Of a stretch of 64,000 nucleotides of DNA, positions 1 to 64,000 are shown in pieces (positions within the stretch are counted from its first letter, which is position 1; the number at the start of each line of letters is the position of its first letter). The position numbers and the translations under genes are program-made. Source of the DNA: Isoetes taiwanensis. Its lineage: Eukaryota; Streptophyta; Lycopodiopsida; Isoetales; Isoetaceae. The DNA lies in assembly GCA_021234155.1 (NCBI GenBank), contig JAJEKV010000002.1, positions 15,475,428 through 15,539,427 on the forward strand, read 5' to 3'. The notes beneath the pieces were generated by a model. That model did not search any database. It saw nothing but the letters and a program-made list of their open reading frames with translations, and was not told the DNA's origin.

Positions 1-1352
1 TTTGAGGCTTTGATGGATGATCAACCGCTTTGTTACCAAAGGCGATAAAAAGCTCACATCCAAGGTGTCTAGTGAATCAAGGAGGACTTGGGATGATTTC
101 CCTTACTTGAGAAACCACTGCCTGAGGAGCTATGTGTTCAATTGGACAACTGTTGGAAAGAAAACAAGAATAGATGGATGTTTGGGGCAATGTCATACTT
201 GACAGCAGTGGGAGTATTCAAAGTTGTGAAGGTGGGATTCATGATGGTTGGGCATACGCATGATGATATAGATGGATTCTTTGGAACTTTCTCCACCAAG
301 CTCAAGAGAGAAAATGTGACTAGTCTCCCTGAACTAATGGATGTGTTTGAGAGCTGCATTGACCCCAACCCAATGGCTTTCTTGATGGATGAGGTTGCAG
401 ATTGGAAATCATTTGTAGAGGGATACTTGCTAGATGGTAAGGACCGGTTTGACAGGACACACAAAGCCACTTGAGTTCAAGTTTTGGGTTAGGGATGGAA
501 TACCAATCATGCAATATAAGTGGGACCCGGTGACAAGTTGTGGATGCCTGTACAAAGGAATCGAGTTGTGGCAAGGGGTGCTGCTGGTGAAGTTCTCATT
601 CCTAAAGGGCAGCCAAAACCACTACCTCCCTTCAAGATCATCAAAGACTCTAGCCAACTAGTGAAGGGCATCAAAGATTACATAACGACTTGGGATGATG
701 TTAGAAATGGAAAGCACACCTCCACTCTTAAGAGAAATCAAATGGACTCCTAATCAAGTCTTGGGAGAAAGTTGTGACATGCTTAGAACCGAACAACCAT
801 GTGGGAGGAAGCTAAGAGGCGGGTTCTTGCAGTCAAGATGGGAGGGTTCTCAAGGAGCAAGCACGTCTAAGAATGTTCACTTGGGTCCTAACAAGGGTTT
901 CAAGTGGTTTGTGGGAAGTAAGGCCTCAAAGCCGAAGTGGTTTGATCTTCCTGAGTGGGATCCCTTTGAGGACATCAAGGAAGGATACTTTGTGCTAGTA
1001 AGGCCTGATGATGAGGACTGTCCAATATGGTTGGGGGTGGCACTCTCTCGATGTAACCACCACTATGCGATGGAGAGGAGTTGCGTCCGGATTCCAAATT
1101 CAATATTGGGAGCCCATTGGGAGACACAAGAAGGGCAAATTGAAGGAGCAATACACATTTCTTTGGGAGAAGAAGTGGAGGGCAAATTATGTTGATCCTC
1201 AAAGGAGGGAATTGGTGGAGTGTGTGGTATGGTCATATCCAGGTTCTCACACTGCAAAGGACAACACACACAAGATCCCAAAAAGGGAGATGGACAAAGC
1301 CATGAGCAACCTCCATGCTAATATTGAGAAGCTTGAAAACTTTCTCAACTAG
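1..1352 (+). pseudogene. Decayed DUF7869-type gene (partial at left edge)
   Basis: The plus strand encodes pieces of a plant DUF7869 protein, a transposase-like family with an RNase H-type fold. Visible landmarks are LDNCWKENKNRW near 140-175 and MVGHTHDDIDGFF near 240-280, then a GHTKPLEFKFWVRDG segment near 450-495, all typical of the family. The C-terminal part (about 880-1352) continues as a tryptophan-rich tail. The reading frame changes at least four times (near 450, 530, 700 and 1110) and stops interrupt the first 120 bases, so no full protein can be made. The gene runs off the left edge. An A-run at 1431-1441 follows, which might be a retrocopy tail. I infer a dead transposon-derived gene; the family call is firm, the exact transposon type is not. 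Confidence 0.7.
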
Positions 1353-1518
1353 TGGTTTGTAAAATTTATGAGGAAAACAAGTAACCCAATTCTTTGTGTG
1401 TGATCTGTAATTCTATTCAAGCAATCAATTCAAAAAAAAAAATTTATGGGGTGTGAGTCCCATTTTCAGTCCGAGTCCCAAAATTCAAGATTTGTCCCAC
1501 TTTAATTAAATACGACTT

Positions 1519-2809
1519 TAATCATATGCCATAAAACATGAGAGCTCCTACCCATGGCTCCGACTCACAAGGAAGATGACCGACGAGCTAGGCCTCAAGA
1601 TAGAGCAGACCGAGTCATAACAATGGCGGGGCTGGCTATAGACAATAGCTAGGGTTAACCACTCCATCCGCCCTCCTGTGCATACTTTGAAGAATGAGCT
1701 AGATCGGGCTCTGGCATGACTCTAGCCTTCCGGATACGCAATCCCATGGTATCACCCATCGGGACTACTCCAGGTTGCATCTCCCCGGTCCGTCGAGGCA
1801 GGAAGGGTTGCATCTCCCCTTCCCGGGGTCTAGAGGTTCCACGAGCGGCTAGAGAATGGTGGCGACACACGATTCTTACCCGATTTAACCCCCCAAAACA
1901 AGAGCCAAGCCAACACTTGCAACTCCTGAGAGGCAGGGCGACACCATTGCCTCAGGAGGTGTCGGACTCATGCCCGGCCCACACAAAGTGACCGACCATA
2001 GGTCTAGCCCGCTATGGGATCCCCAGTAGCCACGCTCAGCAGGGATCCCCCATCCGTATTGCCTCTAGTCCCGTTGTATAGTGCTGAGTCACATCATAGC
2101 CCCAATAGCCGCATATAATAGGAACTAAGGGATCTAACTAGGAGCATACTACGTACTGGCTACTAGGTCTCTACCCCCCTTCCTAATACAAGAGGAGCAA
2201 ACATGATCAACCAACATCACATAACATCATATCATGATAATCATAATAAGAACGTCTTAACCTAATCATACATATCTAACTTACAGTTAGGGTTCCTTGA
2301 TTAGGGTTCAAGATGTTGAATAAGGGTTCTAGGATGGCTCTACTCTAGATACGAAATACTAACCCATCTGGAGTGCTAACTTCCAGATGATCTACCAAGA
2401 GCACTACTCTACATACCTGCTCCAGAAGCACTCCCTCCCAATCCTGGCATCTCCATAGTCTTCGAATTGGTCGGCAAACGGTGCTCGAAACAGAGTTTCG
2501 AGTGCGTAGATGAGTCTCAGGGTGCTAGGGTCAGGAAAAGAGGTCTAGGGTTAGGGTTTGGGCTAATATAAGATAAGGTCCAAAAGGATGCCACGTGGCA
2601 CCAATGGGGTGGGGCCGTGTGGCGGTTGCCCAACAGGATAAGGCCATGTGGAAATGGGCCTTATCCTAAGGTTATCTGAGTTAAGCATTTAACTTAGATG
2701 TGCACCCATTGCCACTTCCTAAGGTATACAAGGCTACAAGAGTAGACTTGTATAGTGAAGGGTCCAGAAATATACGTATTTATAGCGTATATTCCCCTAG
2801 AACGTCACA
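1519..2809 (-). repeat. 3' LTR of the chromovirus, truncated at its outer end
   Basis: This matches the right-hand LTR from about 13079 to 15011 once the foldback insertion there is removed. Its inner edge is the canonical terminus (CGTCACA on the plus strand, TGTGACG in element orientation), directly next to the polypurine tract. The outer 266 bases present in the other LTR (12814-13078) are missing and replaced by unrelated sequence. It also lacks a segment of about 24 bases near 2113 and one of about 75 bases near 2473 that the other LTR keeps. Close to the inner edge is a hairpin-forming inverted repeat around a TATAAATA-like stretch (2769-2795). Confidence 0.9.
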
Positions 2810-2822
2810 TTCTCCCCCCTTA
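2810..2822 (-). promoter_or_regulatory. Polypurine tract (plus-strand DNA primer)
   Basis: In element orientation the sequence is AAGGGGGGAGAA and lies directly before the TGTGACG start of the 3' LTR. Position and composition are those of the RNase H-resistant primer for second-strand synthesis in LTR retrotransposons. Confidence 0.85.
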
Positions 2823-3653
2823 GGATAATGCTGTCCTCAGCATTACGCTAAAGTACTACCGTACCGCTCCTGCAAAAACAAGATACATGCTCTTCTACTA
2901 TTCAATCAACATATATTATAGGCTATATTTGTACCTATACAAAAATTATAAAGCCTTAACAAGAGTAATGTTATAGTAAGTCAAACATTATCACATAACA
3001 TTAGGGTTCATAATTTTTAAGTCTCAATTATGCTTCTCCACCTCCACGTAATGCGCTCCCGTCGGTGCTCCCCTATGCTCGTCCTGCACGAGTAGCACAT
3101 TACGTTAGTGAAGTTAATAAATTGTGGTTTTAGGGGACCACCCCCGTTACCTACCTCCTTGAGCTGAACTACTAGCTCAAGGTCACCCTATTACCTTGCA
3201 CCCGATCATGGCCCCTAAGGATTTGAACTTAAGGAACATTTAAGATGCTCCTATCATCGCCCATGATCAAGTGCTACCTTGTACTCGATTACCCGTTGTC
3301 GAATACTCCCCAGTGCATCATGCCCCAAGGGTTTCAAGCTAGGGAACGTCTCACGATCCCATCATTGCGCATGATCACTTAACCTTCACCATGACCCCCC
3401 TATAGTCAGGTGTGCGAGCCCCACATCATGGCATAGAGATCATCCGGCAGATGTCCCATCATCGCCCACCATGCCTTATCTTCAACTCTCACATGACCCT
3501 ACTGGTCATGCGCACCTCTTGGTGCGTGTTGGCCTAGAGAATGCCTTAAAGGCATGTCTCATCATCGCTTACACGTTCCAAGATTCTGACACATGCAGTC
3601 TACTAACTAGAATACATATGCCAGAGCTAAGGCTAACTAAGAAACATACTAAG
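2823..3653 (-). other. Non-coding 3' region of the chromovirus
   Basis: No ORF of note lies between the end of the chromodomain and the polypurine tract. The stretch contains imperfect direct repeats built around ATGATC and CATCATCGC words (for example 3200-3270, 3310-3390 and 3430-3480). Confidence 0.6.
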
Positions 3654-4160
3654 CTAACCTCCTGGCAAGTCGGCCTCGACTAAGCCGGAGACGACTCGCC
3701 CATCAAACTCCTTCATGAATTCTGAGTATTGTTTCTCCAAATCCTGCTTCAATACCCATGTCGCGTCTTCCACGGGCAAGTGTTTCCACTTGACCAAATA
3801 CTGGAGGAATTGAGACCTCCTAGTCTTCTTGAATGACTTATCAAGAAGCAATTCAGGCACAATTTCAACTTGCTCTTCTGTCATTTCCAACAAGGTTGGA
3901 GTATCCAAAACCTCATCAGGGTTAGGGTCGTGCCTTTTTAATAAACTCACATGGAAGACCTTGTGGACTTTAAGGTGCGCCGGGAGATCCAACTTGTAGG
4001 CTCTCCAAGATCTTGAACGGACCGGCCCACCTAGGGGTGAGCTTCTTGTAATTTCCAATCCGAAGTTTAGCTTGCTTCACCTTGATCTTCAACCATACCT
4101 TGTCGCCCACCTTGAACTCCCTTACGGTCTTGTGCCTGTCGGCTACACTCTTCTGCCAAC
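3654..4160 (-). pseudogene. Integrase C-terminus and chromodomain
   Basis: The minus strand gives the basic integrase tail and the classic LPAHLKVHKVFHVSLLKRH linker. A chromodomain of about 45 residues follows (PELLLDKS, then FLQYLVKWKHLP, then DATWVLKQDL), ending at a stop at 3654. In chromoviruses this domain binds modified histones or heterochromatin and steers integration. A frame change near 4000 separates it from the upstream integrase segment. The aromatic/VKW core that contacts the histone tail is recognisable, but the protein cannot be made in one piece. Confidence 0.85.
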
Positions 4161-4161
4161 T

Positions 4162-4856
4162 TCATGCTGCCAACAGGTACCCCCTTACCTCTTCGACCAA
4201 CTGCTGCATATCACCTAGCATTTGTTGGGATACCTCAACCTTTGACACATGATTGTGCCAAGTATCGGGGGTTAGGCACTGATATCCGTAATTGATCATG
4301 AAGGGAGACATCTGGGATGACTCCTGCTTCGTACTATTGTAAGCGAATTCTACCAAGTGGATGAAATCATCCCACTTGGATTGCTTATTCCATACATAAC
4401 TTCTGAGCATATCTTCGATGATGCGATTTGTCCGCTCCGTCTGGCCATCCGTCTAAGGATAGTAAGCCGTGCTCATCGAGAGCTTGGTCTGGATCGTAGC
4501 AAAAAGATCCTGCCAGAATGCACTCATGAACTTAGAATCCCTATCTCGCGAGGCATGCCGTAGAGTCTAAAAATCTCCTTTACAAATAGAACGGCATTGT
4601 CTAAGGCTGTGTCCGTAGTTTTGCAAGGCACGAAGTGTGCCATCTTAGATAATTTATCTACGACCACCATTAGTGCATCTTTGCCTCGAAGAGTCCTAGG
4701 AAGTCCTGTAATAAAATCCATGCTTATTACTTCCCACTTTGCATTCGGCACTGTCAAAGGTTCCAAAGCTCTCAGAATTCGAAGCTGCTCTGCCTTGGTC
4801 TGCTGGCACAACTGGCATTCCTGAATATATCTGGCTATCCGTTTCTTCATTCCCGG
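4162..4856 (-). pseudogene. Integrase catalytic core, broken
   Basis: This holds the second half of the zinc-binding HHCC motif (CQLCQQ near 4815), the first catalytic Asp in SMDFITGLP (near 4720), the second in an RDRDSKF segment (near 4530) and the Glu in TDGQTER (near 4435). Integrase inserts the cDNA into the host genome. The core is broken by a frameshift near 4540, a TAG before the TDGQTER motif and a TGA at 4855-4857 upstream. Both stops look like C-to-T or G-to-A changes of Gln and Trp codons. Confidence 0.85.
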
Positions 4857-6047
4857 TCAGAAATAGCTACTTCGAATCTTGAAATACGTCTTCATAAATC
4901 CTGCGTGCTCGACTATTGGGCTGTTGTGTGTGTCATGAAGAATTAACTTCCTTACTCCTGACGATTCGGGCACACACAACTTATCTTTATGGTACGAGAG
5001 GTTGCCTTCCTTCCTATAATGTCTGAAGGCCTCTCGTTCCTTATCTGTTCTAGCCTCCTTAGAGAGGCTTGCCCATACCTCCTTGAAATCATCATCAGAT
5101 GGCAATGTCTCCTCAATTTTCTTACCAAACTCACTCGAAAGAGTTGATATAGCATTACAATGCGTTCTCGTCTCGAATGGTCTCCTAGAGAGGGCATCTG
5201 CAACAACATTAAGCTTGCCGGGCTTATATACTATGTCGAAATCATATTCCTCAAGGAATTCCATCCACCTCCTTTGCCTTAGGTTGAGGAGTGGTTGGAT
5301 GAAAAGATATTGAAGGCTCTGGTGATCAGTATCTAACTGAGACTTCCTCCCCAGCAAATAATGCCTCCAAATCCTTAGTGCCCTGACAATGGCTAATAAC
5401 TCTTGATCATGGGTTGGATAGCGTTGCTCCGCATCGCACATCTTCTTCGAGTCGTAGGCGACTACCCTTCCTTCTTGCATCAAAACTGCACCTGTTGCTA
5501 TCTTGCTCGCATCCGTGGCCACTAGCTTATCTTTGCTCGGATCTGGAAAGACGAGGATTGGAGCTGTCGTTAGAGCCTCTTTGAGCTTTTCAAAGGAGGC
5601 TTGGACATTCTCAAGCCAAAACTTTGCCCAATCCTTTATCTTGTTGCTCTTGGTGAGGTCCGATAAGGGGGACGCCCACCTAGCGAAGTCCTTTACGAAC
5701 TTCCTATAGTATCCTGCCAGACCGAGAAAACTTCTCACTTCTGCCACGTTCCTTGGAGCTGGCCAATCAACTATTGCTTCAATCTTTGACGGATCTATAG
5801 AAATCCCTTCAGTTGTTACCACGTGCCCCAAATACTCCACTCGACCTGTTGCAAAGTGGCATTTGGAGAGCTTCCCATATAACCGATGCCGTCTCAACTT
5901 CTCCAACACTCTTCTCAAATGCTGACAATGTTCTTCAATGGACTTGCTGTAGACTAAGATGTCGTCGAAGAATACAATGACAAACTCGTCCAAGAACTCC
6001 CTGAAGAACTCGACGCATGAATGTTGCCGGGGCATTCGATAAGCCAA
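4857..6047 (-). pseudogene. Reverse transcriptase C-part, RNase H and integrase zinc finger start
   Basis: One open frame of 396 codons starts inside RT with the FFDD catalytic box ([14 protein letters not shown]). It continues through the connection ([10 protein letters not shown]) into RNase H, with ATDAS, the HDQELLAI Glu, TDHQSL and VADALSRR Asp residues all present. It ends in the first histidines of the integrase zinc finger. A stop replaces a Trp codon just before the integrase core. The frame does not join the upstream RT half without a frameshift near 6020. Confidence 0.9.
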
Positions 6048-7187
6048 AAGGCATTACTGTAAACTCGAAGTGCCCGTACCGCGTTCTGAAGGCGATCTTA
6101 TGGATATCTTCTTCCTTTATCCTTATTTGGTGGTAACCTGACCTTAGAGCATAGTTATTCTTCATCGTCTGCTTGTTAAGCTGGCGATAGTCCACACACA
6201 TTCTTAGGCTCCCGTCTTTCTTCATGATGAAGAGTATGGGTGCCCCAAAGGGGGGCACACTTGCTCTTATAAATCCAAGGTCAAGCAATTCCTGCAGCTG
6301 CTTCTTGAGCTCTATCAACTCTGGAGTGCTCATTCTGTAAGGTGCCTTGCTGGTAGGCTTAGCATCTGGAGCTAATGTGATTTCACACTCTACACCCCTA
6401 TAAGGTGGTAGCTGACGGATTTCATCCGGAAAAACATCATTGAACTCCCTAATGAGCCTTGCTACCGGCTTGGGCAACTGATTCCCCTTTTGGTCACTTC
6501 CCTTCTCTTTACTTGGTTCAATTGCCTCTAACCTCAGAATGTAATCCACCTTATTTCTTACTATACTTTTTCTTAGCTGCTTCATAGAAATGCGCTGCAT
6601 AGGAGAAGCTACCTTCTTACCTTTTACTATGAATCTGTTGCCGTCCGGCGCCGTCATGGAAATCTCATTGCACTCACAGTCAATCATCGCTTTCGCTGGC
6701 TTTAGAAACTCCATTCCTACTATAAGATCATACTTTCCAATATCCATGACTTCTGCCCCCATCGGCCACTTGCTTCCACTAAGGTCTATGTCAAACGCGA
6801 TCCTCCTCCCCTTAGTGTGCCGAATGGCACCACTTGCCATGCTAATTGGTCTTGGCTTTGACTTCAAGACCTTGCTCTTCATTAGGGCAGCAAGCCTAGG
6901 AGAGGCAAAGTTATGAGAGCTACCTGTATCTATCAAGACTAGGTATGGACTGCTATCTATAATTCCCTCAGTCGAGATGATTGTGGACTGATTTTCAACA
7001 TCACCTGACTCAATAACTGCGCAGATTTTGCACTCACCTTCAATAAAATCTTGGCCTTCTTGCTGGTCGTCATCTTCGTCATCACTTCGGTTGGAGATTC
7101 CCAATCTGCAAGTTCTGCCAAGGCTGCCTGCATGACGAATGGACAGTTGTGTGTTCTGTGCCCTGGCTGAAAGCACCTAAACCACAA
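6015..7187 (-). pseudogene. Zinc knuckle, aspartic protease and RT N-terminal half
   Basis: Reading leftward: an incomplete zinc knuckle ([12 protein letters not shown] near 7160, lacking its first Cys), an aspartic protease with the [10 protein letters not shown] active site (near 6930), the linker, and RT fingers with KAPYRMS and [15 protein letters not shown]. Then NNYA joins [10 protein letters not shown] directly at about 6145-6150. About 20 residues, including the catalytic Asp of RT motif A, have been deleted without breaking the frame. The palm motif [12 protein letters not shown] follows before a frameshift near 6015. This copy therefore cannot encode active RT. Confidence 0.9.
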
Positions 7188-7356
7188 CTTCTTCTCAATG
7201 CACTCCTGTCTTTTCTCCTTAGGGATGCTATCTAAAAGACGCTTGAGCGAACTACCCCCCGATCCATCATGTGGCCTACGGTCTCCAAAGTGCTTTCCCT
7301 GAGCTTTCCCCTGTTGTTGGCCTCACCGGGCGTGTTTCTTTGCTTGCCTATTCCCG

Positions 7357-8390
7357 TCATTGCCCTGCCCGTCTCTTACCTTTGAAGGGATGCTTGTTTA
7401 CTGCCACTGGAGTTCTTGGGGCTTCTTCCAAACTTAAGGCCTTGTCCTCGGCCTCCCCGACTGTTTTTGGGTTAATTGCTCGAACTAACCTCTTGATGTT
7501 ACTGTTGAGCCCTTCAATGTAACCCTCGACCGCTTGTCTCTCTGTGATCCTGGGCACATTGAGTCTTAACCTCATAAATTCCTCTGTGTATCTGGCTACT
7601 GATAGGTTCCCCTGGTCTAGTCTATAGAATTGCTGGATCTGCTTGCTAGTGTGCGATCTCGGCACGTAATATTTGCGGAAGGCCTTACTGAAGGTCTTGA
7701 ATCTGCAGTTGTTCCATCTCAACTTATTAGACTTAGCATACCCTTTCCACCAAATCCTGGCTGGTCCTATTAGATTGGCTGTTGTAACCTTGCCTATGTC
7801 TTTGTCTTTCATGCCATAAGAATTGCCAAGCCACGTCTCTGCTTCCATGCCTGACCTGTCTTTACCTGAAAACTGACCAAGCTTCCTCGTCTTCCAAACA
7901 TTACTCATGGCACTATCCACTTTCTTCTGATAATCATCTGCCTTCCTGTTCTTTTTCCTATCCTGTGATGCATCTGACTCGCTCTCGGAGCTGCTACCAT
8001 TCTGGCTGTCAAAGATATCTGATACGCTAGAGCTGGATGGTGTTGGACTCTTTCTGCTTCTCCTTTTTCTCTTCATGTCTCTGACATTTCCTTGATTCTC
8101 TTCCCCTTCTGGCTGTGGGGCCTCATCAATGCCTTGCGCAGGAGGTGGAGGTGGTGGTGGAGGTCCGTATTCCTGAGCATTCATCAATAGGGTTCCCCAC
8201 TGAAGTAGGTTTTACATCTGGTTTCTCATCTGCGTGAGCCTTGCATTCACTGTCTCCACCGTCATTTCATCATTGTTGTCGTCTTGTTCTCGCCCAAACA
8301 AGTTTCTAGGTACCCAATGGTGCTTCCGGCCCTGGCCTTGGGACCCTGAGCCGATGTTCCTTGCTGCAAGTATTGGTCATCAATGCTTGT
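7357..8390 (-). pseudogene. gag (capsid/nucleocapsid) gene
   Basis: The 276-codon frame from 8187 has a proline run, a Ser/Arg-rich stretch and a typical retrotransposon gag core (GPARIWWKGYAK, FKTFSKAFRKYYVPR, YTEEFMRLRLNVP). Gag forms the particle that packages element RNA. Recognisable coding sequence extends upstream to about 8390, interrupted by a TAA near 8211, so the original start lay further right. A frame break near 7357 separates it from the zinc knuckle. From 8391 to 8596 there is only an AT-rich spacer. Confidence 0.85.
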
Positions 8391-8596
8391 TATTTACATT
8401 ATACATTATTCATCCTTATTTACAAGTCACTTATTGTTAGATATAAAAAGAAATCATATCAAAACTCCACTTATAAGTCAAGGATAATATATAGAAATTA
8501 ATATATAAGTGTTATATATTTATGTAAGGTACATGATAATACATAGAAGTGAAAACATTCAATACAATTTAGAAGATAAGTGAAAACAGAAAATGT

Positions 8597-9766
8597 TCAT
8601 CTTCGGTGCTCCTTCATCGATTTGAAGAAGTTCTTGACATCCCTGAGTCGAAGTCCTTTGCCGACATTCCGCAAGATATTTCTAGAAGATCCTCCTTCAA
8701 GTGCTCGGGCCATTTGAGGTGCAGGGAGTTCGGGTGCCGTTGCCGCCACTACTATCAATGTTGCGTCTCGGAGGTGGCCCCTGGCGAAGTCGAGGCAATG
8801 GAGTGCCACGGATCTCTTAAAGAGAATGATATGATCCGTTATGAGATTCAGCTTGGCGTGCTGCCCAAAGCCAGAGAGTGCTATGAGGAGTGCCACCGAC
8901 TCTTCTCCTCGTGGGCTGAACTCCCTGTGAAAAACTATCATATGCCCTTGGCTGAGGACTGGAAGATAGTACTGGAGTGCCTTACCCTTTCCTATGGCCT
9001 TCGAACTTGTGCCCTTTCTCCGAGCTGCTTCGCCGTAGACGTCTAATACCAAGAGGTCTTCATGGTCCCTCCACATGGTAGTTGCGCTCTCTAGGTTGAT
9101 GCTACTGGATGCCTCCCGCATACTCCTGGAACGAACTGTTTGGCTAGAGCTTGGGCCTCTTCTTGGTTTGTACAATCTGCTTTGTATTTCTTGAAACTCC
9201 TCCTCTGGGATGATTGGTTCCTGTTGACGATACATCTCCCTTATCTGCTCATAGGCTGCTATATCTGACATTGTCTCCCTGGCGTAAGAGTGTCGCTCTG
9301 CTAGCTCCCTTGGGATTTCTTGATAGGAGTAGTTGATGAAGTCATTTTGCTGCTCCTTTGCCATCAAGCCTAAGAGCTCGTCGATTCTAAGCCCTTCTTC
9401 TTGGCAGTAAGGAAGGTTGAGGATGTTATTCGCCAAGATGTACTCCTCTCCATCGATGACTATTGGCGATAGGGCTGTGATGATGATTGGTGGTTCGTAG
9501 GCCCGCCTGATTTGATCATCATGCCTGGCTATTCGCCTCTCCATCCTCATCGCCTCTCTGCTCTCCCATCCTGGGTTTTCTTCCCCTAGCTGCTCGTAGT
9601 CTTGCTCGATTTGCAGTGCTGGTGTCCCTGATGTTAAGCCATGATACATGTACTCCGAGGACTCGATCTCGTGAATATGGCGTTGCTCCCTTCGAGTGTC
9701 GAGTGGTGCTAGATCCAAAGGCTGAATTGAGGACTCCCCCACCTTGTTGATTGCCTTATACTGCAT
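8597..9766 (-). CDS. Unrecognised 389-codon ORF inside the retrotransposon
   Basis: I do not recognise this protein. The first 200 residues are acidic and rich in Glu, Tyr and Ile, with predicted helices (for example IDELLGLMAKEQQNDFINYS). The middle is Ser/Arg-rich and the end is basic. It has no zinc knuckle, membrane segment or known catalytic motif. It reads in the same direction as gag and lies directly upstream of it, separated by about 200 AT-rich bases. A long open frame in an otherwise broken element is notable. It could be an accessory protein of the retrotransposon or part of a nested element, and chance openness of decayed sequence is also possible. Confidence 0.4.
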   Translation of the reverse strand: MQYKAINKVGESSIQPLDLAPLDTRREQRHIHEIESSEYMYHGLTSGTPALQIEQDYEQLGEENPGWESREAMRMERRIARHDDQIRRAYEPPIIITALSPIVIDGEEYILANNILNLPYCQEEGLRIDELLGLMAKEQQNDFINYSYQEIPRELAERHSYARETMSDIAAYEQIREMYRQQEPIIPEEEFQEIQSRLYKPRRGPSSSQTVRSRSMREASSSINLESATTMWRDHEDLLVLDVYGEAARRKGTSSKAIGKGKALQYYLPVLSQGHMIVFHREFSPRGEESVALLIALSGFGQHAKLNLITDHIILFKRSVALHCLDFARGHLRDATLIVVAATAPELPAPQMARALEGGSSRNILRNVGKGLRLRDVKNFFKSMKEHRR

Positions 9767-9890
9767 GAATAGGCGAGGGCTGCATGGGCTGAGAGATATC
9801 TATGCCTATTGTGCTTGCAGGTCATGTAGTCGGGCATGGCTCTTGTCCTATCCCACACCTGGTTCTTGCCCTTGGATCCTCCTCCTATGC

Positions 9891-10514
9891 TTAGCTAAGC
9901 GAATCTAGGGATACCCATTTCCCTCCCCTAGGCGGCAAGCTAACTTCCCAGGGTAGGATCTGCTGATCATATTGGCAAATGATGTCGGTATAGAAGGGTG
10001 TCCTGGTCAAGGTTGCATGGAGATCAAGGAGATGGTCGAACACATGGAAGGCCTCTTCAGCAGGAAAATCATGGATATGGTTAGCAGCATCATACCATCG
10101 GACAAAACTATTGGGCGCCATTGAGCAGAGATAGGTGTAGAAAATGGCTTGGAAAGATTGATGGAAGCTTGGAAAATCGCCTAAGATGACAAGAGCAATT
10201 CTGGTGAAGGGAAAATGGCAAATGAGGCCCCTTTTATAGACTATGGTCTGCCTCGAGTTCCGTGCACAAGGGTTCTTGATGGAACAGACTTTTGTTCTAA
10301 GGCTATGGATGTCCAAATGAGCTACCATGAAGTGCAAATCTAAGGAAAACAAGGCAAGAAACACTACATGGTAGTTTGTTGAGTCAAATTTGGCCAATCC
10401 AGGCCAAAATGGGTCAATCCGGGTCGATTCGCGCGAATAGGCTCTGCGTTGCGAACGCAGGGCGATTTGGCGCGGATCGTCCCTGTTTGGCCGATTTGGG
10501 AGGTGATTAGACAT
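9891..10514 (-). CDS. Unrecognised 207-codon ORF upstream of the 389-codon ORF
   Basis: The frame begins inside the first 201-bp repeat unit and ends at 9891. The first third is low-complexity and probably not coding. The last 100 residues (from ILGDFPSFHQSF to LPPRGGKWV) have a more protein-like composition with many aromatics. I cannot assign a family. With the next ORF downstream, it may be two pieces of one broken accessory gene; stops lie between them (9767-9890). Confidence 0.3.
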   Translation of the reverse strand: MSNHLPNRPNRDDPRQIALRSQRRAYSRESTRIDPFWPGLAKFDSTNYHVVFLALFSLDLHFMVAHLDIHSLRTKVCSIKNPCARNSRQTIVYKRGLICHFPFTRIALVILGDFPSFHQSFQAIFYTYLCSMAPNSFVRWYDAANHIHDFPAEEAFHVFDHLLDLHATLTRTPFYTDIICQYDQQILPWEVSLPPRGGKWVSLDSLS

Positions 10515-10900
10515 TTCTAGGGGTTGTAAGATGCTAACATGCCTAATTGGATCAATTCTAACCTAGCTAGCAACTTATTTCAAGCAAAATGGACATCTAG
10601 AAGTGCCAAATTGAGGTAACCGGGTCGATTCGCGCGAATAGGCTCTGCGTCGCGAACGCAGACGCATTCGGCGCGGATCGTCCCGGTTTGGCCAGAACTT
10701 GCCATTTTTAGATGATTCTTTGCCGAAATTGACTTCTAAACTGGGTTTCTAGGCAAATTCTAAGCAATTTACTATCTTTTAGCACAAATTTTCGATCAAT
10801 TTTGTCCCAAATCCTGGTACCCGGCTGGATTCGCGCGAATGCGCTCTGCGTCGCGAACGCAGGTCGATTTGGCGCGGATCGACCCGATTTCGCCAAATTT
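10421..10900. repeat. Three units of a 201-bp GC-rich repeat
   Basis: The word GTCGATTCGCGCGAAT followed by GCTCTGCGT and CGCGAACGCAG recurs starting at 10421, 10622 and (slightly changed) 10823, exactly 201 bases apart each time. Each unit contains a CpG-rich core of about 75 bases that could fold (TCGCGCGA, GGCGCGGATCG) and a more variable AT-richer part. It lies between the histone-like gene and the downstream ORFs. Function is unknown. Confidence 0.8.
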
Positions 10901-10920
10901 TGAGCCAAGATTGATTTTTT

Positions 10921-11110
10921 TGTGCTGGAATCTATGCTAGCTAACCTATTACAAGCATTTTAAGCCTTATACAAAAAATTGTACTACAATCTAGCTTACT
11001 TAATTACACTTTCATACAATCAATTTACAAAGAAAAAGGATTATATATATAAGGAAGAGTCAACTACATTGAAAAACTTTAATTTTAGGATAATTACAAA
11101 GCTTGAGGCC
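10921..11110. other. AT-rich spacer after the histone-like gene
   Basis: This strongly AT-rich segment contains a palindromic TATATATA stretch near 11041-11055, contrasting with the GC-rich gene before it and the GC-rich repeats after it. It could hold a core promoter for the downstream ORFs, but nothing proves this. Confidence 0.3.
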
Positions 11111-12256
11111 TTATGGTCTCTCTTTGCGGATTCTCCGCGCCAAGTGCAGGTCCTTCGGCATGACGGTTACCCGCTTGGCGTGGATGGCGCAAAGATTTCC
11201 TTCTTCAAAGAGTTGAATCAGCTCTGCCTCTGCTGCCTCCTGCAGGGCCCCGGTGGTTAGGGGTGTGACCCTATAGTCCGTTCGAAACTCCTGCATCACC
11301 TCAGGGCTGCAGCTCAAGCGGCGCCTTTCGGTCGGGGAGATTGGTGCCTTTGTTGAAAGTGCCTAATCTCCCTAAATACTCGAGCGTGCCATGAGTTAGG
11401 TCCGTGGTGGACCTTCTTCGGCTTCTCTGGTGGCGGCGGCTTGGGCTGGTCCTTCGGCCGCCCTCCCTTCCTGCGAACACCGCGTTACGCTTGCCGGTAC
11501 CAATCATTATTACCTGCGTCCGGCCAGCGGGGTACTCTTTTACCCTTCGCCCGAATTCGATCGCCGGGCGTGAATTCTGTTTCTCCCACCTTACGCTTCT
11601 TCACTACCTTAGCTGGCTTGGGCCACTTAGGGTAGGGTGGACGTGCGTTGGGGTCTGAAGGTTCCCCAATGTCCTGCTCGCCCTCCTCCTCTTCTGTCTC
11701 CTCTTCATCTTCCCCATCTCCTTCCTCGTCCTCCTCCCGCTGTTCTTCTTCCTTGCGTGGGCGAGGTTCTTCGATAGTCACGGTCCCCCGTGGCTTATCC
11801 CTCCTCGCCTTCTTCCTCCTCTCCTTCTCCTTCTGCTCCCTCTCCCTTTTCTTCCTGGCCGCCGTCTCTTCGGGCCACTCTGTTACTTTCTCCTTCCCCT
11901 TCTTCTTTTTGCTTGAAGAAGGGGCTGCCTGCTGGTCCTGCTGGGGCGGTTGCTACTGCTGGGTCTGCTGCTACTGCTCTTCCTGGTCTCCCTCCTCCTG
12001 GTGCTCGTCCTCGTCGGATAGAGGGCCAAGGTGACGGGTCTCGTCGGTTCACTGCGTCTCCACCGACGACGAGCTGCTCTGGGGCTCCTCCTATGAGGCG
12101 TGGAAGGTCTCATTGGTCGAGGAAGACGACTCCTCCTCCTGCCCTCGGCCGGAGGTGCTCTGGTATCTGCTTTCCATGTCCACCAGCTGCTGCTGCTGCC
12201 ATCGAAGGGGAGCTCCTTGGGCCAACTTTCCTCATGGTTTATTTGGTCCTTGCCAT
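11111..12256 (-). pseudogene. Chimeric histone H3-like gene with long charged insert
   Basis: The gene starts at 12256 with MARTK, a TAA where H3 has Gln5, then TMRK: the H3 tail start. The C-terminal half (about 11440-11111) follows the H3 core: [13 protein letters not shown] (alpha-N), [42 protein letters not shown] and LARRIRKER before the stop at 11111. Loop 1 has canonical length, so it resembles ordinary H3 more than CENH3. Between tail and core lie roughly 240 residues of insert, rich in Gln, Lys and Glu, including a run of about 30 mostly acidic residues (11780-11690). Two frameshifts (near 12200 and 11365) and several stops, mostly explicable as CAA/CAG to TAA/TAG, disable it. It points the same way as gag and is the first gene after the primer-binding site. 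I infer a captured host histone gene; a nested insertion is the alternative. Confidence 0.75.
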
Positions 12257-12800
12257 GTCTTATGGTCAGGAAAACTGATGACGTAAGGCTGATCAAGAGA
12301 GAGAAGGTGTGTAGGCAAGGTTGGGGGGAAATGAGGTGGCAAGAAGATATTTAAAAAGGAAGATGCTCTAGGGAATATTTCCTTACCATTAATAGGTCTA
12401 ATAATTAGCCCCCCCTTATTAATTACTCCAATATAGCTGATTATTAATATATACTCAATACTGTATTATACTAAATTTTCGAATTTTTCCGGGTTAATTA
12501 TGAATTTGTGCCATTTTTCACCCAGGTCTCGGATTGGCATGATTCTTCGACCCATTTTAGGTGAAATCTGATGCTGATGCATAATTTCCACTCCAATTTT
12601 ACTAGAATATTAATTTGACTCATTCTTTTTCCTCATCTAACAACTTAGCCTAATCTTACGGACCCACTACCTAGGAGAAAAATTTTTTCCCCTATTTTCG
12701 AGGTTCCATGGTAGAAATTTTTCATTTCACACCCTATTAGGCCTGTTAGACTATTTTCAGGGATATGGTCAGCGCTAGTTCCTGGTCAACCAAGAACATC
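12257..12800 (-). other. Untranslated leader of the chromovirus
   Basis: About 540 bases lie between the primer-binding site and the MARTK start. They are AT-rich with T-runs and contain no ORF that I can support. Confidence 0.5.
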
Positions 12801-12812
12801 GCTCTGATACCA
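12801..12812 (-). promoter_or_regulatory. Primer-binding site for initiator tRNA-Met
   Basis: In element orientation the sequence TGGTATCAGAGC lies one base after the end of the 5' LTR. It is complementary to the 3' end of plant initiator tRNA-Met, the usual primer for minus-strand synthesis. Confidence 0.95.
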
Positions 12813-12813
12813 T

Positions 12814-15011
12814 TGTGACGCTCCCTGCTAAATATACGGCGCCCGACCATACACTCCACAGGAAATCCCCCATCCAGTCCTTCGACCGCACGGGCCCTCC
12901 GTCTATCCCGCACTCTGGGGTGACTCTAGTGCGGGAAGAGGACACGAAAGTATCTTGCGCGCCCTTCCCCTATGGGCTCCTATCACATCGGAAGCATAAA
13001 CAACGTCAGAACTAGCAATACAACACATCATGCTACCTCGAAGGGTAGCCCATCCACATATCTATAACCATAGAGAAGATAATCATATGCCATAAAACAT
13101 GAGAGCTCCTACCATTAGGGATTTTTTGAGATCATAAAAGGGCCTTCTAAGAACTGCTGACTAAGCTATATGAACTACCAATCAGAAAACAGAACTGGTA
13201 ATCCAGTCAGCAAAACAGTTATAACTAACTCACTGGATCACATTTTCTAGCATAAGTGTTGATAGGAAAGTCCAAATGAGCTCTTGTTTGGTGCAATAGA
13301 TAGATCTCATTGAGATCTTTCCAACCTTGGGTGGTTTGTATATCTTTTAACCCCGTAGGATAGTAAAAAATCGTAAAAACCAAATTTTTTGGAGTTTTGA
13401 CAATCATAAGTGGTTAAAATATGTGCAAAGCACCTAAGGTTGGAAAGATCTCAATGAGATCTATCTATTGCGCTAAACGAGAGCTCATTTGGACTTTTCT
13501 ATCAATAGTTATGCTAGAAAATGTGATCCAGTGAGTTAGTTATAACAGTTTTGCTGACTGGACCCGTCAGGCTCTGATTTCTGATTGGTAGTTCATTTAT
13601 CTTCATTTGGCTTAGTTGGCATGTTTTGAAGGCCCTTTTTTAATCTCAAAAAAACCCTAATGCCATGGCTCCGACTCATAAGGAAGATGATCGACGAGCT
13701 AGGCCTCAAGATAGAGCAGACCGAGTCATAACAATGGCGGGGCTGGCTATAGACAATAGCTAGGGTTGACCACTCCATCCGCCCCTCCTGTGCATACTTT
13801 GCAGAATGAGCTAGATCGGGCTTTGGCATGACTCTAGCCTTCTGGATATGCAATCCCATGGTATCACCCAGCGGGACTACTCCAGGTTGCATCTCCCCGG
13901 TCCGTCGAGGCAGGAAGGGTTGCATCTCCCCTTCCTGGGGTCTAGAGGTTCCACGGGCGGCTAGAGAATCGTGGCGACACACGATTCTTACCCAACTTAA
14001 CCCCCCAAAACAGGAGCCAAGCCAACACTTGCAACTCCTGAGAGGCAGGGCGACACCATTGCCTCAGGAGGTGTCGGACCCATGCCCGGCCCACACAAAG
14101 TGACCGACCATAGGCCTAGCCTGCTATGGGATCCCCAGTAGCCACGCTCAGCAGAGATCCCCCATCCATATTGCCTCTAGTCCCGTTGTATAGTGCTGAG
14201 TCGCATCATAGCCCCAATAGCCCGGTGGGCTCTTATGCACAGGCCGCATATAATAGAAACTAAGGGATCTAACTAGGAGCATACTACGTACTAGCTACTA
14301 GGTCTCTATCCCCCTTCCCAATACAAGAGGAGCAAACATGATCAACCAACATCACATAACATCATATCATGATAATCATAATAAGAACATCTTAACCTAA
14401 TCAATGTACATATCTAACTTACAGTTAGGGTTCCTTGATTAGGGTTCAAGATGTTGAATAAGGGTTCTAGGATGGCTCTACTCTAGATACGAAATACTAA
14501 CCCATATGGAGTGCTAACTTCCAGATGATCTACCAAGAGCACTACTCTACATACCTGCTCCAGAAGCACTCCCTCCCAATCCTGGCGTCTCCATGGTCTT
14601 CGAATTGGTCGAAGCTGCACTTGCTCCAAGATCAAATCCACACTCTGGGGGCTGCTGCACTGGCCTATGCCACGGCAAACGGTGCTCGAAACAGAGTTTC
14701 GAGTGCGTAGATGAGTCTCAGGGTGCTAGGGTCAGGAAAAGAGGTCTAGGGTTAGGGTTTGGGCTAATATAAGATAGGGTCCACGTAGGATGCCACGTGG
14801 CACCAATGGGGTAGGGCCGTGTGGCGGTTGCCCAATAGGATAAGGCCATGTGGAAATGGGCCTTATCCTAAGGTTATCTAAGTTAAGCATTTAACTTAGA
14901 TGTGCACCCATTGCCACTTCCTAAGGTATACAAGGCTACAAGAGTAGACTTGTATAGTGACGGGTCCAGGAATATACGTATTTATAGCGTATATTCCCCT
15001 GGAACGTCACA
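12814..15011 (-). repeat. 5' LTR of the chromovirus, enlarged by a foldback element
   Basis: It is bounded by TGTGACG (12814) and CGTCACA (15011), a short inverted repeat typical of LTR ends, with the primer-binding site at the inner edge. Its length is 2198 bases, or 1648 without the inserted foldback element at 13113-13662. It matches the 3' LTR over about 1.3 kb. Related but diverged sequence occurs in the solo LTR at 30776-32357 (for example a shared CCACTCCATCCGCC block). A TATAAATA-like motif within a hairpin lies near 14970-14996. Confidence 0.92.
13113..13662. mobile_element. 550-bp foldback element (MITE-like) inside the LTR
   Basis: Two arms of about 220-230 bases (13113-13333 and 13431-13662) are inverted repeats of each other with few mismatches, around a loop of about 100 bases. 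The ends are CATTAGGG and CCCTAATG. Comparison with the other LTR (CTACCCATGG at about 1549) shows that removing exactly these 550 bases restores the uninterrupted sequence. The insertion left no obvious target-site duplication. It has no coding capacity. Its superfamily cannot be set from the termini. It inserted after the retrotransposon, because the partner LTR lacks it. Confidence 0.9.
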
Positions 15012-15174
15012 CTTTCTTATCTGCTCCAGAAAAATAAGACATTGGGATGGTGTTTATTATGATGGTCAAAGCCCATACGATTTTGACATTGGTCCTTTTG
15101 AATCAAAGTTCCATCTTGAGCATATTGAGGTTTCATTTCATCAATGGGATGAGGAGGGCCTCAAGCTTGTATAA
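15012..15174 (+). pseudogene. Coding-like fragment next to the LTR, unrecognised
   Basis: Directly right of the 5' LTR the plus strand is open and reads a protein-like segment (RKIRHWDGVYYDG, then FESKFHLEHIEV, then FHQWDEEGLKLV) to a stop at 15174. It may be part of a gene interrupted by the retrotransposon. I do not recognise the family, and the other side of the insertion does not continue it. Confidence 0.35.
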
Positions 15175-15725
15175 CAAATGCCCTCTCTAGCTCAGTCCAA
15201 CTCTCCTTGTTGGTGGTATATGCGAAAGAGCTCTACAAGATCATCAATGTCTTTCTAGGTAGCTTTCTTGCATGAGGCACTACAAGGGATCATCGTTGTT
15301 CAACGACGTCGAGGTATCGTTAAACGACGTGTCGACGTCGTTAATAACGTCGTTATTGCGACGTAGTTCAACGACGTCTAAACGTCGTTCAACGATGTCG
15401 TGACGTCGTTCAACGACGTCTAAACGTAGTTCAACGACGTCGTGACGTAGTTCAACGACGTCTAAATGTCGAAATAATTGTCGTAATCGACACGTCGTTT
15501 AATGACGCCTCGACGTCGTTGAACAACGACGATCCCTTGTAGTGAGGTCAGCATCAATTCCACTATTCCATCCCAAGAACGAGAACGAGAAGTATACAAT
15601 TTTAGCTTTCTCTGAGGATTAGACAAACAATGATCTTTTCTAGCATCTACATCAAATTTCTCTTGCAATTTTCCAAGATGGATCTTAATGTCCCGGCTAC
15701 GTGGATTTGATGTCTCGAATCAAGC
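15175..15725 (-). pseudogene. Minus-strand coding remnant split by a MITE
   Basis: On the minus strand, 15725-15548 reads KLQEKFDVDARKDHCLSN then SRSWDGIVELMLTS. After the MITE the same line continues with a KDIDDLVELFRIYHQQGELD-like segment with one stop. The family is unknown. The CACTA-type MITE at 15278-15544 interrupts it. Confidence 0.35.
15278..15544. mobile_element. CACTA-type MITE, 267 bp
   Basis: It starts CACTACAAGGGATC and ends with the inverted copy GATCCCTTGTAGTG. Terminal inverted repeats extend over about 50 bases. It is flanked by a 3-bp target duplication AGG (15275-15277 and 15545-15547). The CACTA end and 3-bp duplication are diagnostic of the En/Spm superfamily. The interior is a dense array of ACGTCG/CGACGT words built from tandem repeats of about 45 bases, so most of it can self-pair. 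No coding capacity. Confidence 0.93.
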
Positions 15726-15779
15726 ATGGCTGTAACACTCACTTAATGTCTTTTCAGACTCTAAAAGAAAATCTCGTGT

Positions 15780-17740
15780 GACGTATTTCCCCTTTTCCAC
15801 CCTCCCCGCCTGGTCTCTTTTTCAGAGATATATATTGCCAAACAAGGAACGACTATCCTTGTGCTTCCACAACAAAAGGTTCTTTTATTTGTTTAGGATC
15901 ATTTGCTTTAGAGATGACGGGCTGGATTCACTATCCCTAGTTATTTCCCACAGCAGCTCCACCTTCAGATACGATTTACTCATCAACCATCATTCAAAAA
16001 AATTGAGAATATGTCTTAATTTTGGTACTTTTTTCCGTCCGCGTTTTTTTTGTTTTTTATTCCCCGTCCGCCATTTTTTTTGTTTTTTCTCTCCATCCGC
16101 CTTTCTTGTTTTCGTTTTCAATTTTCAATTTTCAGATTCCCGCCCGTCCGTTTTCCCCCCTTTTTTTCGTCTCCTATTCTTTTGCTCCCTCTCCTTATTT
16201 TTTTTCCCTCCTCTAAATTCCCGCCCGTCCCTTTTCTTTTACTCCCTCTTCGCTTTTAGTTGCTCCGCCTTCAGTTTTTTATTTTGTGTTTCTTCGTTTC
16301 TCAACAAAGGGTCCACGCCTCTTTTACCATATCGGTAGGTTTTCCACGGGCTTTCCACATCGAGCTTTTCCACGGGGTTTTCCATCGAGCTTTTCCACAT
16401 CGGCCCGTAACGGGTGGGCGCTTGGAGCAACTTGGCGGATGGAACACCTTTGGTGGATGAAGCACTTGGAGCCTGACCCAGGCCTTAACAATACAATACT
16501 GTTATCTCCGGATCTTTGCTAGGTATACTACCAATATCTCATCTGTTATCTCTTCTAGATATTACTCTGTTATTGCTAGGTAGACTCGGCAGGATGGTAA
16601 TAGTCCAGATTGCTGGAGAGAAGCCCTTGTAATTTTGACTTGATTCCACAGTTGCTTGCTGCAATACAAATTCGATGTTGAATCAGCCCAAAAATGCTCA
16701 AAATCACAATTATTGAAGGGGCTTTGGGGTTGGGCATGATCTAACTGTCAAATCCGACCTACTTTGAAGTGTTACTGCTGCTAATTTCAAGATCAAAGCA
16801 GGAAATTTGCTCAATTTCGTGATGTTGCAGGATTAAAATTTGCTCAATTTCGTGATGTTGCAGGGTTTTGTGAAGAGCCCATAGTTGAAATCGCGCCTGG
16901 CGCGATTTGAGGTGAGTGCCAGACTGAAAAAAAAAAAAAAAAAAAAAAAAAAATGAAAACGCCAGCGCGCGCGATTTGAGGTTAGCCTATTCCTTATTTT
17001 TGTCATTTTGGACATTTTAAGGACATTTGAGAGTGATTGTCCTTGTTAAATCAGCGCCGGTAGCGATTTTGTATTTACTTTTTCCATAAAAAGTTGTTCT
17101 TTTAACTGTTTTGTAGGATGTTTTGTTATTATTTTTCTAAAAGTTTTTTTAACTATTTTGTAGGACATTTTAAGTATTTTGGGCGGGGATAAAATCGCGG
17201 GGAGCATTATAAAGACTCTTTCACGTTTGTAAAATCGTCTGTTTTGACCATTTTGTAGGACATAAATTTTATTGTTTGTATAAATATTTGAGTTGAATCT
17301 GCATAAATGTAGTATGTTTATGTCCACAAAATCGTGCCAGGCGCGATTTTCATTTCGAAAATAAGGACTTGCTTGCAGTTAGTTATTCAAATATACTTGT
17401 TATTTTACTCTACAAATTTCGCGGTTGCGGATAATTGTGTTTAAAATATGCAATTTTTTAGGTTTTTATGTTGCCAAAACATAAAATTTTTAGGTTAAAT
17501 TCCATCGTATTTTACAAGTTTCATCAAATTCAACACATGGTTATATAGCTAAAATGGCCTATAATAAGCCTATTCGGCGCGATTTTGGACCAGACATAAT
17601 CCCAATTTAATTGAATGATGGTTCATCGTTTTCCATCCACCAATAAATCCTTTTCCATCAAAGGCTTGCAGATGAAGATCCACCAAGCTTGAATTGTTTT
17701 TTTTGTTTTTTGTTGAAGGACGATAGTCTATTATTCATGA
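15780..17740. other. No supported gene; low-complexity and short repeats
   Basis: A T/C-rich tract covers 16020-16270 (its long open frames are compositional). A TTTTCCAC/ATCGAGC repeat occurs about three times in 16345-16405. The 30-base word AAATTTGCTCAATTTCGTGATG... occurs twice (16802 and 16836). A 27-base A-run lies at 16927-16953. Several GGCGCGATTT words in both orientations (near 16895, 16970, 17340 and 17578) suggest degraded copies of one element. Confidence 0.5.
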
Positions 17741-17745
17741 AAAAA

Positions 17746-18276
17746 TCAAGATACATGCAGGAGGTCTGTGACATGGGATTCAAAACCTAGAGGACTACGA
17801 AGTCCACTAAGCAAAACCACCCATACACAGTACATAATCAAACATCTTGTGCCATCATAATCAACATGTTCTATCACATCAATAAAATCATCACTAAACA
17901 TCGTATTATCAGACCTCTGGATATTACGATGACACATAGGAAGCTCACGGCATACCATACACGGCCCTTTTCCTGCAGAAGACCCCTTCCTGGTAGCCTT
18001 CTTCCAAGTGGCATGTCGCCATACCTTTGTAATACTCGGACTAGTAGGATCATCATCTGTAGCTATCTCAAACATATTAGGAGAATAAATGTCACCTTGA
18101 GGAATAAAAAAGACAATAGGTGCATATGAAGGTATATATGAAGGAACAATAGGTATATATTTAAGTGCTAAAGACAACGCCGTTGGAGCAAGACGTATAT
18201 TAACTTCACTTCTAGAAACATCACCTTGAGAAGTAAAAAGAACAATAGGTGCATATGATGGTGCTAAAGACAACAT
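17746..18276 (-). CDS. Unrecognised 176-codon ORF downstream of a primer-binding site
   Basis: The first half is an internal duplication: SYAPIVLFTSQGDVSR and SYAPIVFFIPQGDIYS are about 40 residues apart. The second half has CMVCRELPMCH, which might be a small zinc-binding motif, and a hydrophobic tail. It lies about 110 bases downstream, in the same orientation, of a primer-binding-site sequence (18398-18388). It may therefore belong to a decayed non-autonomous LTR element. Family unknown. Confidence 0.3.
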   Translation of the reverse strand: MLSLAPSYAPIVLFTSQGDVSRSEVNIRLAPTALSLALKYIPIVPSYIPSYAPIVFFIPQGDIYSPNMFEIATDDDPTSPSITKVWRHATWKKATRKGSSAGKGPCMVCRELPMCHRNIQRSDNTMFSDDFIDVIEHVDYDGTRCLIMYCVWVVLLSGLRSPLGFESHVTDLLHVS

Positions 18277-18387
18277 CGGTGGACGTAGACCAAGCTTGAA
18301 TTATTGCTAGTGGCTGCCCTTTTGTCACTCCTCAGTTTTTGTTAAATAAGAAGTGCTTTTAAGATCTTAGACTCAGTTGAAACGAGA

Positions 18388-18398
18388 CTCTGATACCA
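18388..18398 (-). promoter_or_regulatory. Primer-binding site of a decayed LTR element
   Basis: The minus strand reads TGGTATCAGAG, the initiator tRNA-Met complement. The adjacent plus-strand sequence from 18399 starts TGAAGAAG and could be an LTR edge. I cannot find the matching second LTR. Confidence 0.5.
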
Positions 18399-18898
18399 TG
18401 AAGAAGAATACAAGCACACATAACCAAGAAGCAAATGGAATACAAATGAGCCTTTTATTCATATATCACGATGGCTCTTATGCATGGTTATTTTGATATG
18501 ATCAGATATAGAAATGCAGGCATGTTTATCAATCTGACAATGTAACAATAAACTGAATGGTAAGAAGGAAATTTAGTAACTGCAGACTTGTCTCTTCTAA
18601 TTCCAAGTGAGATGTCAAGATATAGTGAATCCATGTGTCAAGATGTGTATGCTGCAACAATGCATCTCTGTTGTAGAGCCACATAAGTCTAGTAATTTTG
18701 TCCGGCGATTTTGTCCAACTTCATCTATGATGGAAGGTACTTCTTGGCCTCCGGAGCTGACTATGGAGGGCTAAAACTTGGTTCTTATGGGCTATAGACA
18801 CTAAGAAAGAAAAACTTTTTTTATTTGCACTTCATCCAACAACAATTCAGACTAATCCTTCTCTAATTGTGCAAGTCAAAGAAGGTCTCCAATCTCTA

Positions 18899-19290
18899 GC
18901 AAAATAAGGTATTGATTTTGATCTGAAGGATTGTATAGAATCTAAAGCCAAGTAAATGCAGCCCTAGATGAGGTTGATCTAGTTGGATGCCCTAAGAATA
19001 TTTATGAGGCAATGCAATATTCTCTTCTAGCTGAAGGTGGATGAGTTAGACATGCTCTGTGTATTGTTATATTTGAGTCCGTAGGTGTTACTACAAGAAA
19101 TGGCTATGCTGCTGCTTGTTGTAATCAAATGATTCATATTATGTCTCTGATTCATTTTGATATGTTATGCATGGATAATAACGACTTACAAGTGGAAAAC
19201 CTACAAATCACGTGGTTTTCAAAAAAAAGCATGGTTATGGTTGTTCTTGTTGCTAGAGAGCTTGACTAAACCTAGCTTTTGAGCAAGCAA
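18899..19290 (+). pseudogene. Geranylgeranyl diphosphate synthase relic
   Basis: The plus strand carries the N-terminal third of a plant GGPP synthase: ALDEVDLVGCPKNIYEAMQY, SLLAEGG, VRHALCIV, AAACCNQMIHIMSLIH, and then CMDNNDL where active enzymes have the DDLPCMDNDDLRRG aspartate-rich motif that binds the allylic substrate. A stop replaces the residue before VRHAL, the first motif Asp is Phe, and frameshifts occur near 18952 and 19215. GGPP synthase makes the C20 precursor of carotenoids, chlorophyll phytol and diterpenes. Only a fragment is present, so this is a dead gene piece, possibly a retrocopy or a duplicated exon. Confidence 0.75.
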
Positions 19291-19405
19291 CTGTTCCTAC
19301 TAAGAGAATATAATCAGCAAGGAAATAAGTAAGTGTAACGATTATCAGGGTATAATGGAAGCGTAGATAGTAGATATGACATGCCAATGTGACTGTTGAA
19401 TTGAT

Positions 19406-20814
19406 ATGCAATCTAGTGCTTCTGTAATTCCTCCTTCCTTGCTTGCTAACTCACGTCTCAATCCTCTTGCTTTTGCACATCCTTCTGCTAGTGCATCCAC
19501 TAATTTGCAACAATTTCCGCCTCTTGCGGGTCCTTGTTCTCCTGTACATCCTAGTCTTCGTGCTTCCCATTTTTCATCTACCTCTGTTGGATTTTTGCCT
19601 TCTACTCCTTCTGCTCCTGCCTCTGCTCCTGCTTCTTGGACCTCTAGTGATACAATTGCTCGTGTGTCACGTGCACGCTTTAATGATTGGATAAAGCGTG
19701 ATATGACATCTGGTATACGCTCTGCTCGTGTTACGGCTGCTATGAATATTATGATGGAGAATAATAAGAAGGAAGTGTCTTCATACTTGAAGGCGTTACA
19801 AGTTGCGGAAGATAAGATGGACATTCAACTCCCTTCAGAGAGTGTCTTTTATGAGACTAATGAGTGCGCTAACGCTTTCACACAGGCGGGGCTTCCTGTA
19901 GTTGAGATTGACCAGGGGTACATTTACAGTGTATTTAGAATCTTGTCTCTCATGGTGTTGTGTGTCACTTTATTGGTCAGTTTGTCGATCTTAGAAGGAT
20001 GGGCTTTTGGTTAAAGCAGCATCTAGAGAGATTGGGTCTACCCCAGCATGAGTCTTTGAAGGTCCTTGATAAGCAAAACAATTATTTCCTGATCATGTTT
20101 AGATCTCCCACAGCGGTTGATAAGCTGGTGGAGCAGGGGGTAGATCCTTTATGGGGGCACTATCTTTTGTATCAGGTATACACTCCTGGCTTTTTGCCTA
20201 GCAAGACTAGTGCACTTCGGATGCCATGCTGGTTTGCCTTGGAAGATTTTCCTATTGAGTTGCAAGTTCCAGAGTTCATGGTGGCTATGGCTAGTGGCTT
20301 GGATCTCCATCTTGATCATTCTATTGTGAATGGTCCTCGTATTTGTGTCTCTCTTCCAGCTGATGCATCTCTCCCAAAATCTGTTGTGGTCAAAAGTGGT
20401 CCACTGTTCTTCAAATATAGTTCGTCACTACTTAATGGTCCTGAGCTGGCAGACATGTTTCCTGATGTGGAGGCATTCTCTAGTTTTTGCATTAGAAGAA
20501 CACCTCCCTTTGCTCCTGCAGCATCTGCAGCCCATGGCCAAGTGTCTCCATCTTCCTTTGATCCCTCTCCAGTCTTGGCAGCTTCGGGTTCTAGCCATCC
20601 TGCTTCTGCTCCTGTGTCTATTCCTGCCTCTCTCTCTCTCCCTCTCCTCCCTCCTCCTCTGCGTCCCAAGCTGCTCTTCCTGATGAGAAACGTGAGAGGC
20701 TTGCAGTCATTGCTCGCAGATAGGAACGACTGGAAGCATCTCGTGGTCCATCCCTCATATGAAGAGAGTTGCCCGTCGGAGAACCACTTTGGCTGCCGCA
20801 AGGCGGTGGGATAA
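19406..20814 (+). pseudogene. LINE ORF1-type protein (DUF4283), frameshifted
   Basis: Two overlapping frames form one protein: a Ser/Ala/Pro-rich N-terminus (19406 to about 19960), then a DUF4283 nucleic-acid-binding domain (FLIMFRSPTAVDKLVEQG, then CWFALEDFPIELQV, then ICVSLPADASLPKSVVV) and a Pro/Ser-rich tail. ORF1 proteins coat LINE RNA. One frameshift lies near 19960. No endonuclease or reverse transcriptase follows; instead the sequence runs directly into the repeat stack at 20784. It looks like an internally deleted, non-autonomous LINE. Confidence 0.65.
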
Positions 20815-21747
20815 ACTAGCTAGTCTGTACAAGATTAGTCTAGTATGGACCTTAAACAAAGCAATAAAAAAACAATGGGACTATGGTAGGTGGCACAGGA
20901 TGGTGAGGCTAAAAAGCCATGCCCCTAGAGTTGCCCCTAGGACCTAGACTTCCTAAGGCGGGATTAAATCCTACCTACAAAGTGTGCATGTAAGGCAAAA
21001 ATTTTGCCCAACGGATGTGTGGTGAGTTGGTATAGGCCTAGTAATGCCAAAATAAATGTACATTTGGTCATGGGTTAAAGCCTTGCCAATGTCATTTATA
21101 TTTAGGAATTGGTTACTAGGGGTATACGATGATGATCCCCGACGTGGTAGAACTTAAAAGCCTATACATGTCCTCCACTTTGGCTGCCGCAAGGTGGTGG
21201 GATAAACTAGCTAGTCTGTACAAGATTAGTCTAGTATGGACCTTAAAAGAAAGTAATAAAAAAACAATGAGACTATGGTAGGTGGCACTAGGATGGTGAG
21301 GCTAAAAAGCCATGCCTCTAGAGTTTCCCCTAGGACCTAGACTTTCTAAGGCGGGATTAAATCCTGCCTACAAAGTGTGCATGTAAGGCAAAAGTTTTGC
21401 CTAATGGATGTGTGGTGAGTTGGTATAGGCCTAATAATGTCAAAATAAATGTACATTTGGTCATGGGTTCAAACCTTGTCAATATCATTTATATTTGGAA
21501 GTTGGTTACTAGGTTCAAACCTTGTCAATATCATTTATATTTGGAAGTTGGTTATTTGGAAGTTGGTTACTAGGTTCAAACCTTGTCAATATCATTTATA
21601 TTTGGAAGTTGGTTACTAGGGGTATACGATGATGATCCCCGACGTGGTAGAACTTAAAAGCCTATACGTGTCCTCCACTTTGGCTGCCGCAAGGCGGTGG
21701 GATAAACTAGCTAGTCTGTACAAGATTAGTCTAGTATGGACCTTAAA
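20784..21747 (+). repeat. Stacked repeat: two full units and one partial, SINE-like
   Basis: The word CCACTTTGGCTGCCGCAAGG begins units at 20784, 21175 and 21675 (periods 391 and 500). Each full unit contains a tRNA-like promoter pair: GTGGTGAGTTGGTATAGG (A-box-like) and about 50 bases later GGGTTCAAACC (B-box-like, best preserved in unit 2). Unit 2 is longer because a segment of about 48-65 bases around GGTTCAAACCTTGTCAATAT is present three times (21467-21620). The third unit stops after GGACCTTAAA. Confidence 0.75.
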
Positions 21748-24120
21748 TGCAAGTAAAGAAATAACAGAAAAAGTTAACTAATTTTGGACCTTAAACAGAA
21801 GAGTGCCGATGCAAACAATGCCATGTAGATAGATAAGAAATATGGAGCCGAAGAGATGGCGTAAAATATAACAGACGGAGTGGAAGTTAACAACAATATT
21901 CAACTCTGCACAAAGCACAAAAACAGTCAGACTATGGAGCGTAGCAAAAATAATGAGGGTTGACGTATCTACCATCATGGACAAATACTGAAAAATATTG
22001 GCATCTCCACCATACAGCAAACCGATTTAACCCTTCAGAAAAAAACCCTAAATACTTTCAATCCTTAGCTCCAGCCGACATCTGAATTTTTTACGGATCA
22101 GTAAGGGCATTAATGAAGGGCAACCATGACTGTGGTCTAGATCCGACAACTATTGGCATGGAGCTATTCGATGATCTATGATAAACAAATTGTAGCTGTA
22201 AATCCATCCATAGGCTAGGCTACACATCAAGATCACCACCTGTAACCATGCAGCATAATCTAATCTGGGATCCAATCTGAAATTATAGGGAAAAATGAAA
22301 GGGGGCAAATCGAAATGGGGCAAATCCCGAGATTGGAAAGGGAAAAATTGGGACCTAAATCATACCTAAATTGACATTTCCAGATTTTTGGAACATCGGA
22401 TTCTTTTCTGGCATACAGAAACCCCAAAACCTTAGGAAAATCACTTAAAAAAAAATCCAAAATTTTTTCCTCTAGATCGGAAAAACCAAATTTAAACAAT
22501 AGACATGGATGTCCATCATAAAGCTGTTATAATATATACAATATATGTGTCAAGCAACTTTCACTTTCCATCTATAAATTGTTATTACATGCTCCAACAT
22601 GACAACTGTTGCGAAAGACAAGCAATGTTAGCAAGGTGGGGATTCTACCTAGGTTTTATATGTCCAACGTCCAATGTCAGAGGCAAAACAAAACAATTAG
22701 ACCAATCCAAAGTATCCATTGAGTGAGAGCCCTTCTACACGGGACCCCTGGATCACTATGGCTGACTTTCGTCCGTGTTCAATGGGCCAGTCTCACAGTT
22801 TTATTATGCACTTCTGTATTTGTATAGCTTAAACTGAAAATATAGAAATCCATGGGAGACCTAGAAGAAGAAATAATTTCAAATCCAACTAATTATTGAA
22901 AACGCAACAAAGATGCAACATCTAGTTCATACCGTGCAACAATATCTAATCACCCATATTCTAATAAAATAAGGTAATATTTGGTCTTCTTTTGCGTTGT
23001 TTTGGTAGTTCTACTCTAATCCCTTTGTAAGCATAATACAAGCCACTATGACCGCGTACTACACCGTCCAAATTTCATAGAGGGAAATGTTAAAACTTTG
23101 ACATACATCTTTGTCCATTCCATTCCTTGACATATTGTGTGGTTCAAACAGAAGAGACTCAAAATACAATCACCAGTAATGCTAAATACCAATCCCTCCT
23201 TTCAAACCAAACAATACTACATAGTTGAAAAACACAATCTCAAATATAATTATTGTTGATAAAGCCTCCAATGCCCTCATCTTAGATCTTTTCGGTAGAA
23301 GTACCATATTGTAAAAAACAACACATTGTAAATTTCCACAGTTCAACATCTGAGATCAAATTTATAATTTTATGCATAATGGTTCTTTATCTTTATCATG
23401 AATCTTAGAGGCTTGCTCTATACCACCTATAATGAAACAACCACCTCTTCAAATTGTTACTTTGTTACTAAAGGTGAGCAACGGCGCGCACTATAACTAG
23501 GCATAATAAAATTTGTGACTAATAAAATTTGTTTTATTAAGTGGGCACTTCATGACTATCTTCTTATTACGTAAAGTTCACCTAGAGTTCATTCTGCTAC
23601 TTCTATCCCACATTATGCTATGATTTTCTTTTCCAGAAATGTGATTAAGTTTTGAAGTTACTTGCAATTCCACTTTTAGTTGCATTCAGTTTCTTGAAAC
23701 CTCCCCTCCTGCTCTTCATCTAGAACCTGAGGAACTATAGCGCTTTAACTCGTATTCAGGTTCTTTTGCAAGATTTGGAGCGCGCATCGATTCGGGAGCG
23801 GACCTAGAACCATGAGGAACTATAAAAGAAGAACCTAGAGCGTGAAAACCAAAGATGTCGGCCTGGAGAAGAAAACCAGCGAGAACCTCGAGCAAAACTC
23901 TTGTGAAACTCGAGCAACATGAGATCGGCCATGGCAGAAGGAAAAACAGAATGTCCAAAAATAGAGCAAGAGATCGTCCAAATCTTCTCAAACTTCGTCA
24001 AAGTAGTGCTAACACCTAGATAGCGCCACCGGAAGCAAAAATGGCGATGGCGCCACCACAAACATGAAGATCGGCTATGGCGCACCAAGAACAGAGGAAA
24101 GACAGAGAGAAAAAAAATTA
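21748..24120. other. No supported gene
   Basis: I see no recognisable coding segment on either strand. Short open frames (for example 22020-21778, 22499-22260 and 23991-23716 on the minus strand) have no motif. The region is AT-rich and probably old non-coding DNA and promoter-distal sequence. Confidence 0.5.
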
Positions 24121-24122
24121 CA

Positions 24123-24213
24123 CAGAATAAACCCTAGGTAAACTTCACGTTTTAAGAATGTCCTTTTTACAGGACATTCTTATATACGTAAAGTTTGGTT
24201 AGGGTTTATTCTG
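24123..24213. repeat. 91-bp perfect-ended foldback upstream of the aminomutase gene
   Basis: The ends CAGAATAAACCCTA and TAGGGTTTATTCTG are inverted, and the arms pair nearly to the centre (AAGAATGTCC / GGACATTCTT). A half copy in one orientation occurs at 25012-25070, closer to the gene. Both copies are followed by a CCACGTG element (24237 and 25179), suggesting an old duplication of a promoter segment. Confidence 0.7.
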
Positions 24214-24498
24214 GCCAATCTGCCAATGAGCTGCCGCCACGTGTCATCTTTTCTTTCCCGGAATGTCCTCTTACTTGCATTCTAAGTTTTTAATCGTCAT
24301 ACTAAAATTTCTTACCTGTATTCTGACTGCATTCTGAAATTTACTTGCATTCTTCGGATTCTTACTCAGATTCTAAGATTTTTACCGTGATTTTGACTCA
24401 AGATTCCGCTTTAAGATTTCTTTATCGCCTGTGGAATTGAACCCTGGCCCAGCACCGAAAGAATGATTTTAACAAAAACGACTTAACAGATTCAAAAA

Positions 24499-24890
24499 AC
24501 GAGAAACTAAGAACGAGAAACTAAGAACAAGAAACTAAGAGCAAAACAAAGAAAAATGGCTTTTTTCACGCCCATCCCGACCGCATGAAAAGAACATAGA
24601 AACGAAGAACAAGAAACTAAGAGCAAGAAAGAAACTAAGAGCAAGAAAGATAAAACAGAAACTAAGAAAAGAGGGAACAAATCGTCAGACAAAACAAAGA
24701 CCAAGAAAGAACAAACAGACAAATCTAAGAACAAGAAACTAAGAGCAAAACAGAAAAAAATGGCTTTGTTACGCCATCGCCGGACTGCACAGAAAGAACA
24801 TAGAAACGAAGAACAAGAAATTAAGAGCAAGAAAGAAACTAAAAGCAAGAAAGAAAAAACAGAAACTAAGAAAACAGGGAACAAATCGCC
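24499..24890. repeat. Two units of a 204-bp purine-rich repeat
   Basis: A segment rich in GAAACTAAGA words occurs twice with a 204-base offset (ACATAGAAACGAAG at 24594 and 24798). It includes a shared ATGGCTTT...ACGCC segment. It produces spurious open frames on the opposite strand. Confidence 0.75.
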
Positions 24891-25177
24891 GCGACAATCG
24901 GGCCACAAGACTAAGAATGTACCACCGCGACAAATCGCTATGGTCGAGCAGAACAGGTGCCATCGCCGGAGCCAAAATCGGAGCAGGGCGCCATTGCCAT
25001 GGCCGGAGTCGCCAGAATAAACCCTAACCAAAGCTTTACGTTGCAACAATGTCCCTTTAGGGGACATTCCGGCGTCGCGCATCGGCGTAGCTTCCACGCC
25101 GGAATGTCCCCATTCTTGTATACGGAATGGAAGCCCAAATGCCAACCCGATTGGCGAGGAGGAGAACAGTGAGAATT

Positions 25178-25187
25178 GCCACGTGGC
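25178..25187. promoter_or_regulatory. Palindromic G-box upstream of the aminomutase gene
   Basis: GCCACGTGGC is a perfect 10-base palindrome about 100 bases before the start codon. In plants this motif is bound by light-pathway bZIP and bHLH factors that control tetrapyrrole genes. The role here is inferred from position. No clear TATA box is visible. Confidence 0.55.
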
Positions 25188-25284
25188 AAAATTTGATTGC
25201 TGCGGGCAATGACGTCTCGATAAGGATTATTCGCAGGATATTCCGTTGCATACTTGCAGCATCCCACTGCTCATCCCGTTCAAA

Positions 25285-27203
25285 ATGGTGGCTATGGTGT
25301 TCGCTCCCGACTATGGTTTCGCCACCATCACTGGATTTGGACCAATAAGTAATGGGAATTTCAGATCTACACCTATTCCGCCATCTATTAGCCTACCCAG
25401 GGCAGGCGTGGCCGGGGTTCGAATGGCAATTTCTACAGACCAAAAATTGGTCACCCAGAAGTCGGAAGAAGTATTTCTAGCTGCGAAGGTTTGTTTTCTT
25501 ACTCCATTAAAGGTTCCATTTCAAGTTTTTGTCTCATTTGTTAAGTGTAGATTCGTCATTGTTACCTAAGCAATTGCGTAGTATTTGCTTAACTTAATGG
25601 CAGGTGAATTTAATTTCGGAACCTAACATAATCACTTGCTGCTTTTCTATGATTGGAGTTAAAACAAGCTATCAGGATCGACATGATAATGTCTGTGATA
25701 GTTCATTTCTCTGTCTCAAGGAAGTTAAATATTTATGTTCTCCTAGATTTAACTGTTGACTACTGAACAACTAATAGACTTGGGATAATAGACTTATTGA
25801 CTCTTACATTATGTTAGCATACAATTAATAAATCAGAAAGCATTGTCACTAAGTCCTCAAATGTTATTTTTATTCCAGGAGCTCATGCCTGGAGGAGTTA
25901 ATTCACCAGTGAGAGCTTTTAAATCAGTTGGTGGTCAACCTATTATATTCGACCGGGTAAAAGGATCAAAAGCATGGGACATTGATGGCAATGAGTATAT
26001 AGACTATGTTGGTAGTTGGGGCCCTGCAATAATTGGGCATGCAGATGATGTGGTATGCCAGCTTAACCTTTGTATTCTTTTCCTCCAGGGCATTTGAATT
26101 TGTAATAAATTATTCTCCATGGATGCTTGCTTCAGGTAAATTCAGCACTTATAGATGCCCTACAAAAAGGCACAAGTTTTGGTGCTCCATGTGTTTTAGA
26201 GAACAAGCTTGCAAGGATGGTGATTGATGCTGTACCTAGTATTGAGATGGTTCGTTTCGTCAATTCTGGAACAGAGGCCTGCATGGGCATGCTTCGCCTT
26301 GCACGAGCATATACTGGCCGGGAAAAAATTATCAAATTTGAAGGTTGCTATCATGGACATGCAGACTCCTTTTTGGTTAAGGCTGGAAGTGGTGTGCTGA
26401 CCTTGGGGCTTCCAGACTCACCAGGAGTTCCTAAAGCAGCAACAGCTAGCACTCTTACTGCACCCTATAATGACCTTGATGCAGTAAAACAGCTGTTTGC
26501 AGAATATAAGGGAGAAATAGCTGCTGTCATCTTAGAGCCTGTTGTTGGAAACTCCGGGTTTATTGTTCCAAGAATAGAATTCTTGGAGGGGTTAAGAGAG
26601 GTCACATCCTCTAATGATACACTCCTTGTGTTTGATGAAGTTATGACAGGATTTAGATTATCTTATGGTGGTGCACAACAATACTTTGGTATTACCCCTG
26701 ATCTAACAACTTTGGGAAAGATCATTGGAGGAGGACTTCCAGTTGGTGCATATGGAGGAAGAAGAAAGATCATGGAAATGGTGGCGCCAGCAGGTCCCAT
26801 GTATCAAGCAGGCACACTAAGTGGTAATCCATTAGCTATGACAGCTGGAATCCAAACACTGGAACGGTTGCAAAAACCTGGAGTATATGAGTACTTGGAT
26901 AAGATTACAGGAAAGCTGATCCAGGGTCTTCTGGATGCAGCCAGAACTGCTGGACATGAAGTTTGTGGGGGACACATAAGTGGGATGTTTGGTTTCTTTT
27001 TTACCAAAGGTCCAGTTTATAGTTTTGACGATGCTAAAAAGAGCGACACAGCTAAGTTTGCAAGATTTCACAGGGGCATGCTTGAAGAAGGGGTATATTT
27101 TGCTCCATCCCAATATGAGGCTGGATTTACTAGCTTGGCTCATAGTGAAGAAGACATTGAGTTCACAATAGCAGCAGCCAGAAGAGTTTTTGCAAGCATC
27201 TAA
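25285..27203 (+). CDS. GSA: Glutamate-1-semialdehyde 2,1-aminomutase, chloroplastic
   Basis: This PLP enzyme turns glutamate-1-semialdehyde into 5-aminolevulinate in plastids, the committed supply step for chlorophyll and heme. Three exons fit: 25285-25488, 25879-26052 and 26136-27203, with GT-AG introns of 390 and 83 bases, all phase 0, giving 481 residues (family about 470). Residues 1 to about 47 are a Ser/Pro/Gly-rich, acid-poor transit peptide. MAISTDQKL and TQKSEEVF start the mature part. [43 protein letters not shown] (Asp293) and the PLP lysine in TLGKIIGGG (Lys321) are intact. The C-terminal [18 protein letters not shown] motif is present. The first in-frame ATG after the G-box was chosen. 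No defect is visible; it is very likely functional. Confidence 0.96.
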
Positions 27204-28560
27204 TATTTTTCATGAAACACTTATTTTGTGGCACAAGTACCGGGTTTTTAAAGTTCACTGGGTTCCCATGCTTCTATTCTTTAGGAGCTTACACTCCAAA
27301 TATTTTGGCTGTCTTCTGTATCTTTCTTCTGAGCTCATTAATAGCAATTGAGGCTGATTTTTCCTGTATTGCATATGCCTAATAATAGTTGATTGATTCA
27401 CATGATGATGTAAAGGATCCATTTTGAAATTGGCTGAAGTAAAATAGGGACAGTTTTTTGATGTCATCTCAAATCTATAGATTTATGACATAAAGGCAGG
27501 CCCAAATTCTGCATCCTGCTAGTAGTAATGTCACACTACTATTTATTACTGGTAGTCATTAGTTTGGTTTTATAGGGATACAGTATGTGAAGCTGTGCAG
27601 CTTAGTTATAGCTAGATGAATCTTCCTATACTATATGGTTGCTCAACATCATCATTATCATGTCCCAAAGCAAGACCCCTCATTGTCCAAAATCTCAAGT
27701 AATGAAGTGGCCAGTGACTGTGAAACTTTGGGGTGCATCAAAGCTGGGGGCATCTTTTCTATGTGAAGAAAGTCAAAAACTATATCTCTAAAAGAGACGA
27801 CCTTTTTCCAAAAGTAAACAGAGATTTAGAGAGTAAATTCTTCGGACCTATAACTGGCAGAGATTTTTTGGTGAAAAGAATAAACGCAACTTGTGCCCTT
27901 GGAAAATGTATGATTGCTCAATGCCATTAGACTTCCACTGGAAGCTGCAACGTTGCCTTGACTGCCTTGTGCATCAGCATTAAAATCTTGGGTCCTGTTT
28001 GCTGTCTATGGCATTAGTCTTCACTAATCTTCCTTCGATGCTCCTTCTACGTGATCATGATAGTGGATAAAGATCGACCTTTACTGGCTGATGCATATAT
28101 AAAGGCAATGGCATATAATAGGGGCAGGTTTTAAGTGACAAAATGCCAAACGTGGAGATGATAGATGGGTTTCTATTCTATTCATTTTGAAAAGACATTC
28201 TTCGCAGATAAAGTATTGTGCACATGGGAATCTAAACAGTTTTCTGATCCTATGCTGGTACTCAGCTGATTACACTTACAAATATTATGCCAACTAACAT
28301 CACATGGTCCCATGGTGCTTAACAATGTATTCTGTTAAAGCCAATTCAGGAACTATATGAGCTGAAAATGAAAAGAATCTTACACCATGACAAGCTGAAA
28401 TATTTGGATATAACACTTTCCGCTGAAGTCTTAGCGGTATGGAGATACATGCATGAGGAGCACGATAGAATTGTTGCAAGTCAACACTGAGAGAGGGAAT
28501 TACGATTCAAGCAACGGGAAAAAGAATTGCGTCATGAAGTGAATATTTCTTGGGAACACA
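27204..28560. other. 3' flank of the aminomutase gene, no supported gene
   Basis: AT-rich non-coding sequence. No recognisable domain occurs in any frame. A 22-base A-run at 28563-28584 ends it and may be the tail of an old retroposon. Confidence 0.5.
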
Positions 28561-28760
28561 CCCAAAAAAAAAAAAAAAAAAAAAACTACCACGTAATCCA
28601 CGTGAGAACTGCCGCCCGAAATTTTTTTTGCCACGATCGTCCGTTTTTTGTGTTTCGTCTGTCTTTTAACGTATTTTTAGCAAGGTTGCCTAACCCGAGA
28701 TGACCGATTTGCTGTGATTCTAGCTATGCCATGGTCATGCCATGTCAGCTTATTTTCATC

Positions 28761-29228
28761 TCAACCATTAGATCTCCTAATTTTGCATCCGACGGTCATG
28801 GAAATTAGAAAGTCCTTGAGAATTACTTTTCCCCTTCTCCGACCATCCCCATCTTCTACTGTCTTAGCATCACATAACCTGCACAGTCTATGTGCAAGAG
28901 GGATTTTAGACAACCGACCAGTCTCGATCTCCAACCGGTGAGAGCTGCATCTATAACGGGCTATGACCTGTTTAAATGAACGAGGAATGCCAACATTTAT
29001 ATACCCTTGGCTTTTGTGATCTGTCACCGGATTTATATGCTTCCTGTAATGTTCCATCCTACTGCCTCGCACTGCCCACATATGCTCAATAGCTTTCTGC
29101 TCCACTAAGGAGCGTGTTTCCTTTTTATTGTCTGGCCAAAAGTGGAACAACATATCGATCAATGGGCAAGAAGAAACCACATAAAGGGAAGTGCATACAA
29201 GAAGAGGATCGATGTACCATAACATCAA
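28761..29228 (-). pseudogene. LINE reverse transcriptase C-terminal zinc-binding fragment
   Basis: The 155-codon minus-strand frame contains ARYRCSSHRLEIETGR followed by PLAHRLCRLCDAKTVEDGD, the pattern of the zinc-binding segment found after reverse transcriptase in non-LTR elements. The domains before it are absent. It is a 5'-truncated, decayed LINE fragment. Confidence 0.55.
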
Positions 29229-29386
29229 AGCAAATTACATGTGTGAAAATAAAAATTTGAGCCAAAGAAGCATGAGAGTTTGAGTCAAATGTTAGATCCA
29301 CCACATGTAAACATCAAATGAGACGGTTACCACCCGCTTCTTAAGGAGCCTAGAAAAATGAAGCTTAAGAGTACCAAAAAAAAATA

Positions 29387-29495
29387 TGTCAAAGCGAAAA
29401 GATGTCATGCTAGTACCCCGATCAAGGACCACTCTAGGCAAACCAATCAAACCCCACGTCTTATAAAAAGAAGCCAAAAACAGCCAAAATACCCC
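29387..29495 (-). repeat. About 105-bp sequence repeated at 41263-41366
   Basis: The same sequence (ATGTCAAAGCGAAAAGATGT..., then AAACAGCCAAAATAC) occurs here and at 41263-41366 with a few differences. On the minus strand it reads FYKTWGLIGLPRVVLDRGTS, which resembles the integrase segment around the second catalytic Asp of gypsy elements. It is probably a fragment of a dispersed retroelement. Confidence 0.5.
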
Positions 29496-29739
29496 CCTGA
29501 AATAATATAGGCCTGTTACGTTCATTGCACAGGTAAACTTCCCTGTAAGTTTTCAACAAAGGTAAATAATGTGCAAAATAATCCTATGTTTTCCATTCTG
29601 CTTCGGTATATGGCACCTCCTTATACTTCACCAATTTTTGTGATTAATACCACGGCCCTTATGCCTCAAAATCATCTCAGGTTGGTACACTGGATTATCG
29701 TCCACTAACACTGGTTCTGGTGCTTGCGGTATCAATTGT

Positions 29740-30775
29740 GGATTAACTCAAAGAATTATGCACCTTTCAAGTATCCGGTATTTCCAACATGTAAACATTA
29801 TCATATATCTTTTCAGTGATCCAAAAAGGTCCGTAGAACCTGGTAAGAAGCTTGTGCTTTTTCTGTTCGGAAAGGAGCACGTCTTTCCTTAATGATTCTA
29901 ATTAGTACCCAATCATCCACCTAACATGGAACCTATCTGCATTTCCTGTTAATTTGACGAGTGTATCTTTCATGTCAACAGTGAATGCTGCCCTGATGGA
30001 TTCCAAAACGACGTCCATATCTTTAGCAATTTGATCTGCCTCCATCACATTTTCAGCCTCTGTAAGGATATTTCACTATGGTTCTGTTCTTGGAAACAAC
30101 TCAATGCAATGATTTTCCGGTCTATCAGGTGACATGTCCATAACATCATTTTAAACAATGCCTCGTACTCACTAAGAAATTGCAAAAGAGCACGATCCAA
30201 ATCATTAGTAACAGTGGTAGCTTGCTCATGAGGAAAAGCATAGACAAGATAAACTCCTATAGGCTCACGTCGCACACATCTTTTAAAAGCAACATGACTA
30301 GTCATGATAACAGGATTTGAAGATTTTGTACCTTTGAAGGTTACTCCATTGACAGTGACTTCTAAAGTCTTGTAATTTACTGTAGCATCAATTTGTCTCC
30401 ACCATGGAATTCCAAGTATGATGTCCACTTTCCTCAAATTTGGAACCACCATAAGATCGCGAATTGTGACATAATCACCAAGTGCAGATTTTTGCTGTGG
30501 CACTTTTGCTGAACAAGAACCAAACATCTTAGTTCAAATGCCCGCTACTGTACGATTAGGAAAACGAATAGTAGGCAATCCCAAACGTTGAACAAAATGA
30601 GATCATGCGAGGCACCATTGTCCAACTATACAATGTCCATCAAACAACAACAGGTCATGAGAATCCGCATCCCTTGGGATCTCTGTTGTGCTGGCATTGA
30701 CTTTTTCCTTATCGTCATCTCTCTTGTCATCATTTCCACCATAGTTATTACCACAACTATTTCTTCCCCGCATAC
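29740..30775 (-). pseudogene. Second gypsy element: protease, RT start and integrase tail remnants
   Basis: Reading leftward from the solo LTR: a linker, a protease whose active-site line is degraded (LLFDGHCIVGQW where LLFDSG is expected), FVQRLGLP, VPNLRKVDIILGIPWWRQIDA (protease C-lobe), and the entry to RT (LLQFLSEYEALF). Then most of RT, RNase H and the integrase core is missing. An integrase tail follows (HKLLTRFYGPFWITEKIYDNVYMLEIPDT near 29870-29775). Stops and frameshifts occur throughout. With the gag segment at 32358-33333 it forms one element split by the solo LTR. Confidence 0.7.
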
Positions 30776-32357
30776 TGTGACGTCCTCTACTCATATACGG
30801 TGCACTCACCGCATACAAACAGGAGTTCATCCCCTATACCAGCTCCATACTGATACAGGGCCCTCCATGATGAGTTCCAGTGGGAAGAATGAAGGGGTCA
30901 TTTACCCTGTCTCCCTCAGGGCCTACCTAGCTGTGGAAGCGTAAACATACATGTCAGTATACAACATCAACATCACATAACCATCTCGAAGAATGGCTCA
31001 TCACATATCTGCACAGACAAAGATCAGTACATCAGATATGAAAATCCTATATACCCAAGGCTCAGACTCAAGGGGATGACTGACGGCTTGGGCCTCCAGA
31101 GGTCATTGCAGACAGAATTCATGGCAATTGGATTTGGCTGGCATAAGAACATGGCTTAGGGTAGTCCACTCCATCCGCCCCTCCTGTGCACACTTTGCAG
31201 AGTAGGTTGAAAAGTGTTGGGACCTGACTGTAGCCCGCCGGGTGCATTGCCAGAGGGGCTATTCCTGGGTTGCATCTCCCCAGTTCCGATGGGGCAGGTA
31301 GGGATCACTCAAGGTAGAGATCTACATGCTGACTCAAGGTGACTAGAGGGCCACTGCCCATACTCGACTTGAACTCCATGGAAGGTGTACACCACCCCAA
31401 GAGTGTTGAACCCATGCAAAGCCCTCACGCAGTGGCAGAGTATTAGGTCTAGTGCACAATAGTCCCCGATAGGCCTTACTACCAGAGGGACGTGATCATG
31501 AGTCAGGACATGAACCTCCTTGTAAGCCAGTCTGGCCCCTTCACCCACAACCAGGTGTGGCTCTTGTACACAGGCCGAATTTATAGTGCACTAAAGAGGG
31601 CTAGCTAGGAGCATCAACTACCAGGCTTTAAGGTCTCTACCCCCTTTCCCAATACAATGAGTCCACAGAGATGCATCATCACATACATATCACAGAAGAA
31701 CTAAAGAACAAGATGTAATCTAAATCACAGAGTTAGGTTCTTTAGTTATGGCTCGATATCTAGAGATCTAGATGGCTGCTATGGGCAAATCAATAGGCTA
31801 AACCTACTTATTCTATGTTTGGGAGGCGGTTTAGACTATTGATTTGGCAAAATACCTGATCCCTGGCTTGCTCCTCCTGCTCTAAACGCATCCATGCTGC
31901 CGAACTGCTTGAAGATGAAGCTAGAAAGGGAAACTGATGGGCTAGTCTGCTCAGACAGACTTTGGGAGGCGAGATTGGCTCTTGGATCAAGCAAAACAGA
32001 GCCCTAGAAGGCTGTGGACGAAAATGGAAAGTTAGGGTTTCCTATGCCTATATAGACTAAGGGTTAGGGCTAGGGTTTCCCATTATCCCTTTAAGCATGT
32101 GGGATAATTGGATGTGGCCCACTTGCCTTTATTAACTAGGTGGCATAAAGTGTACACATGGGTAAATGTGTACACATGGATAAATGTGCACATGAGTAAA
32201 TGTGCACATAAATAAATGTACACACCTTGCAAGTTGCCCCCTAGGGTGCTACTTGCTTGGCTACACGTCGGCGTACACGTCAATCGGGATGGCGTGTACG
32301 TGTGACGAGGCAGTACAGTATACGTCTTAGGACCGTATACTGTACTGGAATGTCACA
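30776..32357. repeat. Solo LTR with 5-bp target duplication
   Basis: It runs from TGTGACG to TGTCACA, 1582 bases, flanked by CATAC (30771-30775) and CTTAC (32358-32362), a 5-bp duplication with one mismatch. It has no internal coding region. It shares blocks with the LTRs of the large chromovirus (for example CCACTCCATCCGCCCCTCCTG), so it is a diverged relative. It sits inside the gag/protease junction of another gypsy element and marks loss of an inserted element by LTR-LTR recombination. Confidence 0.88.
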
Positions 32358-33333
32358 CTTACCAACGCGGCAATCACGAGCATCCCTTGGGATCTCTGTC
32401 GTGTCGACATTGACTTTATCCTTATCATCACCTCTCTTGTCATCACGTCCACCATCACGGCTAGTTCTCCCCCACTTACCAACGCAGCAATCACGAGCAT
32501 AATGATCTTGACGGCTACATGGGTGACATGCATCAGCTTCAGAGGTAGCAGTGCATGGCCGTTTACCCAATCGATCAAATACAGATCTTCTTGTGGACCA
32601 TCCTGATCACAAACCATGTCCACATTGCTGGCACGCATTCGTGGTGGAAATCTTTGCCTTTGTTGTTGCTGCTGCTGCTGTTGCCTTGAATTTGAACCTC
32701 GAGCAATATCATCCTTCTTCATTTCTAATGCAGCCGAACAGACATGTTGCAAAGTTCGAGATCGGCATAACTTCAACATGTGTGAGTATCGGTACTTGAG
32801 AGCACCAATGAAACGGGTCTTAATCTTCCTTTTCGTTAATCCTGCCGTTTGACTTAACGAAGTGTTCAATCTGTTTGTAAAAACATCTACTAACTCGGCA
32901 GCACGCGACTTCATAGTTCGCCACTGCTCTTGGACAAAATCTTTATAATTGTCTGGCATAAACTCAAACTTCATAAGCTTCTTCATTCTAGACCAAGTAT
33001 TACTGGGCTTATTTACTGCTGCTGCCACCATAAAATAGTATCTCCTTTTAATTGAGCCCTCGCCCAATAAAGTTTTCGCTTGTCAAAGTATTCATGCTCG
33101 GAAAAGAAGCTCTCCATTTTGGCCATCCATCGGAGTAAAAATGCACCATCGCGCTTTCCATAAAAATAATCCAACTCAACCTTTGCATCTTTAGGCTTCT
33201 TCTCAACCATAGTGCCATCATCATTGGTTTGGTCCATCTTTTGCACCAAAAGTTTCTGCAACAACCCATTTTGCTTAACAAGTATAGGAGTCAAACTATC
33301 TCGAGAGTTTTTCTTCACTGCCTTCCTCATCAA
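32358..33333 (-). pseudogene. Second gypsy element: gag gene
   Basis: Two overlapping frames give a gag core (LRWMAKMESFFSEHEYFDKRKLY, ARAQLKGDTILWWQQQ, EQWRTMKSRA, FTNRLNTSLS, RFIGALKYRY), a Gln run encoded by CAG/CAA, and a complete CCHC zinc knuckle (CHPCSRQDHYARDC near 32520). The knuckle-linker segment is duplicated. A similar linker (DDKRGDDKDKVNVDTTEIPRD) appears on both sides of the solo LTR. A frameshift near 33060 and others break the gene. Confidence 0.75.
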
Positions 33334-34434
33334 TGTTCCGGCATGGTTAAAAACTTTGGCAAGTTGCTTCTTTGGCTCTCCATCATTATCCGAATTATCC
33401 TCCTTAAGAAGACATCTTCTTTACCTCTAAATTTCCAAAGATTATCCTAAGATTCCTATAGATTCCTCAAGAATCTATGTAGATTCTCTTACCTTTTTTT
33501 TAGATCTTACGAGGATACCCCTAGATTCTTTTAAATTACCATAGATTTTGTAAAAATTTTAAGATTCTAAGAAGATTCTTATGACGGAATGGTGCCAAAG
33601 CACACTCATTGGAAAGTTCTCGACGAGAGGACTCCAAAGGCCTGGGCCCCACCATTCGACCCCTCTACTGCGAGTTACGTGCCTTTGAAGGCGATTAAAG
33701 AAAGGAAGCTTCCTAGAAAGTCCACTCAATAAATACTTTGCCACCTCACTACCTTTTTATTAATGAGGGTGCCACCTCACCTCATTTAAAAAACATTGCA
33801 ATTTAATATAAAAACTTAATGGCTAGGATTTATCCTCACCTTTTAAAAAGCAAGCCAGATGCAATGCAAAAAATCTTCATTTCGACAAATGGCATGATTG
33901 CTGAGGTACTATTGATGTTGCCTTTCTCTAACCCTGTGTCTCGACCCGGAATGTATAAGCGAATTTGCTTGGACTTATTATTTGGATGCATTCTAGTCCC
34001 ATGTTTTTTTTGCAATGCAAAAAAGGAGTTATAAACACCGCCAATTTCCTTGATTTCCTTGATCTACAACTACCAGCATTCCATTACTTTAAATCATTCT
34101 CAAAGTTGGCCATTTCTTTAAATCATTCTTAAATTTGGCCCTTACTGGCAATAGATCGCACTTGGATAGGGGGAAAAGCAAGGGAGTTGTTTAATCCATG
34201 CTTGGCAATGGCATGACGTAAAAATACTATCTATCTAAACCTTGACAAAATAAGAGGCATGTTTGCTTGCATTGTGGGTGATTGAAAAAAGTGGTGGCAT
34301 CTAGAAATATTTTGAGAATCCAAGGCTAGCACATCATTTTGAACACTGCCATTCTTTTGTTTCTTTGTATATTTCTTTCCTGCCCTCCTCCTGCACATAG
34401 TCATCGCCATAATGAGTCTGTACATAGCCCTATA
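33334..34434. other. No supported gene
   Basis: Contains AGATTCTA-type short repeats (33430-33580). The plus-strand open frame at 33819-34034 has no recognisable domain. I see nothing else. Confidence 0.5.
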
Positions 34435-35469
34435 GCTATTCTAGGCAGAATGGTCTTCTTCAATAGATTTATGCTCTTCCACCCTCATCCTTTCATTGTC
34501 TAGATCGCCAGAGATGCCCTTCCTAAAAATTTGTTAATGCAAAATATATATATGTGAAGCCGAAATGAAGCTTTTATCTAATCAAACCAATTCTCGAGTG
34601 ATCCAGCACTGCTAGGCTTTCCAATGTCTAGCCACTACAAAGTATTCAATTTTGCAATAGTATAGACAATCTTAGCATGATCATTCCCAAATCTCGCGGA
34701 ATGATCAGGAATAAATCTTGGTTATTTGCAAGCATATTGAACACATGTTTTTTTTTTTTTTAAATTTACTTTGACACCATCTAGCTCTTCAGCCCTGAAA
34801 GAAAACCTGCTCTCGAATGCAACAGAGAGCACTGATTTGAGGAATTTTGTAGCTTGTTTGTGAAGCTGACAGAATTTCCTGTTGCCACAAATTCATCGGC
34901 GCTGCCACAATCCGTGGGCCAGAATAAGAAATACAAAAGAATAATCCGAGGGTTAGAATAAAAAGAAACCAACAAAAGACATAGCAAAACAATGCAAAAT
35001 CATCTATGATACAAAATTCAAAAGGACTCAACTGCAAAATAATGGAAAAGGATGCTAGAATCAACAGAAAATCATACCAAATATTCATGAGTTCCATTAG
35101 GTACAGTTGTTTTGGGACAATAGCCTAATGCTCATTGTTCTTGAATATTCAACAACTGTAGGTGTAGTTTCGGACAATATGCTAATGCTCACTGTCTGAT
35201 ATTGCAATTGCAGGTAGATTTTTTTGCCCCACGTGCTGCCCAGGGTCATAGCCACACCCAAAACCCAAACATTGGATTGCAGGCAGCTAAATTTCGCTTT
35301 CTATAGCACAGAAGAACTTCTGTTTATGCTTCTCCTCTGAAAGAAAACCGAAAAATGGAGTTCGGAGCAAATCTGATTGTGCCGATTTTGCTCAGGAAAC
35401 TGCTCCATTGCCACCTAAAATCGCCATGATGTTTTCAAACATTTGGAATCACAGTCTGTAACCTAAAAT

Positions 35470-35616
35470 CATCGCATTCCATGACCACAGTTCTATTTGG
35501 CAAGGTATCAAAGATTTCGTGTGCTTCCTCCAAGCTCCAACATTTGGAATACATATCAACTAGAGTGCTTCCAATGGCAATATCAAATTGCAATCCACTT
35601 GTAATAATCTGTACTG
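35470..35616 (-). pseudogene. Pentatricopeptide repeat (PPR) fragment
   Basis: The minus strand reads SGLQFDIAIGSTLVDMYSKC then SLEEAHEIFDTLPNRTVV, a clear PLS-type PPR motif pair from a plant organellar RNA-binding protein. About 45 residues are preserved and both ends are lost. It lies in the promoter side of the glycosyltransferase pseudogene and is absent from copy B, so it arrived in copy A or was replaced in B. Confidence 0.75.
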
Positions 35617-35796
35617 CATGTTATCAAAACATTGCATAGTAGGTAATTGACAAATTGGCCAAGGTTGGTGCAACCTTTATAAATAATGATATTTCCAGAT
35701 TTTTTGGGAGCAACTCCTATCCTAGCAATTGATGCCTAATTAAGTCCTATATTTATTTCATTGAATTACTAGTGCATGACTTTGTCTCATATTAGA

Positions 35797-36052
35797 TAGA
35801 TAGGTATTTTGACCTACATTAGGGGAGGAAAAAACCCTTCACATTTGACAGCCCACATTTGACAGCCTATTACGTGTACAACTTTTATACCACCTACAAG
35901 CTTCATTGTATCTACTAATCCATATATGTCCATAGGTAATGTTTAAGAGCTGTTGATTAAGGCAATTTATTGTTCAGTTGACTTGATACACCATCGTAGT
36001 ACAAAAACTTGTTTAGATAGATAGGTATTTTGACCTATATTAGGGGAGGAAA
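35797..36052 (+). promoter_or_regulatory. Duplicated promoter segment of glycosyltransferase copy A
   Basis: The 36-base segment GATAGATAGGTATTTTGACC...GGGGAGGAAAAA occurs at 35797 and again at 36017, 220 bases apart. Copy B has it once (48763-48795). A TATAAATA motif lies at 35679-35686, and in copy B at 48631-48638, about 190 bases before that gene's ATG. Confidence 0.6.
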
Positions 36053-36092
36053 AAGCACAATTCAGCACCAAAGTTTGGGCTGCAAAGGGCAA

Positions 36093-37517
36093 ATGGAAGA
36101 ATCGAGGCGCCTGCATCTTCTTATGTTTCCATTTTTGCTGCCTAGCCACATTAATGGGTTGCTTGAATTTGCCAGAAATTTGGCCTCTCAAGGATGCCGT
36201 ATTACGTTCATCCAGCCACACGAGGATTTTCAAGAGCAGAACCCCAGCCTAGAGCATGGGCAGATCCGATTTGTGAGCCTCCCAGATACAATCAAATCAG
36301 ATGTTTGTGCAACCGGATCTAATGGAAACCAAGGCATAGCCACTATCATGGATGCCCTGCTGCTCATGCAACTTCCCTTTGAAGATCTGCTGCAGGAGCT
36401 CATTCAAACTGAAAATCCTGTTAATTATATCGTCTCAGATTTTATGGTAGTATGGATGGCGAACTCTGTTCAGAAATTTAAGCTTCCCAGTGCTCAATTT
36501 TGGGCCGGATCTGCTGCCAGTCTGCTATTTATGTTTAGAATCCCCGAAATTATGAAGCAAGTTCGCTTCCCCATCACTGCAGGTATTTCTATAGCTTTTC
36601 TCTTTTGTTTTGCGCCATTTTTTGAATTGGATTTTTAAAATTTTGAATTGGGTTCTACATGCAAGATGATCTAAGACAGAATGAAGAGGCAATCAAGTGT
36701 GCAGAAGGAATTCTTCCCCTAAAATTGGAAGATATTCCTCTCACGTATCATGGAGATCCTCCCTTTCCGGGCTACTATGAGAAAATACACAGAGATACTA
36801 TAGATGCTTTTCAAGCAGCAGATTGGATTCTAATAAACACGTTTGAAGAATTAGAAAAAGATGTGCTGATTTCGTTCCAAAAAGAGGCAAAAAACGTTCT
36901 TCCAATAGGACCAATTTTAGCAATACAAAAGACGCCATCAGATCGCGAAGAAGAGGCAAGCAGATGCATGGAATGGTTAGAAAATCAAGCCGATAATTCG
37001 GTGCTATATGTTGCATTTGGAACAGTGGCAGATTTATCAGAGGATAAAATACAGGGCCTTGCAACAGAGCTAGAATTGAGTGGTCTTTGCTTTGGGGCCA
37101 AATATAAACAAGTCGTTGCCCCAAAAGACTAGGCAAAAATTAATGGACAATGGATTAGTGGTTACCTGGGCTCCCCAACAAGAAGTTCTACTCCATAGGG
37201 CTATAGGGGGTTTTTTGACACATTGCGGATGGAACTCTCTTCTCGAAGGCGTCGCCGCGGGTGTTCCCATGTTGGGGTGGCCTTGCCTATTTGAGCAAAA
37301 CTTAAATTGCAAATACATGGTGGATGAATGGGGTATTGGATTGAAGGTCGCTATGGGAAGCGAGGGCGAGTTCCAAGTTGGGAAAGTGAGAGATGCCATC
37401 AGGACCTTGCTTGTGGAAGATGAAGGTAAGAAGATGAGACTGAGGGCCCAGGTATTGAAAGAAAATGCCATGCCTCGACCTTGTTTGGAGCATCTCCTTA
37501 AGGTCAAACAAATTTAA
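36093..37517 (+). pseudogene. UDP-glycosyltransferase copy A, disabled by an 11-bp deletion
   Basis: Exon 1 (36093-36582) and the start of exon 2 (from 36666, after an 83-base intron) match the intact copy at 48821-50256 almost base for base. After codon ELSG (near 37082) eleven bases present in copy B are missing. The frame shifts and ends at a TAG at 37130. The PSPG donor-binding box (WAPQQEVLLHRAIGGF, THCGWNS) and the C-terminus survive only in another frame (37136-37517). The truncated product would lack the UDP-sugar site. The downstream part is still well preserved, so the loss looks recent. Confidence 0.9.
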
Positions 37518-37986
37518 GTTGGATCAATGTGCCTCTTCCTTTTCTAAACTCAATAATACATGTATGCATTGGGAACCTCTAGATGATATTATAAAAGAGC
37601 TATAAAAGAGAGAGAAAACTTGCACGTGGCATTAGTATACTATGTTTTCCTTCGCAATCTATCACGAACATCGAAGGAAGGAGTCATCCGCAGACTAATT
37701 TATCGTATGTTTAATTCATTTTTTAAAATAAGCATCCTATTTTAAATTATAACTAGAAAAGTGTGTAATCTGAGCGCATCATCGATCGTCATGGGCGCTT
37801 GTGAACTTACAGGTTGTGGAAGTGCATAAATGTATGATTCTAATAGAAGTGTGTTGGAAAACTGGACATTCAAATGGAGAAATTAAGTAGGAACAAATAG
37901 AATGTTTGAACATGCTAGTTGGGGATGTTTTATAAAGAGTGTAAAGTGGAATCTCATAAACGTCATCCACAAAAATGTTATCACTG

Positions 37987-38100
37987 CATTCTAAAAGTCA
38001 ACATTCCCTATGCCATAATGCATCCACCTCCTTTTTGTAAAGGCATTCTAAAAGTCAACATTCCCTATGCCATAATGCATCCACCTCCTTTTTGTAAAGG
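37987..38100. repeat. 57-bp tandem repeat, two units (copy A)
   Basis: CATTCTAAAAGTCAACATTC... through TTTTTGTAAAGG is repeated exactly at 37987 and 38044. The same pair is in copy B (50724-50837), so this small duplication is older than the block duplication. Confidence 0.9.
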
Positions 38101-38763
38101 CCTAACGTATATACATGTTGAAGCAGTATCCTAGTTCGTTTCTTGATCAATGTCGCAGTCAGTGTAAAAGTGCAAGATGAGGCAAAGTCATTGATCGAAC
38201 CTGCCCATCAATCAATGAACCAGCTGGATCAAGTGTTATCATATCACAATATTATACACTACCTTCTTATTGCATATCCCTATAAAGGTGAACCCCTTGC
38301 CGCAAGGAACGCTATGAAGCCGATTCCTATGACAACATTGAATTGTAAGAGCAAAATGCAAGATAATATTGCATTTCGATGTCATGAAATCCAAAACCAT
38401 TATGAGTTACAACTTGTGTTAGAAAAACAATGTGCAATTGTTGCAACCATTGCATTGTATATTTGCTTGGTTTTATGTTCAGCCTCTCCAATGTGTATTT
38501 ATTTTCTATAAATCGGATTAAATATGTCTTTTATATGCATCCTATTCCTAATACCATGTATAAATAGGCTTGTTGTGTATCTACTTGCTATTTGGTTCAA
38601 ATATATATACTCTTATCTTTTCTTGTCACTCCATTATTAACTATTTAGCTTCAAATTTTCAATATAAATAAAAAAGCCCAACACCATTATCCCAGCTCTC
38701 CCACATGCTATAACATGTGGTTCATCTTCTATAATAATATGCATTTAGCAAGTTCTCTTTATT

Positions 38764-39917
38764 CTACTTATAAAGAGTGTCCCAGTTTGGGGCGAAGTGA
38801 CTGTAATGGTGCATTTCTGATATTTTATGACCCAGGTTAGAGAAGTCCCCAAATTTGATAAATTTAGAAGGATCAAGATGAAATGCACTTAACTGAGCAA
38901 GAAGATCGACTCTTGAGGCAGCGGGAAGGAGCATGAAGTTGTGAAGAATCGGGAGGGAAAAAGAGTTTAGGGCTGACAAGTCAAGTAATGATTTATTTTT
39001 TTGGGGGGATTTCGCCATTAATGCAGAAAAAAAGGCTACAAGGAGAAGAAAAGGCTGAAACAGAGGAGAGAGTTAAGGAAAAAGAGGGGAATTCAGTGAA
39101 ACAGGGAGAAAGAAATCTATCTAAGAACTAAGAAGGGTAGAGAAAACCATAAATTTGCCAAATTACCTCGAGAGCATACTGCCATATCAAGATCATTAAT
39201 CGAGATCATCATTCTGAGAAAACTTTAACTGAGATCTTTTGTTCAGTCCAGTTATAAAACACTTGAAATTGAGCAGTAGGTGTGATGTTTCTTTTTCCTG
39301 TAAATTCCAATATCCAGGCCTCTATGATCTCGTTTGCAAATTCTTCAGATTCTGGAACAAAGGAGTATTCAGGTTGAAATAAGTGGTCAGGGAAAAATTG
39401 CTTGCAGATGAATTGATACCAAAGTTCAGAGAGAGAGCCTTGCAAGAAACCACACGAAATTCTTTGATCCTGTTTCAAAATGGTGAAGAATTTTATGTCC
39501 ATAGATAGATCAAGGAACAGGGAATGCAGTGGAGGCCGGCCCTCTACAAGGCCGGGATGAATTCAGGCAGAAGAGGTGATCGATCAGGCAGGCAAGGGAG
39601 AATCGGGGCCAGAGTTTTGCCAAGAAATTTCAAATTCGAGTAGGACAAAAAATTCAAGAAAATAGGCGCACATTTTCTCCCAGTCCCGGCTTGTTTGTAA
39701 AAATAGTCATTCTATTCTCACAGTTGGAATTAACTTCCAAATCCTTGCTGATTTTTTCAATGGCAGCTTCTAATTCTTGCAAATCAGCCTTTAAACAATC
39801 AATGGGAATCATTAGAGCATCTAAGTCAGCAACATAACTTGATTTCTCCTCTTCTAAATGGGATGCCAAAGCCATTTGCACATTAGTTGGCTTCCCGCTT
39901 GCTTTTAAACCTGCCAT
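38764..39917 (-). other. Three unrecognised minus-strand ORFs, possibly one old gene
   Basis: ORFs at 39917-39654 (coiled-coil-like: HLEEEKSSYVADLDALMIP, LQELEAAIEKISKDLE), 39502-39209 (aromatic-rich: GSLSELWYQFICKQFFP, IIEAWILEFTGKR) and 39018-38764 (LLDLSALNSFSLPILHNF, FHLDPSKFIKFGDFS) have protein-like composition and lie in order on one strand. They could be exons or pieces of a broken gene. I cannot find convincing splice sites and recognise no family. Confidence 0.3.
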
Positions 39918-42900
39918 AATGCTGAACTGCTCACATATTTTTGCATCTTTACTCTGCTGACAAGTCTTGTCAAGAAGCTCTTATCACTTTCATGCTTCAG
40001 CAGTTCAATTTCCATTGTTTTCCTTTTTCTCTTTTAAAGTCTCAGATTTCATCAAGCATGGAGACAGTAATCTAATGCTCTTGTTTCCCTCCATCTTTTT
40101 CATCATTTCCAACTAACGCCCCAATTCTACCCGAGGCATACATTTAATAGCTTTAACATTGGAAGACTTTCATCAGTAGCTAATTCCCCAAAGGTCGGAT
40201 TCTTTTTTAGAGCCTTTTGAAGGAAGACTTGCACTTGCTTTCACCTCATCCCAATCAATGCTTACTCTTGGGTTGCCCCCAAGGCTTCTGAGGCGGCATG
40301 AAGAAGCCACAAGTTAATCCCCTAAGGTGGACCACCTACCAAGATGATGTAATCAGAGTGACAAAGAAGACCGGGCCATGGTCTCTGCGTCCAGATGTAA
40401 AATACATTGTACTGTTCAATTTATTAATAAAATTGTTTTTCAACTACATCTTTGGTTTCAAACTTTAATGAATTTCCTTTGTTTTGCTTGCATTGTTTTG
40501 TTCTCGACTTCGAACACAGGAAAACTGCAAAGACGGCTTCAGATTCGAGTTTTATTCAAAATTGAATTAAGGATAGTTTTTGGCCTGGGTGCTACTTTTT
40601 ATGTAAATGCTTAGGGTTCGGAAAAAAATGGGAATGGAATGAGTCCCACTTTAATTAAATCGACTTAATAGAATGTGATGATTTGCAATGTCCCTCCTAC
40701 AAAAAACGTGCTCATACGGAAAAAAATCGTCATCCAACCGGGCTTAATCCCTGACTCTTGATAACCCCTAACGGGGAGGGCTTCAGAACCCCAAACACCG
40801 TGACTATTTGCACTAGCCCCCGGAAACATGCTATCAAAATTGTTGCTCCTAAGTCTGCCTCGATGCTTACCTTGTCAAACTCTAAGGCCAAGACCTCCCC
40901 GACCAAGAAGACCCACTCTTGAGTTTTGGTGGCAGTTCTAGTGGGAGACCTTGGCATGGGCTTTCTGTGTTTGTTCGTCTTCCGGTGCTTGACTCTCGAA
41001 AATACAAGCTTTTTGGCTATGGAGGTCCCGATCTTGGCTATGGAGGTTGAATATGGATGTCAAGCTTTTCGGCTATGGAGGTTGAGAGGGAGGAGGAAGG
41101 TTGAACAGAGCTTGGGAGGAGAGTTCAAAATTATTTGCCCTATTGATGATTCATTCCAAGAATAATAATTTCTGGGGGGGAGGGATTTCCTTACATTTTG
41201 AATTTGTAAATGTAAAATACGGGCACTTTTTTTGCCCACCCTTTCATGCTTCTACCCAAATATGTCAAAGCAAAAAGATGTCATGCTAGTACCCCGACCA
41301 AGGACCACTCTAGGCAAACCAATCAAACCCACTTCTTATAAAAAGAAGCAAAAAACAGCCAAAATACAGATAACCATGTAACTCATGGATACCAAAGAAG
41401 GATAAAATGAATATATTTGATGATACAATATGGTGATGAACATGCAAGAACTATGCACCATTTTCCTATCTGCACCTTCAAAGAATATGAACCTTGGTTT
41501 CCGTGGCAAGAAACTAGTAGACAAGGACTCAATAAAGAGAAAAAGATAAAATCAAAATATGTTTCCTCTTGCACGGGGCATATTCTCACAGTATTCTAAA
41601 ACTTGTATTGATGGAGGAGAACCTAAACTCACCAATATAGATAACAAACCAAAAAAGAACATGTACCTCTTTCGCATGACATTTTCTTGTAATATTTCGA
41701 GAACTTCATGATACGCGAACAAGCGAGAACAAAAACATCATAATCAAAGGCAAAAACGTTTTCATGGACATAAAACGAGCAAAACAAAAACCTCAAAGAT
41801 AAAAAAACTTACATGGCATACGAAACGAGCAAGACAAAGACCCCAAATGAAACGAAAACGTTATATTTACAGTTCAAAAGCAACAATTGACCACTCGTGT
41901 AAGCGACAAACGCTATCATCAAAGTTCAAAAAGCAATAAATGACCACCTTCCGCAGGACATCTCCTTGTAATACCATCGAGAAGTTCATGATACATGAAT
42001 GAGCGAGACAAGAATATTATACCAAAGACTCAAAATTTCATGGTACATAAAATGAGCAAGACAAAAGCCTCAAAGACAAAAACTTTCATCGCACATAAAA
42101 CGAGCAAAAAACTCCAAACGGAACAAAAACATTATATTTATATTTACAGTTCAAATGCAACAATCCATCATAGGTAGTTCAAAGGCAACAATCCATCATA
42201 GGTCCTGGCCCTGGAGACAATAACGTTATATTCAAAGTTCAACAGGAAATAAAATGCCCTTCAGTGTAGAATTAAACATTACTTTGACGAGAAGATCAAA
42301 GGCAATAAGATGACCTTCAGTGTAGGGTCTAAATACTACTTTGGTGAAACCAGCCAAAGACACAACCAAATGGTCCACATACTACTTTGGCAGGACCAGC
42401 CAAAGATACAACCAAATGGTCCACATCCAGTATATAAACTTTTAAAATGGATCATTGTTGCCCATTTTTGGCAACATGGACCAGCATCTATGTTTCAAAA
42501 CCTTCATTCCATTTACATTTCCTTTAAGGAAAAGTTCCAGGCTATTGTGATCCCATCAGAGTTTGGAAGACATTTGACCAAGATTGGAAGACATTGGGGA
42601 TCTCCTATTATGGCCTAGTCTTTTCCTTGAGGTAAAACACCTTTCTAGACACATTCCTATTAGCTTAACATTTTCCTTTGATTTGAAGACCAGGCAAAGG
42701 CTATAGCAAGTTTATCAAGGAGGCACAAGACATTTTACCAAAGCTCAAAACCTTATGAAGCTTGCTTGAGAAGTTTGAAGTCACACACATGAGGATGCTA
42801 CCCTAGAAGTGAAATTTGCTCTTATTCTAGCCTTGAAGTTTGGAAGACCCTTATAGAAGTTTGGAAGACCTTAGGCTTTGAGCAAATCTATCTTCACTAG

Positions 42901-45183
42901 GAGGTATGAATTGAGCCCTAGAAACAATTTGAGATAAGATCAAGTGCTACAGAGGTACCCATCTCTTCTTCATTCCATTCATCTTACATCCCCCTTTCTA
43001 TATCCCAAGAGCCTTCAAAACTTTTCCTTCACCATTGTTTCCACTTTTGAGACCTTTTCTCATCATTCTACTACTTATCTTTTATGAATCCCACCTTCAT
43101 TTGAGAATTGTCCCCTAGTGATCTCGAAAACCTTCAAAGGCAAAAAGGCTTCTTTCTCATTCTCATTTCATCTTCCTAAACCCTAGTATAGCCTATTTAC
43201 ACCCTTTTCCCATCTTTTTCACCATCCTTATGTTCCAATATTCATTGACCATGGGTCAAAAGGGACCAAAAATTCAAATGTTTTAGTTTGACCTAAAAAC
43301 CCTCTAGATGGAAAGCTTGGAAAAAAAGAGCTGACTTGGTCTTTTAAAATTCAAAAAAAACCTTTGGAAAGACCTTCAAAATTGGATTCTTGGGATGCGT
43401 GCCAAAAAATAAAAAACCTATTCTAGCCTATCTACCCTATCTATTTCTGCATAGTTCCAGGTCACCTCCCCCTTTTTTTTCCCGTGGCAGCAGGGCGTGG
43501 GGGCCAGACACGGGCTGGGTGTCCCCTCTGCGTGGCACGCAAATTTAATAGTGGGTCTGCATTTTTCCTTATATACCTTAGCCTCCAGAACCACTTCGGC
43601 CTGTGGGATATATCACCCTTAAGAATTTTCGATGAACCCTAAGAAATAGGGGAACATGCTAAATCCGGCCAATTCGTACCTAAACTTGATTGAATCCCGC
43701 CAATTTCCGCCCGAAATTAGCTCCTAAACCTTTTCCGAAACCATGGGGATCCTTTGTGGCATTTGATTCGATGGAAATTGCTCAATTTGGGCCTCAAATC
43801 ACTCAACCGAGCTAGCTTTTGGGAAGAACAGTTCTTAAACCAGCATCACAGATCAAATCGACACGCCCCTCAGAGACATACCTCTGTGATTTTGGCGCAT
43901 TGAATTTTTGATATCCTTTTGCTCTGCTCCGCTCGGATTCCAGCTCCATTTCGTTCGAGATTGAAGTCCCTGTTCGTTGTGACTTGTTCAGCATCGAAGC
44001 ACCTCGTTGGCAAACTTAAATAATCACTCCATATTACTTCATTGGTATTTTTGAAGCTCTCGAAAGGCTCAAGCAGTCTTGAATTTTCTCTCAAGCATTA
44101 TTATTTTCAAAACTTTGGTAATACCCTGTTGACATTGTCATACCTTCTGTATCACATTGCTATAATGCATAGTCTTTGCCTGAAAAATCATTGTCTTCAT
44201 TGTACATCCTTTTTTTGTAGTTCTGCATTGCCCTTTTAAAAGAAAAAAAGAGCAAAAAAACCAAAACAAGACCAAAAATATTTACTCAGAGATTATATCT
44301 TCTTCAGGTAGTTGTATCTCATCCTTATAGAAATCCTAGACACCTATACATTCGGAGAAAACATATAAAAAGATTTCTTTTCATAAGCATTCTGAGTTTG
44401 TTTTTCTTGAGGTTTTGTTTACTTACGTAAAAAAACTAAAACATCCTTTTGCTATTCAAACCTTTTGCACGTGATCTAGAGGTTATTTTGAAGTTGCCTG
44501 CACAGATCCCAACCCAAAATTCCCCATCAAACTCCATCTCCAAAATTTGGCTCTCTGTTTTGGCACTGGCCAACTTTTTGACCTGTCTTTGACCTCGATT
44601 TTCTTGACCTTCCTTTATTCAAATCAAGTCAAGTCTTCTCCACCATTTTCCTCTGCTTGTTGACCACTGATAACACCAATCAGACCTTCAAAATCTCTCA
44701 AGGTGTGTCTGCAAGTTCAGTTTTTGCTCTGACAGTTTTTTCAGTTTCAGGGACTCTAGTGATTTTGAAAAAACTAGCACTTAAAAAATGAATTTTCTGG
44801 TTTCATATGACAAGGATTGATCACCCTAAGTGGTCTGGAGGTTCTAACCACTTTGTTTAAGATTCCTTTGAGGTTAGGCTAAAATTCCAGGTTTTAGGCT
44901 AACAATCATGAAAGGACCATTTGGATAATGTAAGGGGAAGCAGCAATCTGAAGACGAAATTCACAATCAGATAATCTAAACTCAGACATTAGGAAGCAAC
45001 ACAATAGTAACCAGTTATGAAGCGATGAAAGAGATAAATACAGGTGTATCTGGAAGGAAGAGAGACATCAAGCAAGATGCAAGCCAGATATAAGGATAGA
45101 GCAAAACATGGAAAGAAAATGAAGGTGCAAATGGCATACTGCTGCTTACAATCACATATGCTGCCCAACCAATTTGAACAAAA
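39918..45183. other. No supported gene; minor repeats
   Basis: Contains a two-unit repeat of about 46 bases (CTACTTTGG...AACCAAATGGTCCACAT, 42335-42427). Loosely repeated AAACGAGCAAGACAAA words occur at 41700-42120, and a segment of 41263-41366 is shared with 29387-29495. The short open frames have no recognisable domain. The word GAGTCCCACTTTAATTAAAT at 40641 also occurs at about 1490-1510. Confidence 0.5.
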
Positions 45184-46870
45184 TCAAGGACGTATTAAGC
45201 AAACAGCTTGCAGCAAAGGGACAAAGTGCAGACACCTCTGGACGAAATCTGTGCACCAGAATAGACAACGATGAGTGACTTGCCACCATAAAACAGAGAC
45301 TTTGGGATGGAGTAGTTTATCCCATACCCACTTCCATACTGCTTTCTGCCGATCTCTGGGAATGACCAAAGCCCACTTGGACGAAGGAGGCAAGACGTCA
45401 GTGTCAAGTAAGACCTTGTACATGGAATTCACCAACTTATCTGCTTTGACGTGCTCATGAACTACCCACAGCTGGAGGTCATCCACTTCTGTTACTGGGG
45501 GAAGAATTGAAGACACCTTCTGCCAAATAGCTCGATCCCACCTTAAAAGGAGGAACTTAGCTCTAAACTCCTCCCATGTCAGCAACTGCCTTTGATTATT
45601 ATACCAATCAGATATCACATGCACACCTGCTGCTCTCCATTGACGGTGCGTCAATGGATGGACTGAAGCAACCAGAGGACCACCATCCAATGGAATCCAC
45701 CAACAACTTGCAGTCATGCTAGTGTGCGCAAGATGGTGAAAATGAAAGCGAGATTATGCGGTCTCCCATGCAACTAGCAATCCTCTAAGAAATGGGGATG
45801 CATTAGGGTATGCCGTCGATGGATAGAACAGAGCCCAGGGGAAAAGTGGCCTAAGAGACCGAGACCCAAAAGAAATGCACGTTTGCAAAGGCCCGATAAA
45901 TAAGCGGGAACAGGGGACTCATCCACATTATTGAGAATTCTCCAAATGAACTTAGAGATCATCACCTTGCTCTCGCAAAAGAAAATTGATCATTCAAGGC
46001 CGCCAAAATGCTTTGGCAACATGCACTTTTCCCAATCGACTTTGACAAAGACACCCTCCTCTGTTTCCCCCGGATGAAGTTCGACGACAACCGACGCGAA
46101 GTTGTATCTTTGGTTGTGGAGCCAACATGAGCGAAGCCATATACACATGGGTTTGCTTAAAACCGACTTGGCCACAACAATTCGATCCCCGCCATGGAAA
46201 GCTTACGTGGACCGCCAAAAAGGTGCTTTTCCAAGCCCTTAATCTCGCCTCCCACGCATCTCTCGATGAGATATGAACACCCTGAGGGATACCGAAAGCA
46301 GCTTTGGTTGCTTTACCATGGGGAAGGATCTTCCATGGAAAGGTAGCTACACATGGTGGAACTGGAGAGTCCAATGCCCATAGTGCTGCACACTTCTGTC
46401 AACCCACAAAAATACCAGATGCTAGGGAAAAGGAATCCAACAAGGAAATGGCATTCTGCAAATTTTGCTCATCTGCCCTCAGAAAAAGGAAAGTATCATC
46501 CGCATATTGATTACAGATCTCCTGCGACCCATTGTTCATAGGAAGTCCATGCAAGATTCCCTCCCGCGGCGGCAAGAGAGAAGACAGGCAAGGACCTCAG
46601 ACCACAACTCGTAAATAACAATGGAGCTAAAGGGCAGCCACGGCGGATGCCACGACCCACCTGAAAGAATGCTGAGGGTTCCCCTTGGAAGAGTATAGAA
46701 GAGCGAGCAGAATAATGAAGCCTCGTAACATCAGCTGTAAATTGTGCACCAAAACCAAAGCGTAAGAGACATTTCTCTAAGAAGGCCCAGTCAACACTGT
46801 CATATGCTTTTGCAAAGTCCAAATTCAAATATACAATTTCACGGCCCCGAGCCCGATTAAATACCTTCAT
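45184..46870 (-). pseudogene. L1-type LINE: reverse transcriptase and C-terminal zinc domain
   Basis: Reading leftward: RT motif A (IVYLNLDFAKAYDSVDWAFL), the priming/B region (GIRRGCPLAPLLF), the catalytic box YADDTFLFLRADEQN in a shifted frame near 46500, RT thumb remnants, and a zf-RVT-like segment (AVWKWVWDKLLHPKVSVLWW) near 45330. Endonuclease and ORF1 are missing, so it is 5'-truncated. Stops and frameshifts break it into at least four pieces. The YADD box and order fit plant L1 elements. Confidence 0.85.
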
Positions 46871-47005
46871 AGGCGCAGACTACATTGTTTAATATGCATC
46901 GTCGCGGGCGTAAATCCCGATGTGTAGAGGATATGGAATCAGCAAGAATATCCCGAAGCTTTTGTGCATAAGCTTTGGCAAAATATGTTCTATGTATTTG
47001 TGCTC

Positions 47006-47747
47006 TGTGACACCGGGCGTAGTTCTCCTGGCAGGGATTGCTACGTCAGTCAACTCTTGTGAACTCCCATGGTAAGAGGTCCTCCGCCGACGGGCGTGAG
47101 GGGGCGAGATGCATATTGAGGTTCACCCACCACCCTTCTGAGGGCTTGGAATGTAAGCTGGGTCTGGGCAACATCTTTGCTAACGGGGCTTGTATATAGG
47201 TCGGTGAGCTTCCCATTGTCCCGGAGCTATGTTTATGATGATTTGGTATTTCGGCTATGTTCTTTGCTTACATTGCTCATGTGTTATATTCCTTTGCATT
47301 AGGTTGTCATTGCCTTAGTAATCGTGCTCACGTGGGATTTTCCGTCACGTGTTTGTGCTTATCCAAGATTTGTAGAGTATTTCCATGCATGCGGGACGGG
47401 GATCCCCACTTAGTCACGAGGACTAACCCCCGTGAGTGCTTATGTGCGATTGAATGAGCAAGGCATTGGTCAAGCTTAATCTTATTGGTTATGGCTCGTG
47501 GTTGAGCGAGAAGATTCTAGGGTTGAATTGCTAGAGTTGGATGTTATCTCTATCGAGAATGTTGATTTATTGGATGTTGACCTTACCTGATTATATTGAG
47601 TTTATAAACATTTGTTCGTTGAATTTGGAGTAAGTAAGTTCAATTGAAAGGAAGATTTAATTCTTCACCAGTATTATCAATCTAGAATTATAGAAGTTTG
47701 ACAAGATCCCGAGTTGCCAGGAGGGTCAACTCGGCAGGCTCGTCACA
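47006..47747. repeat. LTR without target duplication at the edge of block B
   Basis: TGTGACACC at the left and CTCGTCACA at the right form an LTR-like unit of 742 bases with a 6-base terminal inverted repeat. The flanking five bases differ (TGCTC and GCTAT), so no target duplication is present. Its right edge is exactly where similarity to copy A begins. It does not obviously match the other LTRs here. It may be the scar of recombination between two insertions. Confidence 0.65.
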
Positions 47748-48820
47748 GCTATTCTGGCAGAATGGTCTTCTCCAATAGAAATATGCTCTTCCACCCTCAT
47801 CCTTTCATTGTCTAGATCGCCAGATGCCCTTCTTAAAGATTTATTAATGCAAAATATATATGTGAAGCCGAAATGAAGCCTTTATCTAATCAAACCAATT
47901 CTCGAGTGATCCAGCACTGCTAATAGGCTTTCCAATGTCTAGCCACTACAAAGTATTCAATTTTGCAATAGTATAGACAATCTTAGCATGATCATTCCCA
48001 AATCTCGTGGAATGATCAGGAATAAATCCTGGTTATCTGCATGTTTTTTTTTTACTAAATTTACTTTGACACCCCTAGCTCTTCAGCCCTGAAAGAAAAC
48101 CTTCTCTCGAATGCAACAGAGAGCACTGTTTTGAGGAATTTTGTAGCTTATTTGTGAAGCTGACAGAATTTCCCGTTGCCACAAATTCGTTGGCGCTGCC
48201 ACAATCCGTGGGCCAGAATAAGAAATACAAAAGAATAATCCGCGGGTTAGAATAAAAAGAAACCAACAAAAGACATAGCAAAACAATGCAAATTTATCTA
48301 CAATACAAAATTCAAAAGGACTCGACTGCAAAATAATGGAAAAGGATGCTAGAATCAACAGAAAATCATGCCAAATATTCATGAGTTCCATTAGATACAG
48401 TTGTTTTGGGACAATAGCCTAATGCTCATTGTTCTTGAATATTCAACAACTGCAGGTGTAATTTCGGACAATATGCTCCAAGGCACAAGCACTGCCATTT
48501 GCTTTCACGATGCTCAAATATGTGACGTTGCTATGCTCTATGCCCTAGTACTGCATATTATCAAAACATTGCATAGTGCAGTTGTCTAGGTAAATTGACA
48601 AATTGGCCAAGGTTGGTGCAACCGTCTATAAATAATGATATTTGCAGATTTTTTGGGAACAACTCCTATCCTAGCAATTGATGCGACAGAAGAGCATGTA
48701 GATGCTTAGGAAATTGCGAGGGACTCGGGCAAGATGCTAATATTGAATTACTAGTGCATGACTAGGTATTCTGACCTATATTAGGGGAGGAAAAAACACA
48801 ATTCAGCACCAAAGTGGCAA

Positions 48821-50256
48821 ATGGAAGAATCGAGGCGCCTTCATCTTCTTATATTTCCATTTTTGCTGCCTAGCCACGTTAATGGGTTGCTTGAATTTGC
48901 CAGAAATTTGGCCTCTCAAGGATGCCGTATTACGTTCATCCAGCCACACGAGGATTTTCAAAGGCAGAACCCCAGCCTAGAGCATGGGCAGATCCAATTT
49001 GTGAGCCTCCCAAACACAATCAAATCAGATGTTTGTGCTACCGGATCTAAAGGAAACCAAGGCATAGCCAGTATCATGGATGCCATGCTGCTCATGCAAC
49101 TTCCCTTTGAAGAGCTGCTGCAGGAGCTCATTCAAACTGAAAATCCTGTTAATTATATCGTCTCAGATCTTATGGTAGTATGGATGGCGAACTCTGTTCA
49201 GAAATTTAAGCTTCCCAGTGCTCAATTTTGGGCCGGATCTGCTGCCAGTCTGCTATTTATGTCTAAAATCCCCGAAATTATGAAGCAAGTTCGCTTCCCC
49301 ATCACTGCAGGTATTTCTATAACTTTTCTCTTTCGTTTTGCGCCATTTTTTGAATTGGATTTATAAAATTTTGAATTGGGTTCTACATGTAAGATGATCT
49401 AAGACAGAATGAAGAGGCAATCAAGTGTGCAGAAGGATTTCTTCCCCTAAAATTAGAAGATATTCCTCTCACGTACCATGGAGATCCCCCCTTTCCGGGC
49501 TACTATGAGAAAATACACAGAGATACTATAGATGCTTTTCAAGCAGCAGATTGGATTCTAATAAACACGTTTGAAGAATTAGAAAAAGATGTGTTGATTT
49601 CGTTCCAAAAAGAGGCAAAAAACGTTCTTCCAATAGGACCAATTTTAGCAATACAAAAGACGCCATCAGATCGCGAAGAAGAGGCAAGCAGATGCATGGA
49701 ATGGTTAGAAAATCAAGCCGATAATTCGGTGCTATATGTTGCATTTGGAACAGTGGCAGATTTATCAGAGGATAAGATAAAGGGGCTTGCAACAGAGCTA
49801 GAATTGAGTGGACAACCATTTCTCTTTGCTTTGGGGCCAAATATAAACAAGTCGTTGCCCCAAAAGACTAGGCAAAAATTAATGGACAATGGATTAGTGG
49901 TTAACTGGGCTCCCCAACAAGAAGTTCTACACCATAGGGCTATAGGGGGTTTTTTGACACATTGCGGATGGAACTCTCTTCTCGAAGGCGTCGCCGCGGG
50001 TGTTCCCATGTTGGGGTGGCCTTGCTTGTTTGAGCAAAACTTGAACTGCAAATACATGGTGGATGAATGGGGTATTGGATTGAAGGTCGCTATGGGAAGC
50101 GAGGGCGAGTTCCAAGTTGGGAAAGTGAGAGATGCCATCAGGACCTTGCTTGTGGAAGAAGAAGGTAAGAAGATGAGACTGAGGGCCCAAGTATTGAAAG
50201 AAAATGCCACGCCTCGACCTTGTTTGGAGCATCTCCTTAAGGTCAAACAAATTTAA
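48821..50256 (+). CDS. UDP-glycosyltransferase (family 1, PSPG box), intact copy
   Basis: This cytosolic enzyme moves a sugar from a UDP donor to a small acceptor such as a flavonoid, terpenoid or hormone; the acceptor cannot be read from sequence. Exons 48821-49310 and 49394-50256 (GT-AG intron of 83 bases, phase 1) give 450 residues, normal for the family. The catalytic His19 (FLLPSHVNGLLEF) and the supporting Asp116 (YIVSDLM) are present. The 44-residue PSPG donor box runs from Trp335 (WAPQQEVLHHRAIGGF, THCGWNS, GVPMLGWPCLFEQ), ending in Gln, which usually goes with glucose transfer. The intron contains in-frame stops, so splicing is required. A TATAAATA motif lies about 190 bases upstream. 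It is the only functional member of the duplicated pair. Confidence 0.93.
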
Positions 50257-50723
50257 GTTGGATCAATGTGCCTCTTCCTTTTCTAAACTCAATAATACAT
50301 GTATGCATTGGGAACCTCTAGATGATATTATAAAAGAGCTATAAAAGAGAGAGAAAACTTGCACGTGGCATTAGTATACTATGTTTTCCTTCGCAATCTA
50401 TCACGAACATCAGAAGGAGTCATCCGCAGACTAATTTATCTGTATGTTTAATTCATTTTTTAAAATAAGCATCCTATTTTAAATTATAACTAGAAAAGTG
50501 TGTCCGGCGATGCCGGGCATCAGTCGTCATGGGCGCTTGTGAACTTACAGGTTGTGGAAGTGCATAAATGTATGATTCTAATAGAAGTGTGTTGGAAAAC
50601 TGGACATTCAAATGGAGAAATTAAGTAGGAACAAATAGAATGTTTGAACATGCTAGTTGGGGATGTTTTATAAAGAGTGTAAAGTGGAATCTCATAAACG
50701 TCATCCACAAAAATGTTATCACT

Positions 50724-50837
50724 CATTCTAAAAGTCAACATTCCCTATGCCATAATGCATCCACCTCCTTTTTGTAAAGGCATTCTAAAAGTCAACATTC
50801 CCTATGCCATAATGCATCCACCTCCTTTTTGTAAAGG
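50724..50837. repeat. 57-bp tandem repeat, two units (copy B)
   Basis: Same pair as at 37987-38100, starting at 50724 and 50781. Confidence 0.9.
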
Positions 50838-51522
50838 CCTAACGTTAGATATATATACATGTTGAAGCAGTATCCTAGTTCGTTTCTTGATCAATGTCGC
50901 AGTCAGTGTAAAAGTGCAAGATGAGGCAAAGTCATTGATCGAACCTGCCCATCAATCAATGAACTAGCTGGATCAAGTGTTATCATATCACAATATTATA
51001 CACTACCTTCTTATTGCATATCCCTATAAAGGTGAACCCCTTGCCGCAAGGAACGCTATGAAGCCGATTCCTATGACAACATTGAATTGTAAGAGCAAAA
51101 TGCAAGATAATATTGCATTTCGATGTCATGAAATCCAAAACCATTATGAGTTACAACTTGTGTTAGAAAAACAATGTGCAATTGTTGCAACCATTGCATT
51201 GTATATTTGCTTGGTTTTATGTTCAGCCTCTCCAATGTGTATTTATTTTCTATAAATCGGATTAAATATGTCTTTTATATGCATCCTATTCCTAATACCA
51301 TGTATAAATAGGCTTGTTGTGTATCTACTTGCTATTTGGTTCAAATATATATACTCTTATCTTTTCTTGTCACTCCATTATTAACTATTTAGCTTCGAAT
51401 TTTCAATATAAATAAAAAAGCCCAACACCATTATCCCAGCTCTCCCACATGCTATAACATGTGGTTCATCTTCTATAATAATATGCATTTAGCAAGTTCT
51501 CTTTATTCTACTTATAAAGAGT

Positions 51523-52739
51523 CGAACCCAATTGCATGTCCTAATGGCATAAAGTAAAGAGCAGAATTATACATTGCATCAACACAATGGGTTGTCAAAA
51601 CTGCCGCTTTCTAATAAATTGTTTTTGAGTCTTATTTAACATACTGAAATGTGGCAGGGAATATACCAGTGTGCAGAGCTCCAAGTGTACAACTGCAAAA
51701 TAGTCGCAATAGTGATATCCTTACAAATTAGGTTCCTGAATAAGTGCAAGCAAGATTCCACAGCATCGTATTATGAGCACTTAGTGACATGTTTGTTGCA
51801 AATAAAACATGTAAGATATCACGCAAGATATTGCTATGTTGGCATGATCCAAAACAAAGGGCTCCTTGATTTGTCGTGATAATAAGCTGCAGTTAGTCTA
51901 TATCCATGAAAAATGGGCACCCCTTGATACCTAGACAAATAAGCAAGGATTCAGCATCAAGTTTGGAGGCATTAAATTGCGACTAAATATAAGGTAAAAT
52001 TTCAAGAAGATAGCCAACCTGCTCTTTTGCATCACCTTTGACCCCTTGCGCAATTAGAATTATGTGCTCTTCCATTGAAACAACAGAGGAAATGCTAATG
52101 AGCATTCATGCACTTTTTTGAAGCCTGTAAAGAAATCATGTATAAAAGAAATCAATAGTTCATATATCGATGCCACTATTATATATGGTAATGCTACCCA
52201 AAAAAATGCGAAAGCACTTAGCACCTAAAGCACCTAGGTTGCCTTCATTCCAAAGGAAAACAAAAACCACCTCGGTTCCCGCGCGCGAAGCTTCCCCTCA
52301 ATTTCCTGTTTCATTCCTTTTGCAAATCCTTTAGCAGAGTTTCGAATTCCTCTTCCGGCGCACAATATAGATTGTTTATCCGGAACTAATCGCCGTGGAA
52401 TCAAGCAACATGGTAGAAGAAGCAAAGAAAATGAGGATTTTTTTGAGATGCACGGTTGTCAAAGGAGGGTCTGCCCCATATGAAATACAATTGGCTAGCA
52501 ACCCAAATCACAAAGGAACAATGGGAACCGCTTAAGGTGAAAGTTTTAATTCAAAGTCGGTTCCAGAATCAAGGTTGCCTTTGTTCAACCACATTTGAGG
52601 AGAAAATTGGAAAGCTTATTGAGTGTGTTTTACCCAGATGGTGTTTCTAATAATGAAGTAAGAAAACAATTGGCTCTTGCCTTTGCATGGGAAAATTGCC
52701 CCCAAGAAACCGCTTTGATCCCCGAAGGTCATCGATAAA
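51523..52739. other. No supported gene
   Basis: A plus-strand segment near 52440-52640 reads protein-like pieces (TVVKGGSAPYEIQLASNP, NHKGTMG) in shifting frames that I cannot assign. The rest is AT-rich without motifs. Confidence 0.4.
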
Positions 52740-53111
52740 TTGGGCTTCATATGGGGCACATGTGTTATGATGTACAAGAAATGCAAAAAAAAAAATGTTC
52801 AAAAAGCAAAAGCTGAAATTGAATCAAAGCCTGCTATTTCTGCCAAAGGTATTCCTAAGCCTACTCTTGATCAGACTAATTTGAAGCATAACCTGCAGTT
52901 AGTGACAGAAAACTTAGGGAAGCTTGAGAATAAAAAGGCAGAGATGGGAAAGAAAATGCAAGATATTGTTGTTAGTCTGGCTGCTGATGAGAAATCCAAT
53001 GATAAAATATTTAAAACCTTGTCTGAAAAAAGAAGCAGTATGGAAAGGCTAAAGTCTACTATTGCCGAGAAGAGAGCTATGGTTATTACAAAGGAAGTTT
53101 GTGAGTTTTGA
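52740..53111 (+). pseudogene. Coiled-coil ORF, unrecognised
   Basis: The 123-codon frame is rich in Lys, Glu and Ser with heptad-like spacing from about residue 55 (LQLVTENLGKLENKKAEMG, ADEKSNDKIFKTLSEKR). It may be part of a structural or LINE ORF1-like protein. It overlaps minus-strand LINE-like sequence at its right end, and only one of the two can be genuine there. Confidence 0.3.
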
Positions 53112-53504
53112 GAATACTGTAACACATCCTTTTTTTTTCTCTTCTTTCTTTTTTTGAATTCTTCTCTTGCTGCCATTAACCTTATTCCATTCATGGTGGG
53201 GTTTTGGAAATTCATAACCTTCCATATCCTTGGCTTGATTAAGTTGAGGATTGTTATCCCTCTTGGATCTTTCTACAGCATCCTGGTTCAAAGGTACAGA
53301 GAGTAACTGAATTTGATCTGTATTTGGTTCTCTGTTAACAACATGCTGAGAGCAATCACTGCTATTGCTATGCCTCGAGTTACATTTTTGGCAAAATTGT
53401 GGTAGTCCTACCCATCTTAGTTGCAGGATAGATTTATTTCCAAAGAAATCAAGAAAGGGAAGTTCAGTAGGAATGACCTTTGTGATATCAAGTTTGACAA
53501 ACAA
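53049..53504 (-). pseudogene. LINE ORF1 zinc-knuckle fragment
   Basis: From the right: FVKLDITKVIPTELPF, then LQLRWVGLPQFCQKC and SRHSNSSDC. This matches the pattern of the zinc knuckle behind DUF4283 in plant LINE ORF1 proteins (hydrophobic strand, LPxFC, CxxC, H, C). A Lys-rich tail follows. Upstream DUF4283 is not present. It abuts the third fragment of the glycosyltransferase block. Confidence 0.6.
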
Positions 53505-54068
53505 ATTTAAGTTGGATCAATGTGCCTCTTCCTTTTCTAAACTCAATAATATAAAGAGAAGAAACTTGAACATGGCATTAGGGTGAGATTCAACTACTGC
53601 ATTTAGAACTTAACTTTTAATTACAAGCAAATAAAGTTTTGACACGTCTGAAAATTAAGAGGCTTGACATATTCCACTTTGCCTGGTCTTTATGTGCATA
53701 TGCCAATGTGTCATTATTTTAACTATTTTTTAATTGTTAGTCAATAATCCCTGTACTTTAGAAATAAAAATATAACCACCTATCTTTTATCGCCACATGA
53801 GAGTAAAGGTTAACATCTTGTTCTTGATCTTCTTTTTTTTCAAAAGGACATGCATGAGCGTGGAATCTCATGCGCAAACACTCCATTTTAATATGGAGAC
53901 TTTTAGTGCCACGTCAATAAAAGACGCCCGCTCTAATGGAATCTCACCCTTAGTATACTATGTTTTCCTTCGCAATCTATCACGAACATCAGGAGGAGGA
54001 GTCCACAGACTAATTTATCAGTATGTTTAATTCATTTTTTATAATAAGCATCCTATTTTAAATTATGA
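53498..54068 (+). repeat. Third fragment of the glycosyltransferase block (3' flank only)
   Basis: The last codons and 3' flank of the glycosyltransferase (CAAATTTAAGTTGGATCAAT...) reappear here and match 50243 to about 50490, with a missing internal segment and a MITE inserted at 53581-53949. No enzyme domain is included. It shows that more than one copying event involved this locus. Confidence 0.85.
53581..53949. mobile_element. Tourist-like MITE (PIF/Harbinger type), 369 bp
   Basis: Ends GGGTGAGATTC and GAATCTCACCC are inverted repeats. Flanks are TTA on both sides (53578-53580 and 53950-53952). The uninterrupted sequence in copy B (GGCATTAGTATAC) confirms the insertion and the 3-bp TTA duplication characteristic of PIF/Harbinger elements. 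No coding capacity. Confidence 0.9.
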
Positions 54069-54080
54069 TTCTTAGGGTTA

Positions 54081-54361
54081 GATTCCACTAGTGGCAATGG
54101 CATTTAGGAGCAAAGCCTCAACTGGGCTTTCTTCTAAGATGGAAGATAGGGAAGGATTTCAATAAAGGCAATAGCAATTAGTCATGGAGTTAAGTTCAAA
54201 AAACCAAAATTGGTGACATCGGCTTCTATTTGGCAGAAATCTCGCCATGGCAGTTACATGATCTGGAAGTTACGGAGAGGTTCCCGACGGTTAATGGAGT
54301 GGAGATGCCATCACGGGATTGGGTTTGAGCTAATTGATGCACCAACTCCGCTAGTGGAATC
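54081..54361. mobile_element. Possible MITE with 14-bp inverted ends
   Basis: GATTCCACTAGTGG at 54081 and its near-perfect inverse CCGCTAGTGGAATC at 54348 enclose about 250 bases. No target duplication is clear. The short open frame inside has no known domain. Confidence 0.35.
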
Positions 54362-54793
54362 GCATGCCTTATTCTTGTTATATATACAAGAAATTTATCG
54401 CGGCGGCCTTTTCTTTGGTTCTTAACCGGTTCAACTGGAACCATTATAACGTTCCTAACATGTTCAATTAGATCCACTATAATGTCCAACAAACATTTCT
54501 TTGGAACTAACTTCTGGACTGTTTTTTTTTTTTTTGTTTAAACACGTTCTACTCATTATTAACGTCTTAATCCTTCTAACTTCACTCGTCTAGAGGTTAG
54601 GGTAGGTGATATTATTAACTTGGAAATGGTTATGGAAGGACTTACTTGGTAATTTGCTTGTTTTCAATGGTGTCTAGTACGTGTAGTCCATAATTACCTA
54701 GACAACAACACACAACATCAAACCCAAAGGTAAATATTAAATTTTCTAACTTTTATACGGCCAAGACCAATAATGCCCCTATATGTATTTTCA

Positions 54794-54927
54794 TAAGGCA
54801 AAAACTAACAATGCCCTCATGTTTCTCATTCTCACATTCTTTTTGCAAACGGGTTAATTGTAAGGCAAAAACCAACAATGCCCTCATGTTTTCCATTCTC
54901 ACATTCTTTTTGCAAACGGGTTAATTG
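54794..54927. repeat. 67-bp tandem repeat, two units
   Basis: TAAGGCAAAAAC.AACAATGCCCTCATG through GCAAACGGGTTAATTG occurs at 54794 and 54861 with few differences. Confidence 0.85.
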
Positions 54928-56840
54928 ATTCCACAAATGGTAAAAGGCAAGGTAGATCCACACATCCTTAATGTTTTTAGAAACGTTGACTTCCCAAGTT
55001 GAAAAAAAGGGTATGTATATGCACATATTTTTTTAATGTTGTTAGAAATGTCGACAACGCATACATTAACAGTGCTCATTGTCATTATTCATATCCTACA
55101 ACAAGATATGGGGGGTGTTGACATATCCATGTGAGGGCCCAGATAAAATATATTCGCATTTGTCAACCTTCATGTGACCTTTTCAGTTGTCAATTGGCTT
55201 GTAAAGTATACATGGGCTAAGGGAACTAGAAGATGAAAATCATGTTTTTAGTATTCCACAAGGAACATCAATATAGTATAATGCAAATCTAGAGCAAGAT
55301 ACATCTATGGGGGACCAGTAAATTGCAATTATTGGGAATTTACGAAGATGGAATGCCCAGGGGTTGCAATCTACTCGCACAGTCTACACAAATGTTCTAT
55401 AATGTCAAACAACACATCCATTTGGATATAATACTATAACATATTGCACCCAAATGAGCAGCTGAGATTTTATAGCAGATAAGGAGTTGAATGGACGATC
55501 AAGATTCCAATACGAAAATATAAAATGAAATACAACTAGTAATAAGTAGTAATAAGGTAAGCTTGGGGAATGGGTTCGGTTGAATTGGTTGCGTAGTTTA
55601 GTTGCGATGGGAAATTATTGTTGAATGAACATAAAGCTACATTATCATTTTTTTCGTTTTTGAAAGAACGAAAGAAAACTATGAGTTGGGATTTTTATCT
55701 ATGGTGTATTATGGTGATGCCAGGTGTCTTATCTCTACAATGTGGAATCGACAGGGACGCCCATTTTGCTGGACAGAACATGAGCTGGTAATTCTAGCCG
55801 GTAATTGGTAACTGTAGCTCCTCTATATCTTCTCTACCTAGTCAGATAGAACACTTCAATGAATCAGGGATCGATCTGAAGCCCTCTAACCGAATCTGAA
55901 GCCCTTTGCCAGATGAAAGAACATCAGATCTTTGCAGAATGCTAAGGAAGAACCACGGGCAGAAGGTAGCTTTAATGCTAGCAAATTCTTTGTTTCGCGG
56001 GAGAAGAGATTAAAGAAGCAGGGGAGCCGAATTCTTGACTCTTTGGAGTGCCTAATTATGTGAAAATTGGGAAATGCTCAAACAATAGCTCAATGTGCTA
56101 CTGTATGCCAGAAATGGACCTGCATGCTTATGATTTTCGTTCAAAATTGACAAAACAAGCTCATATTGAAGGGGGTTTCTTGTGTCTGGCACCCCCGCAC
56201 CTTCTACTTCAATAAACTTTGTAGCATCTCAAGAATGCCAAAAAACCATCTGATCTTCGCCTAAACCCTTTGATCTTCACAAAACTCCTGTGGTCTTTGC
56301 AAAATACTTATGATCTTCTAAAACTCCTGAGAAATGCAGATTGCAAGTTTGGGTCAGCTCTCACCATTGCCTATATGTTAGTCCCATGCCAATAAAATAG
56401 TGTATTTGCCACTTTGCAATATAGAATGACTTTAGTTGAAGATCTAAGTTACGCCAAAAACCGAAAAGTTGAACATGATATTTCAGAGCAGTGGGACTCC
56501 TAACCAGAGAAAGATCCGCAAGCAAGCTGCTCAAACAAGAAAGCTGCTCCTAGTAATCACAGCAAATACTCTCAAATTTTACCGTGAGAGGTATGCTTAT
56601 TGAAGCTTTTTCAAAGAAGAGGGTTTCTTTGCAACAACCGATTTGAAATTTAAATTGTTCATGGACTACAATCAATAAATACTCATCCGTGCATGGCCAA
56701 AATGGGAAAAAAAATATAAACCCTAAACTTACTCACCTCTTTTGAAGCAATCTTAGCCTTGTGCGAGAGCATCCGGCAATGATATGGATGGTATCGCCGG
56801 CTTGAATATGAAACAACATCAAACATCGTTTAACCCCGCT
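54928..56840. other. No supported gene
   Basis: AT-rich sequence without recognisable coding segments on either strand; 3' flank of the J-domain gene at its right end. Confidence 0.5.
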
Positions 56841-57299
56841 CTAAGACCCAATATGGCAAATATTCTGGGCCTTGAAAATGTTCTCGACTAGGCGTAGAAG
56901 CCGAGCCATAAAACCGGATTTGCCGTAAGAAGGGTGTAAACGGACCATTGCGCGGAAAACGGTAATAAAATTAGAGCTTCCATTGTAAACACCCCAAAGA
57001 ATTTGGGAAACGTAAACGGGGCTACATTCCCGGGCAACTTGAAAATCATAAACTTTTTTTCGTGGATCGAAAAAAGCACAAAGATAAGCTTCATTAATCT
57101 GCGAAAATAACAAAGTAGCAACCTCCATCCGCCCCCGACGGAAAACATCGGGATGAAACCGCAAAGCTAATCGACGGTGAAGAAGATCTAATTTCGCCAT
57201 ATCGGGCGAAGGGCCGACCTCGAGGGCCCGATAATGGGTAAGGTGGGCGCCGTTGGAGGATTTAGAAAACCTAATATCTTCTTCAATTCCGACGGCCAT
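56841..57299 (-). CDS. J-domain (DnaJ-type) co-chaperone, 152 aa
   Basis: A single-exon frame encodes a J-domain at residues about 21-85 (THYRALEVGPSP, LLHRRLALRFHPDV, SQINEAYLCAFFDPRKKVYDF). The HPD signature, at residues 49-51, stimulates the ATPase of Hsp70 partners. The C-terminal 65 residues (CSPVYVSQILWGVYNG, FMARLLRLVENIFKAQN) form a plant-type extension without Gly/Phe or zinc regions, so this is a type III (class C) J protein. The ATG at 57299 is the first Met before the domain. A TATATAA-rich stretch lies about 370 bases upstream (57668-57690). No clear transit peptide is visible. The frame is intact; the client is unknown. Confidence 0.8.
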   Translation of the reverse strand: MAVGIEEDIRFSKSSNGAHLTHYRALEVGPSPDMAKLDLLHRRLALRFHPDVFRRGRMEVATLLFSQINEAYLCAFFDPRKKVYDFQVARECSPVYVSQILWGVYNGSSNFITVFRAMVRLHPSYGKSGFMARLLRLVENIFKAQNICHIGS

Positions 57300-58100
57300 G
57301 GCGCGGGGGGAAGGGGAGGAGATGGGGGTTTTAGGGCTAGAAAGCTTGAAAGATGAAGGTTCGCAATAAATCGCCCATCAGAAGATCGGGTTTGCCCATG
57401 CCAGAAAGATGCAAACCATTTAAACACAAAATTTTTTACTACCTGGGTTATGGCGACGGTGAAAGCAGAGCTCGACGGAATGGAGCAAGCGAACTGGAGA
57501 AAGCGAAGCCTTAGGAAAGCAAAGCCTTAGGAAGAGCATTTGACGGAGCAGAGGTCCAGAAGCAGATAAGATGAACACGTGGCCTCCCTCAGAATTTTCA
57601 CCCAATTTTTTTTTCCTTTCTATTTTTTCCCTCACCCGGAAATCTAGAGCATCAAGGCATCGAATCTTGGTGTATATAAATTATATAAGGGTAGATTAGT
57701 TCATATTCGTCGTTAGTACCTAAACACATGTATGCCTCTCATTTTGTTTAATATGCATCATGATGTGGGGTAGCCCACGAAAAAAGCTAAAGTTAATGTG
57801 GGCCAAGCTCAAGCTATCCCAACTAGTACCACCATGCTACATGTCCATCATTCTCTTAACATTAAAGTTGTAGGAGAGACCCTTTTGGGTTCATCAACTC
57901 ACATGGGGCTTTCAAATGCAAGTACACTTCAAGAAATAAACCTTCATGGCAGTTATAAATTTTAGATGTTCAGAGTTGGATTGTATAGTAACTTGAAGTT
58001 GTACCACCATATTCAACAGCAAGGTCAAATTCCTCAAGTATTTTATGTAGTTGCACCCTGAAGTACTCTAATTTTTTACAGTCCACGATGTAGGTAGATT
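57300..58100. other. J-domain gene upstream region and LINE 5' flank
   Basis: Minus-strand open frames just upstream of the J-domain gene (57427-57188 and 57635-57420) show no domain and may be 5' UTR. From 57700 to 58100 I see no gene; the LINE-like coding sequence begins near 58100. Confidence 0.4.
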
Positions 58101-60180
58101 ATGAAAGCTATTCCAGCACATTGTGCAACCTTGGTGCAGTCAGTCTCGCTGCACAAGACAGACAGATACAATCGCTACTTGTGGATGTGCATGCAGCATG
58201 ACAGTGGCAGCATCCTCTTTGTAGCAGCATGCTACTTTCCACATGCCGAGAGCAACTTCTATAACACTCATTCGGGTTTGGATAGATTGGAGCCCTATGT
58301 CGATCTATATGATGACATAGAGCAGCACAAACGGTTGGGCAAGATCATGTTGCTTGGAGACTTTAATGCACGCACAGAAGCCGAGCAGGTCCCAAAAGTT
58401 GAGCCCCTGACGGAGGATGTCTTGCAGTTGAACCCCGCAGAGGCGGCTTGGCCAAGGATATTAGATGACAACCATATTTCACGCTATGGCAGGCAGTTAT
58501 TGTTGTTGGGTAGTATCTTTGACCTGGTTATTTGTAATGGGTTGGCACAATAGCCGTCTTCCAGCCGTTGCACTTGTAGACAGGAGAACCAAGGGGGCGG
58601 CTCCAGTGTGGTGGATTACGTGATGGCAGAGGAATAGGATCTGCACCTGGTTACCCATTTTTGCATTGGAATAAACACTCGAGACGAGGAAGTGAACTCA
58701 GACCACCAGCCCCTTTTCTTGCATATAAATTAGCAGGCTCCCCTTGCATCCATTGCCTCAACACTCCAAGTGCCCCGGCTGCACCTGGATTACGACTGTG
58801 CAGAGACCTATGCCCGGATGCTTGAGCATGACCTGGAGGGACTACTGCAGCTTCCCACACTTTAGCAACAATCTGTCCAGCTGGCTCACTTGCTTCTAAT
58901 AGCCTCTGAAAGATGCTTTTGGAGAAGCCACACATAGAGGACCTCGGCCCGCTACCACCTTCCCTCGCAACAGGTGGTTCGATGATGAGTGTCGGGAGAT
59001 CAAATGCGGACTCCGGCAAGTCACTGATAGCACCTTCCGCCCACAGGCCATCAGTCAATATCGCTCTTTCAACAAGAACAAGAAAGCCGGATACCTTGTA
59101 GAGCACCAGCAACAGATGTTCGGTCTCCTGGATCGGCAGCCCAAGACATTTTGAAGAAAGGTATTGAGCAAGGCTATACAACCCATAGGGAACATCACCT
59201 CGGAGTAATGGGTACAGTACTTGCAATAGCTTTATGATTTGCTCGGGGGCGGGGCAACAGTGCCTCCACAGATGGGCTGGTCATCACAGAGGGGAATGTC
59301 TGGGCCTGCAACGCCTAGCTAATGGAAAGGCAGCAGATTTAGATGGCATGCAGGCAGAACTTCTGAAGTGGGTTGGGCCTCCAATGGTGCCTGTCCTCAC
59401 AGGACTATTCAATAAAGCATTGCAAGAAGGCTTCCCTCTGCAGTGGACCACTAGTAGGGTTGTACCCATATACAAGGCAGGTGACCCTCAATGCCCAGTC
59501 AACTATTGCACTATTATGTTCAGCTCTCTCTTTGCAAAATTGTTGGCTGGCATCCTTGAGTAGCGGCTGACAATATGGGTAGAAGAGACAGAGTTGCGTT
59601 CTCTGACATAAGCAGGCTTCCAGCCCGGGCATTCCACCATTGACCATATTTTCACTCTGCGCACGGTGATTGAAGATAGCAGGAATCGCCGACAAAACCT
59701 GTACCGTTGTTTCGTGGATTTTACAAAGGCTTTTGACACAGTGCCTCGGGATAAGTTATGGGACAGACTGCGGCAGCTAGGGACTCCGTTGACTTGCAGA
59801 CCGCAATATACAGGCTATACGAGGCATGCTCAGGACGTCTCACATCATCAGAACAGCCGATAGTCAGTAGTATTGGAGTACGTCAGGGTTGCCCCCTCTG
59901 CCCCACACTCTTTGGCCTATACATTGATCAGCTTGAAGATTGGCTTTCTAAGCATGGAGGTGCGGGCGCCCATCTCATGCACCACCTAATTCGGCAACTC
60001 ATATATGCTGATGATGTAGACCTCTTGACCTATACTCCAGAGGACATGCAACATCACTTGGATGCTCTTGATACTTTTTGCCAGTTCACTGGCATACAAG
60101 TTAACTTGGCCAAAACTAGGGTGTTGTTAGTTTCGTCATCCTGTTATGCACTAGCACCTCTAGTGATAACCAACACATCA
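58101..60180 (+). pseudogene. Non-LTR retrotransposon: AP-endonuclease and reverse transcriptase
   Basis: The first frame (58101-58553) is the endonuclease with LGDFNARTE. A later broken frame keeps VVDYVMA and the catalytic SDHQPL (near 58700). RT begins with NGKAADLDGMQAELLKW (near 59310), VVPIYKAGDP, AGFQPGHSTIDHI, the motif A line YRCFVDFTKAFDTVPRDKLW (near 59715), GVRQGCPLCPTLFGLYID and IYADDVDLL (near 60005), ending near 60160. Endonuclease nicks the target and RT copies the RNA at the nick. Stops at several places and a frameshift near 59790 disable it. The motif style (FVDFTKAFDTV, GVRQGCPL) differs from the L1 element at 45184-46870, suggesting another LINE clade. Confidence 0.85.
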
Positions 60181-60338
60181 AAAGGGCGGATCCTTCAAGG
60201 AAATCGTTATCCAATGGGCCCCAACCTTTCTAGCTTTATCCCATACCCCACAGACCATATCAATTCCTCCCCTTCCTCGAGATGCTTGCCCTCAAGCATG
60301 TAGAACACACCAATGTTGCCACGAGGAATTGATACCTT

Positions 60339-60351
60339 GGCTCTGATACCA
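60339..60351 (-). promoter_or_regulatory. Primer-binding site and LTR edge of another LTR element
   Basis: The minus strand reads TGGTATCAGAGCC, and one base further the plus strand starts TGCAAATCAAATTG (60353), a possible LTR edge. The leader lies to the left (about 60190-60338). The rest of this element is not visible, and the LTR's outer end cannot be placed. Confidence 0.55.
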
Positions 60352-60584
60352 TTGCAAATCAAATTGTAGCTCTGTCTTTGTAAAGTCAATCTAATAAAAG
60401 GAAGCTCTGCAAAAAGACATCAATTGCGCAAACCAAAGTGGTCATAGACGAATCTAATTCATCCTTAGATAGAAGTTCGAGTTGCATTATTACAAAAAAA
60501 AAAACACTTAAAATTATCATATATAAACTTGGATGTATATGGTGAGTAGATTAGATTATGAAGTAAACCTAAGATATTAGTCAA

Positions 60585-60725
60585 TATTCTGTTGATCTAG
60601 TGGTAACACACGAATTCTAGAACATGTATGCTCGAGTTCGAGATTGCTCAGAGCCGCACTATATATAGACCCGTTCCATGGCCCGTTGTGGACGTTAAAT
60701 TAATATCTATTTATCTATCTTCTAG
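60585..60725 (+). mobile_element. tRNA-derived SINE-like sequence
   Basis: GATCTAGTGGTAACAC (60594-60609) resembles an RNA polymerase III A box. CGAGTTCGAGATTG, about 25 bases further (60633-60646), resembles a B box. A TCTATTTATCTATCT simple-repeat tail ends the unit. The spacing fits a tRNA-derived SINE head. No target duplication was identified. Confidence 0.4.
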
Positions 60726-61342
60726 AAGGAGGATAGAAGATTAGGCAAATTCACAGTTTGCCACTTAGAAAACATCGTGAATGTTCAAGTAGGATTAGAG
60801 TTTCGTGTAGAAACGTTGGCTAATTCCATTTTTTCCATCTATAATAATACTAAATCATAGTGTCAAAAAATCTTAATACCAGTAAAAGAAAGTCTTTTGG
60901 CGAACTTTCGTCCTTAAGGTCAACCCCGCCGATAACTCTCCCCTTTTTTTTTCAAGTCGAGATTCACGACACATTATTGTTTCTAGGTGCTACATCGTGA
61001 ATCGCGGGTCTAGGTTCCCATGGCTTCAAAGGGCCAAGCCATGGCAATAAATTTCTTGTACTAGATAAAAGTTATCCTTGCCTTTCAAGCCATGCCATTG
61101 GCTCACAACAAATATCTTCCAAATATTCATCATCCCATTGGCTTTTGACAAATATTCTCCAAATATACCACAACCCGAGACAAACGAGGTTTTGCCTAGA
61201 AGGGCAATCCAAAAATGTAAATTAATTTTATTTTCAAAAAATGATATCTAGCCATTTATTTAACCACATTGTGATATTTGCAGTGTATTCTATGATTATA
61301 AAGAACAAAAATCATTGCCAATGTCAGATAACATGAACGAGG

Positions 61343-61536
61343 TAGGATGATACATTGTCATCTACCACATGCATTTGGCTAGGATGATAGAGTATCATCT
61401 ACCACATGCATTAGGGCACCGCATTTTTGTATTTTTTTGAAGGATTGGGCACCTTATTATGCATGATTGAGCATTTTTTGTATTTTTTTGAAGGACTGGG
61501 CACCTTGTTATGCATGATTGAGCCACTGTTTATATT
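61343..61536. repeat. Two adjacent short tandem repeats
   Basis: A 37-base unit (TAGGATGATA...CATCTACCACATGCATT) is repeated at 61343 and 61380. Then a unit of about 51 bases (GCATTTTTTGTATTTTTTTG...GCATGATTGA) is repeated at 61421 and 61471. Confidence 0.75.
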
Positions 61537-64000
61537 TGGTTGAAAGTATTGATTGATCATGCGAGATTGTGAGGCTAGTTTAGGCATGGATAAGATACAC
61601 ACTTGTGAAAAAAAATGGCAAAGGCGGTCGGGAAATGGGTGGCAAATTAAGTTTAGTGGTCAGATTCCATGTGGAGGCACGTTAGGCGCCATAAATAGGG
61701 AGGTTGAGGATAGTGGGACCCGACATCAGCCAAGCACCGCCAAGGGCTTTTTGTTTTTTTTCCGCGACCTACCAGTAAAGCAGACGGAATCTTTGTTCAA
61801 AAGCTGCGGCAACACAACGGCCATTTTATTCTGACGTCTGCTTCCAAAATAGCAAGCCTCTGCTCTAAGTGTTGCATCAGCATCAGATCTGAGTTGGGCG
61901 CTGATTTTTCCGCCGGATTTGGCCGAATTCTTCCGATCGGCCGCGATTCAGAGCGCCTTTACAGTCCCTGCTTCATAAATGGATCTTTGAAATAGCCTAC
62001 ACACCATGTCGCGAGCTTCTGTCGATGATATTGCTCTTCCTCGATCAAACGTAAGCTCCCTTTCTTTCCTTTTTAGCACAATGGTTTTGCTTTTTTTTTC
62101 TTCTTTTTGCCCCATGTAAGGACCAAGTTTGTTGTATAGACCTTTAGGGAACACTCTTGCTTTATGCTTATGCAAGAAAAGTGGGTGGGGCATTCTTGGA
62201 TATGGACTTCACTTGGCTGCCCCATGGGGCCATCTAAACAAGAATGGCAATCCAACTATTTTGCAGATGGAACATCCCACATTCCATTATACATTACCTT
62301 GAGACTATAGTGGCCTTTTTACCAGCTATCTTCAAGGCTTCTACAAGCTGTAAACAACTTGATCCCTAGTTTGAGGTTTAAGGAAAAAAAAGTAGATTTC
62401 ATGTCTCATTTTAAACAACCTGGCCCCTAGCTTGAGAAGAGAAAAAAGTAGATGTTATGTATCATCCTACCTATGAAATATATGCTCATAAGTATACGTG
62501 CTTGTAGTAAATTGTATTGTCAATATAGGTGTTCGTAGTAAATTGTATAGTTGATAGGTAAGAATGTGATTATGGGGCTTATATTACAAATAGGAAGTTT
62601 GATGATCTAGTTCATTGTATCTTGCAGATGGATCTTCTTGACATGAACAAATGGACCAATGCATATTTCACAAAATCATGCAATTCAAGTACAATTTCCA
62701 AAGGCCTTGTTGTGTCTCCTTGCATGGAGCATGTCAATTGCAAGGATGCAAGTAGAATGACATCATGGAAACGGTCATTACTATTTTGGCGTCGAGTGAC
62801 AAAAGATAACAGTTGTGTCCCAAAAAGTAAATGTTTGAAGAACCTGTCAAAAGATAAAATGGAAAAACATAAGGTGGCTAGTCTAATATACCAGATGGTT
62901 TAGGAATCCAAACCAAAAGGTGTCCAAGACAATCCTTAAGTAGTGGTAATTTTGGTAAACCCATATCAAACCTTGAGAAAGCCATCTCACTTGGCAATGC
63001 ATACCCCTTTATGTCTCATGACATTATGCGGATCTACTATTGTATGGACTGTATATTGTCAAACATGTTTGACATAAGAAATTTGTATGTGAAGTTCACG
63101 TCATCAAATTGCCAAATGATATTGAAAAAGCACTTGACTTTTTGCTATTCATTACCTCTAGAAAAATATTGCATGAGTTGCATTGTAGTATTTGGTTTAA
63201 GAAACGTTGGCGTGCATGTCAACCTAAAGTCATCTCAATAGTATTCTAAGCAAGAAGAGAGCATCACTACTAAGGTGCTAAACGCACTATGGGTTGCCCT
63301 TGCAACTAATTTGTAGATGGAGTCTAGAAGCCAAACTAATGATATGTGTTTGTGAGGTCGAGCCCAAGGTTGTATTTTCTTATCCCTAATGCTTATTTTG
63401 CAGGCGAAGTTGTTGTTTAACAACATGCTCCTAAAGGCTCAACATGTACAAAGGAGCATGGGGAAATTACATCAAGCCTACTAATAACTGGCAAGGAGCT
63501 CCTAAACCCGACTAATGCTAAATCAAGGGGCATAACCTAGGTGGCTAACTTTTAATAGTTTCTTAAGTTTAATTATTAGAGCCCACTTTTCATAGAAAAT
63601 GGAAAACCAAATCCCCGGCCCAATCGATTAACTGCAAAATGCTTTGAATTTATTAATAACAAGTTGAACAAAAACAAGTAGAGATCTTTATAAGAATGTA
63701 AGCAACTAAATTACGCCCAAACCAAATCTTATTCAACCATCAGATCACCAGAATGTGGCAAACCTAACCTGTGGATGGTCGAACCATTTGCCTCGAAGCT
63801 ATATGTAGTATGAAGATTCTAGACCGTGAGATTCTAAAGCCGCAATCTAAATGGGTAGTTGTGGCTCTCAAGCAAGTAAAAGAGCTTGAAGTATGGTTTA
63901 TGGAATGCTATGACAAAATGGACATTCAAAGACAAGCTCACGACCCCTCACGCAGACTCGACCTCAATCGGGCCACTTGAAGTAATGTAGCTACAATTTT
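61537..64000. other. No recognised gene; small ORFs
   Basis: Plus-strand frames at 62622-62903 (Cys/Lys-rich, FTKSCNSSTISKGLVVSP) and 63771-63980 (helical, WVVVALKQVKELEVWFMECY), and a minus frame at 62193-61948, have no family I recognise. The frames near 62622-63240 may be pieces of one decayed gene. Confidence 0.35.

Follow-up and report, generated by a model that had tools for sequence, protein, structure and literature searches.

A chromovirus in the genome of Isoetes taiwanensis carries a histone H3-like gene as the first gene after its primer-binding site, with a long insert between the start of the H3 tail and the H3 core. The copy in which the gene was noticed is broken; sister subfamilies carry the gene uninterrupted, at the same position and in many copies, with H3 cores that fall into a single clade and are under strong constraint.

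The window element and its H3-like gene

The window, the whole 64,000-nt stretch of contig JAJEKV010000002.1 analysed here, holds a chromovirus, i.e. a Ty3 LTR element with a chromodomain, on the minus strand. Its 5′ LTR (12814–15011, −) has TG..CA ends and is enlarged by an internal inverted-repeat insertion. The 3′ LTR (1519–2811, −; matches cover 1519–2809 and the inner edge was extended to 2811 by eye) lacks part of its outer end, so the target duplication of this copy is unreadable. Aligned pieces of the two LTRs share 94.2% identity across 949 positions and 97.05% across 339; identity to the LTRs of sister elements is ~66–74% among the matches listed. The primer-binding site (PBS) TGGTATCAGAGC (12801–12812, −), presumably of the initiator-Met tRNA type, lies immediately after the LTR end.

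From the PBS, the element runs in the order H3-like gene, ORF B, gag, protease–reverse transcriptase (RT), RT–RNase H–integrase and chromodomain. ORF B (8597–9766, −) is a divergent member of its family, recognized by profile (E = 2.4e-08 among six translated frames) and lacking a Pfam match; a possible upstream part (9891–10514, −) was assigned by resemblance judged by eye and has no profile match. Gag (7357–8187, −) matches the Ty3 capsid (PF19259, 9.8e-16). It is followed by the aspartyl protease and the start of RT (5935–7176, −; PF08284, PF00078), by the end of RT, RNase H and the start of integrase (4857–6047, −; H2C2, below the Pfam cut-off), and by the chromodomain at the C-terminal end of pol (3654–4058, −; PF00385, 2.8e-11), located in the same element as originally predicted. 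Pfam places gag, protease, RT, RNase H and integrase in Ty3 order in both the window and sister elements, with the rve core of one sister copy (L017) slightly under the cut-off (30.5 vs 32.6 bits).

Codon 6 of the H3-like gene (12256–11111, −) is a stop, and two frameshifts disrupt its core. Its predicted tail start, MARTK-stop-TMRK, is present at 12256–12227 (−), where the ATG was taken as the gene start. With 8 of 10 residues identical to MARTKQTARK, it ranks top among 127,942 six-frame 10-mers of the window (runner-up, 6). Judged by alignment score the tail is weak (31; 60 shuffles gave a mean of 22.5 and a highest value of 32), and the identity count and the relatives described below are therefore used as evidence instead. 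The H3 core (11111–11454, −) extends from host H3 residue 27 to the C-terminus in more than one frame, with a stop. Frameshift-aware alignment to host H3 (residues 27–134; window 11454–11117) scored 229, against 30–41 for eight shuffles; 58 of 113 aligned positions are identical, with two frame changes along the way, and the uninterrupted C-terminal piece alone matches the Pfam Histone family (PF00125, 4.1e-19). The alignment score and the Pfam match bear out the conserved core that had been claimed, except that, besides the stop, two frameshifts interrupt it. Between tail and core lies the charged Q/E/K-rich insert (11455–12226, −), whose length is ~257 codons where an earlier figure was roughly 240 residues; it has no significant match to the N-terminal domain of ORF A, the corresponding frame of the sister subfamilies. 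As predicted, the gene is the first after the PBS and shares its strand with gag, with the correction that ORF B stands between them.

A DNA search of the genome with the window gene returned 1795 candidates, of which 40 were scored, the window itself among them (75–100% identity). Four of the other 39 (L067–L070) were read. They begin with MVRTKQTMRK, MARTKQTMRK, MARTKSTARK and MARTKSTARK, or M(A/V)RTK(Q/S)T(A/M)RK, and in L070 tail, insert and core all lie in one frame containing two stops; these starts and this single frame indicate that the tail–insert–core layout is real. Lysine is found at the H3 K4 register and at the K9 position in all five window-lineage copies read. No intact H3-like gene occurs among the four relatives read of the 39, nor in the window copy, and the five broken copies give a dN/dS of 0.108 over 62 codons. 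The lineage also has a divergent αN region and sits on a long branch inside the element clade, so that not every lineage need assemble normal nucleosomes.

Further features of the window were recorded. An inverted repeat at 13202–13562 in the 5′ LTR (arms of 178 nt, 89% complementary), which is not in the 3′ LTR, is a MITE-like insertion. Between the H3-like gene and ORF B, a 99-nt repeat is present three times at a spacing of 201 bp (10402–10902), and each copy contains a short palindrome around GCGAACGC. Outside the 5′ LTR, a second inverted repeat (15278–15544; arms of 133 nt, 79% complementary, 1 nt apart) consists of ACGTCGTT-like repeats. The window also contains a class-III aminotransferase (26127–27203), a pair of similar UDP-glycosyltransferase-like genes (36030–37517 and 48821–50256, PF00201 in the second) and an RT fragment (59758–60303, PF00078) that is possibly LINE-like.

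ORF A in sister subfamilies

The genome (1,658,258,908 bases in 1110 contigs) was searched with the Pfam Histone model, which yielded 8705 first-look candidates, not a copy count because the model covers all core histones; 150 were scored. The top 15 reached 164.1–165.4 bits, and all eight of those read were canonical 136-aa H3. Host H3 genes (L001–L008) come in two forms at position 87, with T in three of eight and S in five. The remaining 135 matches scored 144.5–154.7 bits, and each of the 24 chosen for fetching, in two batches of 12, turned out to be an element ORF, which we named ORF A. A separate search with the N-terminal domain of ORF A alone (220 aa) gave 2859 candidates. Among the 150 scored, 108 had no internal stop, and for 41 of these the open frame measured 400 aa or more. 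H3 homology was found just downstream at 28 of 30 loci returned by this domain when full H3 served as query, and at one further locus (L045) when the core did; four of the 30 were copies already in the histone-ranked set.

Uninterrupted ORF A in the sister subfamilies is about 410–465 aa long. Sixteen of 19 distinct aligned sequences measure 430–464 aa, two 411 aa (L014, L034) and a truncated one, L018, 334 aa. The frame consists of a short start, a conserved domain, a Q/E-rich stretch, a K/R-rich basic linker and a near-complete C-terminal H3 core. The core matches PF00125 at 3.9e-39 to 2.8e-42 (three copies) and H3 chains in the PDB at 7.8e-50 at best; intact copies align across the whole H3 core, an H3-type histone fold with αN. 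Searches with the N-terminal domain found no Pfam match, no solved structure at E up to 1 in a profile search, and no confirmed case among 71 pattern matches in IMG/VR.

The start of ORF A varies by subfamily (MPRFKLT, MSRFKLT, METPKQV, MEEAKQV, MANTKSA, MANIKST, MARTKGTKS). The H3 K4 register is lysine in 43 of 44 readable starts, a count that does not represent independent cases because most are near relatives in one subfamily; in L039, the one without it, the start is altered, and five further loci have no visible start. In the layouts read, an insert several hundred residues long interrupts the H3 tail, which in its standard form runs for ~37 residues without a break. The L065 subfamily holds tail, insert and core within an uninterrupted 415-aa frame, and its member L066 has an LTR end and PBS upstream. 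Antisense open frames of 209–356 aa lie opposite ORF A in four copies (L016 3921–4610, L017 4185–4853, L019 4946–6016, L020 5333–5962), possibly as a side effect of its codon use. In L011, another short stretch matching H3 lies upstream of ORF A (1327–1452).

ORF A belongs to the retrotransposon. All 12 long stretches around it contain ORF A with its H3 core, 11 contain ORF B, 10 gag and 11 protease–RT, always on a single strand and in a constant order; gag and/or protease–RT followed ORF A on the same strand in 11 of the 12. A strict pattern placed an LTR end with a PBS within 2.6 kb upstream of the H3 core at 25 of 37 distinct H3-positive loci. Three copies compared at both ends have LTR pairs that are 92.0%, 96.7% and 93.7–96.9% identical, and two of them are flanked directly outside the LTRs by 5-bp target duplications (GTGGC, CAATC); the outer end of the third was not located. 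The occurrence in all 12 long stretches and the LTR–PBS count support histone capture by a retrotransposon, as originally proposed. The H3 segment is present in many genomic copies rather than at the window locus alone, and no ordinary host gene of this kind without gag was seen among the loci fetched. The expectation of multiple LTR-bounded elements with intact H3-insert ORFs at the same position holds for the sister subfamilies, not for the window lineage as far as its four relatives read of 39 go.

ORF B, up to about 460 aa, stands between ORF A and gag in L013, L018, L011 and others. It has no Pfam match, and a profile search of solved structures gave no match up to E = 1. The L017 copy lacks ORF B and measures about 11.2 kb, compared with 13.2 kb for the L013 copy.

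Origin and constraint of the element H3

An IQ-TREE analysis of 34 cores placed the element H3s, including that of the window, on one side and host, human and yeast H3 on the other (97/97). A 19-row tree that also took in other subfamilies and the four relatives of the window copy supported the element clade at 100/98, with nine of 29 element cores kept and a bootstrap that had not settled. Both trees were built without the H3.3 and CENH3 of I. taiwanensis. Most simply, the clade would reflect one capture of H3. The capture is old, as the synonymous distance between element and host H3 is saturated in all 19 comparisons.

Of 99 core columns, 63 equal the host residue in all of the 27 clean cores covering them, and columns 86, 87, 102, 105 and 107 differ from the host in 27 of 27. 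We take these five positions to lie in helix α2 of H3. A chaperone recognition site that decides the assembly route of H3 is described on α2 in a viral-histone review (PMC9145170). The location of these changes suggests that the ORF A protein would still be assembled, with an altered chaperone preference.

Selection was quantified as mean dN over mean dS (Nei–Gojobori). Across the 19 uninterrupted ORF A sequences, dN/dS was 0.042 in the H3 core (115 pairs), 0.152 in the N-terminal domain, 0.193 in the tail-like part and 0.373 in the linker. In the 12 long loci, the core had a value of 0.035 (29 pairs), the N-terminal domain 0.181 (23 pairs), ORF B 0.146 (10 pairs from 6 copies), gag 0.076 (6 pairs from 4 copies) and PR/RT 0.080 (15 pairs from 6 copies). 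These values come from different pair sets per region, rest on few copies for gag and PR/RT, and are lowered by the choice of the fetched non-canonical loci, long loci included, from matches ordered by histone score. One pair alone covers the core, the N-terminal domain, gag and PR/RT, with values of 0.021, 0.121, 0.056 and 0.065, respectively. Of 25 loci chosen by the N-terminal domain, 15 had clean cores, filtered for intactness only, and these gave 0.055 (105 pairs); with frameshifted and broken copies included, the core value was 0.255 (25 loci, 268 pairs). The H3 core is thus the most constrained part measured, at 0.035–0.055 in clean cores, and the dN/dS check proposed for intact copies came out as strong constraint. 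Because the core is held at least as tightly as RT, selection appears to act on the histone fold itself. These same clean-core values rule against a non-functional transduplicated fragment free of constraint.

Possible roles and known systems

We lean, by a narrow measure, towards a reading in which an old H3 capture, with its tail split by an insert, yields a protein that joins nucleosomes and alters the chromatin of the element or its landing sites. A chromovirus lineage would have captured a host H3 gene long ago, most simply once, and retained it in first position. The tail of H3 would have been split such that a short start with lysine at the K4 position stayed N-terminal, followed by a stretch of several hundred residues (the conserved domain, or the charged insert in the window lineage) and then by the rest of H3. 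We infer that ORF A would be translated, that its protein would pair with host H4, and that host chaperones would place it in nucleosomes in the nucleus, from which the inserted domain and the tail would be displayed. The displayed domain may change chromatin at copies of the element itself or at landing sites, and the altered chromatin could keep element copies expressed or attract an integrase with a chromodomain of the H3-tail-reading kind. ORF A would then be kept because its protein joins nucleosomes, and its strong conservation suggests that some of the chromatin on these elements is of their own making. Two papers describe interactions between histone marks and the chromodomains of elements of this kind (PMC9289625, PMC3350952). 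A bolder version, which we advance only tentatively, is that the lineage encodes a nucleosomal H3 variant paired with the chromodomain, and so both lays down and reads its own chromatin mark; if true, a self-made mark would control the insertion sites and the silencing of the element.

Constraint on the H3 fold leaves an alternative, in which the fold serves to bind DNA or RNA within particles. The H3-like protein would condense element RNA or cDNA in virus-like particles or the pre-integration complex, in the manner of a nucleocapsid, and both the location of ORF A between PBS and gag, co-oriented with gag, and the basic linker preceding the H3 core fit such a role. Simple nucleic-acid binding, however, hardly needs a core held at least as tightly as RT, with 63 of 99 columns unchanged, and gag-pol already has a zinc-knuckle match, weak and below the Pfam cut-off; we regard a particle role as unlikely.

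A decoy acting in trans seems less probable again. Here the protein would occupy H3 chaperones or histone-modifying enzymes and weaken host silencing, with no need of stable nucleosomes. It would agree with the rebuilt tail: in our alignment the sister subfamilies either lack the K27 position or have another residue there, and many sister copies have Arg at position 36 (Lys in L057, L059 and L062). Yet the core surfaces that we take to be DNA-facing are also kept, which a decoy would not need, and the window lineage keeps the K9-position lysine in five of five copies read.

That the host H3 fragment is a passive passenger, transduplicated and amplified without function like many fungal hAT copies (PMC6710886), is very improbable given the constraint on the H3 core. 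Many copies are indeed broken, among them the one in the window and all four of the relatives read from its lineage, but the low dN/dS, the saturated synonymous distance to the host, the uninterrupted ORFs in several subfamilies and the constant position in 12 of 12 long stretches all speak against it. Hardly credible is an ordinary host family of fused H3 proteins carried by elements by chance: canonical host H3 genes are multi-copy too (eight of eight fetched), but all 24 non-canonical matches fetched, of 135 listed, were ORF A, an LTR end and PBS lie upstream at 25 of 37 loci, and element H3 forms a separate clade.

A histone fold held by a retrotransposon at least as tightly as its own RT would represent a new way for transposable elements to handle chromatin. 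With this element, ideas on how transposable elements reach or evade heterochromatin become testable, and nature supplies an experiment on where the H3 tail can be opened and yet stay under selection. The element also places histone evolution in view outside the host's own gene set.

Captured histones in mobile genomes are already known; the layout, carrier and constraint of ORF A were not found described in the open-licence literature. No retrotransposon-encoded histone was found in that literature either, and an earlier description elsewhere is possible. The word 'histone' does not occur in the main text of the I. taiwanensis (PMC8566536) and I. sinensis (PMC10541799) papers, nor 'retrotransposon' in the viral-histone review (PMC9145170). 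In Dothideomycete fungi, a hAT DNA transposon captured histone H3 (PMC6710886). As in I. taiwanensis, a host H3 coding sequence is carried and multiplied by a transposable element, whereas the fungal carrier is a DNA transposon and the I. taiwanensis carrier an LTR retrotransposon. P. fijiensis has 784 hAT-H3 copies, 90% of them truncated, with RIP damage, and those of P. tritici-repentis were called putatively functional (PMC6710886). The I. taiwanensis element stands apart from fungal hAT-H3 by its full core, its long conserved ORF, the insert in its tail and the strong purifying selection on it.

An orchid Ty3/gypsy element with a captured AlkB RNA demethylase, reported in a survey of 121 angiosperm genomes and no lycophyte (PMC9289625), likewise belongs to a Ty3/gypsy lineage with an extra host-derived domain fixed in its own ORF; it differs from ORF A in the domain captured, and no histone domain is named in the part of that survey available to us. 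Single H3 genes occur in xenomavirus, Dishui Lake phycodnavirus, Sylvanvirus and other viruses, and their products are thought likely to join host nucleosomes (PMC9145170). They resemble ORF A in a near-host H3 fold carried by a mobile genome, in some cases with an N-terminal extension. Their carriers, however, are DNA viruses and the quoted extensions are 53 and 68 residues (PMC9145170), whereas ORF A has a retroelement as carrier, an insert of several hundred residues and many copies in the one genome analysed. The best functional analogue is the bracovirus histone H4, CpBV-H4, which enters host nucleosomes and, by way of its extended tail, alters gene expression (PMC5423620, PMC9145170). 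CpBV-H4 differs in being an H4, in its delivery by a polydnavirus to another animal and in a tail extension in place of a large insert; like ORF A, it is a captured histone with a modified tail.
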